DNA of 59,853 bases from a virus, in the IMG/VR virus record IMGVR_UViG_3300027668_001596, positions 1 through 59,853 of that record; one strand, given 5' to 3'. Within the stretch, counting starts at the first letter, position 1. Every line of letters begins with the position of its first letter. Of the stretch, positions 1-59,853 are shown in pieces. The notes beneath the pieces are model-generated. The model saw only the letters and a list, made by a program, of their open reading frames with translations, did not search any database and had not been told where the DNA came from. A program made the translations under genes and the position numbers.

Positions 1-278
1 AACAAGTAGTATTGATGGTTAGGGATATGCCAACAGACGAATCTAATCCTTATCCAGCACACGAAGTTGTAGAAAACTTACAACAAAATTTATGCAAATA
101 TGCTGGCAAAGTTAAAATTGAAGTTGTACCAAATATTTTAAATATCACATATGGTAGAGCAGTAGGATACAAGATTGAACAAGAAGTGTTCGACGATGCT
201 ACACACGATATTAGTGCTACTAAAATTCGTAAGAACAGCACCATCTGGGAATACAAGCCAAAAAGAAAGGAGACCTAA
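1..278 (+). CDS. nucleotidyltransferase-like protein, C-terminal part (5' truncated by window edge)
   Basis: The reading frame is open from position 3 with no start at the edge, so the gene begins upstream of the window. The visible end carries a hydrophobic strand leading into VRDMPTDESNPY and, near the end, HDISATKIRK. That matches the ISxTxxR-type signature of the cytidylyltransferase/NMN-adenylyltransferase superfamily, where it helps bind the nucleotide phosphates. The substrate cannot be read from this fragment. The family identity rests on these two motifs only. Confidence 0.6.
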   Translation, partial: QVVLMVRDMPTDESNPYPAHEVVENLQQNLCKYAGKVKIEVVPNILNITYGRAVGYKIEQEVFDDATHDISATKIRKNSTIWEYKPKRKET

Positions 279-284
279 GTCTCC
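269..284. terminator. possible hairpin between convergent genes
   Basis: GGAGAC and GTCTCC pair around a CTAA loop exactly at the stop codon of the upstream gene. No clean T-run follows on either strand, so it may stop transcription weakly or only protect the 3' end. Confidence 0.35.
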
Positions 285-315
285 CTTCTCGGTTTACATT
301 TGTAAAAGCAATCCG

Positions 316-546
316 TTACTTTTTAAACAAATGGTATAACACAAAAGCACCTACGAGACCTAGCAATCCTTCCGCTGATAGTCCTTTCAGTATACCCATA
401 ACATTATCTACTACACTTATCTCGGGCCAGAATGGAATTCCCACTCCGCCGAATAATACTTCTAGTATAATGCCTAGTGCTAAAACAGATAAACCTGTCT
501 GTGTCAAACTGTGAGCCCAATCACCCACCTTTTTAATTATATCCAT
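316..546 (-). CDS. small membrane protein, unknown function
   Basis: A 76-residue protein starting MDIIKKVGDW. I chose the ATG at 546 over an upstream TTG because GGGAG lies 8 nt before it. The sequence is a short amphipathic start, a hydrophobic segment (VLALGIILEVLFGG) and a second one near the C-terminus (LLGLVGAFVLYHLF), so two membrane passes are likely. It is the only minus-strand gene here before phoH and faces the preceding gene tail to tail. A holin-like role is possible from size and topology, but nothing in the sequence fixes it. Confidence 0.6.
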   Translation of the reverse strand: MDIIKKVGDWAHSLTQTGLSVLALGIILEVLFGGVGIPFWPEISVVDNVMGILKGLSAEGLLGLVGAFVLYHLFKK

Positions 547-669
547 ATAATATTCTCCCAATGGCTATTATATAAGCCACTAATATTTACGCCAGTAAGA
601 TAAGGATTAACTACTGCTTTAAGTTAAATAAGTACTTTAACCCACAAAGCACTAGGATAACTACAAAAA

Positions 670-1227
670 ATGTTAATAGATGAAACAGAAATCCCGGATC
701 CAGAGAATATCGCCCTTGAAGGGTACGATGAAGCTGTTTTGAAAATATTGCATCATTTTGCTTATGACCGAGAAAATATTGCATGTGTGGAATTCGGGAG
801 AGGCAACGGAAAATTAATTGCATGGTTCGACAGACATTGTCTAGAAACCGGTGGTAAAACTGTTGCATTAGAAGATTGGAATCAGACTATATTTCAGGCT
901 GATAAACAACTATATGATGATGTAGATGTGCTAGAGTGGAACGCATTTGGCGGCAATATTCTAGAAAAACAGTTTGATTTTATATACTGTTCTCTACCTA
1001 ATCAAATTCCTGGACTCAGTAATGAGATGTTCCAAGACAGACTTAACGAAGCATTTGTGAAGTTAAAAAATATGCTGAGTGAAGATGGCATATTAGTTAC
1101 TACAGACTACAATGTAATAACTATTAAAAAAGCAGTGGCACATATAGACATGCCAAGGTGGCCATACATAAACACATCCACATTAGAAGATCCAGAATAC
1201 TATTTGTGTGTAATGCATAATGGATAA
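670..1227 (+). CDS. SAM-dependent methyltransferase-like protein
   Basis: A 185-residue protein. Residues around 40-48 (VEFGRGNGKL) look like the glycine-rich SAM-binding motif I of class I methyltransferases. FDFIYCSLPN fits motif IV at the end of strand 4, and LSEDGILVTTDY fits the following motif. No target-recognition domain is visible, so the substrate is unknown. The start has only a weak AGGAT-type ribosome site. The stop overlaps the next gene's ATG, indicating translational coupling. Confidence 0.5.
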   Translation: MLIDETEIPDPENIALEGYDEAVLKILHHFAYDRENIACVEFGRGNGKLIAWFDRHCLETGGKTVALEDWNQTIFQADKQLYDDVDVLEWNAFGGNILEKQFDFIYCSLPNQIPGLSNEMFQDRLNEAFVKLKNMLSEDGILVTTDYNVITIKKAVAHIDMPRWPYINTSTLEDPEYYLCVMHNG

Positions 1228-1432
1228 CTTGGTAAGTGATTTATTAAGAGAGCCTGAGTTTAAGCCTAGTGGGTTTGTTTATAAACATATTGCTGGAGGA
1301 AATCCAGATCCTATAAGAGCAGTACAAAGTGCAGTAGACCGAATGAGGGAACTTCACGATATAGAAGATCATCAATTCGGCCCACTGTGTGAAAAATTAC
1401 TAGTTGAGCTTAATAGGCTTTGTAAATCTTAA
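1220..1432 (+). CDS. hypothetical protein, 70 aa
   Basis: A short acidic, probably helical protein (MDNLVSDLLREPEF...). Its ATG overlaps the end of the methyltransferase-like gene. Its last 23 bases overlap the 3' end of the minus-strand phoH gene, a tail-to-tail overlap typical of compact phage genomes. No family recognised. Confidence 0.55.
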   Translation: MDNLVSDLLREPEFKPSGFVYKHIAGGNPDPIRAVQSAVDRMRELHDIEDHQFGPLCEKLLVELNRLCKS

Positions 1433-2156
1433 GAACTTCTGCCACGGCAGGATGTCTCTCAATTTGTGTATGGTCAAATTCTACTAAACTAATTCTTTCA
1501 GACTTAATATCTCTAATCCTTTCTAAAAAGTCTTTCAATCCATTGTCAGCATAACCTCTATCATATTGATTAAGGTCACCGGTAACAATTAGTTTACTGT
1601 TATCACCGATTCTGGTCAATAGCATTTTCATTTGTTCTTGTGTAGCATTTTGCATCTCGTCTGCAAGTATAATGGCATCTTTAAACGTTCGTCCTCTCAT
1701 GTATGCCAACGGTGCTACTTCTATTTTATTGTTCTCTACCAAGTACTCCATCTCCTTAGGATGATAGAACTGGTCAAAAATATCAAAGATTGGTCTGGTC
1801 CAAGGAGCCATCTTCTCTACTAATGTGCCTGGGAGAAAGCCGTGCTGTTCATCTACTGAAACTGCCGGTCTCGTTATTACAATTTTATCAACCCTACCCG
1901 CCCTGAACTCTCGTATAGCATATAATGTACTAATGAGGGTTTTACCTGTGCCGGCTGGGCCAGTTGTGAATACTATGTTGTTGTCAGGATTTGTTAACGA
2001 CTCTAGAAGGTCATCCTGTTTGAAGTTTCTGGGAACTATGTTTACCTGTGTTGATCGTGATATGGTCTCTACCTGACCACCTTTAATTATTTTCAAATTA
2101 TGACTCTCCCTGATTTGTGTTTTGAATTCTCGTTCTTTACGTTTCTTTCTAGACAT
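1410..2156 (-). CDS. phoH: PhoH-like P-loop ATPase
   Basis: 248 residues. The Walker A motif GPAGTGKT lies near residue 65 and the Walker B motif IILADEMQNA near 165. It is followed by TGDLNQYDR, all as in the PhoH family of cytoplasmic ATPases related to superfamily 1 helicases. The N-terminal 40 residues are a basic extension (MSRKKRKEREF). PhoH is very common in marine phages; its role in infection is not settled and phosphate-starvation induction is not visible here. A ribosome site TAGGAG precedes the ATG. Confidence 0.93.
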   Translation of the reverse strand: MSRKKRKEREFKTQIRESHNLKIIKGGQVETISRSTQVNIVPRNFKQDDLLESLTNPDNNIVFTTGPAGTGKTLISTLYAIREFRAGRVDKIVITRPAVSVDEQHGFLPGTLVEKMAPWTRPIFDIFDQFYHPKEMEYLVENNKIEVAPLAYMRGRTFKDAIILADEMQNATQEQMKMLLTRIGDNSKLIVTGDLNQYDRGYADNGLKDFLERIRDIKSERISLVEFDHTQIERHPAVAEVLKIYKAY

Positions 2157-2304
2157 GTTATACTCCTAGTTAGCCCAGATGGATAGGCGCTTATGGCTGT
2201 GAAATTGCCATAGATTTTCCTATATGCCTGGGGGTCTGAGACTGCTATGTGTTTGGTTGTTTTTAACATACTCATAATTTACTTATCACGGTGTTCAACA
2301 AGAA

Positions 2305-2318
2305 TAACTAATTAGTTA
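2305..2318. promoter_or_regulatory. 14-bp perfect palindrome between divergent genes
   Basis: TAACTAATTAGTTA is a perfect palindrome in the roughly 200-bp gap between phoH (minus) and the late gene at 2358 (plus). It may be an operator for a dimeric regulator, or chance in AT-rich DNA. The rest of this gap holds the late box at 2326 and the phoH ribosome site. Confidence 0.3.
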
Positions 2319-2325
2319 ATGATAT

Positions 2326-2333
2326 GATAAATA
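2326..2333 (+). promoter_or_regulatory. T4-type late promoter box GATAAATA
   Basis: GATAAATA lies 24 nt before the ATG at 2358, with an AGGAAAGAGG ribosome site between. It matches the boxes before other late genes in this window and differs from the T4 consensus TATAAATA in the first base. The next bases form a near-palindrome (GATAAATACATTTATA) that could also fire on the minus strand. Confidence 0.6.
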
Positions 2334-2357
2334 CATTTATACTAGGAAAGAGGCATT

Positions 2358-2927
2358 ATGCAAACATTAAAAATTATAAACGACAACATTCGCAAGATAT
2401 CCGATACAAATACGTTATTAGATATGCTTTTAGAGTTTGAAGGCGTATTAGATACATTTGATATCTATGCTTATAAAAACTGGCAGTTGGGTGAAGTTGT
2501 TAATGGACCTAAATTAGGTAGATACTTTATTGAAGTACACTTAATGTGGAAGACAGAAGAAATGCCTGATCCAGAAGCTTTACTTAGACTTAAAAAGAAT
2601 GACTGTGAAGTTAAGATGTATAAAGACAAATTAACTAAGAGTAAGAAAATAACAAGCGTTGAAGACACTGAGGTGGTAACAAGAGGTAACGTGCCTAGGC
2701 GTGTTGCTAAGAAAGAAACTCACGATATATGGATAGTAGAAATTAAAATGCCACGTAGATTCGTAGACGAGTTTAGCACAGAACAAATTGAAGCGGCAGA
2801 AGATGCCTATGTAGATATGGAAGCGATTCAAAGTGGAACGGATCAGAACTTGGAAGAGCCTACTAACATAGTAGATCCAATGGCTGAACCGGCACCTATG
2901 GGTCCTGAGGCAGGAGTTGGTCTATAA
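2358..2927 (+). CDS. hypothetical late protein, 189 aa
   Basis: Begins MQTLKIINDNIRKISD behind a late promoter box and a good ribosome site. The middle is a charged alpha/beta domain. The last 35 residues are low-complexity and proline/glycine rich (EPTNIVDPMAEPAPMGPEAG), a likely flexible tail. The stop overlaps the start of the next gene (TAATGA). Late expression and the neighbouring spanins suggest a virion or late-stage role, but no family was recognised. Confidence 0.7.
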   Translation: MQTLKIINDNIRKISDTNTLLDMLLEFEGVLDTFDIYAYKNWQLGEVVNGPKLGRYFIEVHLMWKTEEMPDPEALLRLKKNDCEVKMYKDKLTKSKKITSVEDTEVVTRGNVPRRVAKKETHDIWIVEIKMPRRFVDEFSTEQIEAAEDAYVDMEAIQSGTDQNLEEPTNIVDPMAEPAPMGPEAGVGL

Positions 2928-3679
2928 TGAGTTTACAACCAAAAGATTTAAAAGGCGTAGTAACTAACGAAATCAGCATTGACGAGTTTGAACCTAAGAC
3001 AGGTGAGAAAGAGAATGTTGCAGTATTTGGTTTTTATGTAACTGAAAAGCAAGTAGGCGAAGACCTAGCAAACTTTTTAGAGAAAAGTTCATTTGAATTC
3101 AGAGACGTTGAAGTAACTCCTAATCCTAATCCAGATAACATGTACATGGTATTCGTTGAAGTAGATAGAGACCCTGGCATGATTGGCATGTTAAGAGAAG
3201 TTGCAAAAGATATATTAAATATTTCAGGAGAGATGGATTGGAAGGGTAAGCCACTACTAAGTGATAGCTCTTTTGATTTAGCTGATCCACAACTTGAAGG
3301 TATTGTAAAAACTACACCTGAAGAGTACGTCACTAAAGACGAGCATGAGGCTAATATGAAACAAGAAAAAGAAACTAGCATAAAAGACTTTGTGTTAGAT
3401 AATACAATTGCTACAGCAGTTGAACTAACTGATAGTATCATTACTATTAGAGATGGAAAGCGAAACAAATTACAGTTTGAAGTTGTTTCATTTGGCGAAG
3501 GCAAGCCTACTTTAGAAGAAGCAGGACTTAGCGACTTAGCTATTGATTACGATTTCGATAGACACCTTATTAAAACAATGGAAAGCATGAGAGGTAAACT
3601 AAATGTTTTACCTATTAATAGAAACGTAGTATTGCACAATCCACACACAGATCAAGTACTAGTGGTCAAACCATGTTAA
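2927..3679 (+). CDS. hypothetical late protein, 250 aa
   Basis: Translationally coupled to the preceding gene. An acidic soluble protein with an alternating beta-rich N-terminal part (VAVFGFYVTEKQVGEDL) and a central lysine/glutamate-rich linker around residues 130-160 that separates it from a C-terminal domain. Same late unit as the upstream gene and the i-spanin, whose ATG overlaps its 3' end. No motif permits a functional call. Confidence 0.7.
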   Translation: MSLQPKDLKGVVTNEISIDEFEPKTGEKENVAVFGFYVTEKQVGEDLANFLEKSSFEFRDVEVTPNPNPDNMYMVFVEVDRDPGMIGMLREVAKDILNISGEMDWKGKPLLSDSSFDLADPQLEGIVKTTPEEYVTKDEHEANMKQEKETSIKDFVLDNTIATAVELTDSIITIRDGKRNKLQFEVVSFGEGKPTLEEAGLSDLAIDYDFDRHLIKTMESMRGKLNVLPINRNVVLHNPHTDQVLVVKPC

Positions 3680-4086
3680 GTTTTCTAAAAGCATTACCGT
3701 TTATGGCAATAGTATTACTAATGGCTTACGGAGCACACACATTTATAGTAGGTGGATTAAACAAACAAGTAGACAAACTTCAACAACAAGTTGAAATGTA
3801 TGTTGCACAGAACGTAGCATTGCAAACAGCGGCTGATATGAACGAAAGCACTATTAGAAGTTTAGAAGAAGGTGCCGCGAGACAGATAGAACAAATTGGC
3901 AATTTACAAGACCAATTCAACTTAGCAACAGCACAAAAGAACGAGGCATTAAGAATATTTAATGACCATGACATAACCAAACTTGCAAAGAACAAGCCAG
4001 GCTTGATGCAACCAAGAGCAAACAAAGCCACAAAATCGGAGTTTCAAGCACTAGAAGAGTTAAGTACTGATACAAATGAAAAATAA
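3673..4086 (+). CDS. i-spanin-like inner-membrane lysis protein
   Basis: 137 residues. A single N-terminal membrane anchor (LPFMAIVLLMAYGAHTF, about 8-25) is followed by a long coiled coil rich in Q/E/L. It ends in a FNDHDITKLAKNKPGLM block of the kind seen in Rz-like i-spanins of T4-like phages. Its 3' end overlaps a lipoprotein gene, the usual arrangement of a two-component spanin. The pair would bridge the inner and outer membranes and fuse them after the cell wall is cut. The call rests on topology plus context. Confidence 0.7.
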   Translation: MLSFLKALPFMAIVLLMAYGAHTFIVGGLNKQVDKLQQQVEMYVAQNVALQTAADMNESTIRSLEEGAARQIEQIGNLQDQFNLATAQKNEALRIFNDHDITKLAKNKPGLMQPRANKATKSEFQALEELSTDTNEK

Positions 4087-4780
4087 CACATCACTTACAG
4101 CATTGTTACTTGCAACAACCTTATTTTTAGGTGCATGTGCAAGTACACAACAATATCAACCTTTACCTCCAGTTAAAGTTATTACTGAAACTGTTGAAGT
4201 AGAAATTTATGCACCACCCCTTCCACCCCAAATAGATTTACAAGACGTTGAATGGAAAGTTATTTCCAACTATCCTTGTAGACCAGCAACTGGGCAAGAT
4301 GAGAAGACTGGCTTATACACATACGATAGATTCGAACGTGAAGAGTATGTTAACGAAGCAGGTGAGACTAAAACAAGATTAAAACGTGATGCAGAAAACA
4401 AACGTATTGAGCTACCAGTTATAAAAGGTCAAGAAGTGTGTGGTAACTTAGACGAACAAATTTACGAAGTTGAGAAACTACTAGACGGAGAGTTTGTAGT
4501 ATTTGCATTAACTCCGAGTGGTTACCAAGCAATGGCAACTAACTTACAAGAGATTAGAAGATACGTTGCACAACAAAAAGACATTATATATTACTATAGA
4601 GAGGCAACCGCCCCTAAAGGTAAAGATGGATGGTTAGAAGAAAATAAAGAACGTCAACAAAACGACTTGGATGCCGCGGCGGCAGACAATGAACAACCAG
4701 CTGGCCCGGCACCTAGTGTAGAAGAAACTAAAAGTGCATTCAGTTTAAAATCACTTTTACCTGGCTTTGGTAACGACTAA
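4076..4780 (+). CDS. o-spanin-like outer-membrane lipoprotein
   Basis: 234 residues with a lipoprotein signal peptide ending in a lipobox (LFLGAC, cysteine near residue 21). A proline-rich stretch follows (LPPVK, APPLPPQ). The C-terminal half holds a helix with ATNLQEIRRYVAQQKDIIYYYR, and the tail is acidic and alanine/proline rich. It starts inside the i-spanin gene, so the two are co-translated. Expected to sit on the periplasmic face of the outer membrane and bind the i-spanin coiled coil. It is larger than many o-spanins. Confidence 0.65.
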   Translation: MKNNTSLTALLLATTLFLGACASTQQYQPLPPVKVITETVEVEIYAPPLPPQIDLQDVEWKVISNYPCRPATGQDEKTGLYTYDRFEREEYVNEAGETKTRLKRDAENKRIELPVIKGQEVCGNLDEQIYEVEKLLDGEFVVFALTPSGYQAMATNLQEIRRYVAQQKDIIYYYREATAPKGKDGWLEENKERQQNDLDAAAADNEQPAGPAPSVEETKSAFSLKSLLPGFGND

Positions 4781-4791
4781 GAGAGACACAC

Positions 4792-5022
4792 ATGACAACA
4801 TTTGAAAGATTACAGAAAGTGATCAATACAGAACTTAGTATTGATGTAGACAAAATCAAAGAAGATTCGCATTTATTTGACGATTTAAACTTTGATAGCC
4901 TAGATGCTATTGAAATGATTCTAGCTCTAGAAGGCGAGTTCGATATCGAAATACCAGACGATGACGTTGACGATCTTAGAACAGTTCAGCAACTAATCAC
5001 ATTCATAAACGAAAATTCCTAA
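4792..5022 (+). CDS. acyl carrier protein
   Basis: 76 residues, the normal ACP length, very acidic. FDDLNFDSLDAIEMILALE (near residues 29-47) contains the DSL motif whose serine (about 36) takes the 4'-phosphopantetheine arm. Helix 4 signature VDDLRTVQQL is present. ACP carries acyl chains in fatty-acid and related syntheses. No phage synthase or transferase is visible nearby, so it would have to work with host enzymes. It sits between the spanins and dnaJ, followed by the dnaJ promoter. Confidence 0.9.
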   Translation: MTTFERLQKVINTELSIDVDKIKEDSHLFDDLNFDSLDAIEMILALEGEFDIEIPDDDVDDLRTVQQLITFINENS

Positions 5023-5038
5023 AACCCTTATTATTAAC

Positions 5039-5068
5039 TTGACTTAGGCGGTTCTTTTAGTGTATAAT
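5039..5068 (+). promoter_or_regulatory. sigma70-type promoter for dnaJ
   Basis: TTGACT (5039-5044), 18-nt spacer, TATAAT (5063-5068). The ATG of dnaJ begins 6 nt after the -10 box, at the predicted transcription start, so the mRNA may be leaderless. Confidence 0.75.
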
Positions 5069-5074
5069 ACCACT

Positions 5075-5866
5075 ATGGACTATTATGAAACTCTTGGCGT
5101 TAATCATACGACCCAACCAGATGAGATAAAGAAAGCCTACAAGAAATTGGCTAGTAAACATCATCCGGATAAAGGTGGTGACGAAGCTGAGTTTAAAAAG
5201 ATCCAAGCCGCATACGAAGTATTAAGCGACCCACAAAAGAAACAACAGTACGACAACCCAGATCCATTCGGTGGACAAAATCCTTTCCAAGGGCAAGGTA
5301 ATCCATTCGGTGATATATTTGGCGATATCTTTGGTAATAGAGGACAACAGCGACAAGTCCGTAACCCAGATGGTGTGTGCGATATACACATTGATTTGCA
5401 AGAAGCATACTCTGGTGCTGAAAAACTAATAGACGTAGGCTATGCAAAGTATAAACTAACTATACCAGCCGGCACACAGCACGGCAGTAAGTTTAAGATG
5501 CAAGGAAAAGGCCCACACCAGAATAAACAATTACCTGCAGGTGATTTAATATGCAGGACATTTGTTCACATGCCAGGCGATTGGCAGAGAGTAGACGACT
5601 CATTGATTGTGAGAGTAGAAGTAGATTTCTTCGAAGCCATGATTGGTACAGAAGTTAGGTTCCCTCATCTAGATGGAGCAACATTAAGTGTTAAAATTCC
5701 AGCTAAAACTAGTCCGGGATCGAGACTAAGACTTAGCGGTAAGGGTATGCCAAACCCACAAAATGGCAGGAAAGGAGATATGTATGTAAATGTTCATGTC
5801 GTTTCACCAATCATTAACGATGAACAATTACGAAAAATAAAAGAATTTTACGACCAGGAGATGTAA
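5075..5866 (+). CDS. dnaJ: DnaJ-like co-chaperone (no zinc finger)
   Basis: 263 residues from the ATG at 5075; an in-frame GTG at 5060 lies inside the promoter and is rejected. A J-domain with the HPD motif (SKHHPDKGG, about 30-38) should stimulate the ATPase of host DnaK. A Gly/Phe-rich linker ([15 protein letters not shown]...) follows, then a beta-rich C-terminal substrate-binding part. The four CxxCxGxG repeats of full DnaJ are absent, making it CbpA-like (type B). No phage DnaK is in the window. Followed 8 nt later by clpA. Confidence 0.92.
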
Positions 5867-5874
5867 ATAGTAGT

Positions 5875-8058
5875 ATGAGTCAATTAGATAATATTATAAC
5901 ATGTGCAGTAAATTACGCATCAGAACGTAACCACGAATATGTAACGTTAGAACACCTAATGCTATGTTGCCTGGAAGACGAGGATGTTCTACAAGTACTC
6001 GATGAAATTGATGACCAACTCGACATGGAGTTAGCAAAAACAGATTTAGTTAATTACCTTGCCGATGATGCCATTAATGGATTGAAGGGTGAAATTGTAT
6101 ATGACGGGAAGCCTAAGAAAACAGAAGGCGTGGAACGTGTAATGCAAAGAGCATTTGCTCAAGTAATTTTTAGTTCTAGAGATCAAGTTAGTAGTATAGA
6201 TTTGTTTGTTAGTATCCTTTCAGAAAACGATACACATGCCAAATATATTTGTGAGCTCAATGGTATTGATAGACTAAGTGTTGTACAAGTACTTACTGCT
6301 ATGAATGGCAATGCTGGACTTAAAGAAGCAGAGGAGTTCCTTATTAACTTAAATGCCAAAGCGGCTGAGATGGAGATTGATCCATTGATTGGCAGGGCTG
6401 AGGAAGTAAGTGACGTTGTACATATTTTAGCAAGACGTAAAAAGAACAACCCATTACTAATTGGAGAGCCTGGTGTTGGTAAGACTGCTATTGCGGAAGG
6501 ACTAGCATTAAAGATTGTTGAAGGGCAAGTACCTAATGCACTCAAAGACAAAGTTGTTTACAGTTTAGACATTGGTAGTTTACTTGCTGGCACAAAATAT
6601 AGAGGAGACTTTGAGGAACGTATTAAAGTTGTCCTAGATAGTTTAGAAGCAGATAAGAATGTTATTTTGTTTATTGATGAGATACATATGATTATGGGAG
6701 CCGGTAGTGCTGGCAGTAGTAACGTAGACGTTGCTAACTTGTTAAAGCCACTACTAGGTAGAGGTAAACTATTAACAATGGGTGCTACAACTAACGATGA
6801 ATACAGCACACATTTTGAAAAGGATAAAGCACTATTGCGTAGGTTCCAACGTGTGGACATCGAGCCCACAGACGTTCCTACGACTATTGAAATTATGAAA
6901 GGGTTAAAGCCTTTCTTTGAAGAGTTTCACGGTGTTACTTATACTGATGAGTTAGTTGCAAAAAGTGTAGACTTAGCAGACCGTTATATTAAAAACAAAT
7001 TCTTCCCAGACAAAGCAGTAGATGTAATTGATGCCGCCGGAGCCACAGTTAAACTTCGTGGAGAAGAGGTTGTTAATACACCAGACATTGTACATGTTAT
7101 TAGTAAAATGAGTAAGATCGGTGCAGACGTTATTGACGTTGATAGTACAGAAGGTTACAAGAGCTTAGACAAACGTATTAAAACTAAAGTGTTTGGACAA
7201 GACGAAGCAGTAGACCAAATTGTTGAAGCCATACTTGTTGCTAAAGCAGGACTTAGAGAAGAAGGACAGCCAATTGGATCGTTCTTACTTGTAGGTCCAA
7301 CTGGTACAGGTAAAACTGAAACAGCAAAACAACTAGCGGCACAACTAGAAGCAAAACTAATACGTTTTGATATGAGTGAGTATCAAGAACGTCATAGTGT
7401 AAGTAAGTTGATTGGTGCTCCTCCGGGATACGTTGGACATGCTGAAGGAAAGATGGGACAAGGACAACTACTCACATCAGTAGAAGAGAATCCTAATTGT
7501 GTACTACTATTAGATGAGGTTGAGAAAGCCGCACCTGAAGTACTACAACTATTACTACAAGTTATGGACGATGGTAGACTAACAGGAGCAACTGGTAAGA
7601 CTACAGACTTCAGTAATGTTATTATGCTAATGACTAGTAACTTAGGAGCCGCGGATGGCGAGACTAATAAAATTGGTTTCGGTGACCAAGTTAAAAAAGA
7701 TACTGACACTAAAGCAATTAAGGCATTCTTTGCCCCAGAGTTTAGAAACAGATTGGATGCAGTTATCAAGTTTAACAAACTAGGCAAGCCTGTTATTGAA
7801 AAGATTGTAGGCAGACTACAAGATGAGATTAACTTACAACTCAAGGATAAGAATATTGAAGTTGTACTTGATGCCAAGGCTATTAAATACTTTATGGATA
7901 ATGGTTACAGTCCGGACATGGGTGCCAGACCTTTGAAGAGATTATTTGAAAAGGATCTCAAAAAGCCATTAAGTAAAAAAATATTATTTGAAGAATTAAA
8001 AGATGTCGTTTTAAATGTAACTGTTAAAGGTGAAGAAATTGACATCCAGCCTGCTTAA
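5875..8058 (+). CDS. clpA: ClpA-type AAA+ unfoldase
   Basis: 727 residues. The Clp N-domain is followed by AAA1 with Walker A GEPGVGKT (about 198-205), LFIDEIH and the LLRRFQR arginine-finger region. AAA2 has GPTGTGKT (about 474), LLLDEVEKA and a sensor region EFRNRLD. It lacks the coiled-coil M-domain of ClpB. An IGF tripeptide near residue 600 matches the loop ClpA and ClpX use to dock on ClpP, so it could feed proteins to host ClpP. No clpP is in the window. GGAG is 14 nt from the ATG, too far, while TGTAAATA lies 5 nt before it. Confidence 0.93.
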
Positions 8059-8740
8059 TATAGAACAGTTATCACGTGAGGAATACTCTCCTATACTCAT
8101 AGGCTCTGATAGAATATACTATAAGAAGTATCCTTACAAAGTCAGCCTCATAGATACAAACGTTTCATACGATGTTACCAGAGCATTAGAAATGTTAGAC
8201 TGGTGGGAAATAACTGGTAAGGAAAACGTAAAGTTTGTAAGTAATCTTACTAGGCATTTTTATTTTAGAGAGAAGAAGGTTTTAGATTTCTTTGTTGATT
8301 TCTTTGCAGACCAAATAAAAGATATCAAAGGACCAGTATCACAAGAACATATCGGGTTCTTACAACAAGTTAATCAGAACATGATCGACAACCAGAACCA
8401 TTATCACTTCCATGGCAACGTTGAACTTATTATTAGAAACAACCTATGGCATAAAGAATTCGATACTAAAGTAGAAGTTAGCGGAATGAAGCACCCTCCA
8501 GGACGACAATGGACTCACAACAATGGATACGGACGACCTAGCTTACCTCATGAACGACATGAGTTACAACAAGCAATTAAACAGAGTTGTAAAGGGATTG
8601 TAGATAAGTATAGAGACAGCCGCTGGAATTATTTTTATTGCAGTAGCAACCACATAGACGACATAAAGATGTTTGTAAAGCTCAAACACCCTCAAGCGAG
8701 GCTTCATATCTCTAAAGCATTAGTAGAGAAAAACTTGTAA
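8030..8740 (+). CDS. hypothetical protein, 236 aa
   Basis: Starts with GTG inside the clpA 3' end (29-bp overlap); a TTG a few codons in is an alternative. Rich in aromatic and histidine residues (NHYHFHGNVELIIR, SRWNYFYCSSNHIDD) with no transmembrane segment. Precedes the first virion-protein gene. Possibly structural by position, but no family is recognised and the start is uncertain. Confidence 0.6.
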   Translation: MKKLTSSLLNIEQLSREEYSPILIGSDRIYYKKYPYKVSLIDTNVSYDVTRALEMLDWWEITGKENVKFVSNLTRHFYFREKKVLDFFVDFFADQIKDIKGPVSQEHIGFLQQVNQNMIDNQNHYHFHGNVELIIRNNLWHKEFDTKVEVSGMKHPPGRQWTHNNGYGRPSLPHERHELQQAIKQSCKGIVDKYRDSRWNYFYCSSNHIDDIKMFVKLKHPQARLHISKALVEKNL

Positions 8741-8743
8741 TTG

Positions 8744-8751
8744 GATAAATA
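8744..8751 (+). promoter_or_regulatory. T4-type late promoter box GATAAATA
   Basis: GATAAATA ends 5 nt before the ATG at 8757, and no ribosome site is present. If it works like T4 late promoters, transcription would begin at or next to the start codon. Confidence 0.6.
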
Positions 8752-8756
8752 GTTGT

Positions 8757-9170
8757 ATGGCAATTAATAGAAAATCAGTTTTAGTACAAAGTGCAACAGC
8801 ATCTACAATGAACGTGACTACTGCTAAAGTAGAAGGCGACAGTTACTATGGTTACAGCGATGGATTACACACATTTGCTGTGAAGTATAATGCATTTAAA
8901 GGTAGAGTGTATGTGCAAGCCACATTATCATTAACGCCTACAGAAGCAGACTGGTTTAGTGTACAAGTACCAGGCGGTGTAAGTGTAGCGAATGGCGGTT
9001 ACAAGCAATTCCCACAAACCGGATCAGCTGGATATACTGCTTCAGAAGGGTATAATATAATTGGTAACTTTGCTTGGCTTAGACTAAAGTTTGATAGATC
9101 CTATATAGGCGATGGAACTACATACTCCATGGATTATGGTCAAATCGATAGTGTCAGGTTATCAGCTTAA
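8757..9170 (+). CDS. small beta-rich virion-associated protein (inferred)
   Basis: 137 residues, rich in Ser, Thr, Gly and Tyr with alternating beta-strand patterns (HTFAVKYNAFKGRVYVQATL) and no charged linker. It looks like a head-decoration or fibre-tip domain. It has its own late box and lies directly before the giant fibre genes. Structural assignment is from composition and context only. Confidence 0.55.
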   Translation: MAINRKSVLVQSATASTMNVTTAKVEGDSYYGYSDGLHTFAVKYNAFKGRVYVQATLSLTPTEADWFSVQVPGGVSVANGGYKQFPQTGSAGYTASEGYNIIGNFAWLRLKFDRSYIGDGTTYSMDYGQIDSVRLSA

Positions 9171-9210
9171 ACAAGCAGTTCAGCCTTAAATCAAAAAAAA
9201 CGACTAAAGT

Positions 9211-9218
9211 GATAAATA
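9211..9218 (+). promoter_or_regulatory. T4-type late promoter box GATAAATA
   Basis: GATAAATA lies 30 nt before the ATG at 9249, with a GCAGGAT ribosome site between. It drives the first giant fibre gene. Confidence 0.65.
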
Positions 9219-9248
9219 CTGCTATACATGAAAGCAGGATAATTTAGT

Positions 9249-12200
9249 ATGGCAATAGGATCAAATGACGGCGTAGAATTTAATTTATCTAACATTCAGG
9301 ATAATCAAGTACTTGTCTATGATGCGGCACAAGGTGTTTTCGTTAACGAAACGGCGGCTGTATCGGCAAATGCAAGTATAACTGGACAAGGAAGAAATTT
9401 AGGTGCTACCGGAGTCGGCACATTCAAACAAAACGATAGTAACTATTTAGAGTTCTATAAGCTAGATGCTGGGCCAAACGTAACTTTATCATTAAATAAC
9501 AATGTTATTACAATTGATAGTAAAGTTGGAACTAGTTCAACTACACTTAGCTCAGGATCAGCAACAAGCATAGTAGTATATGATGCGGCTGGTACTACAG
9601 TAACAGGTACATCAGCACTAACATTTGATGGTACTACATTAACTCATACTGGTGCATCTCAAAATGTTACCACAGCAAACGGTTTAGTTACAGCAAACGG
9701 TTTAGTTACAACTAACTTAACAATTGGCACTCAGGTGTTCCCAACAACAGACGGCGGTGCTAACCAAGTACTTGCAACTGATGGATCTGGAGCATTAGCG
9801 TGGACTAACCAAACTTCAACAGCAGGTTTATTAGCAAGTGCTACATTCAATGCTCACGTGGCGTCAGCAATAACTTCAACGTCAAATCATCAGCCTGCAT
9901 TAGATGTTACTTACAGTTTAGGTAACTCCACAAACAGATATTCACAAGTGTTCTCACAATACTTTAGAGGACAAGCAGACGTTTCTGCAAATGCATTAAA
10001 CTTAGGATCAGTACCTGCGGCAAATTATAGATTAGCGGCAGACAGTTATACTATTGCTCAAGTAGATTCAGCAATAGGCAATGTTTCAGTTCCAAGTATT
10101 GCAAACTTATTAAGTAACATAACAGTTACTAACAACGCAGTATCGTATGTACATGAAAGCGGTAAGGTTGATCTTAGATCATCAGATAGTAGTATTACAA
10201 TTGCCCCAGACACAGCAGGCAAATATGTAGACTTAAAATTTAACGATGTTAAATACCAATTTACAAGATTTAGTGCAGATGGTGATGCAAGTAACTATAT
10301 TATACCTGAAACAACAACTGACATATTAAACATTGCAGGTGGTACAGGTATTACTGTTGCGGCAAATCCAGGCACAGATACAATTACAATTACTGCAACA
10401 GGTGGAGCTGGTAACCTTACAGGACTAAGCGATGTTAGTACTGCAGGCGTAACATCTGGACAAGTATTAAAATATAATGGTTCCAGTTGGGCTCCGGCGA
10501 ATGACGCAGGTGCCGGTGCAGGTATTTCATTAACAGATTTAAGTGTTACTAGTGCAAGTGCTAGTGGCAATGGTAGTTTAAGTTACAACAACGGCACAGG
10601 TGTGTTTACACATACACCAGCAGATGTTAGTGCTGTTACACAAAGTTTAGCTTGGAACAGTGGTACAAGTACATTAAGTATTAGTTCAGGTAACTCAATT
10701 GATTTGAGTACATTAGTAAACACTGATACACAAGATTTAAGTATTAGCGGTAACGTAATTAGTTTAGTTAGTGGTGGCACAGTAGATATTACTAGTGCTA
10801 TTGCAAGTGGTGGTGGAACAACTACTGTTGCAGGACTAACTGATACAGCAATAAGCGGTCCAACATCCGGACAAGTATTAAAGTGGAACGGCACCAAGTG
10901 GGCCAATGCGGCAGATACTGATACTGATACACAAGATTTAACCCTAAGTGGTAATGTAATTACATTAACCGATGGCGGCACAGTTGACTTAACGAGTGCT
11001 ATAGCAACAGGCGGTGGTAACTATAACAACTCTAATGTTGCAACATACTTATCAGGTGCAGGGTTTGCCACACAGTCAACTATAGTAGCGGCAATAACTG
11101 ATAGTGCTCCAGGCACATTAGATACACTAAATGAATTGGCGTCGGCACTAGGTGACGATGCAAACTTTAGTACAACAATAACAAATTCAATAGCCACTAA
11201 GGCGGCTATTAGTTCGCTATCCACAGTAGGAACAAGCGGACTATTTGCAGATTTAACAAGTAGACCAAGTATAGCAGTAAGTGGAAGCAACTTAACATAC
11301 GATGGTACTACACTAGATTTAAGTGGCTTAGGAGCCACAGGTGCTACAGGACCAGCTGGAAGTACAGGAGCCGCAGGCTCGAACGGAACAAACGGAACAG
11401 ACGGAACAGACGGCAAATTTATATCAAGTGCCGCTGTAGCAGGTTCTACATTAACACTTACTCATAGTGATTCAAGTACTACAGTAGTTAGTGGTAGTGT
11501 TACAGGTGCTACTGGAGCCGTTGGAAACGGAATTACAACTGTTGCTCTAAGTGGCGACAACTTAGTATTAACTTACTCAAATGCTTCTGTACAAGATATG
11601 GGAAGTGTTAGAGGTGCTACTGGAGCCGCTGGAGCGGCAGGTGCCGCAGGTTCAGACGGAGCCGCAGGCGCAGTAGACCAAACATTAAGTGCTTCAGGTA
11701 ATGTTATTACTATTAGTGGTAACAACGACACAGTAGATTTAACTACTATGTTGGCACCATATACAAAAACAGATACTGATGCACAGACATTATCATTAAG
11801 CGGAACAAACTTATCAATTACTGGTGGTAACACTATAGACGTAAGTAGCCTAGGCGGTAGTAGTTATACTAACGCATCAGTTGATACGCACCTTAACCAA
11901 GCTGGACCAACAACTGGACATGTTCTTTCTTGGAATGGATCAGACTATGCCTGGGTAGCAAACAGTGGCGGTGGCAGTTATGGAGACTCCGATGTTGATT
12001 CTCACATACAAGGAACTGGTTCGCAGATCTCATACGCTTCAGGCGTAATTGGTTTAACCGATACAGCCGTTACAGCAGGTATTTACGGAAGCTCAACAAA
12101 CAGTCCACGTATTACAGTTGACCAACAAGGTAGAATAACAAGTGTAACTGAACAAGCAATCTCCGGAGGCGGAGGCGGCAGTGGTACAAGTTACGAATAC

Positions 12201-12590
12201 TTTAAAATATATTATACATCAGCAGGAGCCATTGATACAACTCAAGGCACTGGCGGTATTAGTGATAAGAGTAGTAAGATGGGAACAGTTACAGTATCTA
12301 ATGCGGCAAGTAATGCCTGTGAATTAACATTACATTTTAACAATAACTATAACAGACCTCCATTAGGAATTACTGCTTATGGTTATTCCCAATCAACAAG
12401 TGAATATAACATAAAAAGCATGATACAAAACTTAGTTAACACCACATTAAAAATGGATGGCTCCGGCACTCCACATGGATCATTAGGATCAAACTTAATT
12501 ACAATGAGTTTGACACGTTCTGAAACAGGCTCGAGCAGTGGCTTTGGACAATCCAGTCATGCTTGGATTTACTTTACGATGGGAAGTTAA
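9249..12590 (+). CDS. giant tail-fibre/adhesin-like protein with collagen-like segments
   Basis: 1113 residues, dominated by Ser/Thr/Gly/Asn-rich repeats. The motif TSGQVLKYNGSSW recurs as TSGQVLKWNGTKW and TTGHVLSWNGSDY, typical of trimeric phage fibre shafts. DTQDLSISGNVISL and DTQDLTLSGNVITL form a second repeat family. Two collagen-like Gly-X-Y stretches lie near residues 697-722 (GATGPAGSTGAAG...) and 785-812. The C-terminal domain (about 980-1113) is non-repetitive and is the likely receptor-binding or trimerisation head. Late expressed. Confidence 0.85.
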   Translation: MAIGSNDGVEFNLSNIQDNQVLVYDAAQGVFVNETAAVSANASITGQGRNLGATGVGTFKQNDSNYLEFYKLDAGPNVTLSLNNNVITIDSKVGTSSTTLSSGSATSIVVYDAAGTTVTGTSALTFDGTTLTHTGASQNVTTANGLVTANGLVTTNLTIGTQVFPTTDGGANQVLATDGSGALAWTNQTSTAGLLASATFNAHVASAITSTSNHQPALDVTYSLGNSTNRYSQVFSQYFRGQADVSANALNLGSVPAANYRLAADSYTIAQVDSAIGNVSVPSIANLLSNITVTNNAVSYVHESGKVDLRSSDSSITIAPDTAGKYVDLKFNDVKYQFTRFSADGDASNYIIPETTTDILNIAGGTGITVAANPGTDTITITATGGAGNLTGLSDVSTAGVTSGQVLKYNGSSWAPANDAGAGAGISLTDLSVTSASASGNGSLSYNNGTGVFTHTPADVSAVTQSLAWNSGTSTLSISSGNSIDLSTLVNTDTQDLSISGNVISLVSGGTVDITSAIASGGGTTTVAGLTDTAISGPTSGQVLKWNGTKWANAADTDTDTQDLTLSGNVITLTDGGTVDLTSAIATGGGNYNNSNVATYLSGAGFATQSTIVAAITDSAPGTLDTLNELASALGDDANFSTTITNSIATKAAISSLSTVGTSGLFADLTSRPSIAVSGSNLTYDGTTLDLSGLGATGATGPAGSTGAAGSNGTNGTDGTDGKFISSAAVAGSTLTLTHSDSSTTVVSGSVTGATGAVGNGITTVALSGDNLVLTYSNASVQDMGSVRGATGAAGAAGAAGSDGAAGAVDQTLSASGNVITISGNNDTVDLTTMLAPYTKTDTDAQTLSLSGTNLSITGGNTIDVSSLGGSSYTNASVDTHLNQAGPTTGHVLSWNGSDYAWVANSGGGSYGDSDVDSHIQGTGSQISYASGVIGLTDTAVTAGIYGSSTNSPRITVDQQGRITSVTEQAISGGGGGSGTSYEYFKIYYTSAGAIDTTQGTGGISDKSSKMGTVTVSNAASNACELTLHFNNNYNRPPLGITAYGYSQSTSEYNIKSMIQNLVNTTLKMDGSGTPHGSLGSNLITMSLTRSETGSSSGFGQSSHAWIYFTMGS
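9672..9707 (+). repeat. 18-bp perfect tandem duplication in fibre gene
   Basis: Two identical 18-bp units (9672-9689 and 9690-9707) duplicate the residues TANGLV in frame, a recent slippage or recombination event in the fibre shaft. Confidence 0.85.
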
Positions 12591-12591
12591 G

Positions 12592-14619
12592 ATGGCAGAC
12601 GTAATTAACAAAAATTCAACTTCAACACTAGATATATACAAACCAGCAAAAGTACTACAACTAAGTGTTACTAGTGCAACTGGTGAAAAGTATTGGCCCC
12701 ATGATGATGGCGCAGGCGATCCGTGGTGGAGTTCAAGTGCAAGTCCTAAGTTTTATCAATATGTATTGGTAATGACTGTTACAGAATATGCACATGGTTC
12801 ACATAAGACTAGAGCACACAAAAAATATAATGGACTTGACGTAGCAGTTGGCGATTGGATTGCTGGCTCACAAGACGGCAAGTGTATGCAGATTATCAGT
12901 GTAAGTGCCAAGACAGCAACTACCGTTACTTGCATTGTAGAAGATGTATTGAGATACAATACATTTAGAAGTTCGGCTGGTAGTCCGATTTTTTCCGTAC
13001 CAGGTACAGCATTACTATTTACGCTTAATGAAAACGGTAAGCCTATTATTGACCCGTTGCCTGCCAGTGTTGTTAGTACAGACTTTTATCCAAACGTAAC
13101 TAGTAGGTTTGAATACTTTAATCCTGCTGAAAACTTTAGATTGGAAAAGACTGCTCATGGGTTCTCTAGAGGCGATGTAATTGTTGTCACTGAAGCTGGA
13201 GCCTATGCTAAGGCAAATGCGGTTACTATGTCAAGAACGATTGGTGTAGTCAGTGTTGTTGGACCTGGCCCGAATCAATTTGCAGTAATGCCACAAAATA
13301 GAATTATAGATTTCAATCCTGCATTGCCAGGAACAGTTGGTAACTACATATATGCAGACACCGACGGAGACTTAACTACAACCGATACTGGTAAAGTTAT
13401 ATTCTTAAAACTTAAAAACTCTGTTGCATCAACAGTTACTAGCACAAATGCATCACCCACTGCTACAGTAGGAGATAAAATTGAGATCAACGGAGCCAAC
13501 GTAACCTTTACTGGTACAACAGTTGCATCTGTTGTATCTAACATCAACTCGACGGCTAACACTTATGTAATAGCTAGTACCCAGGCAGAGCCTACAACAG
13601 TAACTAGTGATACTAGTACATATAATTACGGATTACTAGGTGGATACATTCCTTTTGCAGGTACAATTAGCACAGGAAGTGGCGACCAAACTATAACTCA
13701 AAGCACAGCAGTACATGGTGCTGGAGTATACGGAGCCGGTATTGCAAGTGCTACTGATATTAAAAACACAATTTCCGCATTAGGCATTGCAAACTTATCT
13801 GTTACAGTATTAGGTACTGGACAATTAAAATTAAGCGAAGCCAATGGTAATGCTGTTACTATTACTAACACCACTGCAGATGCTAATGGAAATCCATTTG
13901 CTGGAGCAAGTAGTGTTACTGGTTTACCTTTAACTACTAGTGCTACAACAGGAAGTTTTATGCTCTTATCTAGAGCAGACGGTGGACCAATTGATATAGA
14001 AAATACTGTGGGAACTCCTGCAGAAGACTTAGCCATTTATAGTACACACAATGGACAATATCCATTAGGACTATACATTGAGCATGGTGTTAGAAGTGGT
14101 GGTATTACTATCGTTGCTAACGTGGCGGCTCGCAACTCATTAACACCACAAGGTGGCGACATGGCTTATGTTACTGATGCTGGTGATGGCGAATGGGGTC
14201 TGTTTATATATGATGGCAGTGCATGGACAGAAGTTGGTAACCAGGATAGTGCGGCAACTGATGCCCAAACTATTAGTTTCAACTATACTGCACCTGGCGG
14301 AGGCTTTGGCGGAGTTGAAACTGTAAACTTAGCAAACATATCTCCTGGTGCTAGAATTGTAGATGTTAGTGTTGAAGTTAATACTGCATTAAGTAATTAT
14401 ACTGGCGCTACTGAACCTACAGTTGATGTTGGTACAGCAAGTGACTTAGATCAGTTTATGACTGGTGATGAGAGTGACTTATCATTAGCTGGTACATATA
14501 CTGCTAATCCAAACTATTTATACCCTTCAACACAGACAGTTGACCTTAGTCTTAAGGCTAGAATATCCCATAGAACAAGTACTGCAGGCGACTTTGTAGT
14601 AACTGTAACTTACGTCTAA
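12592..14619 (+). CDS. large fibre/baseplate-associated structural protein
   Basis: 675 residues from the ATG at 12592, just past the previous stop; the longer frame from 12538 would overlap the fibre gene. Starts MADVINKNSTSTLDIYKP. Contains beta-rich repeats, a long Thr/Ser/Ala segment (about residues 280-450), and a YVTDAGDGEWGLFIYDGSAW motif common in phage fibre proteins. The C-terminus is regularly beta stranded. Role as fibre or adhesin is inferred from composition and position between two fibre genes. Confidence 0.75.
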   Translation: MADVINKNSTSTLDIYKPAKVLQLSVTSATGEKYWPHDDGAGDPWWSSSASPKFYQYVLVMTVTEYAHGSHKTRAHKKYNGLDVAVGDWIAGSQDGKCMQIISVSAKTATTVTCIVEDVLRYNTFRSSAGSPIFSVPGTALLFTLNENGKPIIDPLPASVVSTDFYPNVTSRFEYFNPAENFRLEKTAHGFSRGDVIVVTEAGAYAKANAVTMSRTIGVVSVVGPGPNQFAVMPQNRIIDFNPALPGTVGNYIYADTDGDLTTTDTGKVIFLKLKNSVASTVTSTNASPTATVGDKIEINGANVTFTGTTVASVVSNINSTANTYVIASTQAEPTTVTSDTSTYNYGLLGGYIPFAGTISTGSGDQTITQSTAVHGAGVYGAGIASATDIKNTISALGIANLSVTVLGTGQLKLSEANGNAVTITNTTADANGNPFAGASSVTGLPLTTSATTGSFMLLSRADGGPIDIENTVGTPAEDLAIYSTHNGQYPLGLYIEHGVRSGGITIVANVAARNSLTPQGGDMAYVTDAGDGEWGLFIYDGSAWTEVGNQDSAATDAQTISFNYTAPGGGFGGVETVNLANISPGARIVDVSVEVNTALSNYTGATEPTVDVGTASDLDQFMTGDESDLSLAGTYTANPNYLYPSTQTVDLSLKARISHRTSTAGDFVVTVTYV

Positions 14620-14656
14620 TAATCCTTCCAGTAACTCACTAAAAACTTATTTGAAC

Positions 14657-14664
14657 GATAAATA
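14657..14664 (+). promoter_or_regulatory. T4-type late promoter box GATAAATA
   Basis: GATAAATA lies 94 nt before the ATG at 14759. The leader between holds the hairpin at 14676-14698 and an AAGGAG ribosome site. Confidence 0.6.
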
Positions 14665-14675
14665 CAACTAGTATT

Positions 14676-14698
14676 GTAATCAGAACTATTATGATTAC
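14676..14698 (+). other. 5'-UTR hairpin in fibre transcript
   Basis: GTAATCA and TGATTAC pair perfectly (7 bp) around a 9-nt loop. It is located between the late box and the ribosome site of the third fibre gene. It may protect the 5' end or tune translation; no known riboswitch was recognised. Confidence 0.45.
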
Positions 14699-14758
14699 GG
14701 TGCGATCTATAGATAAAAAATGATTTATTAAACAAGTCATCCTTAAGGAGTAACACAA

Positions 14759-17700
14759 ATGGCGAACATTAAAAACTTTGGTATCAAAGGTGTAGCCGCA
14801 GATATTCAATTTGGTAAGGGCGGAGGGTTCATGGTATATGACAAATCCAATAACAAATTCCAAGTTAAAGATTCTGGTAGTAGTTTAGAAGATATTGAAT
14901 TTGCAACCGTACTGGCGGGTACGTGGGCAGGAACGGCAATATCAGTTGCTAAAGGCGGAACAGGATTAACAACTGTTGCAACTGGCAAAATTCTTTACAC
15001 TACAGGCACCGACACATTTGGTCAAACAGATATATCAGCAACAGGTATTTCACTATTAGGTAGTGCAGATGCGGCGGCTGGTAGAACAGCATTGGGATTA
15101 GGCAACGTAGCAACCCAGGCAAACACAGCAGTAGACATCGACGGTGGTGCTATTGACGGAACAGTAATCGGCGCAAACGCGGCGGCGGCAGGTAGTTTCA
15201 GTACTATCAATGCATCAGGAAATATTACTGGCGCATTAGTTGGCAACGCATCAACAGCCACAACATTAGCAACAGCAAGAACAATTGGTGGAGTATCATT
15301 TAATGGTTCTGCGGCAATCAACTTGCCAGGCGTTAACGCAGTTGGTTCTCAGAATACAACAGGATCAGCGGCATCGTTAACAACTGGAAGAACAGTATCC
15401 GCAACTGGCGATATTGCATGGACATCAGCGGCGTTTGATGGTACTGGTGCAGTAACAGGCGCGGCAACTTTAGCAACAGTTAACAGTGACGTAGGAACAG
15501 CAGGTAGTACTACTTCTATTCCAGTTATCACAGTTAATGCTAAGGGATTAGTAACAGCAGTATCAACGGCTTCAATCGCAACATCATTTAATATTGCGGC
15601 TGACACTGGAACTGCTAACGCATTAGACGGTGGAGAAACACTTTCTATATTAGGTACAACAAACGAAATCGACACAATAGTTACAGCAAATCAAATCCAA
15701 GTTGGATTGGTTGCTAACCCAACTATTGGCGGTAACTTAACTGTTTCTGGAAACTTAACTGTTTCTGGTACTAGAACAGACGTTAACGTAACAAACATGG
15801 CTGTAGAAGATTCACTAGTTGCTTATGCTACTGGTAACTCTTCAGACGCAGTTGATATTGGTTTCTTTGGTAAGTTCAACGACGGATCAAATGATTTAGC
15901 AACTGGTTTATTCAGAGATGCGAACGATGGTAAATACCACTTGTTCACTAGCTCACAGGAAACTATCTCAGGTAACGTAGTAGACAAAGCGGCAACAGGT
16001 TATGCTGTAGCTTCTTTGAAAGCAAATACAGAAGGAACACATACTGGTGCAGTAATTGGTAACGTAACTGGTGATACATCAGGAAGTGCTGGAACTGTAA
16101 CAAGTATTGCAAGTCACGTAATTGATTCAGATTCTATGGCAGGTGCTTCGGCAACTAACGTAGCTTCAGCAGAATCAACTAAAGCATACGTCGACGCTAC
16201 AGTAGGTGCTATTAGTACAGTACTAAGTGTTGGCGCAGACAGTGGTTCAGATGACGGAGTTACAGTTGGAACAGACACATTAAACTTTAATGGTACAGCA
16301 AATGAAATTGAAACAACAGTTAGCGACAACGCTATTACTGTTGGATTAGTTAACTCACCAACAGTAAGTGGTACAATGACAGCGGCAACATTCGCTGGTA
16401 ACTTAACTGGTGACGTAACTGGTACAGCTTCATTGGCAACATTAGCCGCTGATGCAACAACATTAGCAACCGCAAGAGCAATAGGTGGAGTATCGTTTGA
16501 CGGTTCTGCAGATATTAACTTGCCAGGTGTTAATGCCGCAGGTAACCAAGCAACAAGTGGTCAAGCAGGAACAGTAGCAACTATTGCCGCTTTCGTACTT
16601 GACGAAGATAACTTTGCAACGAACAGTGCAACTTTAGTACCTTCACAACAATCTGTTAAAGCATATACTGATGCGGCTATAGCCACAGCAGTTTCGGCTT
16701 CAGACTTAGACTTCACAGCAGACAGCGGTGGTGCTTTAAGTATAGACTTAGATAGTGAAACATTAACTATTGCAGGTGGTACAGGTCTTTCAACTGCTGG
16801 TGCTGGTAACGGCGTAACAGTTAGTTTAGACGCTACGGCAGTAACCGCAGGATCATATGGTAGTACAACTGCTATTCCTGTTATTACAGTAGATGCACAA
16901 GGTAGATTGACATCGGCTTCAACAGCCGCTATTAGTACTGCTTGGACACTTACAGGTGATACTGGAACTCAAACTGTTAACGGTGGAGACACAGTTGACA
17001 TAGCAGGTGGAACTAATATTACTACAGTAGCTAGTGCAACTGACACATTGACAGTTAATCTAGATTCTAACGTAACTGGTTTAACATCTTTGGGTGCAAC
17101 AACAGTAACAGGTACAACAGTAACAGATGGCACGTTTAGTGTTAATAGTGGTGCTATAACAGGCGCAACTAGTATTGGTGCAGTTGACTTAGTATTATCC
17201 GGTAACTTAACTGTTAACGGTACTACAACAAGTGTTTCATCAACTAACACTACAATCTCAGATACATTGATTGAATTACAATCAGGACTAGCTGGCGGAA
17301 ACAGTAGTGATATTGGTATTGTACTAGAACGTGGTAGTACTGGTGATAACGGCTTTATGGGTTGGGACGAGAGCGAAGACAAATTTGCTTTTGCAACAAC
17401 TACAGCAACAGGTACAGCCACTGGCGACTTAACACTTGCAGATGCAGGTATTAAAGTTAGTGACGTATTAGCTTCTGGAACTGTTACATTCGCAAGTTTA
17501 AGCGATGGAGCAATTACAATAGCATCCTTCCAAACTACACTTACAGATAGTGACACTATTGTTCCTACCTCAGGTGCTGTTAAGGATTATGTTGATTCAC
17601 AAGTAGCCGCAGTAGATGATACTGTCTTAAGAGCTTCCTTTACAGCTAACTCTTCAGCAAGTTCATTCAACATTGGCGTTATGCCTAACACATCTGGTAG

Positions 17701-17977
17701 AACTTATACTGGATCAAAACTTACTCTTAAAGTTGCTACTGGTTTTACTGGTAACGGCGTTGATGGTATTGTTGTTAACGACGGAAGTAATGACTTAATG
17801 GCAGTGGTTCAAAATGATCCAACTGTTACTGGTCTTTATGTTGTTGATTTAGGCGCAGAAACTATAGCCGGCGGAGCAACTATTAGTTGTTCATTCAAGC
17901 AGTCAGACGGAACAACAGCTTCCGTACCAACTGCTGGTGCGGTAACGGCGACTGTTGAATATCAGTTCTTTACATAA
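14759..17977 (+). CDS. giant tail-fibre-like protein
   Basis: 1072 residues of modular repeats. A block with LATARTIGGVSFNGSAAINLPGV near residue 165 recurs as LATARAIGGVSFDGSADINLPGV near 570. The module NLTVSGT...DSLVAY recurs as NLTVNGTTT...DTLIEL. Several IPVITVNAKGLVT-type turns also recur. These are hallmarks of long fibres in T4-like marine phages. The C-terminal 120 residues are distinct (LRASFTANSSASSFNIGVMP) and probably form the tip. Ends at a strong terminator. Confidence 0.85.
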   Translation: MANIKNFGIKGVAADIQFGKGGGFMVYDKSNNKFQVKDSGSSLEDIEFATVLAGTWAGTAISVAKGGTGLTTVATGKILYTTGTDTFGQTDISATGISLLGSADAAAGRTALGLGNVATQANTAVDIDGGAIDGTVIGANAAAAGSFSTINASGNITGALVGNASTATTLATARTIGGVSFNGSAAINLPGVNAVGSQNTTGSAASLTTGRTVSATGDIAWTSAAFDGTGAVTGAATLATVNSDVGTAGSTTSIPVITVNAKGLVTAVSTASIATSFNIAADTGTANALDGGETLSILGTTNEIDTIVTANQIQVGLVANPTIGGNLTVSGNLTVSGTRTDVNVTNMAVEDSLVAYATGNSSDAVDIGFFGKFNDGSNDLATGLFRDANDGKYHLFTSSQETISGNVVDKAATGYAVASLKANTEGTHTGAVIGNVTGDTSGSAGTVTSIASHVIDSDSMAGASATNVASAESTKAYVDATVGAISTVLSVGADSGSDDGVTVGTDTLNFNGTANEIETTVSDNAITVGLVNSPTVSGTMTAATFAGNLTGDVTGTASLATLAADATTLATARAIGGVSFDGSADINLPGVNAAGNQATSGQAGTVATIAAFVLDEDNFATNSATLVPSQQSVKAYTDAAIATAVSASDLDFTADSGGALSIDLDSETLTIAGGTGLSTAGAGNGVTVSLDATAVTAGSYGSTTAIPVITVDAQGRLTSASTAAISTAWTLTGDTGTQTVNGGDTVDIAGGTNITTVASATDTLTVNLDSNVTGLTSLGATTVTGTTVTDGTFSVNSGAITGATSIGAVDLVLSGNLTVNGTTTSVSSTNTTISDTLIELQSGLAGGNSSDIGIVLERGSTGDNGFMGWDESEDKFAFATTTATGTATGDLTLADAGIKVSDVLASGTVTFASLSDGAITIASFQTTLTDSDTIVPTSGAVKDYVDSQVAAVDDTVLRASFTANSSASSFNIGVMPNTSGRTYTGSKLTLKVATGFTGNGVDGIVVNDGSNDLMAVVQNDPTVTGLYVVDLGAETIAGGATISCSFKQSDGTTASVPTAGAVTATVEYQFFT
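15734..15769 (+). repeat. 18-bp tandem duplication in fibre gene
   Basis: Units at 15734-15751 and 15752-15769 differ only at the last base and encode NLTVSG twice, showing in-frame expansion of the shaft module. Confidence 0.8.
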
Positions 17978-18002
17978 GAAGTAGATAGAGAAACAAATTA
18001 AA

Positions 18003-18027
18003 AGCACACTTAGGTGTGCTTTTTTTT
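18003..18027 (+). terminator. Rho-independent terminator after fibre gene
   Basis: AGCACAC pairs with GTGTGCT around a short loop, followed by eight T. It closes the structural block before the MoxR region. Confidence 0.85.
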
Positions 18028-18036
18028 GGATAAAAC

Positions 18037-18065
18037 TTGACATCAAGCAGAAATAGTCGTATACT
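18037..18065 (+). promoter_or_regulatory. sigma70-type promoter
   Basis: TTGACA (18037-18042), 17-nt spacer, TATACT (18060-18065). The ATG at 18072 is 6 nt past the -10 box and no ribosome site precedes it, suggesting a leaderless mRNA. Confidence 0.75.
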
Positions 18066-18071
18066 ATACGC

Positions 18072-18374
18072 ATGACTAAAGACAAAGACGGCGACGGTAA
18101 CGAGCCAATAGACAACGTAGTAAAGTTTCCTTCAAAACCAAAGAAGGCGGACAACGACACTCATTACGAAATTACTATTGAGAGTTTTAGCCCTGAAGAG
18201 TTACACACCAGAATGTCAGATATCGACGATTCATACGAAGCATGTTTTCACTATGCGAAAGCAATTGAATACACCATGCATAATTTCACCACAGACCTAG
18301 ACCTAAACCAGCTTCAGGCCCTAGAAATCAAGTTAAAAGAGATATTTTTGGAGTTTGCTCCAGAAAAAGGTTGA
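18072..18374 (+). CDS. hypothetical acidic protein, 100 aa
   Basis: Hydrophilic, mostly helical; the N-terminal 35 residues are charged and likely disordered (MTKDKDGDGNEPIDN). Begins at the predicted transcription start. It precedes the MoxR gene but is separated from it by another promoter. Function unknown. Confidence 0.65.
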   Translation: MTKDKDGDGNEPIDNVVKFPSKPKKADNDTHYEITIESFSPEELHTRMSDIDDSYEACFHYAKAIEYTMHNFTTDLDLNQLQALEIKLKEIFLEFAPEKG

Positions 18375-18399
18375 CATTGGTACCGGATTTTAGTATAAT
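18371..18399 (+). promoter_or_regulatory. strong sigma70-type promoter for moxR
   Basis: TTGACA (18371-18376), 17-nt spacer, TATAAT (18394-18399), preceded by AAAAAGG. The -35 overlaps the stop of the upstream gene. Confidence 0.85.
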
Positions 18400-18446
18400 A
18401 TATGCATAGGTTGAGAAAACAAACATACATTTCGTAGGAGTAATAT

Positions 18447-19541
18447 ATGGAAACATTAACAGTAAGACCCAGTCAGACAAAGAACATTGTAAACAGAGCC
18501 TTTTTGGCGAAGAGACCAATATTCATGTGGGGTGCACCAGGAATTGGTAAATCTGAACTAATAGAGGGTATTGTAAAGGACATGCCCGGTAACAATTTAA
18601 TGATTGATATGCGTCTAGCATTAATGGAGCCAACTGACCTTAGAGGTTATCCGTTCCGTAATGCAGAAACAAATCAAATGGAGTGGGCGCCACCGGCAGA
18701 CCTTCCTAGCATGGAGCAGTCAGAACTGTACGACACGATTGTATTGTTCTTAGATGAGTTGAACTCAGCTCCTCCAAGTGTACAAGCGGCGGCATACCAG
18801 TTAGTCCTTAATGGTCGAATTGGTCAGTACGTTATGCCAAGCAATGTAAGAATTGTAGCGGCTGGTAACAGAGAGACTGATAGAGGTGTTACTTATAGAA
18901 TGCCTAGTCCGTTAGCAAACAGATTCCGTCATATTAACATGGACATTAACTTCGAAGATTGGAGTGTTTGGGCTGTTAATAATAAGATACACCAAGATGT
19001 TGTTGGGTACTTAACATACAGTAAAGCAGATTTATTTGACTTTGATCCTAAGACATCAAGTCAGTCATTTGCTACACCACGTAGTTGGTCTTTCGTAAGC
19101 GAAATACTAGAAACTGAAGGGTTTGAGTTCGCTCCTGACTTTGAGCAGAAGGCAGAAATTGCTGGAGCAGTTGGAGAAGGCATGGCTATTAAGTTTTGTG
19201 AACATAGAAAGGTTGCTTCAAAGCTACCTAACCCAGAAGATGTATTAACTGGTAAAGTTAAGACCCTTAAGGTAAAAGAGAAGTCAGCTCAGTACTCATT
19301 CGCAATTGGATTATGCTACGAACTAGCCGCTCTTAATAAAGCGGACGACGAAGCGGCATTTGACAAAGGTGTTGATTACTTCTTTGACTTTATAATGGAG
19401 AACTTTGAACCTGAGTTGGTTATCTTTAGTGCTAAGAGTGTTCTTAGTGACCACGACATAGATATTAAGCCTAGAAAACTCCAAGGCAAGAAGGAGTTTA
19501 AGGAACGGTACTGGAAGTACTTGTTCCCCGCTACGGTATAG
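18447..19541 (+). CDS. MoxR-type AAA+ ATPase
   Basis: 364 residues. Walker A GAPGIGKS (29-36), Walker B VLFLDELNSAPPSVQ (about 100-114), sensor 1 VAAGNRETDRG and the arginine-finger region SPLANRFRHINM are all as in the MoxR branch of AAA+ proteins. These act as chaperone-like remodellers with a VWA partner, and a VWA-domain gene lies 190 bp downstream. Ribosome site GTAGGAG precedes the ATG. The C-terminal 120 residues are specific to this protein. Probably made early and strongly, given the promoter. Confidence 0.9.
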   Translation: METLTVRPSQTKNIVNRAFLAKRPIFMWGAPGIGKSELIEGIVKDMPGNNLMIDMRLALMEPTDLRGYPFRNAETNQMEWAPPADLPSMEQSELYDTIVLFLDELNSAPPSVQAAAYQLVLNGRIGQYVMPSNVRIVAAGNRETDRGVTYRMPSPLANRFRHINMDINFEDWSVWAVNNKIHQDVVGYLTYSKADLFDFDPKTSSQSFATPRSWSFVSEILETEGFEFAPDFEQKAEIAGAVGEGMAIKFCEHRKVASKLPNPEDVLTGKVKTLKVKEKSAQYSFAIGLCYELAALNKADDEAAFDKGVDYFFDFIMENFEPELVIFSAKSVLSDHDIDIKPRKLQGKKEFKERYWKYLFPATV

Positions 19542-19555
19542 GACAAAAAAAACTG

Positions 19556-19658
19556 TTGCTGTATCCTACAACGGTACTTGGTTATACTCGTACCGTACGT
19601 TACTCCTACAACCTAACAGCAAAAAGTTTTACCCTGCTCACAAGGCGGGGTTTTTTTT
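19556..19658 (+). ncRNA. candidate structured small RNA with two anti-ribosome-site arms
   Basis: Lies in the gap between the MoxR and VWA genes. A closing helix TTGCTGT/ACAGCAA (19556-19562 with 19616-19622) encloses an inner hairpin ACGGTAC/GTACCGT (19571-19577 with 19590-19596). The sequence TCCTACAAC occurs in both connecting arms (19564-19572 and 19604-19612). A terminator follows at 19632-19658. TCCTAC is complementary to the GTAGGAG ribosome sites of several genes here. It could be cut from the moxR 3' end or made by readthrough; no separate promoter was found. Confidence 0.5.
19632..19658 (+). terminator. Rho-independent terminator
   Basis: CCCTGC pairs with GCGGGG (one G-U pair) around a 7-nt loop, followed by eight T. 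Ends the moxR transcript and the candidate small RNA. Confidence 0.85.
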
Positions 19659-19668
19659 GATTAAAAGG

Positions 19669-19697
19669 TTGACTATGGGGTACTTTGGTAGTATAAT
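19669..19697 (+). promoter_or_regulatory. strong sigma70-type promoter for the VWA gene
   Basis: TTGACT (19669-19674), 17-nt spacer, TATAAT (19692-19697), then TGTATATTAA, a leader block shared with the promoters at 25536, 55009 and 56509. Confidence 0.85.
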
Positions 19698-19732
19698 AGT
19701 TGTATATTAAGTAGAAATTGTAGGAGGTTTTT

Positions 19733-21070
19733 ATGTCATTTAAAACAGATACATTAGCAGTGAAAGGACCAAAGATAACAGGAACACCAAGCGATACAGC
19801 TCACAAGGCTATTGCTACTATTCCTGAATCCAAGCTCACAGATAAAGAAGTTGAAGATAGACTTATATCAACTCGTATTAACATGTTACTACAATGTCCG
19901 TTCTACGGAAACTTAGCATGTCGTTTAGAATTTAAAGACGCTAGTGAATGGTGTCCAACTGCCGCAACAGACGGCAAGTACTTCTACTACAATAAAGATT
20001 TTATATCAGCACTAACTATTCCAAACTTAGTTTTCCTTTGGGGACACGAAGTAGAGCATTGTGTTTACGATCACTTTGGTAGACGAGGTGACCGTAATCC
20101 AATGCTTTGGAACATTGCTAATGACTATGTAGTAAACATGGATTTAGTAGAAGGTAACATTGGTGAGAGAATTACACTAGTTGAGATACTGTTTGATTAC
20201 AAGTATCGTAACTGGATGAGTGAAGAAGTATATGCTGACTTGTTCAAGCAAATGGAAGAAGACGGCAAAGATTTTGAAGATGGAACTACACTTGATGTTC
20301 ACTTAGATATGGAAGATGGTGAAGACGAAGGTAGTGGTCCAGGTATGGAAGGTAACGTTAATGACGGAACCAAAGGTCCAGTAAGATATACAGAAGACGA
20401 AAAACGTAGTATTAAAGAAGCATTTAAGAATGCTACGGTACAGGCGGCACGTTCGGCTGGCGCTGGTAACTTACCTAGTGGCATTAAACGTCTTGTAGAT
20501 GATCTAATTAATCCACAACTTAGTTGGAAAGAGTTACTACCACAGCAAATCCAAAGTGTAATGAGAAGTGACTATAGTTACAATCAGTGTTCACGTAAAG
20601 GAATGGACAGTGGCATTTGGTTGCCAGGCATGGACAGAGAAGAGACTATAGATATCGCAGTTGGTATTGACACATCAGGATCAATGAGCGATGAGATGCT
20701 TAGAGATATCCTTAGCGAAACAAAAGGTGTTATGGATCAATACAGCGACTTCCGTATACACTTGTTCTGCTTTGATACTGAAGTACATAATCCACAAGTG
20801 TTCACTGAGCATAACATGGAAGAGTTTATGGAGTACGAGCCAGGCGGCGGTGGCGGTACTGACTTTGATTGTTGTTTCGATTGGTTCAAAGAAGAAGGCA
20901 TAGTGCCTAAGAAGTTCGTAATGTTTACAGATGGTTACCCTTGGAACAGTTGGGGCGATGAGAACTACTGTGATACATTGTTTATTGTGCATGGCGGAGG
21001 CTATGGCGGGCAGACACCTGTTGCACCTTTCGGCATAACTGTACCTTACAATAGAGATGAAGTAGCATGA
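19733..21070 (+). CDS. VWA-domain protein with zinc-peptidase-like N-terminal domain
   Basis: 445 residues. LWGHEVEHCVYDH (about 102-114) carries an HExxH-like HEVEH metal site as in the DUF2201-type putative metallopeptidase domain. An acidic linker spans about 165-215. A C-terminal von Willebrand A domain has the metal-ion-dependent adhesion site DTSGSMS near 312 and FTDGYPWNSWG. Partner of the upstream MoxR ATPase by established family pairing. Ribosome site TTGTAGGAGG is complementary to the small-RNA arms just upstream. Overlaps the next gene by an ATGA junction. Confidence 0.85.
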   Translation: MSFKTDTLAVKGPKITGTPSDTAHKAIATIPESKLTDKEVEDRLISTRINMLLQCPFYGNLACRLEFKDASEWCPTAATDGKYFYYNKDFISALTIPNLVFLWGHEVEHCVYDHFGRRGDRNPMLWNIANDYVVNMDLVEGNIGERITLVEILFDYKYRNWMSEEVYADLFKQMEEDGKDFEDGTTLDVHLDMEDGEDEGSGPGMEGNVNDGTKGPVRYTEDEKRSIKEAFKNATVQAARSAGAGNLPSGIKRLVDDLINPQLSWKELLPQQIQSVMRSDYSYNQCSRKGMDSGIWLPGMDREETIDIAVGIDTSGSMSDEMLRDILSETKGVMDQYSDFRIHLFCFDTEVHNPQVFTEHNMEEFMEYEPGGGGGTDFDCCFDWFKEEGIVPKKFVMFTDGYPWNSWGDENYCDTLFIVHGGGYGGQTPVAPFGITVPYNRDEVA

Positions 21071-21369
21071 CATCAGTATATAAGTTTACAAAGTTCCATA
21101 GGCTAACTCAAGACGAGTTTGTATTATTGAGAGGCACAGAGTTGGCAGAGAAGATGTTAACTAATAAATGGTTTACTGACTGCAAAGAAGTATTAGATTT
21201 ATTAGATGCCCACGCCACCGGGACATGGTGTGCTGTACCTTATCAAGATGGTTACCTATTATACCTATCAAGTGTCGGAGACATCATACTAGCCAAGCAG
21301 TATGTGGAACCAGGATCAGACCCTGCTCCAACAATACAAGGTATAAATATTGGGTATGAGCATTCCTAA
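21067..21369 (+). CDS. hypothetical protein, 100 aa
   Basis: Begins at the ATGA junction with the VWA gene and ends inside the amidinotransferase start region. Mixed alpha/beta with GTWCAVPYQDGYLLYLSS in the middle; no membrane segment. Co-transcribed with the VWA gene. No family recognised. Confidence 0.65.
   Translation: MTSVYKFTKFHRLTQDEFVLLRGTELAEKMLTNKWFTDCKEVLDLLDAHATGTWCAVPYQDGYLLYLSSVGDIILAKQYVEPGSDPAPTIQGINIGYEHS
21342..21349 (+). promoter_or_regulatory. T4-type late promoter box TATAAATA
   Basis: Exact T4 late consensus, 6 nt before the ATG at 21356 and inside the 3' end of the preceding gene. It would give a leaderless amidinotransferase mRNA. It could also be coincidental coding sequence. 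Confidence 0.45.
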
Positions 21370-22423
21370 ACCAATATGGTCCTGCAACGAGTGGGACACC
21401 TTAAAAGAAATTATAATCGGAACGGCAATAGATGCCAACATACCTGATAATGATTTGAGCCACCATGCTACTAACTATGCTAACTTAACTCCAGAAGAGT
21501 ATGCACAACTGCCCAAGGGACGATACCCTGAGCATGTATACGAAGAGGCAGAAGAGGACTTAGATGCATTAGTTACTGTACTAGAACAAGCAGACGTTAA
21601 GGTTCACAGACCTGATACAAGCGTCATAGACTTCGCTAGTACTGTGAGCAATGGCTTATGGGAATCAACACAATACGAAGCATACTGTCCACGCGATAGT
21701 GTAACTGTTATAGGTGATACTATAATAGAAGGTGCTATGAGTTTACGAGCAAGGTACCATGAGACATTCTTGTTCAACAAACTATTCAAAGAGAAGAGTA
21801 TGCAAGGTGCTAGATGGCTTCCAATGCCTAAGCCCATGCTACAAGATGACTTGTATAAGTTACAGCCAGGCAGAGACCCAAGTGTAAATAACAACGAGCC
21901 TATCTTAGATCCTGCTAACTTGATTAGATGTGGGTACGACATACTGTATTTGATATCTAATACAGGTAACGAGCAAGGTGCTAAATGGCTACAGAACACA
22001 CTCGGAGACGCATTTAAAGTTCATATGATGCACGATCTTTATAGCTGGGCTCATGTAGACAGTACTATTATGCCGTTACGTCCTGGGCTTGTAGTGTTAA
22101 ATGCTAGTAGAGTAGACAAGGATAAAGTCCCTGAGCTATTCAAAACATGGGATAAGATCTGGTACACAGAAGAGATGTGTGTTGGACAGCCATGCTTAGA
22201 AGACTATGCTCCAGCAAGTGAATGGATAGGTATGAACACATTAAGCATTGATCCTAACACGGTTATCGTACCAAGCGAAGAAACGCACTTAATGAGTGCA
22301 ATGGAGAAGCATGGGATAACTCCAGTTCCAGTACAGATGCGCCATATGAGGACATTAGCTGGTGGACCGCATTGTGTAAGCACTGATTTAGTGCGAGAAG
22401 GCACCCTAGAATCGTATAAATAA
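21356..22423 (+). CDS. glycine/inosamine-type amidinotransferase
   Basis: 355 residues from the ATG at 21356 (an in-frame TTG at 21350 is rejected). CNEWDTLKEIIIGT at the N-terminus, PRDSVTVIGDTIIEG in the middle, HVDSTIMPLRPGLVVLN (catalytic His/Asp region) and GGPHCVSTDL near residue 340 (nucleophilic Cys) match the amidinotransferase fold. These enzymes move an amidino group from arginine to an amine, so a modified amine or polyamine product is likely but the acceptor is unknown. A relatively large metabolic gene for a phage. Confidence 0.88.
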   Translation: MSIPKPIWSCNEWDTLKEIIIGTAIDANIPDNDLSHHATNYANLTPEEYAQLPKGRYPEHVYEEAEEDLDALVTVLEQADVKVHRPDTSVIDFASTVSNGLWESTQYEAYCPRDSVTVIGDTIIEGAMSLRARYHETFLFNKLFKEKSMQGARWLPMPKPMLQDDLYKLQPGRDPSVNNNEPILDPANLIRCGYDILYLISNTGNEQGAKWLQNTLGDAFKVHMMHDLYSWAHVDSTIMPLRPGLVVLNASRVDKDKVPELFKTWDKIWYTEEMCVGQPCLEDYAPASEWIGMNTLSIDPNTVIVPSEETHLMSAMEKHGITPVPVQMRHMRTLAGGPHCVSTDLVREGTLESYK

Positions 22424-22426
22424 CAC

Positions 22427-22455
22427 TTGACATCCACCATGGAATTTGCTATAAT
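22427..22455 (+). promoter_or_regulatory. sigma70-type promoter for phosphoesterase
   Basis: TTGACA (22427-22432), 17-nt spacer, TATAAT (22450-22455). Just upstream TATAAATA (22415-22422) overlaps the previous stop codon and may be a fortuitous late box. Confidence 0.85.
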
Positions 22456-22491
22456 AGTTATATAAAGTAAGAGGTTAAGGGGATATATACA

Positions 22492-23217
22492 GTGGGATTT
22501 TTAGTCGTAGGAGACATACATAACGAGATCGAGCAGATGACAGCAGTCGTCGATTTTGCTACGAGTAAGGACTTGGACTTGATATTTGTTGGCGATTTAG
22601 TTGACTATGGTTCTAACCCAGCTGAAGTTATCAAACTTGCTAACTCATTACCCAACGCACAATTCATAGAAGGCAATCACGATAACAAAATACATAGGTA
22701 CACTAAAGGTAACGATGTAGTTATTGGTGAGAACCAGCAAGGTACGGTTGATGCATTAGAAGACCCTGAAGTATTAACTGCCTGGACTGAATTGTATAAC
22801 AAAATGACTTCTTTCGTTTCAATTGGAGACACTTTCATTACTCACGCAGGATTTAGTGGAGAGTTTTGGGAAGGTGTTGATAACAAGAAAGTTAGGAAGA
22901 CATTTATGTTCGGTGAGATAGATAAGAACTTGCCATTCATAGAAAGATTCGGACAACTATACCCACACAGAAGCTACGGCTGGACTGGATCAATACCTAA
23001 AGGCAAAACTGTTATAGTCGGACACGATAGAAGTCCATTTCAGGAAGAGCCTGCGTTTGATTCAAACATAAACAAAGTTGTAGTTAGTGAAAACGAGCAA
23101 GGTGGTACTGTGATATTTACAGACACAGGTGCTGGTAAGGGTGGATTTGTTAGTGGAGTTGTCATAGACGATAGCGGAGTTGTACAAGACTTCGTATCAT
23201 TTGAAGATGAAGCTTGA
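22492..23217 (+). CDS. calcineurin-like metallophosphoesterase
   Basis: 241 residues with a GTG start behind AAGGGG. GDIHNE (about 7-12), FVGDLVDYG, EGNHDNK, ITHAGFSG and VGHDRSPF supply the two-metal site ligands in the order of the PPP/serine-threonine phosphatase branch. It may dephosphorylate proteins, polynucleotide ends or Ap4A; the sequence does not decide. Its stop overlaps the Smr gene. T4-like phages often carry one such enzyme. Confidence 0.88.
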   Translation: MGFLVVGDIHNEIEQMTAVVDFATSKDLDLIFVGDLVDYGSNPAEVIKLANSLPNAQFIEGNHDNKIHRYTKGNDVVIGENQQGTVDALEDPEVLTAWTELYNKMTSFVSIGDTFITHAGFSGEFWEGVDNKKVRKTFMFGEIDKNLPFIERFGQLYPHRSYGWTGSIPKGKTVIVGHDRSPFQEEPAFDSNINKVVVSENEQGGTVIFTDTGAGKGGFVSGVVIDDSGVVQDFVSFEDEA

Positions 23218-23416
23218 CCTACATGGCGTCCGTCATGCCGAAGCAGACCTTACGGTCGAAAACTTTATACTAGTAAATCAAACCAACGTACCATTAACAA
23301 TAGTTTGTGGTAACAGTAACATAATGATAGACATTGTGAACAAAGTTATAGAGAGAATTGGGTGCGAACATACTGTAATGGACCGCTATGGTATCATTGT
23401 GGTAAGAAAGGTATAA
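23207..23416 (+). CDS. Smr-domain small protein
   Basis: 69 residues from the ATG at 23207, overlapping the phosphoesterase stop. KLDLHGVRHAEAD and IVCGNSNIM match the LDxHG and GxG-like core of the Smr domain, which in MutS2 and related proteins nicks or binds nucleic acid and rescues collided ribosomes. This is the domain alone without a MutS part. The last motif is GNSN rather than GKG, so activity is uncertain. Confidence 0.65.
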   Translation: MKLDLHGVRHAEADLTVENFILVNQTNVPLTIVCGNSNIMIDIVNKVIERIGCEHTVMDRYGIIVVRKV

Positions 23417-23454
23417 AAACTAACCAATTAATCGTAATTAAATACTCACTTATC

Positions 23455-23462
23455 TATAAATA
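23455..23462 (+). promoter_or_regulatory. T4-type late promoter box TATAAATA
   Basis: Exact T4 late consensus, 44 nt before the ATG at 23507, which has its own ATAGGAG ribosome site. Confidence 0.65.
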
Positions 23463-23506
23463 TTGCTGTACAAACATTATTACATACACAAATAGGAGCA
23501 GTAAAA

Positions 23507-23821
23507 ATGGCAAAAGCAGAAAGTAAGGTAGCTGAAGAAGTAGTTGAGCAAACAGCAACAGCTAACCCAGAAGTAAACGCAGGCGATGAAGCAGTAGTGG
23601 AAAGTATTTCACTAGTTGACTTAAACAGCTTGGCACAAATTATTGACCTCGCATCTACAAGAGGTGCATTCAGAGGCGGAGAATTAGAACCAGTCGGCGC
23701 ATTGTTTAATAAATTAACAAAATTCTTAGGATCAGTTAAAGATGCTCAAGATGCCGCACAACAGGAAACAGCAGACGGAACTGGCGCAGAAGCACCAGCA
23801 GAAGCACCTGCAGGAGAATAA
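23507..23821 (+). CDS. hypothetical late protein, 104 aa
   Basis: Acidic alanine/glutamate-rich ends flank a central predicted helical segment (SLVDLNSLAQIIDLASTRGAF). Ends in a low-complexity tail (EAPAEAPAGE). Behind a late box and coupled to the AT-hook gene. Likely virion-associated or packaging-related by expression class; no direct evidence. Confidence 0.65.
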   Translation: MAKAESKVAEEVVEQTATANPEVNAGDEAVVESISLVDLNSLAQIIDLASTRGAFRGGELEPVGALFNKLTKFLGSVKDAQDAAQQETADGTGAEAPAEAPAGE

Positions 23822-23822
23822 C

Positions 23823-24440
23823 ATGGCAACAATGATGAAACACGTCGGAGTATACGGCGAGAAACCTTGCGTAGTAGTATTTAGAGCACTACCGGAAGAA
23901 ACAGAATCAGCACTTATTTGTATAAGTGATGGTCTAGAAGGATCACTACATGATGACGTTATGTCTGTTGTAGATAGTCCTGAAGGTCAGAACTCAAATG
24001 AAATCAGTGAAGTATTCTTTAGACGTAGATTAAGCGATGGCGAGAACATGCTTGAAGCACTACATGGTAGAAAGAAATTGTTAAAAGTACCAGTCAATAT
24101 GGTAAAGTTAACTCCACTACCTAACCAACAAGTTGAACTTGCTGAAATTAATAAGCAGTTAAGTAATATTACAGCAGGTAGTAACCCAGCGTTAAAAACA
24201 GAAGCGGCTATGAACCCAATTGCGGAATCGCAAGTGGCTAATGTAAATGCACCTGTTGAAGCAGACAATAGTCCTGAAGGGATTGCAAAAGGTTTAATTG
24301 CACAGTCAGAACTTATTGAAGCAGACGCGAATGCAATGTTGAGTGATGCTCAAGCCAAATTGGCACAGGCATACGAAATGGCACCAGAACTGAAGCCTAA
24401 AAGAGGCCCAGGTCGTCCGCCAAAAACTGATACAGTATAG
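23823..24440 (+). CDS. late protein with C-terminal AT-hook
   Basis: 205 residues from the ATG at 23823 (the longer frame from 23742 overlaps the upstream gene and lacks a ribosome site). An N-terminal beta-rich domain (VGVYGEKPCVVVFRALPEE) and an Ala/Glu-rich helical middle precede the ending KPKRGPGRPPK. That ending is a canonical AT-hook (basic-GRP core) which inserts in the minor groove of AT-rich DNA. The protein may therefore hold a virion protein or complex on the phage DNA. Confidence 0.7.
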   Translation: MATMMKHVGVYGEKPCVVVFRALPEETESALICISDGLEGSLHDDVMSVVDSPEGQNSNEISEVFFRRRLSDGENMLEALHGRKKLLKVPVNMVKLTPLPNQQVELAEINKQLSNITAGSNPALKTEAAMNPIAESQVANVNAPVEADNSPEGIAKGLIAQSELIEADANAMLSDAQAKLAQAYEMAPELKPKRGPGRPPKTDTV

Positions 24441-24481
24441 TACCAGTTCTAAAACATAACTGTAGGGTTAAAGGAGAAAGC

Positions 24482-24808
24482 GTGTCAGCTCACGACATTA
24501 AGATATTATTGGTTGCGAAGCATAGTAAGAACAAGAAATTTGAGTCGTTACTCAAGGAAGTCTTTCCTACGGAGATACCTGTTGAAATGATTGATCAGGT
24601 AGTTTTAGAATTTATCGATGGAACACAGGCAAAGCTGGATCATACGGAACTCAAAGATCCATTACCGACTGCCCCTAACAAAACTTGGGCGACGATGATC
24701 CAGGCTTTTACTAATGTTAAACAGATTACTATTGTAGTCGATGTTAACAACGTAGAACAACTGACTAAAAAGAAAGTAGATGATGTACTAGGAAAACACT
24801 TTGACTAA
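24482..24808 (+). CDS. hypothetical protein, 108 aa
   Basis: GTG start behind a good AAGGAG site. Alpha/beta pattern (IKILLVAKHSKNKKFESLL ... ITIVVDVNNVEQL) and no membrane segment. The end overlaps the TTG start of the SDR gene. Not recognised. Confidence 0.65.
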   Translation: MSAHDIKILLVAKHSKNKKFESLLKEVFPTEIPVEMIDQVVLEFIDGTQAKLDHTELKDPLPTAPNKTWATMIQAFTNVKQITIVVDVNNVEQLTKKKVDDVLGKHFD

Positions 24809-25499
24809 GATAGCAATCACAGGACATACTAGCGGAATAGGACAGGCAGTCCATGACATGTCTGACCTTACGTTAGATGGTGTTAATGATGTTAGAGGTT
24901 ACTCTAAGAGTAACGGCTGGAACATTGCTACCAATGACGGTGATGATATCATAGCAGAGTTAATTAAGTTTGATCCTGATGTGTTTATAAACAATGCATA
25001 CTATCCTGGTGTACAAACTAAAATACTGACCACACTATTCGAAGAGTGGAAAGGCAAACCAAAAACAATTATTAATATAGGTTCTATTGCAGGGTACCAA
25101 CCCAATGTAAATGTAGAGCCACAATGGAGTACTTACGGAGACGATAAGTTTGAACAAGCTCAGTTCATTATCGTTAACAGTTTCAGAGATGGAATTGAAC
25201 ACCAAATACGAATGTTCAACATCAGCTTTAGTTTCGTTAACTCTCCCTTACTGACCAGATCAGTAGGCATGGGACTTAATCCAGACCGTATGATAGACAC
25301 AATGGATGCCGCTGAAATGATCATGGATTGCATGGAAGACAACGGTAAAGGCTATGATATAGTAGAGCAAGTAGTCCAATGTAAAGTAATAACAAGCGAA
25401 GAATTAGTACAAAACTTCATGACCGGTAGCAGAAACATGGCAAAACATGTAATCCGAAGCGACCGAGCTATTAAAAAAGCACTCAAATCAAGCACTTAG
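24801..25499 (+). CDS. short-chain dehydrogenase/reductase-like protein
   Basis: 232 residues with a TTG start overlapping the previous gene. ITGHTSGIGQAV is the TGxxxGIG dinucleotide-binding motif of SDR enzymes. NNAYYPG corresponds to NNAG, and INIGSIAGY to the active-site serine strand. The usual YxxxK is not clear: STYGDDKFEQAQ carries Y-GDD-K, which could serve. NAD(P)-dependent oxidoreduction is expected; substrate unknown. The C-terminus is a basic helix. Confidence 0.75.
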   Translation: MTKIAITGHTSGIGQAVHDMSDLTLDGVNDVRGYSKSNGWNIATNDGDDIIAELIKFDPDVFINNAYYPGVQTKILTTLFEEWKGKPKTIINIGSIAGYQPNVNVEPQWSTYGDDKFEQAQFIIVNSFRDGIEHQIRMFNISFSFVNSPLLTRSVGMGLNPDRMIDTMDAAEMIMDCMEDNGKGYDIVEQVVQCKVITSEELVQNFMTGSRNMAKHVIRSDRAIKKALKSST

Positions 25500-25511
25500 C
25501 ACCCTAAAATA

Positions 25512-25528
25512 TACCAAAAAAACTGGTA
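25512..25528 (+). promoter_or_regulatory. TACC-N9-GGTA dyad upstream of promoter
   Basis: TACC and GGTA separated by 9 nt, immediately before the -35 A-tract of the promoter at 25536. The same dyad with the same spacing precedes the promoter at 55009. Possible operator or weak terminator. Confidence 0.35.
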
Positions 25529-25535
25529 AAAAAGG

Positions 25536-25564
25536 TTGACTCTGCCCCCGAAACCTAGTATAAT
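25536..25564 (+). promoter_or_regulatory. strong sigma70-type promoter
   Basis: TTGACT (25536-25541), 17-nt spacer, TATAAT (25559-25564), preceded by AAAAAGG and followed by TGTATATTAA. Drives the three-gene unit from 25596. Confidence 0.88.
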
Positions 25565-25595
25565 AGTTGTATATTAAGCAATAAGGGAAAGCAAT

Positions 25596-26066
25596 ATGTA
25601 CAACATTTACCAAATCAAACTAAGCGAAGAAGTATACAACTTTGTTAACGGTCCAGAAGGCGGACACACAAAGACTTCTGAAAAGTACCCAGAGTACAAT
25701 GCTCATATGGAAGTAATGCATAAAGGTTCAGAAGGATTTACTACTGATATGTTTGAGCATTACACTAAGGTATGTGAAGTTGCTAACTTTGAAGGTCCAG
25801 TTAATAGCGAATTAGAAGAAGTATTCAAAATCCTAAATGGTTACTACTACAACGAAGACACTGACACAGACGAAACGTTTGATGCTTTTGTTAGTGGTTT
25901 TACTATGAAGACAGTTACTCGTAAGAGCGGTGAGGTTGTAACTTTTAGAGACATGCATTCACTATCAGTAGGCGACATTGTTGAAGACACTTCAACTGGT
26001 GAGTTCAACATTGTAGATGGTATGGGCTTTGCACAAATTCAAACTAAATCATTAGAGGTAGCATAA
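25596..26066 (+). CDS. hypothetical early protein, 156 aa
   Basis: Acidic soluble protein led by a strong promoter. The last third (SLSVGDIVEDTSTGEFNIVDGMGFAQI) resembles a short beta-barrel 'conversion' segment often seen in small phage proteins. Overlaps the next start by one base (TAATG). Expression class suggests an early takeover protein. Function unknown. Confidence 0.7.
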   Translation: MYNIYQIKLSEEVYNFVNGPEGGHTKTSEKYPEYNAHMEVMHKGSEGFTTDMFEHYTKVCEVANFEGPVNSELEEVFKILNGYYYNEDTDTDETFDAFVSGFTMKTVTRKSGEVVTFRDMHSLSVGDIVEDTSTGEFNIVDGMGFAQIQTKSLEVA

Positions 26067-26389
26067 TGTTAACTACAGAAATTCATAACGAAGCGGTAGC
26101 GAATGCTCAATTGGCAACTCAGCAGTACATTTTAATTCACGGAGAACATCCTATGAATTGTGGATTTGCTTGGGTTGATGCAAGAGTTAAAGGCAATACT
26201 AAAATTGGTAAGAGTTTTATTGCTCAAGGCTTTGATAAAAGTTACAACGGTGGTTACAGTCTTTGGAACCCATCGGGTAATTACACTCAGGACATGAGTG
26301 CTAAGGAGTGTGGTGTCAATGCGTATGTGGCTACTGTTATAAAGTATCTTCCAGATACTCCAATTTATTCAGGATCGAGGTTAGACTAA
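26066..26389 (+). CDS. hypothetical protein, 107 aa
   Basis: Compact protein rich in Trp, Tyr, Gly and Asn (HPMNCGFAWVDARV, GYSLWNPSGNYTQ). I have an impression of similar short proteins in other large phages but cannot name a family. Coupled by TAATG junctions on both sides, so translated with its neighbours. Confidence 0.65.
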   Translation: MLTTEIHNEAVANAQLATQQYILIHGEHPMNCGFAWVDARVKGNTKIGKSFIAQGFDKSYNGGYSLWNPSGNYTQDMSAKECGVNAYVATVIKYLPDTPIYSGSRLD

Positions 26390-26592
26390 TGGTTATTTTT
26401 GTAGGTGATTACATTAGATTGCACGGAGCAAATGATTATTATCGTGTGGTAAAGGTAGTTGATAATTATTCTGTGAAGTTGGATAACGGATTTACCGTTG
26501 AAGCCAGCGACAAGTATATAGCAACTGTTCAAAGCGAATTAGAATTTTTAGAAGAGGGTGGAATTATTCCAGAGGTAGTAGATGGGAACTAA
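26389..26592 (+). CDS. hypothetical small beta-rich protein, 67 aa
   Basis: Start at the TAATG junction (26389); the longer frame from 26308 overlaps the upstream gene in another frame and is rejected. VGDYIRLHGANDYYRVVKVVDNYSVKL suggests a small SH3-like barrel. Overlaps the start of the HAD gene. Confidence 0.6.
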   Translation: MVIFVGDYIRLHGANDYYRVVKVVDNYSVKLDNGFTVEASDKYIATVQSELEFLEEGGIIPEVVDGN

Positions 26593-27208
26593 GTATATTA
26601 TAACAGACATCGATGGCGTTGTCTTAGATTGGGAAGAAGGCTTCAGCATTTGGATGGAGCATCATGGACACGAGAAAGTAGAAGGAGCTCAGTTCATTTA
26701 CAGCATCGGAGACAGGTACGGCATGAGCAGAAATGCTGGACATAAACTTATTAAGCAATTTAATGAGAGTGCCGCAATAGGCTTTTTGCCTCCATTAAGA
26801 GATGCCCAATGGTATATTAATTTACTCCATGAGAAACATCGTTACAAGTTTATTGCTTTAACAAGCCTGAGCCTAGATCCTTATGCGAAATACCTAAGGG
26901 AAAGAAACCTCAAGAAGTTAATGGGCGATGCATTTGAAAGAGTTATTTGTTTAGACACTGGTGCTGATAAAGATGATGCATTGACAGAGTTGGCAGGATA
27001 TGCCAAGTACAAAGACTGCTATTGGATTGAAGACAAGCCACTGAATGCAGATGCTGGTACTAAAGTAGGCTTTAAATCTATTTTAATGGAACATGGTCAT
27101 AACATGGATAGCGAAGTATTGAATGCTATCGTTGTTAAAAATTGGGAACATATTTACAATATCCTAATTAACGAGACTCAAAACAAACCTATTCAATATA
27201 TTAGATAA
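26582..27208 (+). CDS. HAD-superfamily phosphatase (5'-nucleotidase-like)
   Basis: 208 residues. ITDIDGVVLDWEEGF near the start is motif I (DxDGV) with the nucleophilic aspartate. ALTSLSLDP contains the motif II threonine/serine, and the later KYKDCYWIEDKPLN supplies the motif IV acidic residues. This arrangement fits small deoxynucleotidase-type HAD enzymes, which could adjust nucleotide pools. Substrate specificity not readable. Confidence 0.7.
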   Translation: MGTKYIITDIDGVVLDWEEGFSIWMEHHGHEKVEGAQFIYSIGDRYGMSRNAGHKLIKQFNESAAIGFLPPLRDAQWYINLLHEKHRYKFIALTSLSLDPYAKYLRERNLKKLMGDAFERVICLDTGADKDDALTELAGYAKYKDCYWIEDKPLNADAGTKVGFKSILMEHGHNMDSEVLNAIVVKNWEHIYNILINETQNKPIQYIR

Positions 27209-27218
27209 GGAAACTACT

Positions 27219-27926
27219 ATGCGATTATACACAGGAAAAGAAGTTATTGCTCATGCCGTTGCTGTTGACAGATACCAAGGGTATAAGTACATCAAATCGC
27301 ATGAAGCAACAGGCTCTATAAAACCCAACTTCAGCCTATTAATCCATTCGTTAAAGGACCCTAAGACTTCAGTAGTTGGTTCCGTTACGGACCAGGACTA
27401 TGTTACAGCAGACTTAATCGTTGAATACTTCGAAGGATTAGTGTTTAAGGCTATGCAACGTGAACTGAGTGAGTATGAGAAGAAGATTACTGATCTTATT
27501 AAAGCAGTTGACATCAATCTACGAGGTAGAGATGATAGGCTTCCTATTGTTGGATCGTTACCTAACGTGTATAGAAACAATACCAAGCATGATGTTTGGG
27601 CAGAGGAAGAACAAAGTTTGCGTAAGACATCTGAATATGAAGGTGAGATAAAGACCAGGTCAGAGTTCAGTGGTGTTGTTAAAATGTCACGTTTTATGAA
27701 TCGAACTAATAGTTTATTGGTTGCAGTACTCACAGACAAAGGTAACATAGTTAAGTTCTTTTATGACTTATACAGACGTTCACCTGAATTTGAGCCAAGG
27801 ACTGCACTAGCAGAAGGCAACACTATAAACTTCGTAGGACATGTTAAAGGACATGACGTGTCTAAGTACTCTAAATGCAAAGAGACATTTATTAATAGAG
27901 TTAATGTTCATACAGATGATAAATAG
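27219..27926 (+). CDS. hypothetical protein, 235 aa
   Basis: Soluble alpha/beta protein (MRLYTGKEVIAHAVAVDRYQ...). The C-terminal half has regular strands (GVVKMSRFMNRTNSLLVAVLTDKGNIVKFFYD) that could be an OB-like or nucleic-acid-binding fold. A ribosome site AAGGAAA precedes it. Its stop codon lies within the late promoter box of the next gene. Confidence 0.65.
   Translation: MRLYTGKEVIAHAVAVDRYQGYKYIKSHEATGSIKPNFSLLIHSLKDPKTSVVGSVTDQDYVTADLIVEYFEGLVFKAMQRELSEYEKKITDLIKAVDINLRGRDDRLPIVGSLPNVYRNNTKHDVWAEEEQSLRKTSEYEGEIKTRSEFSGVVKMSRFMNRTNSLLVAVLTDKGNIVKFFYDLYRRSPEFEPRTALAEGNTINFVGHVKGHDVSKYSKCKETFINRVNVHTDDK
27918..27925 (+). promoter_or_regulatory. T4-type late promoter box GATAAATA
   Basis: GATAAATA overlaps the stop of the preceding gene and lies 71 nt before the fibre-like gene at 27997. 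Confidence 0.55.
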
Positions 27927-27996
27927 TATTATAACTTAGAACTAGAAACTTTAGGGTTTCTAGACTGTTAACAATAACAGATCGGAGTATAATATA

Positions 27997-29172
27997 ATGG
28001 CAGTCTTTATGAATGCCAAAGGTACTACTAATACAAATTACCAAATAGGTAAGCGTGGTGGTAAAATCTTTGGTGGAGTAGCAACACCAGTTGCAAATGA
28101 AGTTAGTACAGGCGATATTTGGCTAGATAAGTCAAACGAACTTACTAAGATAGCAACCAAAACTGGTGGTTCAGTTACATGGAACGAAATCCTTACTACA
28201 GATGTTGGTGACTTAACGGTCTCCGGTAATCTAACAGTTGAAGGTACGACTACTACTATAGATTCTACTACGATAAATGTACAAGAGAGTTTAGTATTTG
28301 AAGGCAGTTCAGCTGACGACTATGAAACTACTCTAACAGCAACAAACCCAACAGCAGACAGAACTATTACTATGCCAAATGCAAGTGGTACATTACTACT
28401 TGGTGGTGCAGTAGCAGTTGATGACTTTGGCGCGGCGGCATACGTTACTCAAGGTGAAACTTGGAACAGTGACGACAGCGAATTTGCTACAACAGGTCGA
28501 ATAGATCAAATGATTACTACTGAAATTGCTAATGCAAGTATTATGCATAGCAGTGGAGTTGAATCATTTGCTGGTCAAAAGACATTTACAACTGGTATCA
28601 CAGTAACTGATGCAACTGTAACTGGACTTAAGAGTTCAAGTGTTACAGAAGAAACTAACTTGTATTACACTGACGCTAGAGTAGACACTAGAGTTGGTAA
28701 CCTTAGCACAGATAGTTTACCAGAAGGATCAGGTAAGTTATACTATACTAATCCAAGAGCAAGAGCGGCAATTAGTGTAACTGATAACTCAACTGCTGGT
28801 AACGAACTTTCATACAATAGTTCAACTGGTATTCTTGTTTGGCAAGGCTCTGCTTCAAGTACTACTAACGTAGACAAAGTTACAGCATTATCATTTGGAG
28901 CATTAACAGACTACGGACTGATAAGTGGTAGCACAACACTCACTAGCGATTGGGGTAATGTTGCAACAGCAAACGTTACATTTAGTGACTCAGGCTATCT
29001 ACAAGTCAGCAGTGGCTTACCACAACTACCTAACTATGTAGTATCAAGTTTACCTAGCTCAGTAAGTGCAGGAGACCTTGCATTGTGTACTGACGAAACG
29101 GGTGGAGCTTCTGTTGTATTTAATGATGGAACTAATTGGCGTAGAATGTCTGACAGAGCTATTGCTAGTTAA
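27997..29172 (+). CDS. tail-fibre-like structural protein
   Basis: 391 residues, Ser/Thr/Gly rich. The module GDLTVSGNLTVEGTTTTIDSTTINVQ shares the NLTVxGTTT signature with the 14759 fibre. EETNLYYTDARVDTRVGNLSTDSLPEGSGKLYYTNPRARAAI is a YYTDARV/YYTNPRARAAI fibre repeat. The N-terminal 60 residues (MAVFMNAKGTTNTNYQIGKRGG) may be the attachment domain. Late expressed. Likely a short fibre or whisker-like component. Confidence 0.8.
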   Translation: MAVFMNAKGTTNTNYQIGKRGGKIFGGVATPVANEVSTGDIWLDKSNELTKIATKTGGSVTWNEILTTDVGDLTVSGNLTVEGTTTTIDSTTINVQESLVFEGSSADDYETTLTATNPTADRTITMPNASGTLLLGGAVAVDDFGAAAYVTQGETWNSDDSEFATTGRIDQMITTEIANASIMHSSGVESFAGQKTFTTGITVTDATVTGLKSSSVTEETNLYYTDARVDTRVGNLSTDSLPEGSGKLYYTNPRARAAISVTDNSTAGNELSYNSSTGILVWQGSASSTTNVDKVTALSFGALTDYGLISGSTTLTSDWGNVATANVTFSDSGYLQVSSGLPQLPNYVVSSLPSSVSAGDLALCTDETGGASVVFNDGTNWRRMSDRAIAS

Positions 29173-29177
29173 AACTC

Positions 29178-29197
29178 GTATTAACGGTAGTTAATAC
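29178..29197. terminator. hairpin between convergent genes
   Basis: GTATTAAC and GTTAATAC pair perfectly (8 bp) around GGTA exactly where the fibre gene and the minus-strand oxygenase gene meet. No T-run; weak terminator or 3'-end stabiliser. Confidence 0.4.
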
Positions 29198-29886
29198 TCG
29201 CACTTCCAACGAATCATAACACTTTCCCTTACATCACCTGGAGCGATATTAGTCGGAGCCTGATGCCATGAGCCTTGTGCGTTGGTTGTTATAAACATTG
29301 TGTTAGGCATGAAAGGTACAGTAACTTCGTGTTTCCAATTATGTTCTTTGTCTTTATGTGCCATGTGGGGTTGAGTCATGCCTTCATCTTGCATAGCATC
29401 TGTATGAATATCATCGCCTATGTAAGTAAACAGTTTAGTACCATAACGTCTTTGACTGTCATCTTTAGGCAGGTAGATCATAGCACTGATAGTATAGTAT
29501 GTAGGATCGAAGAACTGATCTGTATGTATATCGTTTATTAATAACTTGTCTGTATCTTTCCAAAACGTGACACAAGGCACTGGAGCTTCTGATACTTCGT
29601 CGCCAAACTTCTTAGCAATAGCAAAAAATAGTTTTTCCATTAACTTGTTGAATTGTCTTACGTCTGATGTAGAAATATCTAATGCAGTTAATACATATTC
29701 ATCTCTGCAACCGTAAACATCATGTTCATGCACTATATTAACAGAATCTGCATACTCTAGAAACGTGCGATAGTTTTGGTTGATAGGTTCGGCAACAAAC
29801 ATATGGGGCCAGGGTGCTGTAAGTAGTTCGGACTGTTCTACTTTATATATTGTATTATTTAGATTCTGAATAAAATCCGTATACAT
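29191..29886 (-). CDS. 2OG-Fe(II) oxygenase-like protein
   Basis: 231 residues with ATG behind AGGAGG. NDIHTDQFF contains the HxD iron pair, YLPKDD lies on the following strand, FMPNTMFITT leads to SWHQAP with the distal histidine, and DVRESVMIRW gives the arginine that binds 2-oxoglutarate. All ligands of the double-stranded beta-helix are therefore present. Such phage enzymes hydroxylate proteins or modified bases; the target is unknown. Intact, unlike its upstream neighbour. Confidence 0.8.
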   Translation of the reverse strand: MYTDFIQNLNNTIYKVEQSELLTAPWPHMFVAEPINQNYRTFLEYADSVNIVHEHDVYGCRDEYVLTALDISTSDVRQFNKLMEKLFFAIAKKFGDEVSEAPVPCVTFWKDTDKLLINDIHTDQFFDPTYYTISAMIYLPKDDSQRRYGTKLFTYIGDDIHTDAMQDEGMTQPHMAHKDKEHNWKHEVTVPFMPNTMFITTNAQGSWHQAPTNIAPGDVRESVMIRWKCEY

Positions 29887-30588
29887 GCTTCCTCCTGATG
29901 TCTTTATTAATTATAGGACTGCTATGCCATGCTTTTGCAGATCTAGGTATAAAGTATGCTGTACCATTAGTGAATGGTAGTTGGTCTATGAGTGTGCAGT
30001 TCTCTCTTATTAAACTTGTAGTTCTCCTGGCAAGTACATGCCAAATGTAATACCAAACTCATCGCTATCAACATGTACATCATTAACTGTGAATTGATTA
30101 GTATCTTGCCACAGCCAAACATTGCAATCATGCTCTTGATGTATTGAAAACTTATCTGCTATAGCCATTCTAATGTACTCATGATTGAATACTAAGTCAT
30201 GTAGCTCCTGGAATGCAGGATTGCAGTCTATGTTTGCTTGTAGTCTTCCTTTAACTTCTGGCGGTAAAAACTCTGTGGGCCAGTTAGCATTAAGACTTTC
30301 TAATAGTGCTGGAGCAATAAAGTTTTCTATAACTATCTTGCTTTGAGATATTTTAGATTTAGCTATTGCATTTAGCGAATGTATTGTGTAAGGATGAAAT
30401 TGTATCTCTCCTATGCTTTGAACACTACCACCTTCAAGTAAGATAGGTAGCCTAGGGTACCAAGGTTCAGCATCCATAGGTAAATGTGTGCAACTATTCA
30501 TTAGTCCACATTCTATACATTTTATTCTGGGATAGTCTGGATCGTACTCCGCAGGGTGAAACGGAATTCCGTGCTTGTCTTTAGCCAA
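29855..30588 (-). pseudogene. 2OG-Fe(II) oxygenase split by a frameshift
   Basis: The main frame (30010-30588, 192 aa, probable TTG start) contains NDVHVDSDEFG (HxD iron pair) and stops after YLPGELQV, just before the distal ligands. The missing end is present in the -1 frame, about 29855-30027: LPFTNGTAYFIP, then AWHSSP (distal His) and DIRRKHVYGFY (2OG-binding Arg), with its own stop at 29855. One lost base near 30013-30027 explains this. Either a disabled gene, an assembly error, or programmed -1 frameshifting. The N-terminus has a Cys/His cluster (KCIECGLMNSCTH). Confidence 0.75.
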
Positions 30589-30590
30589 TG

Positions 30591-30902
30591 TTAAATCTCT
30601 ATGCTGGCTTCGAAGCTAAAGGTGATGTCTTCAAACTCTTCAAATAAGATAGTACTAATCTCATCACCTTCTGTAGGGAGGATCATTTCATCTAATACTA
30701 TTTCGTATATGAATAACTCTCCTTCCTTGTCTTCGTCTGTGTATGATATAACTTCAATGCCTACTTGTTCTTTCTCTTGGTCATACGCAGTTAATAATTT
30801 GGTGGCAACAACACTCTGCACGATATCAAAGTATTCGATAACGTCTTCGTCGGATAACTCTTCTCGAGTAATCATTCTTGTAAAGTGTTTTATAAATGCC
30901 AT
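30591..30902 (-). CDS. hypothetical acidic protein, 103 aa
   Basis: Acidic throughout with several strands (VGIEVISYTDEDKEGELFIYEIVL). The stop is 2 bases before the next minus-strand start. Part of a four-gene minus-strand unit from the late box at 31397. No family recognised. Confidence 0.65.
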   Translation of the reverse strand: MAFIKHFTRMITREELSDEDVIEYFDIVQSVVATKLLTAYDQEKEQVGIEVISYTDEDKEGELFIYEIVLDEMILPTEGDEISTILFEEFEDITFSFEASIEI

Positions 30903-30907
30903 TATGA

Positions 30908-31339
30908 TTATTTACCTTTGCTAAACGCCTGAGCACCAAAGAATGCGGCAACAATACCGGCAACTGCAACAAAGTATGTTGGTGCCATTGATCCTAGTGT
31001 TGACTGTGCTTCACTTAGTCCTGCCAAGCTGGCAAAAACTACTGCGAATGGGTATAGTAACATGCCAAATAATGAGAACCAAGCCATCTTACGTTGAGCA
31101 TCTCTCATTGCATCTGCATCTTCTAATTCTTTTCTCTTGAATTCTAAGTGCATATCCATTTCACCTTTAGAGATATGTCCATCTCCGTTAGTGTCTATAT
31201 CTTCCATTCCTTCGACTGTTTTAAATCCACGATTATCAACTGTCGGACCATCACCAGCTGGAGCATCGCCTGCCGCTTTTGCCTTCAATGCATCATACTC
31301 TTTACGGGTCATGCTTACTTCTGCTTTATCTTCTGCCAT
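30908..31339 (-). CDS. EF-hand-containing membrane protein
   Basis: 143 residues. DTNGDGHISKGEMD (about 49-62) is a textbook EF-hand calcium loop with acidic ligands at positions 1, 3, 5 and 12. Two membrane helices follow (MAWFSLFGMLLYPFAVVFASLAGL and TYFVAVAGIVAAFFG). The N-terminus is charged and cytoplasmic or virion-facing. Behind a minus-strand late box with ribosome site TTGTAGGAG. A calcium-gated lysis or membrane role is conceivable; only the domains are seen. Confidence 0.75.
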   Translation of the reverse strand: MAEDKAEVSMTRKEYDALKAKAAGDAPAGDGPTVDNRGFKTVEGMEDIDTNGDGHISKGEMDMHLEFKRKELEDADAMRDAQRKMAWFSLFGMLLYPFAVVFASLAGLSEAQSTLGSMAPTYFVAVAGIVAAFFGAQAFSKGK

Positions 31340-31389
31340 TTTCGTTTCTCCTACAAAACTTCTGTTTACTGTATGTATTCTACTATTAG

Positions 31390-31397
31390 TATTTATC
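31390..31397 (-). promoter_or_regulatory. T4-type late promoter box GATAAATA (minus strand)
   Basis: Plus-strand TATTTATC reads GATAAATA on the minus strand, 50 nt before the ATG of the EF-hand gene. It backs onto the plus-strand early promoter at 31411. Confidence 0.6.
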
Positions 31398-31410
31398 TAA
31401 AAGATAGTTC

Positions 31411-31438
31411 TTGACATAACCAGCTTTTAGTGTATAAT
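31411..31438 (+). promoter_or_regulatory. sigma70-type promoter for the replication unit
   Basis: TTGACA (31411-31416), 16-nt spacer, TATAAT (31433-31438). Drives the DsbA-like gene and DNA polymerase. Confidence 0.85.
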
Positions 31439-31496
31439 AAGAGCATAAGTAATAAATATTACTACATTCAACACACACAGTAACAAAGAGGTAGAA

Positions 31497-31760
31497 ATGG
31501 CATTTAACAAAACATTCAACGCAGAAGAACAAGCAAGACTAAAGAAACTTATCCAAGAGGGCGATCAAGTCCTATACGAAGTAGACGCACTGAGCGAAGG
31601 GTTACGAGAAACTGTAAAAGCAATTGCAGAAGAAATGGACCTTAAAGCTGGAGTACTTATGAAAGCAGTTAAAGTTGCTCATAAGGCTAAGTTTACAGAT
31701 GAAAGAGATAAGTTCGATGAACTCGAAACAATCCTGGAAACTGTCGGCAAAACACTTTAA
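31497..31760 (+). CDS. DsbA-like dsDNA-binding protein (T4 late-transcription accessory family)
   Basis: 87 residues, the size of T4 DsbA, with the same layout: helical N-terminus (EEQARLKKLIQEGD), a middle with ETVKAIAEEMDLKAGVLMKAVK, and an acidic end (FDELETILETVG). T4 DsbA binds DNA near late promoters. Placement just before DNA polymerase and the existence of T4-type late boxes support the call. Identity is by pattern, not by a unique motif. Confidence 0.6.
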   Translation: MAFNKTFNAEEQARLKKLIQEGDQVLYEVDALSEGLRETVKAIAEEMDLKAGVLMKAVKVAHKAKFTDERDKFDELETILETVGKTL

Positions 31761-31779
31761 TTTCTAGGATAGAACAAAT

Positions 31780-34473
31780 ATGAGTTACGTCGATGCATTC
31801 CACGACACAGCCAAAGATAAAATTTATGTAGCCGAACGAGTGAACGGCGAACGTAAGATTATCACACATCAGCCTGAGTACAACTTTTATTTTAGTGATC
31901 CTAAAGGCAAGAAGCGTAGTATTCATGATGAGCCAGTCACAGAGATTAGATGCAAAAGTCTCAAAGAGTTCAGGAAGAACATTGCTATTAATAGAGCAAC
32001 TGGTAAGTTATATGAGACTGATGTTAAGCCTGTTAACAAAACACTAGAGAAGAACTATCTCAATATTGATCCACCTAAACTACATACATGTTTCTTTGAC
32101 ATCGAGGTAGACTTTGATCCTGTTAACGGATTTAGTACGCCTGAAGATGCCCTCATGCCTATCACAGCAATTGGCTTTTATATGGACTGGATGGATACTA
32201 TGGTATGTCTTGCAGTTCCACCGAAGACATTGACATGGGAACAGGCAGAGAACATTGCTAGTGCATACAAAGAAGTAATACTATTTAAAGACGAAGCAGA
32301 GATGCTTAGAACATTCCTACATTTGATTGATGATGCAGACATATTGTCCGGTTGGAACAGCGAGGGTTATGATATCCCTTACACTATTAATAGGATCGTT
32401 AAGATACTAGGACGTAGTGCTACTAGGCAGATGTGTTTGTTTAATCAGTTACCCAAGGAGAGAATGTATGAGAACTTTGGTACAGAGAGACAGAGCTATG
32501 ACCTAATTGGTCGTGTACACTTGGACTACTTACAACTATATCGTAAGTACAACTATGAGGAACGACACAGTTATAGGCTAGATGCTATCGGAGAGATTGA
32601 ACTAGGTGAGAAGAAAGTTGTCTATGATGGATCGCTTGACAGACTATACAATCATGACTTTGGTAGATTCTTAGAGTATAACATACAAGACGTTATGCTT
32701 ATTGCTCGTATGGATAAGAAACTACAGTTCATTGACTTAGCTAATACTATTGCACATGACAACACCGTGCTACTGTATACTACAATGGGTGCTGTGGCAA
32801 CTACTGAACAAGCAATTATTAATGAAGCACACAGACGTGACATGGTAGTGCCAGATAGAAAGCGAGGTGGTAGTAAGAAAGGATCAGCGGCGGCTGGTGC
32901 CTTTGTGGCAACACCTAAGAAAGGCTTTCACGAATGGATTGGCAGTATGGATATTAACAGTCTGTACCCAAGTGTATTCCGTGCATTGAATATGGCTAAC
33001 GAAACTATCGTTGGACAGTTGCGTCCTGACTTTACTGATGAAGAAGTTGAAGCAAAGATTAGATTAGAGAAGAGTTCATTTGCAGATGCTTGGCTAGGTA
33101 AGTTCGGATCAAACGAATACGAACTAGTTATGGAGCAAGACAATGCTCGTACAATGACATTGGATATGGAAGACGGCACAACTGCAGAAGTAACAGGCAG
33201 TGATGTGTACAACTTAATATTCAACAGTGGTCAACCTTGGAGCATTAGTGCTAACGGAACTATATTTAAAACAGACGTACTAGGCATTGTACCAGGCTTA
33301 CTAGAGCGTTGGTATACTGAACGTCAAGTATTACAAGCAAAGAAGAAAGAAGCAACTACAGAGGCGGAGAAGGCATTCTATGACAAGCGACAGTTAGTTA
33401 AGAAGATTAACTTGAACAGTTTGTATGGTGCGATCCTAAACCCAGGCTGTAGATTCTTTGATAAACGTATTGGTCAGAGTACTACTTTGACCGGAAGGCG
33501 TATCACACGCCACATGGGAGCAAAAGTGAATGAGTTGCTCACAGGAAGTTACGATCATACAGGCGACACAATCATTTATGGAGACACTGACTCAGTGTAC
33601 TTCACGGCAACGCCTGCCTTACCTGATGATATGCATTTAGATATGGATAGTGCTGTCAGCTTGTATGATCGTATCAGTGACCAGGTTAGTGATACCTTCC
33701 CAGACTTTATGAAGCAAGACTTTAATAGTCCAACAGAGATGGGTAGCGTTATTAAAGCAGGTAGAGAGGTAGTTGGTAAGTCAGGTATCTTTATTACTAA
33801 GAAGCGGTATGCAATCAAGTGTTTAGATATTGAAGGGTGGCAACCAGAAGGTGGATATCTTAAAATTATGGGTATGGACATTAAGCGTTCAGACACACCT
33901 GAGTTCATACAAGACTTCCTAGAAGAGATACTAGACGATACACTTGAAGGAAAGCAAGAGCCAGAAGTTATACAAATGATTAAAGACTTTAAAGAATCAT
34001 TTGGTGAGTTAGATGCTTGGAGGAAAGGAATGCCTAAACGTGTTAACAACTTAACCAAGTACACTGACAAACTTCGTAAGCAACAAAACAGTATGCCAAC
34101 TGGCAGTACTATGTTTGGTATGACTGGAGCCGCCGATGATGGCGAGAACAAGATGATACCCGGACATGTTAGAGCTAGTATTAATTACAATGCTATGCGA
34201 TTTGCTAACGGAGACAACTATAGTTTACAGATTATGGACGGTAGTAAAGTTGTAGTGTGCACACTAAAGCCAAACCCAATGGGCTATACTAGTATGGCTT
34301 ATCCTACAGATGAAATGCAGATTCCACAATGGTTTAAAGATATGCCGTTCGACGAAGACGCAATGGAAGAAGCAGTATTGGATAAGAAGATACAAAACGT
34401 ACTAGGTGTAATGAATTGGGATCTTAAGAGTGCTAACGATAGTGCGGCATTCCAACAGTATTTTGAATTTTAA
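31780..34473 (+). CDS. 43: family B DNA polymerase (gp43-like)
   Basis: 897 residues, as in T4. Exonuclease motifs: Exo I FFDIEVDFD (DIE about 107-109), Exo II LSGWNSEGYDIPYT, Exo III YNIQDVMLIARMD. Polymerase motifs: A SMDINSLYPSVF (near 391), B KKINLNSLYGAI (near 545), C YGDTDSVYF (near 602). All catalytic acids are present, so both proofreading and synthesis should work. Followed by a small gene and the sliding clamp, as expected of a replisome cluster. Confidence 0.97.
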   Translation: MSYVDAFHDTAKDKIYVAERVNGERKIITHQPEYNFYFSDPKGKKRSIHDEPVTEIRCKSLKEFRKNIAINRATGKLYETDVKPVNKTLEKNYLNIDPPKLHTCFFDIEVDFDPVNGFSTPEDALMPITAIGFYMDWMDTMVCLAVPPKTLTWEQAENIASAYKEVILFKDEAEMLRTFLHLIDDADILSGWNSEGYDIPYTINRIVKILGRSATRQMCLFNQLPKERMYENFGTERQSYDLIGRVHLDYLQLYRKYNYEERHSYRLDAIGEIELGEKKVVYDGSLDRLYNHDFGRFLEYNIQDVMLIARMDKKLQFIDLANTIAHDNTVLLYTTMGAVATTEQAIINEAHRRDMVVPDRKRGGSKKGSAAAGAFVATPKKGFHEWIGSMDINSLYPSVFRALNMANETIVGQLRPDFTDEEVEAKIRLEKSSFADAWLGKFGSNEYELVMEQDNARTMTLDMEDGTTAEVTGSDVYNLIFNSGQPWSISANGTIFKTDVLGIVPGLLERWYTERQVLQAKKKEATTEAEKAFYDKRQLVKKINLNSLYGAILNPGCRFFDKRIGQSTTLTGRRITRHMGAKVNELLTGSYDHTGDTIIYGDTDSVYFTATPALPDDMHLDMDSAVSLYDRISDQVSDTFPDFMKQDFNSPTEMGSVIKAGREVVGKSGIFITKKRYAIKCLDIEGWQPEGGYLKIMGMDIKRSDTPEFIQDFLEEILDDTLEGKQEPEVIQMIKDFKESFGELDAWRKGMPKRVNNLTKYTDKLRKQQNSMPTGSTMFGMTGAADDGENKMIPGHVRASINYNAMRFANGDNYSLQIMDGSKVVVCTLKPNPMGYTSMAYPTDEMQIPQWFKDMPFDEDAMEEAVLDKKIQNVLGVMNWDLKSANDSAAFQQYFEF

Positions 34474-34483
34474 GGCGAGATAG

Positions 34484-34876
34484 ATGAACCAAAAATGGAA
34501 CACACAACCACTAACATCAGGCAGTGTAGTTATTAACACAGGGCTCGGTGGACCAGTAACAGTTAGTCCTATGTCTAGTTGTACTCCCGCTCCTACGTTC
34601 ACTACATCAGGAACAGCAATAAATCAAGGCACCATTACAGTAAGTGGCTCGGCAAACAGTAGCCCGACTGTTTATGCTGGAATGACTGGGAACAACAAGT
34701 GGAACACACTCATGGACCCGCCAGCAATTAATATAGGCGAACACGAACTCAGTGAAGAAACAGTTGGAGACTTACTAATTATGTTAGAGGTCGTCAAGAA
34801 TCTGGATGATAGTAATCCAGTTAAAGATATGTTTAATACAATTAAAATGTTAAACAAGATTAAGGGCAAGAAATAA
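34484..34876 (+). CDS. hypothetical protein, 130 aa
   Basis: The N-terminal 75 residues are Ser/Thr/Gly rich and probably disordered (QPLTSGSVVINTGLGG). The C-terminal 55 are helical and acidic (EHELSEETVGDLLIMLEVVKNLDD). Lies between polymerase and clamp genes, so a replication accessory role is possible; no family recognised. The clamp promoter follows directly. Confidence 0.6.
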   Translation: MNQKWNTQPLTSGSVVINTGLGGPVTVSPMSSCTPAPTFTTSGTAINQGTITVSGSANSSPTVYAGMTGNNKWNTLMDPPAINIGEHELSEETVGDLLIMLEVVKNLDDSNPVKDMFNTIKMLNKIKGKK

Positions 34877-34877
34877 C

Positions 34878-34906
34878 TTGACTTGCCTAAATAAAAGTAG
34901 TATAAT
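34878..34906 (+). promoter_or_regulatory. sigma70-type promoter for sliding clamp
   Basis: TTGACT (34878-34883), 17-nt spacer, TATAAT (34901-34906). The ATG at 34937 has a GGAGAAA ribosome site. Confidence 0.85.
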
Positions 34907-34936
34907 GTTGAAACGAATTCATTTACCGGAGAAAAT

Positions 34937-35689
34937 ATGAATAATTATGTAAAAGACTTTTTTAAAGACGTACTAAGACATACACATGGTCTAGGCATCT
35001 TTGAAATGGCAAAAATTAGAGGAACAACTGAGCTTACTGAGATTGAAACAGTTGATGCAGATAAGACAGTTATTGTTAAAGGATTTAGTATTAATCCTGT
35101 AGTAGACTTTGCAGATGCAACTATTGGTCTAAGCAGAATGGGTGTACTACAAGGCTTTATTAACTATCCAGGCTTTGATGCCGACGATGCTACAGTTGAA
35201 GTAGTTACACAAGACAGGAACGGAACTGAAACTCCTGTTGAAGTTAAGTTTAAAGACACAACTGGAACAGATGCACATTATAGATTTATGTTAGCAGATG
35301 TTATTAACCAACAACTTAAAGACATTAAGTTTAAAGGTGCAGAGTTTGACGTAAACATTTTACCAAGTGTTAAAGCGTTAAAGGATTTAGCATACTTTAA
35401 TGGCGTACAAGCAGGCTATGAAGCAAACTTTACACCTAAGACAGAGAACGGTGCATTGTACTTCCTAGTTGGCGGTGATGCAAGTGACAGGACTAAGATC
35501 CTAATTGATAACAATGTTGAAGGCGACCTTACTTCCGAATGGAACTGGCCCTTAGATATCGTGTTAAAGATTCTTAGACTTGGAGACAATAGTAACTTAG
35601 TATTAAGTATTAACAATCAAGGCTTACTACAAATTAAAGTAGACAGTGGCTTAGGCATTTATACTTACTTACTACCAGCGAGAAGATAA
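34937..35689 (+). CDS. 45: DNA polymerase sliding clamp (gp45-like)
   Basis: 250 residues, close to T4 gp45 (228). An alternating strand pattern includes KTVIVKGFSINPVVDF and DIKFKGAEFDVNILPSV. The C-terminal LLQIKVDSGLGIYTYLLPARR matches the end of T4-like clamps. A trimeric ring that tethers the polymerase and, in T4, also activates late transcription at TATAAATA boxes; both uses are consistent with this genome. The clamp loader (gp44/62) is not in the window. Confidence 0.85.
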   Translation: MNNYVKDFFKDVLRHTHGLGIFEMAKIRGTTELTEIETVDADKTVIVKGFSINPVVDFADATIGLSRMGVLQGFINYPGFDADDATVEVVTQDRNGTETPVEVKFKDTTGTDAHYRFMLADVINQQLKDIKFKGAEFDVNILPSVKALKDLAYFNGVQAGYEANFTPKTENGALYFLVGGDASDRTKILIDNNVEGDLTSEWNWPLDIVLKILRLGDNSNLVLSINNQGLLQIKVDSGLGIYTYLLPARR

Positions 35690-35691
35690 GC

Positions 35692-37227
35692 ATGAGAGAT
35701 TTATCCAAGACGCATAGTGACTATGCAACATTTTTACCTGCGGTAAGCGGCTTTATGACAGAGTTGTTAGGCAGATGTAAGAGTGTGCCTGGATATATCC
35801 CTGAAGGCAGAGTCCCGAATGGATTTGAGCATGGCTTCGAAGGCATGAACTTCCTGGATAAAGAGAAAGGCTACTACTATTATAACAAAGCACTTTATAG
35901 TGCCGGTCATGCTTACTTGGACATAGAGAAGAGTAAGGTAATGGAACACATTATACAAAACAGAGACAGAACTAACACAACTATTGTAGGCGACTCCGGT
36001 GGTTTCCAGATTGGTAAAGGTGTTATTAAGTTTGACTGGGAAAACTTCTTCGAGAAGCCTGGTGATGTTGGATACAAAGGTGATGCTGATAGAGTTAGAG
36101 GTAAGATCCTCAACTGGTTAGAACATACAGCAGACTGGAGTATGACATTTGATGTTCCGAGTTGGGCATGTAAGCCTGGCTTTAAAGAGAAGACTGGACT
36201 ACAGAACTTCGACGAATGCTTGAAGTGTACTGCATACAACCTAGATTGGTTTATGGATCACAGACAAGGCAACACAAAGTTCCTTAATGTATTACAAGGA
36301 ACATACTGGGACGATGCTGAAGAATGGTATCAGAAGGTAAAAGACTACGACACAGAAGGTTGGGGCATGGGTGGTAACAATATCCGCGACATGCACATGG
36401 CACTGAAACGTATCATTACTTTGCGTGATGATGAGAAGTTACAAGACAGAGATTGGATTCACTTCTTGGGTACTAGTAAACTTGAATGGGGTGTAATGCT
36501 TACAAGCATACAGCGACAGTTAAGAGAACATGTTAACCCTAACATCACAGTTAGTTTTGATTGTGCTAGTCCATACATTAGTAGTGCAAACGGTTTAGTA
36601 TACACAAGAAACAAAGTTACTAGTAATCAGATGAGTTACATTATGGAGAAGTGTTTTGATAACAAAGCATTTAGTCATCACTCACCTGGCAACTTGTCTA
36701 ACAATCCTTTCCCTTGGGAGAGTGAGATTGGTAGCAGACTAGTTACTGGTGATGTTAATTGGTATGCTCCGGGTATGCTGAACAAGATCCACAAGGAAGG
36801 TAAGACTTCATGGGATAGTTTCACATACGGCTTACTGATGTCACACAATGTATACATGCATATTAGAGCAGTACAAGAAGCAAACAGCCTAGCAACATTA
36901 GAATGCGAGAACTACCAACTAGATTGGAGAAACTGGCAGAAGAAAGGTAAGAAACTTAATCAAGAAAGTTTATACACGCCTAGAAATATGTTGATGTTTG
37001 ATACATTTGTTAAAGAACTATTCACTAGTGATGATCCTCACAAACTATTAGACGATGCTAAACTGTTCTTAGATGATGTTAGTAATAACAAACACAAAGA
37101 TGCAGACACGGCATTCAACTCCTCACCTACTAGTTCTTTCTTCGATGAAGAAGTAGAGCAACAAGTAGAAGGAGAGTTTGATCAAATGATGGAAGACTCA
37201 CTAACAAACTTGGCGGCGGAGTTATAG
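35692..37227 (+). CDS. dpdA: DpdA-like transglycosylase (7-deazaguanine insertion, TGT superfamily)
   Basis: 511 residues. GDSGGFQIGKG (Asp101) and FDCASPYISSANG (Asp290) correspond to the two catalytic aspartate motifs of tRNA-guanine transglycosylase (DSGGFQ and FDCVxPTRxxRNG). KFLNVLQGTYWDDAEEWYQ and WIHFLGTSK fit the barrel strands. The zinc-site CxCxxC of bacterial TGT is not seen, as in many DpdA proteins that place 7-deazaguanine into phage DNA. The final 60 residues are acidic. It heads an operon with two oxidoreductase-like genes. tRNA as target cannot be excluded. Confidence 0.82.
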   Translation: MRDLSKTHSDYATFLPAVSGFMTELLGRCKSVPGYIPEGRVPNGFEHGFEGMNFLDKEKGYYYYNKALYSAGHAYLDIEKSKVMEHIIQNRDRTNTTIVGDSGGFQIGKGVIKFDWENFFEKPGDVGYKGDADRVRGKILNWLEHTADWSMTFDVPSWACKPGFKEKTGLQNFDECLKCTAYNLDWFMDHRQGNTKFLNVLQGTYWDDAEEWYQKVKDYDTEGWGMGGNNIRDMHMALKRIITLRDDEKLQDRDWIHFLGTSKLEWGVMLTSIQRQLREHVNPNITVSFDCASPYISSANGLVYTRNKVTSNQMSYIMEKCFDNKAFSHHSPGNLSNNPFPWESEIGSRLVTGDVNWYAPGMLNKIHKEGKTSWDSFTYGLLMSHNVYMHIRAVQEANSLATLECENYQLDWRNWQKKGKKLNQESLYTPRNMLMFDTFVKELFTSDDPHKLLDDAKLFLDDVSNNKHKDADTAFNSSPTSSFFDEEVEQQVEGEFDQMMEDSLTNLAAEL

Positions 37228-37228
37228 A

Positions 37229-38110
37229 ATGAATGCACTACTTGTTGGGTTAGGAGGCATAGGCAGTAATGTTTATCTCCCTGAACTTATTAAACTAGGC
37301 TATACTGTAGACACAGTAGATCCTTTAGTAGGTGGTGCAACATTCGAAGATACAAAACAAGTGACTGACCAATATGATGTGGCAGTCATTTGTACACCTA
37401 ACTTCACACACGATTCAATTGCTAGACTATTAGCAGACAAAGTAGAAACTATATTCATTGAGAAGCCTGGCTTGCCAAGTTCATCACAATGGAATAACCT
37501 TTGCGAAGACCACCCACACACTAAGTTTATCCTATGTAAGAATAACTTATATAGAAATAATTATGGTGCTGTAGATGACTTTTTAAAAGGAGATGAGGAA
37601 CTCACTGGTATAGACATTACTTGGTTTAGTGCTGATAGAATACCAAATCCTGGTGGCTGGAGTACACAAAGACGTAAAGCATGGGGAGGAGTTGCATTAG
37701 ATTTGTTCCCACATTTGTATTGTCAGCTGATTAAGATATTCGGTGGTGTTCCAAGCATGGAACGTAGTAGCCACAGCATGGCACAACAACATGTATTAGA
37801 TGACCTAACTGGTAGTGACTATGGCACATTAACTAACAACGGTATATACAACGTATGTGACTATGCTCAAGAGACATGGTACATCGACGACAAGTATCCT
37901 ATTAATGTTAGAGCTAGTTGGAAACAAGGTTACGATAACCAAAGTGTTAAGATATATACTGAGAGTAGTATGTACCAATGGAACTTTGGCTTATGTCCTG
38001 CAGACGCATACGGCAGTATGATAGCTGTAGGTGTAACAGAACCATATGAATTACACAGACATATTGATACGTGGATACATAAGAACCTAGAGGCATACCA
38101 TGAAGGTTAA
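37229..38110 (+). CDS. Gfo/Idh/MocA-family oxidoreductase
   Basis: 293 residues. N-terminal Rossmann motif LLVGLGGIGSNVYLPEL (GxGxxG-like), AVICTPNFTHDSIA and FIEKPGLPSS give the conserved CTPN and EKP elements (EKP lysine about 75) of sugar or inositol dehydrogenases using NAD(P). It follows dpdA by 1 nt and overlaps the next gene. The likely substrate is a sugar or sugar-nucleotide. Its tight link to dpdA is unusual and may mean further processing of a base or sugar product. Confidence 0.85.
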   Translation: MNALLVGLGGIGSNVYLPELIKLGYTVDTVDPLVGGATFEDTKQVTDQYDVAVICTPNFTHDSIARLLADKVETIFIEKPGLPSSSQWNNLCEDHPHTKFILCKNNLYRNNYGAVDDFLKGDEELTGIDITWFSADRIPNPGGWSTQRRKAWGGVALDLFPHLYCQLIKIFGGVPSMERSSHSMAQQHVLDDLTGSDYGTLTNNGIYNVCDYAQETWYIDDKYPINVRASWKQGYDNQSVKIYTESSMYQWNFGLCPADAYGSMIAVGVTEPYELHRHIDTWIHKNLEAYHEG

Positions 38111-38996
38111 ACAATACTATACAACTGGTATGATGGATATTATCAAGCAAGAATATGATGTGCCTACATTAGAAGTCAATGAGATAGCCGTAAAGAGTGT
38201 TTACACTGGTGTTTGTAGTAGTGATGTAGCAATGTATAAGGGAGAGTTTCCTTTACTACCTACTCACATGCATGGACACGAATCACTTGGTAAGGTTTTA
38301 GAGATTGGATCAGGTATATTTAATGTAGAAGTCGGCGACTATGTTGCCACAAGAGGCGAACCAGCCTACGCAGAGCGTTACAATGCGCCACAAGGCACGT
38401 TTGTTAAGGTTCCTGAAGCAAGTCCTAAGTATATAATTGAGCCTGTTGCATGTGCTATTAACATTGCACAAAGCGTTGGAAATATAGGAAAGAACAAGCA
38501 AGTATGTATTATTGGCACAGGCTTTTTAGCGAGAGTTTTGTATCAGTACATCAAGTTTAGCCTAAATACTAATATAGATGTAGTAGGTAGAAGTGGAATG
38601 GACTTCTGGGAAGAACAAACTAATGTAATAGTTAAGGACAGACCTTCAAAGGAATACGATATAGTATTTGATTTAAGTTCTAGTCCATCTCATTTTGAGA
38701 ACATTGACGTTAGACCTAACGGACATTATGTTGTTGGTGCAGAGAAATCTACGCCAGTCAGCACAGACTTTAGTAAGTTCCTTTGGAACAATATTAAAAT
38801 ACATTGTCCTAGTCCAAGAGACGATAAGTTTATAGAGTGTATGAGAATTGGTGTTGTAATGGTGCGTGAAGGCAGTATAGAAGTTGCTGACATGTGGACA
38901 CACTCGTACAATAGTTTTAATCAAGTGCCAATAGCATTTGCTGAGAACATAACAAAGAAGCCTGGAATGGGTAGGAGTTATATAGAATGGACATGA
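38100..38996 (+). CDS. zinc-type medium-chain alcohol-dehydrogenase-like protein
   Basis: 298 residues, shorter than typical (about 350). GVCSSDVAMYKGEF (catalytic zinc Cys), MHGHESLGKVLEIGSG (GHE motif) and VEVGDYVAT are present. VCIIGTGFLARVLYQYI is the coenzyme-binding motif. The structural-zinc four-cysteine lobe is absent. Starts within the Gfo/Idh gene and ends at an ATGA junction, so all three enzymes are coupled. NAD(P)-dependent alcohol or aldehyde chemistry is expected. Confidence 0.82.
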   Translation: MKVKQYYTTGMMDIIKQEYDVPTLEVNEIAVKSVYTGVCSSDVAMYKGEFPLLPTHMHGHESLGKVLEIGSGIFNVEVGDYVATRGEPAYAERYNAPQGTFVKVPEASPKYIIEPVACAINIAQSVGNIGKNKQVCIIGTGFLARVLYQYIKFSLNTNIDVVGRSGMDFWEEQTNVIVKDRPSKEYDIVFDLSSSPSHFENIDVRPNGHYVVGAEKSTPVSTDFSKFLWNNIKIHCPSPRDDKFIECMRIGVVMVREGSIEVADMWTHSYNSFNQVPIAFAENITKKPGMGRSYIEWT

Positions 38997-39166
38997 TGGA
39001 TATTAACATGATTATCTTTATGTCGGTACTATTCATAGTAACATTGTATGCCGTATATAAAGTGTTCACCGGAGAAGGTGGTACGAAAGGTATAAAAGAA
39101 GAGTACACTAGTCCATCGGGTAAGAAGAGAACAGCGACAAAAGACAGAGGAGATTACATAGTATGA
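38993..39166 (+). CDS. small single-pass membrane protein, 57 aa
   Basis: Read directly: ATG at the ATGA junction with the dehydrogenase gene, stop at 39164-39166 overlapping the next ATG. N-terminal hydrophobic helix (MIIFMSVLFIVTLYAVYKVF) and a basic cytoplasmic-type tail (SPSGKKRTATKDRGDY). Co-translated with its neighbours; could anchor the enzyme complex. Function unknown. Confidence 0.6.
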   Translation: MMDINMIIFMSVLFIVTLYAVYKVFTGEGGTKGIKEEYTSPSGKKRTATKDRGDYIV

Positions 39167-39693
39167 CGACAGTAGAAGGCAGAGATAACTTTGGAGAAGA
39201 TCCTAAGTTTTTTATAGGTATTGAAGTAGAGCGTACTCCGTTGTATGGTAAGAAAACATTGTTTGTTATTGGCAAACAGAACTCTAAAGAGATATTACAG
39301 CGGTGCTTAGACAACGGCATTGACCATGCGTACTTAGGTTGTGCTAACTCTTTCCAACCCGGCGAGGATGCAGACCAATGGGATCAGTGGGATCATATAA
39401 TTTCAGAGCTAATAAAAGCAGACATTTGGATAACACTGGACTTTGATAGTGCTTACGCAAATCACCAATGGTTTCATGACAACGGCTGGAATGACTATAA
39501 TAAGTTTGTGCCTATGATTGCTGTTAGGTTACCTGCTATAAAACTGTTTAACTATAACACAACTGTTAAGTTAGACGACAGTTCCTTTAAAGGAACTAAC
39601 ACAGGTGTTTGGTGTCATCAGTTGCATGACTTGATGGATAGATCCAAATACACCGATTGGTCCGACTATGTTGGAGACGAAGTAATTGATTAA
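39163..39693 (+). CDS. conserved-looking protein of unknown function, 176 aa
   Basis: FFIGIEVERTPLYGKKTLFVIG, DHAYLGCANSFQPG, DIWITLDFDSAYA and a long end with KLFNYNTTVKLDDSSF, then GVWCHQLHDLMDRS. The strand-helix rhythm looks like half of a TIM barrel. I have an impression of similar proteins in T4-like marine phages but no name. It is the last gene of the dpdA unit, so a link to base modification is possible by context only. Confidence 0.65.
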   Translation: MTTVEGRDNFGEDPKFFIGIEVERTPLYGKKTLFVIGKQNSKEILQRCLDNGIDHAYLGCANSFQPGEDADQWDQWDHIISELIKADIWITLDFDSAYANHQWFHDNGWNDYNKFVPMIAVRLPAIKLFNYNTTVKLDDSSFKGTNTGVWCHQLHDLMDRSKYTDWSDYVGDEVID

Positions 39694-39709
39694 TTACCAA
39701 AAAAAATGG

Positions 39710-39738
39710 TTGACATGTGCCAGTAAAGAACATATAAT
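39710..39738 (+). promoter_or_regulatory. sigma70-type promoter
   Basis: TTGACA (39710-39715), 17-nt spacer, TATAAT (39733-39738), preceded by an A-tract. Drives 39760 and probably the outer-membrane barrel gene. Confidence 0.85.
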
Positions 39739-39759
39739 ATATATTAATGTGAAGAACTT

Positions 39760-39972
39760 ATGAAGATAAAATTTGAAATAGAACTAGATACGAATGACGA
39801 TGCTGACATTGGACATGAACTCATGGACCTTGTTACTGCATTTAAGGCAAAGCTAGAAGACTTTAACCAACAAGACTTGGACGAAGAGATGGAAGAATAC
39901 GAAGAAGAAATCGTAGCAGAGAATCCTAAGCCCAAGAGAAGTAGATATAAAGGAAGGAGACGAAACAGTTGA
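39760..39972 (+). CDS. hypothetical acidic/basic small protein, 70 aa
   Basis: Strongly acidic middle (DEEMEEYEEEIV) followed by a basic Arg/Lys tail (KPKRSRYKGRRRN), a charge layout that suggests binding to nucleic acid or a basic partner. Overlaps the TTG start of the next gene. Not recognised. Confidence 0.6.
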   Translation: MKIKFEIELDTNDDADIGHELMDLVTAFKAKLEDFNQQDLDEEMEEYEEEIVAENPKPKRSRYKGRRRNS

Positions 39973-40175
39973 TATTAGATTTTGTAATAATTGTTATAGG
40001 TATATCAGTAGGTTTAGCCTCTGGTTATATGCTATGGGAATCAAGTGTAATGTTAACAGAGCGTAATAAATTGAGAAAGTTTACAGGCAAGTATTACGAC
40101 TTTGAGATTACAGAAGCATTGGACAAAATGAACATCACTAGACAACAGGCTCTGGACGAGCTAAAGGACAAGTAA
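39969..40175 (+). CDS. small membrane protein, 68 aa
   Basis: TTG start at a TTGA overlap. One N-terminal membrane helix (FVIIVIGISVGLASGYML) followed by a charged helical tail (TERNKLRKFTGKYYDF...). Coupled to the outer-membrane barrel gene by a one-base TAATG overlap. Confidence 0.55.
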   Translation: MILDFVIIVIGISVGLASGYMLWESSVMLTERNKLRKFTGKYYDFEITEALDKMNITRQQALDELKDK

Positions 40176-40861
40176 TGACTAAATTCGATAAAAACTTCCA
40201 CATCAACTTTAGCCCACTATATATTGTAGCGGCTATTATGGTGTTTATGCTATGGGCTCAAGAAGCCAATGCAGACACTAGCATTAGTGGAGGCGGAGAC
40301 TTTTTTAATGTAGATGAAGATGTACAGATTAACTTAGACTTCGACCATAGAAAAGATTTAGAGAACGGTTGGCAGTACACAATTGAAGCAGACTTTTATA
40401 CAAGTTATGCAGACAGTGACAAGCGTCAACAAAGTTTGTATACTAACTGGAAGCTCAACAAAGACATCAACGAAAAGATGTATGTACTTGCAGTATTACA
40501 AACAGATGCTGATAAGTTTAGAGACTACTCACTAAGAACAGTAGCAGGACTTGGGTACGGATACAAATTATTTAAGAACGACAAGTGGAAGATTAGTACA
40601 GAGTCATCATTGGCATATTTGAAAGCTATGGATACTGAACTGATTCTACGAACTAGTGTGTGGATAGAATGGAAGCCCACAGCAAATTTAACATTAACTA
40701 ATAAAATACTACACGAAAACAGTGATGAGTATTACTTGAGAATGGAACAAGAACTTAGTTATGCGATTACAGAAAGATTTAGTATTGGTTTAGCAAACGA
40801 ATACACACAGGATTACGAAGATGAAAGCATCTTCATGTTTAACTTTAAGGTGAAACTTTGA
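40175..40861 (+). CDS. outer-membrane beta-barrel protein (DUF481/YdiY-like)
   Basis: 228 residues with an N-terminal hydrophobic signal (LYIVAAIMVFMLWAQEANA) and probable cleavage after ANA. The mature part alternates aromatic strands and turns (QYTIEADFYTSYADSD, TVAGLGYGYKLF, LILRTSVWIEWKP) and ends in a strand FMFNFKVKL with the aromatic/hydrophobic terminal pattern of outer-membrane barrels. The layout resembles DUF481 'salt-induced outer-membrane' proteins. A phage could use it to change the infected cell's surface. Confidence 0.7.
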   Translation: MTKFDKNFHINFSPLYIVAAIMVFMLWAQEANADTSISGGGDFFNVDEDVQINLDFDHRKDLENGWQYTIEADFYTSYADSDKRQQSLYTNWKLNKDINEKMYVLAVLQTDADKFRDYSLRTVAGLGYGYKLFKNDKWKISTESSLAYLKAMDTELILRTSVWIEWKPTANLTLTNKILHENSDEYYLRMEQELSYAITERFSIGLANEYTQDYEDESIFMFNFKVKL

Positions 40862-40938
40862 GTAAGGCAAGTAATATTTTGAAGGAATTACCTTTAGAAT
40901 TAATAACCGAAGGTAAGACTTCACAAAGAGAGAAATAA
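40858..40938 (+). CDS. possible leader-sized peptide, 26 aa
   Basis: TTG start overlapping the barrel gene's stop, ending one base before the csp ATG. Reads [19 protein letters not shown] plus a short basic end. No ribosome site of its own; coupling is the only argument for it. Confidence 0.25.
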
Positions 40939-40939
40939 A

Positions 40940-41137
40940 ATGGCAAATGGAACAGTAAAATGGTTTAATACATCTAAAGGTTTTGGATTTATTACGCCTG
41001 ACGACGGTGGAAAAGATGTGTTCGCACATTTTTCAGCTATAAAAACAGACGGGTATGCTTCACTTGATGAGAATCAAAAAGTATCATACGATGTCGAAGA
41101 TGGACCGAAAGGCCCACAAGCAACTAATATTGTATAA
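40940..41137 (+). CDS. cspA: cold-shock-domain protein
   Basis: 65 residues. [17 protein letters not shown] contains RNP1 (KGFGFI) and DVFAHF is RNP2, so the single-stranded RNA/DNA-binding face is complete. Csp proteins melt RNA structure. A phage copy could help translation or protect single-stranded DNA. No promoter directly ahead; probably read from 39710. Confidence 0.95.
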
Positions 41138-41146
41138 GGAATATTG

Positions 41147-41617
41147 ATGAGAAGTATTTGGGTAACATTTACGAAGGAAGGAATTCACAAGTATCCTGGA
41201 GCAGACACGGATCCTAAACTCGCTACTGGCGGTTGGGACGATGTATCTTTTCTAGGTTATCCTCACAGACATACTTTTTACTTTAGAGTTTGGATAGAAA
41301 TATTCCATAACGATAGAGACATTGAATTTATACAGTTTAAACGCTGGCTAGAAAGGTTGTATAGCGGAGACGTTATACAACTGGACTTTAAGTCATGCGA
41401 AATGATTGCAGATGAATTAGCGACAGAGATACAAGTAAAGTATCCTAATCGTGATATAAAGATTTCAGTAGCCGAAGATAATGAAAACGGGTGCGAGATA
41501 GATTATCCATACAGTGATGTTCCGGTAACGGATAGAGCTGAGGGTAGTTGGTATGAGGGTGGTAACCCTTATAAGGACGACAGTCAAGCAACTTATGTTA
41601 AGGGACTTGATGATTAA
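41147..41617 (+). CDS. possible QueD/PTPS-fold-like protein
   Basis: 156 residues from the ATG at 41147. GYPHRHTFYFRVWIEIF resembles the HGH strand of 6-carboxytetrahydropterin synthase (candidate zinc ligands His14, His40, His42). FIQFKRWLE matches the following helix and SCEMIADELATEIQ the T/S-x-E-N-L-A helix. The QueD catalytic cysteine before HxH is missing, so the enzyme activity is doubtful. Its setting among FolE, QueE and DpdA makes the idea attractive. It may instead be an unrelated conserved phage protein. Confidence 0.4.
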   Translation: MRSIWVTFTKEGIHKYPGADTDPKLATGGWDDVSFLGYPHRHTFYFRVWIEIFHNDRDIEFIQFKRWLERLYSGDVIQLDFKSCEMIADELATEIQVKYPNRDIKISVAEDNENGCEIDYPYSDVPVTDRAEGSWYEGGNPYKDDSQATYVKGLDD

Positions 41618-41641
41618 TAAACAATTCTTAAGGAGAATATT

Positions 41642-41815
41642 ATGGAAGCACATTTAAAAATGAAAGCGGCATTCGAGACATACATCGAAGAAAGCGAGAA
41701 GTTCGAAGGTGGCAACAAAGCCGCAGGTACTAGAGCTAGAAAGGCATTGATGGATATCAAAAACCTTGCTGGTGATAGAAGAAAAGAAATCCAAGAAAGC
41801 AAAAACGCTGGATAA
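41642..41815 (+). CDS. histone H1-like (Hc1-type) small protein
   Basis: 57 residues read directly; ribosome site AAGGAG. KFEGGNKAAGTRARKALMDI is the characteristic KAAxxRxR core of the Hc1 histone-like family known from Chlamydia and several phages. The remainder is lysine/arginine/glutamate helix. The long Lys/Ala tail of chlamydial Hc1 is absent. Expected to bind or compact DNA. Confidence 0.75.
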   Translation: MEAHLKMKAAFETYIEESEKFEGGNKAAGTRARKALMDIKNLAGDRRKEIQESKNAG

Positions 41816-41818
41816 ATT

Positions 41819-43024
41819 ATGATTTATATTGTTGAGCTAGAACCTGTTGAAACACGCTACACCGCTCAGTGGAAGACGTGGTTGCCTAGGCAAATGAAAG
41901 ACTCAGGACTGGAAGTTAAAGTTATACAAGGGCCGAGTGATGCACCGCAGGATACAACTCCTGGGGCATTCTTAAACTTTAGCGGAACTAACTATTGGAA
42001 GAGTGAACAGTTAAAGACTATTAGTCAAATGTTTGCGGATGGTACAGTACAAGATGGAGATTACTTCCTCTATACTGATGCTTGGAATCCAACTGTGTTA
42101 CAACTAAAATATATGTCAGAGTTATTAGGTGTTAAAGTTAAAATTGGTGGCATGTGGCATGCAGGATCTTATGACCCAGCGGACTTTTTAGGTAGACTAA
42201 TTGGTGATGCGCCTTGGGTAAGGCTTGCGGAAGAAAGTATGTTCAATGTATTTGATCATAACTTCTTTGCTACAGATTTCCATATCGACTTATTCATGCA
42301 GTCATTCCCGAATGTGGATACTAATAAGATTCACAGGGTGGGATGGCCCATGGAGTACTTGGAGCATTTACTTGCTGAGTACAATATACCTACAAGTAAA
42401 AACGATATAGTATTATTTCCACACAGGGTAGCACCTGAAAAGCAAGTGGAGATATTTAAAGATTTAGGCAAAGCATTTGAAGATGTAGACTTTATAGTTG
42501 CACAAGAACAAAACCTTAGTAAGGATGAGTATCATAGTTTACTCATGCGTAGTAAGATAGTGTTCAGTGCTAACACACAAGAAACATTAGGTATCAGTTG
42601 CTTTGAAGGAGCATTGGTTGGTGCGACACCATTGGTCCCGGACAGATTAAGTTATACAGAAATGTATGATGACAAGTTTAAGTACCCAAGCGAATGGACA
42701 GAGAGTTGGGATAGTTACTTAACGCACAAGGACAAGTTGATTGATAAGATTCGAGGCATGTTAGCATTTAATTGGCTTATGTCAGACGATAACGAACAGT
42801 TAGCAGAACAGTTAAAAAACGACTTCTTCAGTGGTAAAGCATTGTATGAAGTAATTGGCGATAGTAAATCTAAGAGCCTTTCAAGAAGAGATCAAAAGTT
42901 AGAACTTGAGTACGCTGAAGTTAATCAATCTAAGGGTCTTTCAAGGAGAGAGCAAGTTTTACTAGACCCGCTTAGTGCGAGTTTAAGAAGTGATGGCGGT
43001 TTCGATCGCTCAGAAACGGAATAA
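41819..43024 (+). CDS. GT-B glycosyltransferase
   Basis: 401 residues. Two Rossmann-like halves; in the second, VLFPHRVAPEKQVEIF and ETLGISCFEGALVGATPLVPD carry the E-x7-E type nucleotide-sugar site of GT4-like enzymes. The C-terminal 70 residues contain a degenerate repeat (KSLSRRDQ and KGLSRREQ). Directly followed by a sugar-nucleotide epimerase, so donor supply and transfer are encoded together. The acceptor could be DNA base, virion protein or host surface. Confidence 0.82.
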   Translation: MIYIVELEPVETRYTAQWKTWLPRQMKDSGLEVKVIQGPSDAPQDTTPGAFLNFSGTNYWKSEQLKTISQMFADGTVQDGDYFLYTDAWNPTVLQLKYMSELLGVKVKIGGMWHAGSYDPADFLGRLIGDAPWVRLAEESMFNVFDHNFFATDFHIDLFMQSFPNVDTNKIHRVGWPMEYLEHLLAEYNIPTSKNDIVLFPHRVAPEKQVEIFKDLGKAFEDVDFIVAQEQNLSKDEYHSLLMRSKIVFSANTQETLGISCFEGALVGATPLVPDRLSYTEMYDDKFKYPSEWTESWDSYLTHKDKLIDKIRGMLAFNWLMSDDNEQLAEQLKNDFFSGKALYEVIGDSKSKSLSRRDQKLELEYAEVNQSKGLSRREQVLLDPLSASLRSDGGFDRSETE

Positions 43025-43037
43025 GAAGGAGATAGCA

Positions 43038-44024
43038 ATGAATAATGATGAGAAAGCAATTGTAGTAACAGGTGGCAGTGGATTTATAGGCAGTAATGTC
43101 TGCGAACTGCTAGTTGCTAGTGGATATAATGTATTTAATATTGATAGACGTAAACGTGATATACCAGGCGTAGTCCAGTATCCGTTCGAGATTAATACAA
43201 AACAAGTTAAAGGTGTAATAGATATTATTCAGCCTGAATGTGTTATCCATATTGCGGCAAACAACAGCGTACCTAACAGTGTAATTAATCCTAAGGATAC
43301 ATATCACGACAACGTAGAGCAGACTATTAGTTTACTAAACGTATGTGTTGAAGCTGGCGTAAAGAACTTTATGTTTGCATCAAGCAGTAGTGTATATGGA
43401 CACAGCATTCATGAAGACGGGTCCTATAAAGAAACAGACCCAATGTTTCCAATCAATCCATATGGAAGAACAAAGCAGATATGTGAACAAATAATTAAAG
43501 ACTACTGTGATGTTTATGATATGAACTACAGCATTCTAAGATTGTTTAACGTAGCTGGAAGTAATGCAGGCAAGAACGGATATCAAAAGACTCCGTATGT
43601 ACATGTACTACCTATCATAGTAGAGAAGGCATTAACAAACGAAGTGTTTGATATATGTGGTGACGACTATGACACACCAGATGGAACATGTTTAAGAGAC
43701 TATACTCACATCAACGATATTGCTAGAGGTTTCCTTTTAGCACTACATCAAATGTTTGATAATGGTATTAACAACACATACAACTTAGGTAACAGCACAC
43801 CAGTTAGTGTACTAGAGCTAATTAAAGCAGTAGAAACTGAACTAGGCGAAGACATTAACACCAATTTAGTTGCTCCACGATCAGGCGACATGGTTAAGAC
43901 TTATGCAGATGTAACATTTGCTAAGGACAACTTGGGTTGGGAGCCTACAAAAACAATCAACGATATCATTGTTGATGAACTGGCTTGGCAGAAGCCAAAG
44001 CTGAAACGTAAACATAATTTATAA
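43038..44024 (+). CDS. NAD-dependent sugar-nucleotide epimerase (GalE-like)
   Basis: 328 residues from the ATG at 43038 behind AAGGAG; the longer frame from 42990 runs into the upstream gene. VVTGGSGFIGSNV (GxxGxxG), ASSSSVYGHS (catalytic Ser) and NPYGRTKQICEQI (YxxxK) give the complete extended-SDR active site. C-terminal RSGDMVKTYADVTFAKDNLGWEP is typical of UDP-glucose 4-epimerases. Probably converts UDP-hexose for the adjacent glycosyltransferase. Confidence 0.92.
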   Translation: MNNDEKAIVVTGGSGFIGSNVCELLVASGYNVFNIDRRKRDIPGVVQYPFEINTKQVKGVIDIIQPECVIHIAANNSVPNSVINPKDTYHDNVEQTISLLNVCVEAGVKNFMFASSSSVYGHSIHEDGSYKETDPMFPINPYGRTKQICEQIIKDYCDVYDMNYSILRLFNVAGSNAGKNGYQKTPYVHVLPIIVEKALTNEVFDICGDDYDTPDGTCLRDYTHINDIARGFLLALHQMFDNGINNTYNLGNSTPVSVLELIKAVETELGEDINTNLVAPRSGDMVKTYADVTFAKDNLGWEPTKTINDIIVDELAWQKPKLKRKHNL

Positions 44025-44033
44025 GGAACCATT

Positions 44034-44315
44034 ATGCAACCATTACACGATAAACTATTAGTGAAGCGTAAAACTAGCATGACTAAAACGTCAGGCGGTA
44101 TTATCTTAACTAGTGTTGCTAAAGACAAGCCAGCAGAAGGCGAAGTCATAGCAGTAGGTCCAGGAAAGAAAAGTAAGTTAGATATTGTTATCCCACTTGA
44201 ATGTCAAGTCGGTGACTATATTATGTTTGGCCCAAACAACGGCGACAAGATTGAAATTGATGGAGAGGAGTTTATTATCCTATCCGAGTCTGATGTGTTT
44301 GGTATAGTTGAGTAA
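44034..44315 (+). CDS. groES: GroES-type co-chaperonin
   Basis: 93 residues. QPLHDKLLVKRK opens like GroES; the mobile loop MTKTSGGIILTSV contacts GroEL, and AEGEVIAVGPG and VGDYIMFGPNNGDKIEIDGEEFIILSESDVFGI are standard. It would work with host GroEL, as T4 gp31 does to fold the capsid protein. This copy is closer to cellular GroES than T4 gp31 is, at the pattern level. Confidence 0.93.
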   Translation: MQPLHDKLLVKRKTSMTKTSGGIILTSVAKDKPAEGEVIAVGPGKKSKLDIVIPLECQVGDYIMFGPNNGDKIEIDGEEFIILSESDVFGIVE

Positions 44316-44316
44316 C

Positions 44317-44775
44317 ATGAAGTACTACCACACCTGGGAAGAATTTAACAGCAACGTTGCAACAATATGCCGGGCAATGGCAGTAGATAAGTATAAGCCC
44401 GATGTTATATTAGGACCTGGAAGAGGCGGTTACCCAATGGGAGTAATGCTCAGTCATTACTGGAATATACCGTTTGAAGGCTTCCAATTAAGTCTAAGAG
44501 ATCATACAGTCGAGGATAATGGCGCACTTGAACAACTTTTGTCTAAATACAATGGTAAGAACATATTAATATGCGATGACATTAACGATAGTGGATCAAC
44601 ACTCAATATAATTGATGAAAGTTGCGAAAAACTGTTGACAATGGCTCCCAGATACTGTACAATATATGATAAGTTGTCCAGTAATTTTGGTAAGAAAGTT
44701 GACTATACTGCAAAGGAAGTTACACCAGATGAAGAACAATGGATAGTATTCCCTTACGAGGAGTGGTGGAAATGA
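44317..44775 (+). CDS. PRPP-type phosphoribosyltransferase-like protein
   Basis: 152 residues from the ATG just past the GroES stop. ILGPGRGGYPMGVMLSHYW is the first loop and ILICDDINDSGSTL is the PRPP-binding motif of purine/xanthine phosphoribosyltransferases. It would join a base to PRPP; hypoxanthine, guanine or a modified base such as a 7-deazaguanine are all conceivable. It overlaps the next gene with an ATGA junction. Confidence 0.82.
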   Translation: MKYYHTWEEFNSNVATICRAMAVDKYKPDVILGPGRGGYPMGVMLSHYWNIPFEGFQLSLRDHTVEDNGALEQLLSKYNGKNILICDDINDSGSTLNIIDESCEKLLTMAPRYCTIYDKLSSNFGKKVDYTAKEVTPDEEQWIVFPYEEWWK

Positions 44776-44876
44776 TTGAATTATTAGTATGGTTTGTTTT
44801 CACATTTGCATGGGCGGCATATGGTACGCATGTAATAAGAGAGTTTATAAAGCATAACTGGAACATATTAAAATGA
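44772..44876 (+). CDS. small membrane peptide, 34 aa
   Basis: Read directly between ATGA overlaps on both sides (start 44772, stop 44874-44876). MIELLVWFVFTFAWAAYG is one membrane helix; the rest is basic. Both junctions argue that it is translated. Confidence 0.5.
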   Translation: MIELLVWFVFTFAWAAYGTHVIREFIKHNWNILK

Positions 44877-45079
44877 AAAGAACAGCAGAAATAGTAAATG
44901 ACAATGGCTTTGTTGTACATTTATTTAAAGAATATTTATGTGAAATAGGAATGGAAAAGGACCTGTTTGGTACTATAGATATTAGAGACAAAAGCATACA
45001 CTATGCAAATGACATAGTAGAGAACTGGGCTAACGGCATATTAGGAGAGGATAATGAGTTCATTAGTAAGCCTTCGTAA
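44873..45079 (+). CDS. hypothetical protein, 68 aa
   Basis: Soluble helix-rich small protein with FGTIDIRDKSIHYANDIVENW in the middle. ATGA-coupled to the membrane peptide and overlapped by 26 bp by the next gene. No family recognised. Confidence 0.55.
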   Translation: MKRTAEIVNDNGFVVHLFKEYLCEIGMEKDLFGTIDIRDKSIHYANDIVENWANGILGEDNEFISKPS

Positions 45080-45272
45080 CCACTTAGTTACCCTAAAAAC
45101 TAAACATAGGGTAATGGATAAACAAATATCCGATGATTACGACTTACATGTTGATGACTTTATTGTTCATGCAGAGAAGTTAGAAAAACTAGAACTTAAA
45201 AGAGAGATAGACACTCTAGAAGAAATGATTATATTATTATCCAAAGAAGAGGAACAACAAGAGAATGATTAG
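45054..45272 (+). CDS. hypothetical coiled-coil protein, 72 aa
   Basis: Behind AGGAGAGG. Heptad-like Leu/Glu/Lys helix throughout (KLEKLELKREIDTLEEMIILL), likely a dimeric coiled coil. Its stop overlaps the folE start. Confidence 0.55.
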   Translation: MSSLVSLRNHLVTLKTKHRVMDKQISDDYDLHVDDFIVHAEKLEKLELKREIDTLEEMIILLSKEEEQQEND

Positions 45273-45954
45273 TGATACAATAAAACAACGTATCTTACAA
45301 GCTGGCGGCAAGTTTTGGGCTGGTAGTAACATTAGTGAGTACATGGAAGAAGGCGACAAACAAGCACTTATCGAAGAGCTTACACCTAAGTTTGAATCAG
45401 TACTAGAGAGTCTAGTTATTGATATTGAAAACGATCCTAACAGTATGGAAACTGGTAGACGTCTTGCTAAAATGTATATCAAAGAACTAATGGCAGGTAG
45501 GTACGAACCTATGCCTAATGCAACAGCGTTTCCTAATGTAACAGAAGATAGATACGAAGGCATGTTGGTTGTGCGTAGCGAACTTAAAAGTGTTTGCTCA
45601 CATCATCACCAGCCAGTAACAGGCGTAGCATACATTGGTATCATTGCCGCTGACACACTAATTGGTCTAAGCAAGTACACAAGGATTGCACAATGGTGTG
45701 CAAGACGTGGAACGTTACAAGAAGAACTATGTAACGACATTGCTAGAGAGATTATGGAAGCCACTGGTAGTAATGACGTAGGCGTTTATATACAAGCCAC
45801 ACACGGTTGTTGTGAGAATAGAGGCATTATGGCACATAGTAGTCTTACACAGACTACAGTACTTAAAGGTTCTTTCAAAGAAGAAGCAAAGGTACAACAA
45901 GAGTTTATGGATAATATTAAACTACAGCAGTCGTTTGCTAATGGTAGAGGTTAA
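45265..45954 (+). CDS. folE: GTP cyclohydrolase I
   Basis: 229 residues. SVCSHHHQP (zinc Cys111, His114) and THGCCENRG (zinc Cys near 182) with IGLSKYTRIAQWCARR and the final SSLTQTT...F block identify FolE. It opens GTP to 7,8-dihydroneopterin triphosphate, the first step toward folate or 7-deazaguanine. With QueE next to it and DpdA upstream, the latter is favoured. Confidence 0.95.
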   Translation: MISDTIKQRILQAGGKFWAGSNISEYMEEGDKQALIEELTPKFESVLESLVIDIENDPNSMETGRRLAKMYIKELMAGRYEPMPNATAFPNVTEDRYEGMLVVRSELKSVCSHHHQPVTGVAYIGIIAADTLIGLSKYTRIAQWCARRGTLQEELCNDIAREIMEATGSNDVGVYIQATHGCCENRGIMAHSSLTQTTVLKGSFKEEAKVQQEFMDNIKLQQSFANGRG

Positions 45955-45956
45955 GT

Positions 45957-46499
45957 ATGATAGAACGTAGGAAGAAAGGTTTTATAGTTTCAAAAGGACT
46001 CGTGCCTGTAAATGCTATATGCGAAAGTGTTGGCACAGGTAAGAGCGTAGCTGACGTATTAAAATTATATCCTACCCTTGCTATGGAAGATGTGTTTGAA
46101 GCATTAGAGTTTTATGCTCTTAATACTTCTATACCTACCAATCAAGCATTAGAACAGTTACTTACATTAGTTAATGTAGGTGGAGAAGAGATTGTATTAG
46201 AAGTAAGCAACATTAATCAAGTAGTGTTCATTAAACTTGTAGAGCTAGGCAGACGTTATTACAGACGTACTAGCAACTTTGCTACATGTATGAACAACGG
46301 ACTAAGGATTAGTTGCCTAGAGATTCTAATGCACAAAGAAGCAGACTTAGATTTAGAAAACGATTTGTTTGAGTTAGTTGAGATTGCACTAACAGATAGT
46401 GTGCCAGCAATATTTGAACAGAACGAACAGACAAAAGAAGATTTAGATTACGACGAATATATAGTAACGAAGGAAAAACATGACTCTAAAATACAGTGA
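45957..46499 (+). CDS. DUF433-like helical protein
   Basis: 180 residues. VNAICESVGTGKSVADVLKLYPTLAMEDVFEALEFYA resembles the DUF433 domain (G-x-S-x-x-x-I-L-x-x-Y-P-x-L-x-x-x-D-I-x-x-A-L-x-Y) found in antitoxin-like DNA-binding proteins. The C-terminal half is helical without a recognised toxin-binding motif. Sits between folE and queE and overlaps queE. A regulatory role is possible. Confidence 0.5.
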   Translation: MIERRKKGFIVSKGLVPVNAICESVGTGKSVADVLKLYPTLAMEDVFEALEFYALNTSIPTNQALEQLLTLVNVGGEEIVLEVSNINQVVFIKLVELGRRYYRRTSNFATCMNNGLRISCLEILMHKEADLDLENDLFELVEIALTDSVPAIFEQNEQTKEDLDYDEYIVTKEKHDSKIQ

Positions 46500-47400
46500 A
46501 ACGTTTTACTCAGCCCAAGGCGAAGGCTCCTATGTAGGCATTCCTAGTTTATGGATGCGATTCTTCTTGTGTAATCTTCAGTGCAATGGCTTTGGACAAA
46601 CAGATCCAACTGACCCTAGCACCTATGAGTTACCGTACGAAACAATTGATTTAACAAACATCGACAACGTGTTTGATTTGCCAGTTTTTGATAAGGGTTG
46701 TGACAGTAGTTACACTTGGAGCAAACGCTTCAAGCACCTTATTGCCGATAAGACGGTAGAGGAGGCTGTAGACGAACTACAGGCTCACCTACCGCACGGT
46801 AACTTTATACATCCTGTAACACTAAACAGAACACACATGGTATTTACAGGAGGCGAGCCTATGATTAAGAAGTCGCAACCTGGTATGATTAGTGTGTTAG
46901 AAGAGTTTGCTAAACGTAAGATGAACAACACTCACGTTACAGTAGAAACAAATGGTACTAGAGCAGTAACACCAGACTTAGAAGAGTTTATAGATAAAAG
47001 ATTTTATGCTACAGACGAGTACGGTGGAATTATTCCAGACGCATTAGGTACGCCAGAGTGGTTCTGGAGTGTAAGTCCTAAGTTATGGAGTACTGCTGGA
47101 GAGAAACATAGTAAAGCAATATGCCCAGAGATAGTAGGCAAGTATGCAGAAGTTAGTAATCACGGACAACTAAAGTTCGTAGTAAATGGCTCTGAAGAGA
47201 GTTGGAGAGAAGTAGAAGAGAATACTAAATTATTTAGAGATGCAGGATGTAATTTTCCTGTGTGGATTATGGGCGTAGGTGGAACGTTCGAAGGGCTAAT
47301 CCAAACAGAAGCCACCATAGCCGATGAAGCAATACAACGTGGCTACAACTATACAAGCAGAGTTCATGTACACATATATGGAAATGCAATAGGAAAATAA
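46480..47400 (+). CDS. queE: 7-carboxy-7-deazaguanine synthase, phage-type QueE
   Basis: 306 residues. FYSAQGEGSYVGIPSLWMRF is the QueE start. FLCNLQC (Cys31, Cys35) and GCDSSYTW (Cys74) together form the radical-SAM cysteine triad but with a 38-residue insert between the second and third cysteines. VFTGGEPM (GGEP motif) and VTVETNGT follow. It makes CDG from carboxytetrahydropterin. The spaced-out triad distinguishes it from standard QueE; phage QueE enzymes of this type exist. Confidence 0.92.
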   Translation: MTLKYSETFYSAQGEGSYVGIPSLWMRFFLCNLQCNGFGQTDPTDPSTYELPYETIDLTNIDNVFDLPVFDKGCDSSYTWSKRFKHLIADKTVEEAVDELQAHLPHGNFIHPVTLNRTHMVFTGGEPMIKKSQPGMISVLEEFAKRKMNNTHVTVETNGTRAVTPDLEEFIDKRFYATDEYGGIIPDALGTPEWFWSVSPKLWSTAGEKHSKAICPEIVGKYAEVSNHGQLKFVVNGSEESWREVEENTKLFRDAGCNFPVWIMGVGGTFEGLIQTEATIADEAIQRGYNYTSRVHVHIYGNAIGK

Positions 47401-47401
47401 T

Positions 47402-47887
47402 ATGAATATTATTAAAAAGATTAAAGCAGAACGTCCTTGGTCAAGTACCAGTGAATACTTTACTTGGTTTCATTGGACATTGTTTTCAATACTGTGGTGT
47501 ACATTATTGTTTTCAGTTGAAGCAAGAGCAGATCAATGGTTTGTTGATGGCACTGGAGTAACTGAAGGTAAAACATATCATGGACACACAGTAGAAACAA
47601 CACCGCCGGCATTGTTTACTTCAGCTATTATCGGAGCAGACAAGATAGGCAAGGATACTATTAGAGTTAAGATGAACGATGGTAGAAGTTATGATGCAGT
47701 CATGCTAGGCTGTTGGAATCTACAATCGGCACATGGATATATATTTGGAAAGAACTGGGAGATGGATGCAATATTTGATCAACTAATGCCAGGCTTACCA
47801 GTATATCTATTAATAGGTAATAATGTCGAACATAACCCGGGCTGTGTTATTACAAAGATTATACCAGTAATGATAGTAAATGAATAA
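47402..47887 (+). CDS. exported protein, unknown function
   Basis: 161 residues with a hydrophobic N-terminal segment (HWTLFSILWCTLLFSVEARA) fitting a signal peptide or anchor. The mature part is beta-rich (KDTIRVKMNDGRSYDAVMLGCWN) with two cysteines that could form a disulfide. Coupled to queE. Probably periplasmic. Confidence 0.6.
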   Translation: MNIIKKIKAERPWSSTSEYFTWFHWTLFSILWCTLLFSVEARADQWFVDGTGVTEGKTYHGHTVETTPPALFTSAIIGADKIGKDTIRVKMNDGRSYDAVMLGCWNLQSAHGYIFGKNWEMDAIFDQLMPGLPVYLLIGNNVEHNPGCVITKIIPVMIVNE

Positions 47888-48014
47888 GTGTAGTGAGTGC
47901 GGAGTGATATATTTTACATCTCCATACCACACACATGACATGCAACACATATTTTGTGGAGCAGAGTGCAGTTTAAAATGGCACGATAAACAGGAGAAAG
48001 ATGATGGCGAATAA
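47880..48014 (+). CDS. small zinc-ribbon-like protein, 44 aa
   Basis: Read directly; overlaps genes on both sides. NKCSECG (CxxC), HTHD, and FCGAECSLKWH (CxxxC) supply candidate zinc ligands. Such small finger proteins often regulate or bind nucleic acid. No ribosome site of its own was found; coupling supports it. Confidence 0.55.
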   Translation: MNKCSECGVIYFTSPYHTHDMQHIFCGAECSLKWHDKQEKDDGE

Positions 48015-48513
48015 AGTACCTTTTTGGATGTTACCCGCAAGTTGGGGACTAACAGGCAAAAGTAAACTAAGAGCAAAGGCTGAGTATGAACTTACAGGCG
48101 TTGAGCTTAACAAGGAACTTGCCAGGATCGACATAGACAATGACATTGATGCTCAAGTATCAGACATGGACATTGATGTTGAAGCTGGTAACCTAACCCA
48201 GTCAGTACGTGATAAGAAAGTTGCTGAACTGAGAGACGAACCTTGGGTAGAAGTAAAACATATGGAAGTTAACCCAGAAGATGTTAAGCAAGGATACATG
48301 GAGTTAGACTGGAATGACCAGTTTGTTGCTATGTTACATGCACAAGGATACACTGGCGAGAGCGATGAGAGTGTAGTTAACAAATGGTTCAATGATATAT
48401 GTAGAACAGTATTGTTACAAGAGAACGCTGACATGGACTTTGGTCTACAAGATGCTAACTCAGACGTAATTAAAGTAAGAAACGGTCCTACTACGGACGG
48501 TCTAGATGACTGA
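48004..48513 (+). CDS. hypothetical protein, 169 aa
   Basis: Two adjacent ATGs; the second (48004) has better spacing to AGGAG. Acidic helical protein (ELARIDIDNDIDAQVSDMDID) with PFWMLPASWGLTG at the start. Precedes the gene chain leading to RNase H. No family recognised. Confidence 0.65.
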   Translation: MANKVPFWMLPASWGLTGKSKLRAKAEYELTGVELNKELARIDIDNDIDAQVSDMDIDVEAGNLTQSVRDKKVAELRDEPWVEVKHMEVNPEDVKQGYMELDWNDQFVAMLHAQGYTGESDESVVNKWFNDICRTVLLQENADMDFGLQDANSDVIKVRNGPTTDGLDD

Positions 48514-48760
48514 ACAAACATCAGCTCAGACTAAGTTGGCTATATTGGTTAACAAGGTAATAGGTCCTGCGATTTCAGACTTCGTGGCAAGTTTATCCGA
48601 TGATGAGATATTAGAGCTTATGAAAGCATATAAGACCATGAATATTGATCTCATAAAAGACTTGACTTCTGCGGCTAAAGAGCGTAAAATACAAAGTAAG
48701 CAATGGACGGAAGATAGTCCGTTTGATGCAATAATGGAACAAGGACTAGACAATAAATGA
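48506..48760 (+). CDS. hypothetical protein, 84 aa
   Basis: Helical, with LAILVNKVIGPAISDFVASLSDDEILELMKAYK. Overlaps genes on both sides (8 bp and an ATGA), so translated in one chain with the exonuclease. Possibly an accessory of it; unproven. Confidence 0.6.
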   Translation: MTEQTSAQTKLAILVNKVIGPAISDFVASLSDDEILELMKAYKTMNIDLIKDLTSAAKERKIQSKQWTEDSPFDAIMEQGLDNK

Positions 48761-49749
48761 GCAAAAATTACTTATTAGTAGATGGACTGAACATGTTTAT
48801 GAGAGCAAAACATGTTGGTGGACGTGGAGATAGTATCGACATGAAGATCGGTATGGCTATGCACATTATGTTTAATAGTATTAATAAGTGCTGGAACAAG
48901 TTTGACGGCAGTCATGTAATAATATGTTTAGAAGGACGTTCATGGCGTAAGGACTTTTATAAGCCTTACAAAGCAAATCGTAAAGTAACAATGGACAAAC
49001 GTAGTCCTAGAGAACAAGAGGACGATGAGTTATACTTTGAAGCGTATGACGACATGGTACAGTTCTTTTCTAACAAAACTAATTGCACCGTACTAAGATG
49101 TGAGACTGCAGAAGCAGATGATATGATTGCTACTTGGGTACAACAACATCCAGAAGATAATCATATGATAGTAAGCACAGACAGTGACTTCTATCAACTG
49201 TTAGCAACCAATGTACAGCAGTACAACGGCACTACAGATCAAATAGTTACACTAGAAGGTTGGCATACGTTGAAAGACGGCAAGGTAGTTATAGATAAAA
49301 AGACTAAAGAAGAGAAGGTACCAGTAGATCCTAAATGGGTACTGTTCGAGAAATGTGTTAGAGGAGATAGTTCAGACAATGTATTTGCAAGTTATCCCGG
49401 CGCAAGACTTAAAGGGACTAAAAACAAAACAGGTATTCGCGAAGCCTTTGATGACAGAGCATCTAGCGGATACAATTATAATAACTTTATGTTGCAAAGG
49501 TGGGTCGACCACGAAGAGCAAGAGCATAGGGTTAGAGACGATTTTATTCGTAATGAAATACTAATTGACTTAACATTGCAACCCGATGAGATTAAAGAGT
49601 TATGTATACAACGAATGAATGAGCAGAAGAAGACGGAACCGGTGGCTAACATTGGCATTCACTTTATGAAGTTCTGCTCTAAATGGAACTTGCAACGTAT
49701 GGGTGACCAGGTCACTACATATCAAGCAATGTTGAATGGGAGTCATTGA
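48757..49749 (+). CDS. rnh: RNase H/FEN-type 5' exonuclease (T4 rnh-like)
   Basis: 330 residues. LLVDGLNMFMRA, CLEGRSWRKDFYKPYKANR, AEADDMIATWVQQ, IVSTDSDFYQLL and GDSSDNVF carry the clustered metal-binding acids of the FEN/5'-3' exonuclease family in the right order. In T4 this enzyme removes RNA primers ahead of gp30 ligase; both enzymes are encoded here. GTKNKTGIREAF fits the helix-hairpin DNA-binding region. Confidence 0.9.
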   Translation: MSKNYLLVDGLNMFMRAKHVGGRGDSIDMKIGMAMHIMFNSINKCWNKFDGSHVIICLEGRSWRKDFYKPYKANRKVTMDKRSPREQEDDELYFEAYDDMVQFFSNKTNCTVLRCETAEADDMIATWVQQHPEDNHMIVSTDSDFYQLLATNVQQYNGTTDQIVTLEGWHTLKDGKVVIDKKTKEEKVPVDPKWVLFEKCVRGDSSDNVFASYPGARLKGTKNKTGIREAFDDRASSGYNYNNFMLQRWVDHEEQEHRVRDDFIRNEILIDLTLQPDEIKELCIQRMNEQKKTEPVANIGIHFMKFCSKWNLQRMGDQVTTYQAMLNGSH

Positions 49750-49946
49750 TGACCGAATCAAATGATAAAGAGGAAGCAGATGCTGACTACGATATTATGT
49801 TCGAGAAGATCAGACACCCAGAGAAGTGGCCCGCTTGGGGCAAGAAGTATATTTATGAATCACCTGATAAAGGTAAGACAGTATACGCCAGAGAATTTGG
49901 CAAGCCACATGAAGAAAGAGTTTTAATTAAAGGAGAAGAACAGTGA
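49746..49946 (+). CDS. hypothetical protein, 66 aa
   Basis: ATGA-coupled to the exonuclease. Charged, aromatic-containing small protein (KWPAWGKKYIYESPDKGKTVYAREF). Coupled at its end to the next gene. Unknown. Confidence 0.6.
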   Translation: MMTESNDKEEADADYDIMFEKIRHPEKWPAWGKKYIYESPDKGKTVYAREFGKPHEERVLIKGEEQ

Positions 49947-50464
49947 TTAAATTTAAAGAATCGGTAAAACTACAAAAGATAAGTGATGATGCGTGGATCG
50001 TTAATGACGATACAAAACGTGTTGGTATCCTACACAAAACCATACAGGATCAATACACTTACTTAGACAGGACAGAAACAATCCAGTTCGCAGACCAAGA
50101 AGAAGTAACAGACTTTTTCCAGAACCAGTTTGTGTTCGATGAAGAGACTGTAATGGACGTAACAGTTCCTGCAACGTTTTACATTAAAGGTTATCCTGTT
50201 GACTATCCAAGTCCAGTACCAGTTGAGCCTAGCGATGAGGACTACATGGAAGAGATTCCATTGTTTGCTAAGACAGAAAACAGCAAGGTATACTATGCCG
50301 CAGGTTGGTACGCTATTAACTTTGAAAAAGGTTGGAAACATGGCAACTGTCCTAAGTTAAGCACACTAATTACATATGGTTACGAAGGTCCATTTAAAAC
50401 TAAACTAGAGCTAAAGCAACGTCTTAAAGTTCTGAACAAACTAAAGAGAAACTTTGCTAAATGA
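49943..50464 (+). CDS. hypothetical protein, 173 aa
   Basis: GTG start within an overlap with the previous gene. Beta-rich N-terminal half (VKLQKISDDAWIVNDDTKRVGILHK), proline-rich middle (YPVDYPSPVPVEPSDEDY), C-terminal basic helix (KTKLELKQRLKVLNKLKR). Conserved-looking but not recognised. Confidence 0.65.
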   Translation: MIKFKESVKLQKISDDAWIVNDDTKRVGILHKTIQDQYTYLDRTETIQFADQEEVTDFFQNQFVFDEETVMDVTVPATFYIKGYPVDYPSPVPVEPSDEDYMEEIPLFAKTENSKVYYAAGWYAINFEKGWKHGNCPKLSTLITYGYEGPFKTKLELKQRLKVLNKLKRNFAK

Positions 50465-50658
50465 AGACTGATTTAACTTATACTGAAAAGTTTTTAGTAC
50501 AAGTAGAACGGTTGCGTGAAGCAAATGAACCTACTGCGGAGTTTAGCGTACACTTTTTAACCCAAGTATGCAAAGAATTAAACGAAAACTTTAAAGTTGA
50601 TCTAAACGTAGGCATCGAGCCTATTAGTAATAAGGTGGATGGAGGAAGATTCAAATGA
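50461..50658 (+). CDS. hypothetical protein, 65 aa
   Basis: ATGA-coupled on both sides in the chain 49743-51180. Small helical protein (FLVQVERLREANEPTAEFSV). Unknown. Confidence 0.55.
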   Translation: MKTDLTYTEKFLVQVERLREANEPTAEFSVHFLTQVCKELNENFKVDLNVGIEPISNKVDGGRFK

Positions 50659-50810
50659 AAGACTTAAAATTGCAAGATGTAATAGATAAGACTATACATC
50701 AAAAACAACAGTTAAAGTTTCAAGAGAAAGCAGTTAACGACCAGCAAAAATCTATCGACGAGCAGACCAAACGTATTGCGGACCTATTGAAATCCAAAAA
50801 CGGTGCGTAG
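50655..50810 (+). CDS. hypothetical coiled-coil peptide, 51 aa
   Basis: Read directly with ATGA overlap at its start and an 8-bp overlap with the next GTG start. Q/K/I-rich helix (QQLKFQEKAVNDQQKSIDEQ) that should coil. Function unknown. Confidence 0.5.
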   Translation: MKDLKLQDVIDKTIHQKQQLKFQEKAVNDQQKSIDEQTKRIADLLKSKNGA

Positions 50811-51180
50811 TAAAGTAATCGACAGACAGTTTTGGGAACACTCCTGTAAGATGGATGGTCCTATTATGATTGAAAAGGGTCAGCCATGTAACTGGTGCGA
50901 TGAGAAAGATTGTAGCGGACCCGTGTGGAGAACTGACTGCGGATACAATCACTTTTTTCATCATGAGATCCAATGGCAGAGTAAATACTATGACGGAACT
51001 GATGAAAGATGGAACGATGTTGGTATTGATCATGGCGTTCTAGATGACATAAATACTAATGCGAAAGGAAAATACGGGTGGAACTTTAATATAGTTAGAG
51101 ACCAGAAGATTGCAATGATATCATTTGAAGACGAAGATGATGCGTTATGGTTTCGATTAAAGCACAGCCCACAGACATAG
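50803..51180 (+). CDS. hypothetical protein, 125 aa
   Basis: GTG start. CNWCDEKDCSG and WRTDCGYNHFFHHEIQW contain a Cys/His-rich region that could bind a metal. The rest is aromatic rich. Stands before the glutaredoxin genes; a redox or metal link is only contextual. Confidence 0.6.
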   Translation: MRSKVIDRQFWEHSCKMDGPIMIEKGQPCNWCDEKDCSGPVWRTDCGYNHFFHHEIQWQSKYYDGTDERWNDVGIDHGVLDDINTNAKGKYGWNFNIVRDQKIAMISFEDEDDALWFRLKHSPQT

Positions 51181-51190
51181 GAAACAACAC

Positions 51191-51418
51191 ATGATTATAG
51201 AAATATTTGGTAAAGATAACTGCCCATTTTGTGATATGGCAGTAAACAAAGCAGAACAAATGACAGAGAACGATCACCAGTACACATACAAAAAACTAGA
51301 TAGAGACTTCAGCCGAGAAGAACTATTTGAGAAATTTCCCACAGCAAGAACATTCCCACAAATCGTAGTAGATGGTAAGGCTATCGGTGGCTGGCAAGAG
51401 TTTAAGGACATAGTATAA
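51191..51418 (+). CDS. dithiol-type glutaredoxin
   Basis: 75 residues. DNCPFCDMAVNK has the CPFC active site, TFPQIVVDGKAIGGWQEF the cis-proline and glycine-rich glutathione site. Reduces disulfides, possibly for host or phage ribonucleotide reductase. Overlaps the next glutaredoxin start. Confidence 0.93.
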   Translation: MIIEIFGKDNCPFCDMAVNKAEQMTENDHQYTYKKLDRDFSREELFEKFPTARTFPQIVVDGKAIGGWQEFKDIV

Positions 51419-51723
51419 TGAGTACCACTGAAGACCAAATTAGAGAAATTATCGAAGGCAACGATGTTATATTGTTTATGAAAGGCGATCCTTATCAACC
51501 TCAATGTGGTTTCAGTGCTAAAGTTGTAAACATACTTAAAGAAATTGGTAAGCCGTTTGGATTTGTTGACATCTTAGCAGACCAAGACATCAGAGCTACA
51601 CTACCTAGCATCAGTGATTGGCCCACGTTCCCACAATTGTTTATCAAAGGTGAACTGATTGGTGGTTGCGATATCATTACAGAGATGCATGACAGTGGCG
51701 AATTAGATCCTCTAATCCCATAA
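51418..51723 (+). CDS. monothiol glutaredoxin (Grx4/GrxD-like)
   Basis: 101 residues. QPQCGFSAKVVNIL carries the CGFS site, WPTFPQLFIKGELIGGCDI the glutathione site. This class binds and passes on [2Fe-2S] clusters. QueE needs a [4Fe-4S] cluster, so a supply role is possible but speculative. Unusual to have mono- and dithiol types in tandem in a phage. Confidence 0.93.
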   Translation: MSTTEDQIREIIEGNDVILFMKGDPYQPQCGFSAKVVNILKEIGKPFGFVDILADQDIRATLPSISDWPTFPQLFIKGELIGGCDIITEMHDSGELDPLIP

Positions 51724-51753
51724 GAATTAACAGACGTTTTAATCGTATTTTTA

Positions 51754-51761
51754 GATAAATA
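51754..51761 (+). promoter_or_regulatory. T4-type late promoter box GATAAATA
   Basis: GATAAATA lies 40 nt before the ATG at 51802; the ribosome site is CCGGAG. Confidence 0.6.
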
Positions 51762-51801
51762 AGTGTGTTGAGCTAGTATACTTCTAGCCCGGAGACACAC
51801 A

Positions 51802-52113
51802 ATGAGTAGACCAAAACCAGTAATACTGCTAGAAGCAGTCCATAAAGACACATATAAAGCAGAGCAAATACTTGCCGCTGAAGCAATATACAGTGTATTT
51901 TATGAAGACAAGCCCATTAACATGCGTACTTTAAACAAGTTAGTAAGTTATCCCGGACCTAAATATAAAAAAGTTTCGTTCAGCAATAGCGGACATGCTT
52001 TTAACCTTTCAGAAAAATTAAACAAAATGTTTAATACGAATAGTTTCACCGTAGTGAGGCTGACATCAGGAGTGGTTGTAAATGAAGAAGACGTCATTAA
52101 TTCCGATATGTAA
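51802..52113 (+). CDS. hypothetical late protein, 103 aa
   Basis: Alpha/beta protein with a basic middle (YPGPKYKKVSFSNSGHAF). Late box upstream; its end overlaps the 2OG oxygenase gene. Unknown. Confidence 0.6.
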   Translation: MSRPKPVILLEAVHKDTYKAEQILAAEAIYSVFYEDKPINMRTLNKLVSYPGPKYKKVSFSNSGHAFNLSEKLNKMFNTNSFTVVRLTSGVVVNEEDVINSDM

Positions 52114-52624
52114 CGCTGTATTCAATGCTGACACTATCGTTCTAACTGATGGCGAAAAACTATTACGACTCAACAACGTATTTGATGAAGACTTAATCCA
52201 CAACTTACAAGATCTCAAGGACGACATTGCTCCTAGAAAAGAAGCACGAAATAGACAAACATGGGACTTACAATTAGCCGATGAAGATAAGGAAGCTATC
52301 AAGTCAGCAGTTGAAACAGCAATGGATACCAAATATCAGCACATGGGTGTAAGCCTATGGGAAGACTCGGAAGGGTATTACACACAGAAACATATAGAAG
52401 AAGAGCATGTCAATGCATCCATGCAAGTATATCTCCCGGCAGACAACTGTGCATTGCCCAACACAGGCAGTATAGTTTACGACGGTATACAAGAGTACCA
52501 AGTACCTTTCGTTCCTAACACAGGATACATTTTATCTAATAGTAACACAACTGTTCACAGTAGTGGCGAGCCAGTTAAGGCTGGACATGTAAGACGTAGT
52601 GTCTACTTCTACTTTAGAAAATGA
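52082..52624 (+). CDS. 2OG-Fe(II) oxygenase-like protein
   Basis: 180 residues. The HVNASMQVYLP strand aligns with the strand carrying HxD in the paralogues at 29191 and 29855, but here the acidic residue is replaced by asparagine (HVN). FVPNTGYIL and TVHSSGEP supply the distal His and VRRSVYFYF the Arg. Loss of the carboxylate could mean no iron activity, or a halogenase-like or structural role. Late expression. Confidence 0.65.
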   Translation: MKKTSLIPICNAVFNADTIVLTDGEKLLRLNNVFDEDLIHNLQDLKDDIAPRKEARNRQTWDLQLADEDKEAIKSAVETAMDTKYQHMGVSLWEDSEGYYTQKHIEEEHVNASMQVYLPADNCALPNTGSIVYDGIQEYQVPFVPNTGYILSNSNTTVHSSGEPVKAGHVRRSVYFYFRK

Positions 52625-52989
52625 ATCAAGATAGCCTACAATACCAAATAGCATTCAAACTCCAACAAGAATACGATACATTAACTAAGTATCCAGTTAA
52701 GGAAGTGTTGTACATGTTATTTAGAAACATACAACTAACAGACAACAAGATCTCTGGACTTAGGATGACTAAGCTGGGCTTTGGTTTGCTCAAGAGCCAG
52801 TATGCTTACTATCCTTTTCTTATAGGAGAGGAAGGAGTACACAAGAACTTGTTAATAACATTGCACAAACATATGATGTGGCCCTACTACATTGATAAGA
52901 AACAGTTAGTAATGTTTAGTGGCGACGATGCTATGTGGATGAAGATGTATGGAAACGATATCGAGAAATTCACAAAAAGCATAAAATAA
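52621..52989 (+). CDS. hypothetical protein, 122 aa
   Basis: ATGA-coupled to the oxygenase. Helical and aromatic (YAYYPFLIGEEGVHKNLLITL) with MMWPYYIDKKQLVMFSG. Conserved-looking in T4-like marine phages by impression only. Unknown. Confidence 0.6.
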   Translation: MNQDSLQYQIAFKLQQEYDTLTKYPVKEVLYMLFRNIQLTDNKISGLRMTKLGFGLLKSQYAYYPFLIGEEGVHKNLLITLHKHMMWPYYIDKKQLVMFSGDDAMWMKMYGNDIEKFTKSIK

Positions 52990-53004
52990 GGGCTAAATAT
53001 AGCT

Positions 53005-54156
53005 ATGTCAAGAGATTACAGCACAATACAACCCTGGAGTCAATCATCCACCTTACCCAGGTTATCACAGCCACATGCATCCTTAAATGGTAGAATAGAA
53101 AAGTCTGATATCAAAGGATTTAAAAAATTCCAATGGCAACCTAGTGACACTCGAGCATTGGCACATGATAGTTGGAGTCATACATTCGATGAGCTGTTTT
53201 ATACAGTAAACAGACAAAACTTCAGAGCAGATCAATTTAACAAGGTAAACGATAAGCCTGTACTAATGAGTCTAGGCGATAGTTATACATATGGTATAGG
53301 TGTACGTGATGCTGAGACTTGGCCCAGCATAGTAGCAAACAAACTGGACATGGTTAACTGGAACATGTCAAGTGGCGGAGGGTCTAATCAGGACATGTAT
53401 TTCATATTCCAGCAAATGATATCCGCTGGCTATATTCCAGATGTAGTATGTATCATGTGGTCATTCAAGGAGAGGAGTGTTGTGAGTAGAAACGTTATCT
53501 CACCTGTGGTTGAAGAAACAGATATAATGCCTGCCGTTGGTCCTGGTTCGAAAGCAAGTGGTAGTGGTTCCTTAACATACTATCTCGATGGTGTAACCGA
53601 CGGGGTTGGTAAGCCGATGAGAAATGATCCTGAGCAAAGGGCTACAGCATACAGCAAATCAATTAACACTATGCTAGAGAGAAGGCTAAATGTGCCAGTG
53701 GAACAACGAAAGCATGTGGATGATATACATCATAAAATAACCACCAAGTTCCAGGGAGTTGGTAATGATGTTGAAATAAAGTCATCGGGTAGTACGAGCG
53801 ATGCACCGCTAACTAAGTCATTGTTATTACAATCTATGCACACAGACTCAGAATATACTGACTTTTTTATTATTCGTAGTGCTATTGTTAACCTATGTAA
53901 AGCACACAATATTAAAGTTAGAGAAACATTCCAAGATCATCTATTACATAAGTTTGCATTGGCATACATAGTGCCGGTGGAGGGTTGGAGTACAGGTCCG
54001 TATCCGTTAAATCCATACACATTACAAGAGGACTATGCTAGAGACTCTATACAAGAAGGCACAGGACATTTTGGTCCAGCAACACTAGAAGCAATAGCAA
54101 ATTATTATTTAAGCACATTGCACAATGAACGCAAATTGTACAATGAACAGCCATAA
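53005..54156 (+). CDS. SGNH-hydrolase-like protein
   Basis: 383 residues. LSLGDSYTYGIG (block I, nucleophile Ser) and GGGSNQDMYF (block III-like N) identify a GDSL/SGNH esterase core; TGHFGPATLEAIANYY near the end gives the block V His. The N-terminal 85 residues are unrelated and may target it. Deacetylates or hydrolyses esters of host surface glycans in related phage proteins; substrate unknown here. GCTAAATA precedes its ATG by 5 nt. Confidence 0.75.
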   Translation: MSRDYSTIQPWSQSSTLPRLSQPHASLNGRIEKSDIKGFKKFQWQPSDTRALAHDSWSHTFDELFYTVNRQNFRADQFNKVNDKPVLMSLGDSYTYGIGVRDAETWPSIVANKLDMVNWNMSSGGGSNQDMYFIFQQMISAGYIPDVVCIMWSFKERSVVSRNVISPVVEETDIMPAVGPGSKASGSGSLTYYLDGVTDGVGKPMRNDPEQRATAYSKSINTMLERRLNVPVEQRKHVDDIHHKITTKFQGVGNDVEIKSSGSTSDAPLTKSLLLQSMHTDSEYTDFFIIRSAIVNLCKAHNIKVRETFQDHLLHKFALAYIVPVEGWSTGPYPLNPYTLQEDYARDSIQEGTGHFGPATLEAIANYYLSTLHNERKLYNEQP

Positions 54157-54159
54157 AAA

Positions 54160-54177
54160 AGCACACCGAAGTGTGCT
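54160..54177. terminator. bidirectional terminator between convergent genes
   Basis: AGCACAC pairs with GTGTGCT around CGAA. On the minus strand six T follow the stem. It closes both the SGNH gene and the minus-strand repeat gene. Confidence 0.8.
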
Positions 54178-54194
54178 CTTCATAACCATATAAA

Positions 54195-54842
54195 TTATAC
54201 GATTGGGTTTCCGTTCTCATCCATAGCTGGTGCTGGCATATCTGTAGGCATAGTCTCTACATTTGGCTCAACGTGCTCTGGCATGTCTGTAGGCATTGGT
54301 GCTTCTACTGGCATGTCTGTAGGCATTGGTGCTTCTGCTGGTGCTGGTGCTTCATAATGAACTTCATCATGTGCTGGCATAGTGTTAGCTTCTTGGAACT
54401 GCTCACCTACGTCCATAGCTGGTACTTCAGCAACGTGCATTTCTGCTTCGTCATGCTGTTCATACTCGTATGCTATTGCGGCTGTAGTTAAGTAGTCATT
54501 TGACCAATCATCGTGCTCTGTCTCAACCCACTCACCACCTTCGTAGTTAGTGTTGGTATCACAGTTATAAATGTAGTCGTTCTCGTCCCATTCGACTGGA
54601 ACTGGCTCCATCCATGTTTGTGTTACTAGGTCCCAATATGCGCCATCTCCAAAACCTTCTGGTTTTGCGTGAGTTGGTGTTGCTGGATCCATGTAATCAC
54701 CTGTTGTTGGTGCATTGAATGTAAAGTCATATGTTTCAACTGGCTCTACGTGTGGAATATCAATCATCATTTGTTCTAGTTCGACTAGTTGTTTTCTGAG
54801 TGAGTATATTAAATTGGCTATATCTGCTCTTGGGTCTATCAT
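54195..54842 (-). CDS. acidic repeat-containing structural-type protein
   Basis: 215 residues, Asp/Glu/Pro rich. N-terminal helix (IANLIYSLRKQLVELEQMM), then an aromatic acidic segment (DGAYWDLVTQTWMEPVPVEWDENDY). The tail is built of PMPTDMPVEAPMPTDMP-type repeats. Ribosome site AGGAG. Late box on the minus strand. Likely a virion protein or fibre connector with a flexible tail; not recognised by family. Confidence 0.65.
   Translation of the reverse strand: MIDPRADIANLIYSLRKQLVELEQMMIDIPHVEPVETYDFTFNAPTTGDYMDPATPTHAKPEGFGDGAYWDLVTQTWMEPVPVEWDENDYIYNCDTNTNYEGGEWVETEHDDWSNDYLTTAAIAYEYEQHDEAEMHVAEVPAMDVGEQFQEANTMPAHDEVHYEAPAPAEAPMPTDMPVEAPMPTDMPEHVEPNVETMPTDMPAPAMDENGNPIV
54280..54336 (-). repeat. 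30-bp-period tandem repeat in acidic protein
   Basis: A 27-bp identical segment begins at 54280 and again at 54310, encoding the EAPMPTDMP repeat. Expansion or contraction by slippage is expected. Confidence 0.8.
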
Positions 54843-54906
54843 GTTGTCTCCTGTATATGTGAGGGTTAATTTGCAAATTTCAGTGTGTTTCTGTGTTATG
54901 TCACTG

Positions 54907-54914
54907 TATTTATC
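54907..54914 (-). promoter_or_regulatory. T4-type late promoter box GATAAATA (minus strand)
   Basis: Plus-strand TATTTATC reads GATAAATA on the minus strand, 64 nt before the ATG of the acidic repeat gene. Confidence 0.6.
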
Positions 54915-54925
54915 GTATTTTCGTG

Positions 54926-54933
54926 TATAAATA
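54926..54933 (+). promoter_or_regulatory. possible T4-type late box TATAAATA
   Basis: Exact consensus on the plus strand, back to back with the minus-strand box, but 134 nt ahead of the 55068 gene and upstream of its early promoter. It may give a second, late transcript. Confidence 0.4.
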
Positions 54934-54980
54934 ACAGTATAGTATTACTAATACAGGCCCTTAAGGGCAATTAGATGCAC

Positions 54981-55003
54981 TTTTACCAGTTTTTACGGTA
55001 AAA
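54981..55003 (+). promoter_or_regulatory. TTTTACC-N9-GGTAAAA dyad before promoter
   Basis: Perfect 7-bp inverted repeat with a 9-nt loop directly before the -35 region of the promoter at 55009. The same TACC-N9-GGTA core precedes the promoter at 25536. Candidate operator or terminator. Confidence 0.4.
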
Positions 55004-55008
55004 AAAGG

Positions 55009-55037
55009 TTGACTTTGACCACGAAAACCGGTATAAT
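55009..55037 (+). promoter_or_regulatory. strong sigma70-type promoter
   Basis: TTGACT (55009-55014), 17-nt spacer, TATAAT (55032-55037), flanked by AAAAAAGG upstream and TGTATATTAA downstream. Confidence 0.88.
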
Positions 55038-55067
55038 ATATGTATATTAAGCAAAAAAGGAAACAAT

Positions 55068-55469
55068 ATGTTCGTAATAGTAAATAAGAAAAACAACTCA
55101 ATAGCAACTGAGCCTAGCAGACGTCAGTCAAACAACATGTATTCTACAGCGGCGGCGGCTAAAGCTGGTATTACTAGAACTATTAAGCATTATACCAAAG
55201 CAATTGAACAAGTTGCTGAAGTAGTTGCTAATGGTGAAGCTGAGTATATGGCTCCAATGTACAACATATTTAGAGAAGCTACTGATAAAGACCTTGGTAG
55301 AACTCATTATGCTGATAAGGCTAACTACAGAGTTATGGACAGTCAAGAGTATATGCTAATTGAGCCTATGGTTGAGAAGCGTAACATAATGACTGGTGAG
55401 ACTTTTAAGGAGTCAATTAACACTCCTTACTATTTGTCAGCTAGTTCAGAAACTTATTGGAGTGCTTAA
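55068..55469 (+). CDS. hypothetical early protein, 133 aa
   Basis: Mixed basic start (VNKKNNSIATEPSRRQSN), an Ala/Ile helix (YSTAAAAKAGITRTIKHYTKAIEQVAEVV) and a C-terminal part with Tyr and Asp. Driven by one of the strongest-looking promoters. Likely an early host-takeover or regulatory protein; not recognised. Confidence 0.65.
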   Translation: MFVIVNKKNNSIATEPSRRQSNNMYSTAAAAKAGITRTIKHYTKAIEQVAEVVANGEAEYMAPMYNIFREATDKDLGRTHYADKANYRVMDSQEYMLIEPMVEKRNIMTGETFKESINTPYYLSASSETYWSA

Positions 55470-55470
55470 G

Positions 55471-55824
55471 ATGTCAGATTACAAAATTATTGATGTTAAC
55501 GAGAGAGATCCTTCAGGGACTTCTCTTAAAGGTTACATACAAGAAGATTATTCAACACTAGTTCAAGCGTTCGGTGAGCCACACTATCAGCAAACAGCAG
55601 ATGCTGTCGAAGATAAGGTTTTCACTTCATGGGAACTAGAGTTTACTATCCAAGAGGATGGTGAAGAGGAATTTGAAACATTCCGTGCAACAATTTATGA
55701 TTGGAAAGAAGATAGTCCTAGGGTGGCAAAAGAGACACCTAAGTACAAATGGCATGTAGGTGGCGACCACTACTTGTCTGTCGATGCTGTTCAGAAGTGG
55801 ATAACACAGACTTATACCTCATAA
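55471..55824 (+). CDS. hypothetical early protein, 117 aa
   Basis: ATG at 55471, one base after the previous stop; the longer frame from 55396 overlaps upstream coding. Acidic, with strands FTSWELEFTIQEDGEEEFETF and ATIYDWKED. Shares the promoter at 55009. Unknown. Confidence 0.65.
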   Translation: MSDYKIIDVNERDPSGTSLKGYIQEDYSTLVQAFGEPHYQQTADAVEDKVFTSWELEFTIQEDGEEEFETFRATIYDWKEDSPRVAKETPKYKWHVGGDHYLSVDAVQKWITQTYTS

Positions 55825-55829
55825 AAAGG

Positions 55830-55858
55830 TTGACTTTGACCACGAAAAGTGGTATAAT
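55830..55858 (+). promoter_or_regulatory. strong sigma70-type promoter
   Basis: TTGACT (55830-55835), 17-nt spacer, TATAAT (55853-55858). Its first 15 spacer bases are identical to those of the promoter at 55009. The spacer contains CCAC-N5-GTGG. Confidence 0.88.
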
Positions 55859-55895
55859 AGTTATATAAACAAAAGATAAAGCGTAGGAGCATTAT

Positions 55896-56450
55896 ATGAA
55901 GAATTTAATTTTAATCCCATTACTACTAGTTAGTACCGTTGCATTTGCTGGTCAATCAGCAAATATGGAAGTGATCGATGTGCAGGAGTTTTATACTAAA
56001 ACTAATGTAAGTGTCCCAACTGAAGTTAATGAGCAACAATGTTATAACCAGGACAGATATGCTAACAATGGTAGACGTCCTAACAGCAGAGGACTGCTTG
56101 AATACGGAGTTAACGGTGGATTTGGTTCTACTGGTGGTCTAATTGGTACAGCGACTGGAGTTGCTATTATCGATGAGCTTGGTGGTAACGATGCCGCTAA
56201 AATACTTGGTGGACTACTTGGTAACAAGATTGGTAACGATATCTCTGACAAGAAGAGACGTTCTAACCATAATAACAAGAACGGCGTACATTGTGAGATG
56301 GTTACTAGAGTTGTGTATGTTAGACAACAACAAAACGTACTATCACATTACGTGGTAACAGTAACAGACGGCTACAACGAATATGACATTAATAGACAGG
56401 CGGCACCATTCATTGGCGAGACTATTAGAGTGAATGTTAGCGTTTGGTAA
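55896..56450 (+). CDS. exported glycine-zipper protein
   Basis: 184 residues. Signal peptide MKNLILIPLLLVSTVAFA with an AFA-type cleavage site and no lipobox cysteine. A glycine-zipper membrane segment (GLIGTATGVAIIDELGG and ILGGLLGNKIGNDIS) is followed by a C-terminal beta domain (VTRVVYVRQQQNVLSHYVVTV). The layout resembles bacterial 17-kDa/SlyB-type envelope proteins. Ribosome site GTAGGAG. Early expressed, so it may alter the host envelope, perhaps against superinfection. Confidence 0.75.
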   Translation: MKNLILIPLLLVSTVAFAGQSANMEVIDVQEFYTKTNVSVPTEVNEQQCYNQDRYANNGRRPNSRGLLEYGVNGGFGSTGGLIGTATGVAIIDELGGNDAAKILGGLLGNKIGNDISDKKRRSNHNNKNGVHCEMVTRVVYVRQQQNVLSHYVVTVTDGYNEYDINRQAAPFIGETIRVNVSVW

Positions 56451-56470
56451 GAGCAACATATAAACTAAAA

Positions 56471-56494
56471 AGCAACGTTATCGTTGCTTTTTTT
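56471..56494 (+). terminator. Rho-independent terminator
   Basis: AGCAACG pairs with CGTTGCT around a TTAT loop, followed by six T. Confidence 0.88.
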
Positions 56495-56508
56495 ATGGAA
56501 GAAAAAGG

Positions 56509-56537
56509 TTGACTTCTGCCAGGAAATCCGGTATAAT
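56509..56537 (+). promoter_or_regulatory. strong sigma70-type promoter for DNA ligase
   Basis: TTGACT (56509-56514), 17-nt spacer, TATAAT (56532-56537), then TGTATATTAA and a GTAGGAG ribosome site. Confidence 0.88.
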
Positions 56538-56569
56538 ACATGTATATTAAATAAAACGTAGGAGTTTTT

Positions 56570-57889
56570 ATGAACCCATGGAATTACATACAAAGACTAG
56601 AAGCTGATAACAGCTCACTAGCGAAGCAGGTTATCTTAGAAGAAGCTCTAACATATAATTGCTCAGAAGATCAGCAAGGAACGATGTCAAACTATTCTGA
56701 CAATGATTTTATTATGGGTGTCCAGTGGGCACTTGATCCGTTAGTTACATTTGGCGTTAAGCAAGTTCCTATTAGAGAAGGTGCTGATGGTGAAGGGCTT
56801 CCAATGAAAGAGTTTGAAGAGTTAGCAAGTCAATTGAAGCACAGAGTCCTTACTGGACATGCGGCTCGTGATGCTATTATCCAAGACATGGAAATGGCTA
56901 CTAATGAGCAATGGAACGATTGGTACAGACGAATACTAATCAAAGACCTTCGTTGTGGTACTGGTGCTAAACTTATTAATAAAGTAAAGAAAGATACGGT
57001 TCCAATGTTTGGATGTATGTTAGCACATGATGGTGCTAAACATCCTAAGAAGATTGCAGGCGAATGTTTTATCGAATTTAAGTATGATGGCGTAAGAGTT
57101 ATTGCTATCGTAATTAATGGAGATGCTACATTGTATTCACGTAGCGGTAAGTTACTTGAAAACTTCCCTCATGTTAACGAAGCATTAAGTAAGCCTGAGT
57201 TTGAAGGACTAGTATTTGATGGTGAAGTGATGTCAGAAGACTTCCAAGCACTTATGAGACAAGTTCATCGTAAAAGTAATGCTCAGACACAAGACAGTTA
57301 CCTAGCAGTATTTGACATGTTAACCTTAGAAGAATTTGAAGCTAAAGGTACTGACATGAGTGCAAGGGATAGACGTGAGCGTCTAGTAGAGCTAAGTGGA
57401 TCGTTTAACAGCACAATCCAGTTAGTAGAAGCAATGCTATTTGACTTAGACACTGACTTAGGTAAGGAAGAGTTTAAGACTGCAAACAAAGTAGCACTAG
57501 AACAAGGCTATGAAGGATTAATGATTAAGCCGGCGGACATGGGCTACAAATGTAGCAGAAGCCATGCATGGTTAAAGATTAAGCCGTTCATTGAAGTTAC
57601 TCTTAAAGTTACTGGACTCGAAGAAGGAACAGGCAAAAACGCAGGCATGACAGGTGCGTTGATAGTCGAAGGAACAGACGATGGCAAGTTCTTCCAACTC
57701 AATGTTGGTAGTGGACTTACAGATGATATGAGGAAAGACATTTGGGCAGTACAAGACGCAGTCGTTGGACAGCTAGTAGAGATTAGAGCTGATGCGGCAA
57801 CACAAAGTCAAGACGCTGGTGACGTATGGAGCCTAAGGTTCCCACGTTTTAAAACATTCAGAGGATTCGCAGTTGGCGAAAAGCTATAA
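56570..57889 (+). CDS. 30: ATP-dependent DNA ligase (gp30-like)
   Basis: 439 residues. EFKYDGVR (Lys171 is the adenylated residue) followed by ATLYSRSGK (motif III-like region), VFDGEVM, EGLMIKP (motif IV) and SHAWLKIKP (motif V) are complete, and an OB domain follows. It seals nicks in phage DNA replication and repair. An N-terminal helical DNA-binding domain spans about 1-130, as in T4 gp30. Overlaps a small gene at its stop. Confidence 0.95.
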   Translation: MNPWNYIQRLEADNSSLAKQVILEEALTYNCSEDQQGTMSNYSDNDFIMGVQWALDPLVTFGVKQVPIREGADGEGLPMKEFEELASQLKHRVLTGHAARDAIIQDMEMATNEQWNDWYRRILIKDLRCGTGAKLINKVKKDTVPMFGCMLAHDGAKHPKKIAGECFIEFKYDGVRVIAIVINGDATLYSRSGKLLENFPHVNEALSKPEFEGLVFDGEVMSEDFQALMRQVHRKSNAQTQDSYLAVFDMLTLEEFEAKGTDMSARDRRERLVELSGSFNSTIQLVEAMLFDLDTDLGKEEFKTANKVALEQGYEGLMIKPADMGYKCSRSHAWLKIKPFIEVTLKVTGLEEGTGKNAGMTGALIVEGTDDGKFFQLNVGSGLTDDMRKDIWAVQDAVVGQLVEIRADAATQSQDAGDVWSLRFPRFKTFRGFAVGEKL

Positions 57890-58008
57890 TGGAATTGTTT
57901 TTATACGAAGCCGTTACTATGCAAATAAGCAAGGCTGAGGACAAGGATGCAGAAGAGAGACGAAAATTAAGTGACTGGATTAAAGGTCAGTTAGGATTTG
58001 GATCATGA
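57889..58008 (+). CDS. hypothetical small protein, 39 aa
   Basis: Read directly; starts within the ligase stop (TAATG) and ends in an ATGA overlap. Amphipathic, charged helix (SKAEDKDAEERRKLSDWIKG). Unknown. Confidence 0.5.
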   Translation: MELFLYEAVTMQISKAEDKDAEERRKLSDWIKGQLGFGS

Positions 58009-58373
58009 CTAAGAAGAACAAGATAGCAATGAGTAATGCCTTACAATTGGCATTAAAGATTACTGCAACCTGTTTTATATTCGTAGGACTTACATTAGCC
58101 CTAGGTATAAAGAACAATGCACACATTGAAATATACAGTTACCTAGCATTATTTGTAGGAACCTTCGTGTACATTATACACAGTTACAGAGCTAATGACC
58201 ATATGGTATTATTACTCGCAGTAGCAGGGTTTACACTTACTGGTAACTTATTTCTAGACACTGAGACTGCTATGCTAATTGCAGACAACTATGGCATTGC
58301 ACTCAGTGAAGAACAGGGATTTTTCGGCAAGTACGGAAGTCTAATAGTTAGCGTATTGAAAGAGCTAGTGTAA
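58005..58373 (+). CDS. membrane protein, 122 aa
   Basis: Three likely membrane segments (LKITATCFIFVGLTLALGI, YSYLALFVGTFVYIIHSY, MVLLLAVAGFTLTGNLF). ATG overlaps the previous stop. Followed immediately by a second membrane protein, so the pair may form a complex. Function unknown. Confidence 0.65.
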   Translation: MTKKNKIAMSNALQLALKITATCFIFVGLTLALGIKNNAHIEIYSYLALFVGTFVYIIHSYRANDHMVLLLAVAGFTLTGNLFLDTETAMLIADNYGIALSEEQGFFGKYGSLIVSVLKELV

Positions 58374-58822
58374 TGAAGAAAGACGGCACCAAAGAAGTTG
58401 AGCAGGTAGAGATAGCACCAAGCAAGTTGAATGAACGTGTAGAAGATCAGTTTGCTGGTAGCACAATGACCAAAGCAGGTAGACTTGCTATGGAACTTAA
58501 TGCTGAACGCAGACGACTCAAGCAAGAGTTAGCAGAGAGTTCTGCCTCTATGGAAGAGCTACAACTTGAAGTTGAAGACCTAAAACCTTCAACTCCCACA
58601 GGAACTGTAGACAGTTATGTTAAATGGATCGCTACTATACTAGGTGTAGTTGGCGTGTTTATCATGAGTGCTGGGTTTGGTACTGCTGGACAGGTTTGTT
58701 ACGCACTGGCGGCTTGTAGTTGGGTGTACGTTGGGCATTGTTGGAACGACAAAGCTATTATGATTGGTAGTGCTATTAGTGGCACCGCCGTGTTAATGAA
58801 CTTAGTGGAGGTATTAGTATAA
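58373..58822 (+). CDS. coiled-coil membrane protein, 149 aa
   Basis: N-terminal charged coiled coil (AERRRLKQELAESSASMEELQLEVEDL, about 45-72), then three hydrophobic segments (IATILGVVGVFIMSAGFG, VCYALAACSWVYVGH, IMIGSAISGTAVLMNL). One-base overlaps on both sides. Function unknown. Confidence 0.65.
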   Translation: MKKDGTKEVEQVEIAPSKLNERVEDQFAGSTMTKAGRLAMELNAERRRLKQELAESSASMEELQLEVEDLKPSTPTGTVDSYVKWIATILGVVGVFIMSAGFGTAGQVCYALAACSWVYVGHCWNDKAIMIGSAISGTAVLMNLVEVLV

Positions 58823-59154
58823 TGCAAAAGGTTACTATAGACGATATAGGCGGAGAGCTTATCAAAGACACAGAAGTGTACACACTCAAAGACAATAGAC
58901 TATTAAACAAATTGGTGTTGAGCAGTACTCTACTTAGAGCTGGCAAGAACACAACAGGGCATAGGCATGTAGGACAGGAAGAGGTATATTACTTCACAGA
59001 AGGCAAAGGCACGATGGAAGTTGACCACAGAGTATTTCCCATTACAGCAGGCGATATTATTTTAGTTGAAGATGGAGAGTTTCATAAGGTCTATAACACA
59101 GGACACTTGGGACTTAATTTTGTTTGTGTTTTTAATGGCGAAAGGAGTCACTAA
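58822..59154 (+). CDS. cupin-domain protein
   Basis: 110 residues, a single cupin barrel. GHRHVGQEEVYYFTEGKGTMEV carries the first motif (HxH...E) and GEFHKVYNTG the second (His). These four ligands bind a metal. Such small cupins are often sugar epimerase- or isomerase-like or simple dioxygenases; substrate not deducible. Confidence 0.85.
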   Translation: MQKVTIDDIGGELIKDTEVYTLKDNRLLNKLVLSSTLLRAGKNTTGHRHVGQEEVYYFTEGKGTMEVDHRVFPITAGDIILVEDGEFHKVYNTGHLGLNFVCVFNGERSH

Positions 59155-59360
59155 TGAATTATTATGAATCAGTACCAGTTACCTGTGAAGACAATGGCAG
59201 AGTTGTGGATGGAGAAGTTGTTAACTTTGCTCCCAAAGAGTATATGACCGTAGCCTTAAATGGAATGCAGTTAAGTATGCAATGGGATAGCAAATTACAA
59301 GAGTATAGAGCCGGCATGAGTGGATTAGACTTTAAAGCAGATGCTCCCAAACAATATTAA
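59154..59360 (+). CDS. hypothetical protein, 68 aa
   Basis: Beta-rich small protein (VVNFAPKEYMTVALNGMQLSMQWDSKLQEYRA). One-base overlap with the cupin gene and with the next small frame. Unknown. Confidence 0.6.
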   Translation: MNYYESVPVTCEDNGRVVDGEVVNFAPKEYMTVALNGMQLSMQWDSKLQEYRAGMSGLDFKADAPKQY

Positions 59361-59440
59361 TGCGTAGCCTATACAATTGTAGCATAGTAGCACAAATATG
59401 TTTCTTAGTAGTTTTAATCAGTATAGTTAGCAAAGGATAA
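59360..59440 (+). CDS. possible small membrane peptide, 26 aa
   Basis: TAATG-coupled start; one hydrophobic helix (IVAQICFLVVLISIVSKG). Very short, supported by the coupling only. Confidence 0.35.
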   Translation: MRSLYNCSIVAQICFLVVLISIVSKG

Positions 59441-59444
59441 CCAA

Positions 59445-59633
59445 ATGCACACCAACATAAACAATAACAAACGTAAAGCTCGTCAAGTTGCAGGCTTACT
59501 TAATAAAAAGAATATCAGAGTGCCCGTTAGCACCGTTACCCACACAACGGCTGAAGTTGCCAAGCATTTCTTAGAGTGGCGTAAACAAAAACAGAATAAA
59601 ACATTAATTGGGCATAATAATCCTCCCAATTAA
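59445..59633 (+). CDS. hypothetical basic protein, 62 aa
   Basis: Basic start (NNNKRKARQVAGLLNKKNIRVP) and a helix with VAKHFLEWRKQKQNK; may bind nucleic acid. Ends in GHNNPPN. Followed by an AT-rich stretch of repeated TTAATT. Confidence 0.55.
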   Translation: MHTNINNNKRKARQVAGLLNKKNIRVPVSTVTHTTAEVAKHFLEWRKQKQNKTLIGHNNPPN

Positions 59634-59669
59634 TTTAATTAATCTATTTAATTAAACATAATTAACAGT

Positions 59670-59726
59670 ATGAAAGCATTTATTATATATTCAATAATAT
59701 GGCTCATTATGGTTAACTGCATATAA
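59670..59726 (+). CDS. possible tiny membrane peptide, 18 aa
   Basis: Short hydrophobic frame (MKAFIIYSIIWLIMVNCI) ahead of the last gene. No clear ribosome site; listed for completeness. Confidence 0.2.
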   Translation: MKAFIIYSIIWLIMVNCI

Positions 59727-59727
59727 T

Positions 59728-59853
59728 ATGACCACTGAACTAGCAAAGCTGAATAATGGGGAACTGGTATACGGAACTCATGGGGAAGTAGAACTGTATG
59801 CAGAATCAACTAATACTAGCGTGAGTCAATACCTTAATCATGTTAACCCTAGC
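59728..59853 (+). CDS. hypothetical protein, N-terminal part (truncated by window edge)
   Basis: Open frame from the ATG at 59728 to the window end, starting MTTELAKLNNGELVYG. No motif in the 42 visible residues. Confidence 0.5.
   Translation, partial: MTTELAKLNNGELVYGTHGEVELYAESTNTSVSQYLNHVNPS

Follow-up and report, generated by a model that had tools for sequence, protein, structure and literature searches.

In the phages described here, the mRNA of a moxR-like gene most probably carries, in its own 3′ UTR, a self-targeting antisense module that represses the mRNA in which it lies. What the sequences support directly is the complementarity to the moxR ribosome-binding site (RBS), its focus on the translation start, its coevolution with that RBS, the stem that closes the element, and the exposure of its arms in predicted folds. 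The repression of moxR and the mode of pairing, in cis or in trans, are what we infer as parts of the best explanation. The sequence analysed is a 59,853-base IMG/VR virus contig, called "the window" throughout.

The element at the 3′ end of the moxR transcript

The features of the moxR and VWA units lie on the + strand. The moxR unit opens with a sigma-70-type promoter at 18371–18399 (TTGACA-17-TATAAT, matching the consensus at 12 of 12 positions in our promoter scan), followed by a predicted mRNA start at about 18406, a 5′-end box, TAGGTT, at 18407–18412, the RBS GTAGGAGTAA at 18434–18443, and the gene itself, a moxR-like AAA+ ATPase (PHROG 1297, Pfam AAA_5), at 18447–19541. The element lies about 15 nt past the moxR stop codon, the intrinsic terminator of the transcript (19631–19658) adjoins it directly on the 3′ side, and the separate, strong promoter of the VWA gene follows at 19669–19697. 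This gene (RBS TTGTAGGAG at 19718–19726, coding region 19733–21070) is a candidate MoxR partner, consisting by Pfam of a DUF2201_N metallopeptidase and a DUF2201 VWA-like part.

Between 18399 and 19556 the + strand holds no promoter-like site, in a scan for sigma-70-type sites only. Because the element has no such promoter of its own and is closed by the moxR terminator, it is most simply read from its sequence context as the moxR 3′ UTR, with the antisense lying in the 3′ UTR of its target mRNA and ahead of the terminator, and we have dropped the independent small RNA gene of the original prediction. In L005, which comes from the same contig as L271, a reading region (L005:2200–2930) is inserted between the element and the VWA gene; it separates the element from VWA and not from moxR, and the element therefore belongs to moxR.

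The element is held by a 7-bp closing helix (19556–19562/19616–19622, TTGCTGT/ACAGCAA) with a 6-bp extension (19549–19554/19625–19630), so that its 5′ side reads AAAACT-G-TTGCTGT (19549–19562) and its 3′ side ACAGCAA..AGTTTT (19616–19630). Within it are arm 1 (TATCCTACAAC, 19562–19572), an inner hairpin (19571–19596, with its stem at 19571–19577/19590–19596), and arm 2 (GTTACTCCTAC, 19599–19609), which is the anti-RBS of moxR. The 9-mer TCCTACAAC is found at 19564–19572 and 19604–19612, its only two copies in the window (0.46 expected). TTACTCCTAC, at 19600–19609, complements the moxR RBS at 18434–18443, while TCCTACAA complements the VWA start region at 19718–19725, and the VWA RBS, a possible second target, is matched by CTCCTACAA in arm 2. 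The original prediction had placed the helix, the hairpin, the 9-mer in both arms and the terminator correctly, and both of the complementarities it gave are borne out.

Its view of the RNA as structured, with moxR as the target of exposed anti-RBS arms, also holds. Folding is better than that of shuffles (z −3.1; for the element without its terminator, z −3.35 and 0 of 200 shuffles), both arms are about 80% unpaired in the predicted fold, and moxR ranks first of the 83 predicted start sites in the window for pairing with the element (second of 390, first of 377 and fifth of 265 in the other three of the four records compared). None of 4227 Rfam families matches the element at gathering or relaxed thresholds; tRNA and tmRNA matches in relatives lie outside it. 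One of these phage contigs has a tmRNA gene upstream of moxR (L441:2–379), with matches to two tmRNA models, the permuted and the betaproteobacterial.

Close relatives, recruited via the VWA and moxR proteins, keep the closing stem, both arms as TATCCTACA and GTTACTCCTACAA, and the terminator. The sequence of the stem shifts while its pairing stays (TTGCTGT/ACAGCAA in the window, GTTACTG/CAGTGAC in L271), and over 51 elements, which were selected for having such arms, the 5′ and 3′ flanks of the same element pair at −16.1 kcal/mol, compared with −11.4 kcal/mol for reassigned flanks (0 of 5000 permutations, z −10.7). L271, L273, L275 and L281 lack the inner hairpin, and L270, L272 and L276 have a different one; judged by this comparison the hairpin is dispensable, and it was rejected as the functional core. 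Of the covariation anticipated in both helices, that of the closing helix is thus present and that of the hairpin is not, and the anticipated conservation of the two arms is seen. The 3′ element of one group (L313, L314, L315, L328, L335 and L356) is closed by another conserved motif, GTAAGTCCTC. Searching with a loose two-arm DNA pattern gave at least 120 matches in each of the viral and genome collections, which are chance hits, and a stricter version also caught unrelated, apparently coding matches.

Coevolution with the moxR RBS

More distantly related loci have other arms and a correspondingly different moxR RBS. The RBS and its 3′ UTR antisense are AGGTAGGTT and AACCTACCT in L289, AGGAGTGATGTA and TACATCACTCCT in L445, AGGAGTAGTA and TACTACTCCT in L448, GAAAGGAGTA and TACTCCTTTC in L328, GAACACAGCCC and GGGCTGTGTTC in L309, GGACACAGCC and GGCTGTGTCC in L302, ATAGCCCTATGTCC and GGACATAGGGCTAT in L441, and AGCAGGAGAA and TTCTCCTGCT in L496, where the antisense adjoins the stop codon. 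The stretches of L289, L445, L309 and L441 are mutually unrelated and match unrelated RBSs, and some stretches match outside the Shine–Dalgarno (SD) core, for example AGCCCTATGTC. L289 and L445 make the point within a single comparison: their MoxR proteins share 86% amino-acid identity, their own matches are 9 and 12 nt long, and the swapped matches are 5 and 5 nt. The architectures that carry the antisense also vary, from a large closed loop to a compact hairpin within the terminator stem and others, which implies either one ancestral module rewritten many times or more than one origin.

We quantified this over 184 non-redundant phage moxR loci, drawn from among the matches listed (80 per scan of about 600), taking −25 to +6 as the RBS window; gene starts came from simple calling rules, a source of noise in the RBS comparisons. 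On average, the longest perfect match of a locus's own RBS to its own 3′ UTR spans 7.67 nt, against 6.13 nt with reassigned UTRs (0 of 5000 permutations, z 16.9, a value inflated, like the other permutation z values, by the relatedness of the loci). Duplex energy behaves in the same way (−16.86 own, −13.69 reassigned, z −13.7), and a control stretch at −80 to −50 shows no effect (5.82 own, 5.80 reassigned).

Since related loci are not independent, a positional profile and a sister-pair swap were added. In the profile, complementarity of 8-mers is highest from −10 to +6 around the start codon (0.110 versus 0.024 at −6) and near background elsewhere between −76 and +58, where no value exceeds the 0.019 seen at −50. 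An effect of shared ancestry would be expected at every position to the same degree. In the swap test, which uses non-overlapping sister pairs on the protein tree, the own match is better in 29 pairs and the swapped match in 10, with 34 ties (p 0.0017), the control stretch giving 25 versus 23. The ties are many because close relatives keep the same site, and the window's own clade offers few informative pairs (3 versus 0). The result stands with a shorter UTR window (26 versus 10, p 0.006) and with G–U pairs allowed (28 versus 14, p 0.02), and is weaker when scored by duplex energy (39 versus 27; sign test p 0.09, Wilcoxon 0.03). The swap test is sound but more modest than the permutation tests. 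The idea that these phages use self-antisense generally was rejected, as other genes with 3′ gaps in the same records have no trend toward complementarity with their own RBS (z 1.0, 0.4, −0.8 and −1.4).

Part of the family has a second, adjacent contact. For the window clade and its sisters, the bases immediately 3′ of the anti-RBS arm match the box that opens the leader, and do so in the antiparallel order that pairing requires: AACCTA (19610–19615), directly 3′ of arm 2, faces the TAGGTT box in the window, and the pair covaries in relatives (TAACTAA/TTAGTTA in L290, TACCTAA/TTAGGTA in L288 and ACCTACATA/TATGTAGGT in L494). This segment matches its own upstream leader better than the comparison value (4.87 versus 4.49, z 4.5), whereas the sequence on the opposite side of the arm gives z 1.3. 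For the window, the predicted co-fold pairs 17 contiguous nucleotides (19599–19615) with the SD region and with 18407–18412, at an interaction energy of −17.6 kcal/mol, and the duplex reaches −30.6 against −18.0 (sd 3.8) for shuffled leaders. None of the window's other leaders that follow strong promoters contains the TAGGTT box.

The carriers are uncultured phages, all metagenomic and often on very long contigs. No comparable element is seen among the eleven cultured phages examined (PA5oct, Vibrio 2.275, Phosso, Atu_ph07, SCTP-2, S-TIM66, G, GAP32, PHA46, Kaldavass and phiFa), relatives with plain terminators at moxR, and in about 40% of the loci no self-complementary element is clearly present. 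The module is therefore not required for moxR function.

Proposed feedback on moxR and competing explanations

We propose that the closing stem would present the anti-RBS sequence as an open loop right before the terminator. After transcription has reached the gene end, this exposed sequence, which is GTTACTCCTACAACCTA in the window, could pair with the SD region of a moxR mRNA and, in part of the family, with the 5′-end box as well. Such pairing would hide the SD and the start codon and block ribosome entry, probably also exposing the mRNA to decay, so that moxR would cap its own synthesis by negative feedback. It might form within one mRNA, across about 1.2 kb, as in icaR, or in trans through a small RNA processed from the 3′ UTR, as with OppZ and CarZ.

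A possible, if somewhat doubtful, alternative overlaps with this explanation and adds trans action on several targets: the released 3′ end would serve a small regulon, repressing moxR, VWA and further genes with GTAGGAG-type RBSs. The VWA gene has its own promoter past the terminator, and its RBS complements the element in many marine loci, over 9 nt in the window clade, L270, L316 and L461. Over 121 loci the values are 6.45 own versus 5.71 reassigned (z 7.1). Other RBSs also rank high in more than one genome, such as that of the large tail-fibre-like gene at 14759 (ranks 5, 7 and 12). Against this, the VWA swap test gives 18 versus 10 (p 0.09, not significant; 3 versus 1 in the marine clade), by which VWA was not accepted as a proven second target, and VWA falls outside the top 16 start sites in G001. 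Since similar extended SDs are common to many phage genes, matches in trans can moreover be by-products. The GTAGGAG core, which the original prediction took as the signal of a gene group, occurs 10 times in the window with 6.15 expected, no clear enrichment, and was discarded as a regulon signal. Of the targets first proposed, moxR is retained as the main, coevolving one and a broad set of early genes is not; for VWA the match is present, and an extension of targeting to this partner gene is plausible from the sequence comparisons.

Pairing of the two ends might instead loop the mRNA and shield it from nucleases without repression. This would suit the part of the family that pairs with the very 5′ end, and it has a precedent in the hbs mRNA of Bacillus subtilis, in which a 14-nt 5′–3′ interaction stabilises the message by blocking RNase Y (PMC7821165). 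The hbs mRNA resembles the phage moxR mRNA in its long-range 5′–3′ pairing, which is not described there as RBS occlusion. We consider this unlikely for moxR, as coevolution is seen at the SD and start codon, and covering these should block initiation. More improbable still is a reading without RNA–RNA pairing, in which a sequence of generic anti-SD type or a protein-binding motif is kept for some other reason and matches strong SDs by chance. This would fit the alike SDs and the strongly conserved TCCTACA and ACTCC arms of the marine clade, but not the entirely different antisense of other clades, matching their own different RBSs even outside the SD core, nor the focus of complementarity on −10 to +6.

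For self-targeting antisense, the broader implication is that 3′ sequences changing in step with the RBS they face, in the same gene of many phage genomes, constitute natural compensatory-mutation evidence. If the reading is true, feedback in these phages runs through RNA with no protein regulator. Comparing each 3′ UTR with its own RBS becomes available as a simple sequence rule for detecting more such loops, and the question arises why MoxR in particular must be capped. More tentatively, RNA-only feedback on moxR may have originated, or been rewired, on several occasions within a large uncultured phage group, the 3′ UTR following changes in its own RBS, with some lineages perhaps also setting the MoxR:VWA ratio in trans.

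Relation to known systems and neighbouring genes

Self-targeting 3′ UTRs are already known in a few bacterial genes, each in a narrow species range. The closest are OppZ and CarZ of Vibrio cholerae, autoregulatory 3′-UTR-derived small RNAs that are RNase E-processed and Hfq-dependent, CarZ pairing in the carA 5′ UTR (PMC7398697), and that serve also as precedent for a processed 3′ fragment pairing in trans (PMC9438474). As there, the phage antisense lies in a 3′ UTR before the terminator, lacks its own promoter, and is predicted to pair with the translation start of its own transcript; unlike these bacterial RNAs, which act on operons, it belongs to a phage gene and coevolves across many genomes. 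The icaR 3′ UTR of Staphylococcus aureus likewise pairs with the RBS of its own mRNA, through a UCCCC anti-RBS motif that involves RNase III and is lacking in S. epidermidis (PMC7821165), whereas the phage stretches are often 8 to 14 nt long, usually lie inside a closed stem, and have repeatedly changed with pairing kept. CisR, from the prtV 3′ UTR of V. cholerae, represses its parent gene via the 5′ UTR, as well as another target (PMC13250501); it shares with the phage element a 3′-UTR RNA directed at the parent gene's 5′ UTR, but is host-encoded, its phage link being repression of a CTX phage mRNA.

Phage-encoded regulatory RNAs are familiar too: PreS of lambda acts on host dnaN, OOP is expressed from a promoter of its own, and sar of P22 is an antisense RNA that blocks ant initiation; the passages retrieved from a 2025 review of phage small RNAs mention no self-targeting 3′ UTR (PMC12197685). 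Our literature search, with limited coverage of subscription papers, likewise found none in phages. What appears to be new is that phages encode such a 3′-UTR self-antisense, that it centres on one gene, and that in many genomes it coevolves with the RBS it faces; this coevolution points to an RNA-only feedback brake on phage moxR, undescribed for phages in the literature searched. Cuckoo-type alphaproteobacterial RNAs are independent, trans-acting and share the motif CCUCCUCCC. They resemble the phage element in their exposed C/U-rich anti-SD loops, but the antisense here tracks the RBS of one gene, and assignment to this type was rejected with the promoter scan described above, the element not being an independent gene.

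Several observations concern the surrounding genes. The VWA family is labelled "HNH endonuclease" by PHROG 1314 and in many phage records, which is probably a propagated misannotation. Downstream of VWA, at 21350–22423, lies a phage protein whose C-terminal part matches arginine deiminase (PF02274, 1.3e-7). The RBSs of the gene at 14759 and of those at 24482 and 30908 (minus) pair well with the element arms and are possible further targets, homologues of the 24482 gene ranking high elsewhere too (ranks 4 and 1). Finally, an identical 23-nt promoter/leader segment (AGTATAATAGTTGTATATTAAG..) occurs before two genes, at 19689–19711 and 25556–25578, and the initial transcribed sequence GTATATTAA is common to several of the phage promoters.
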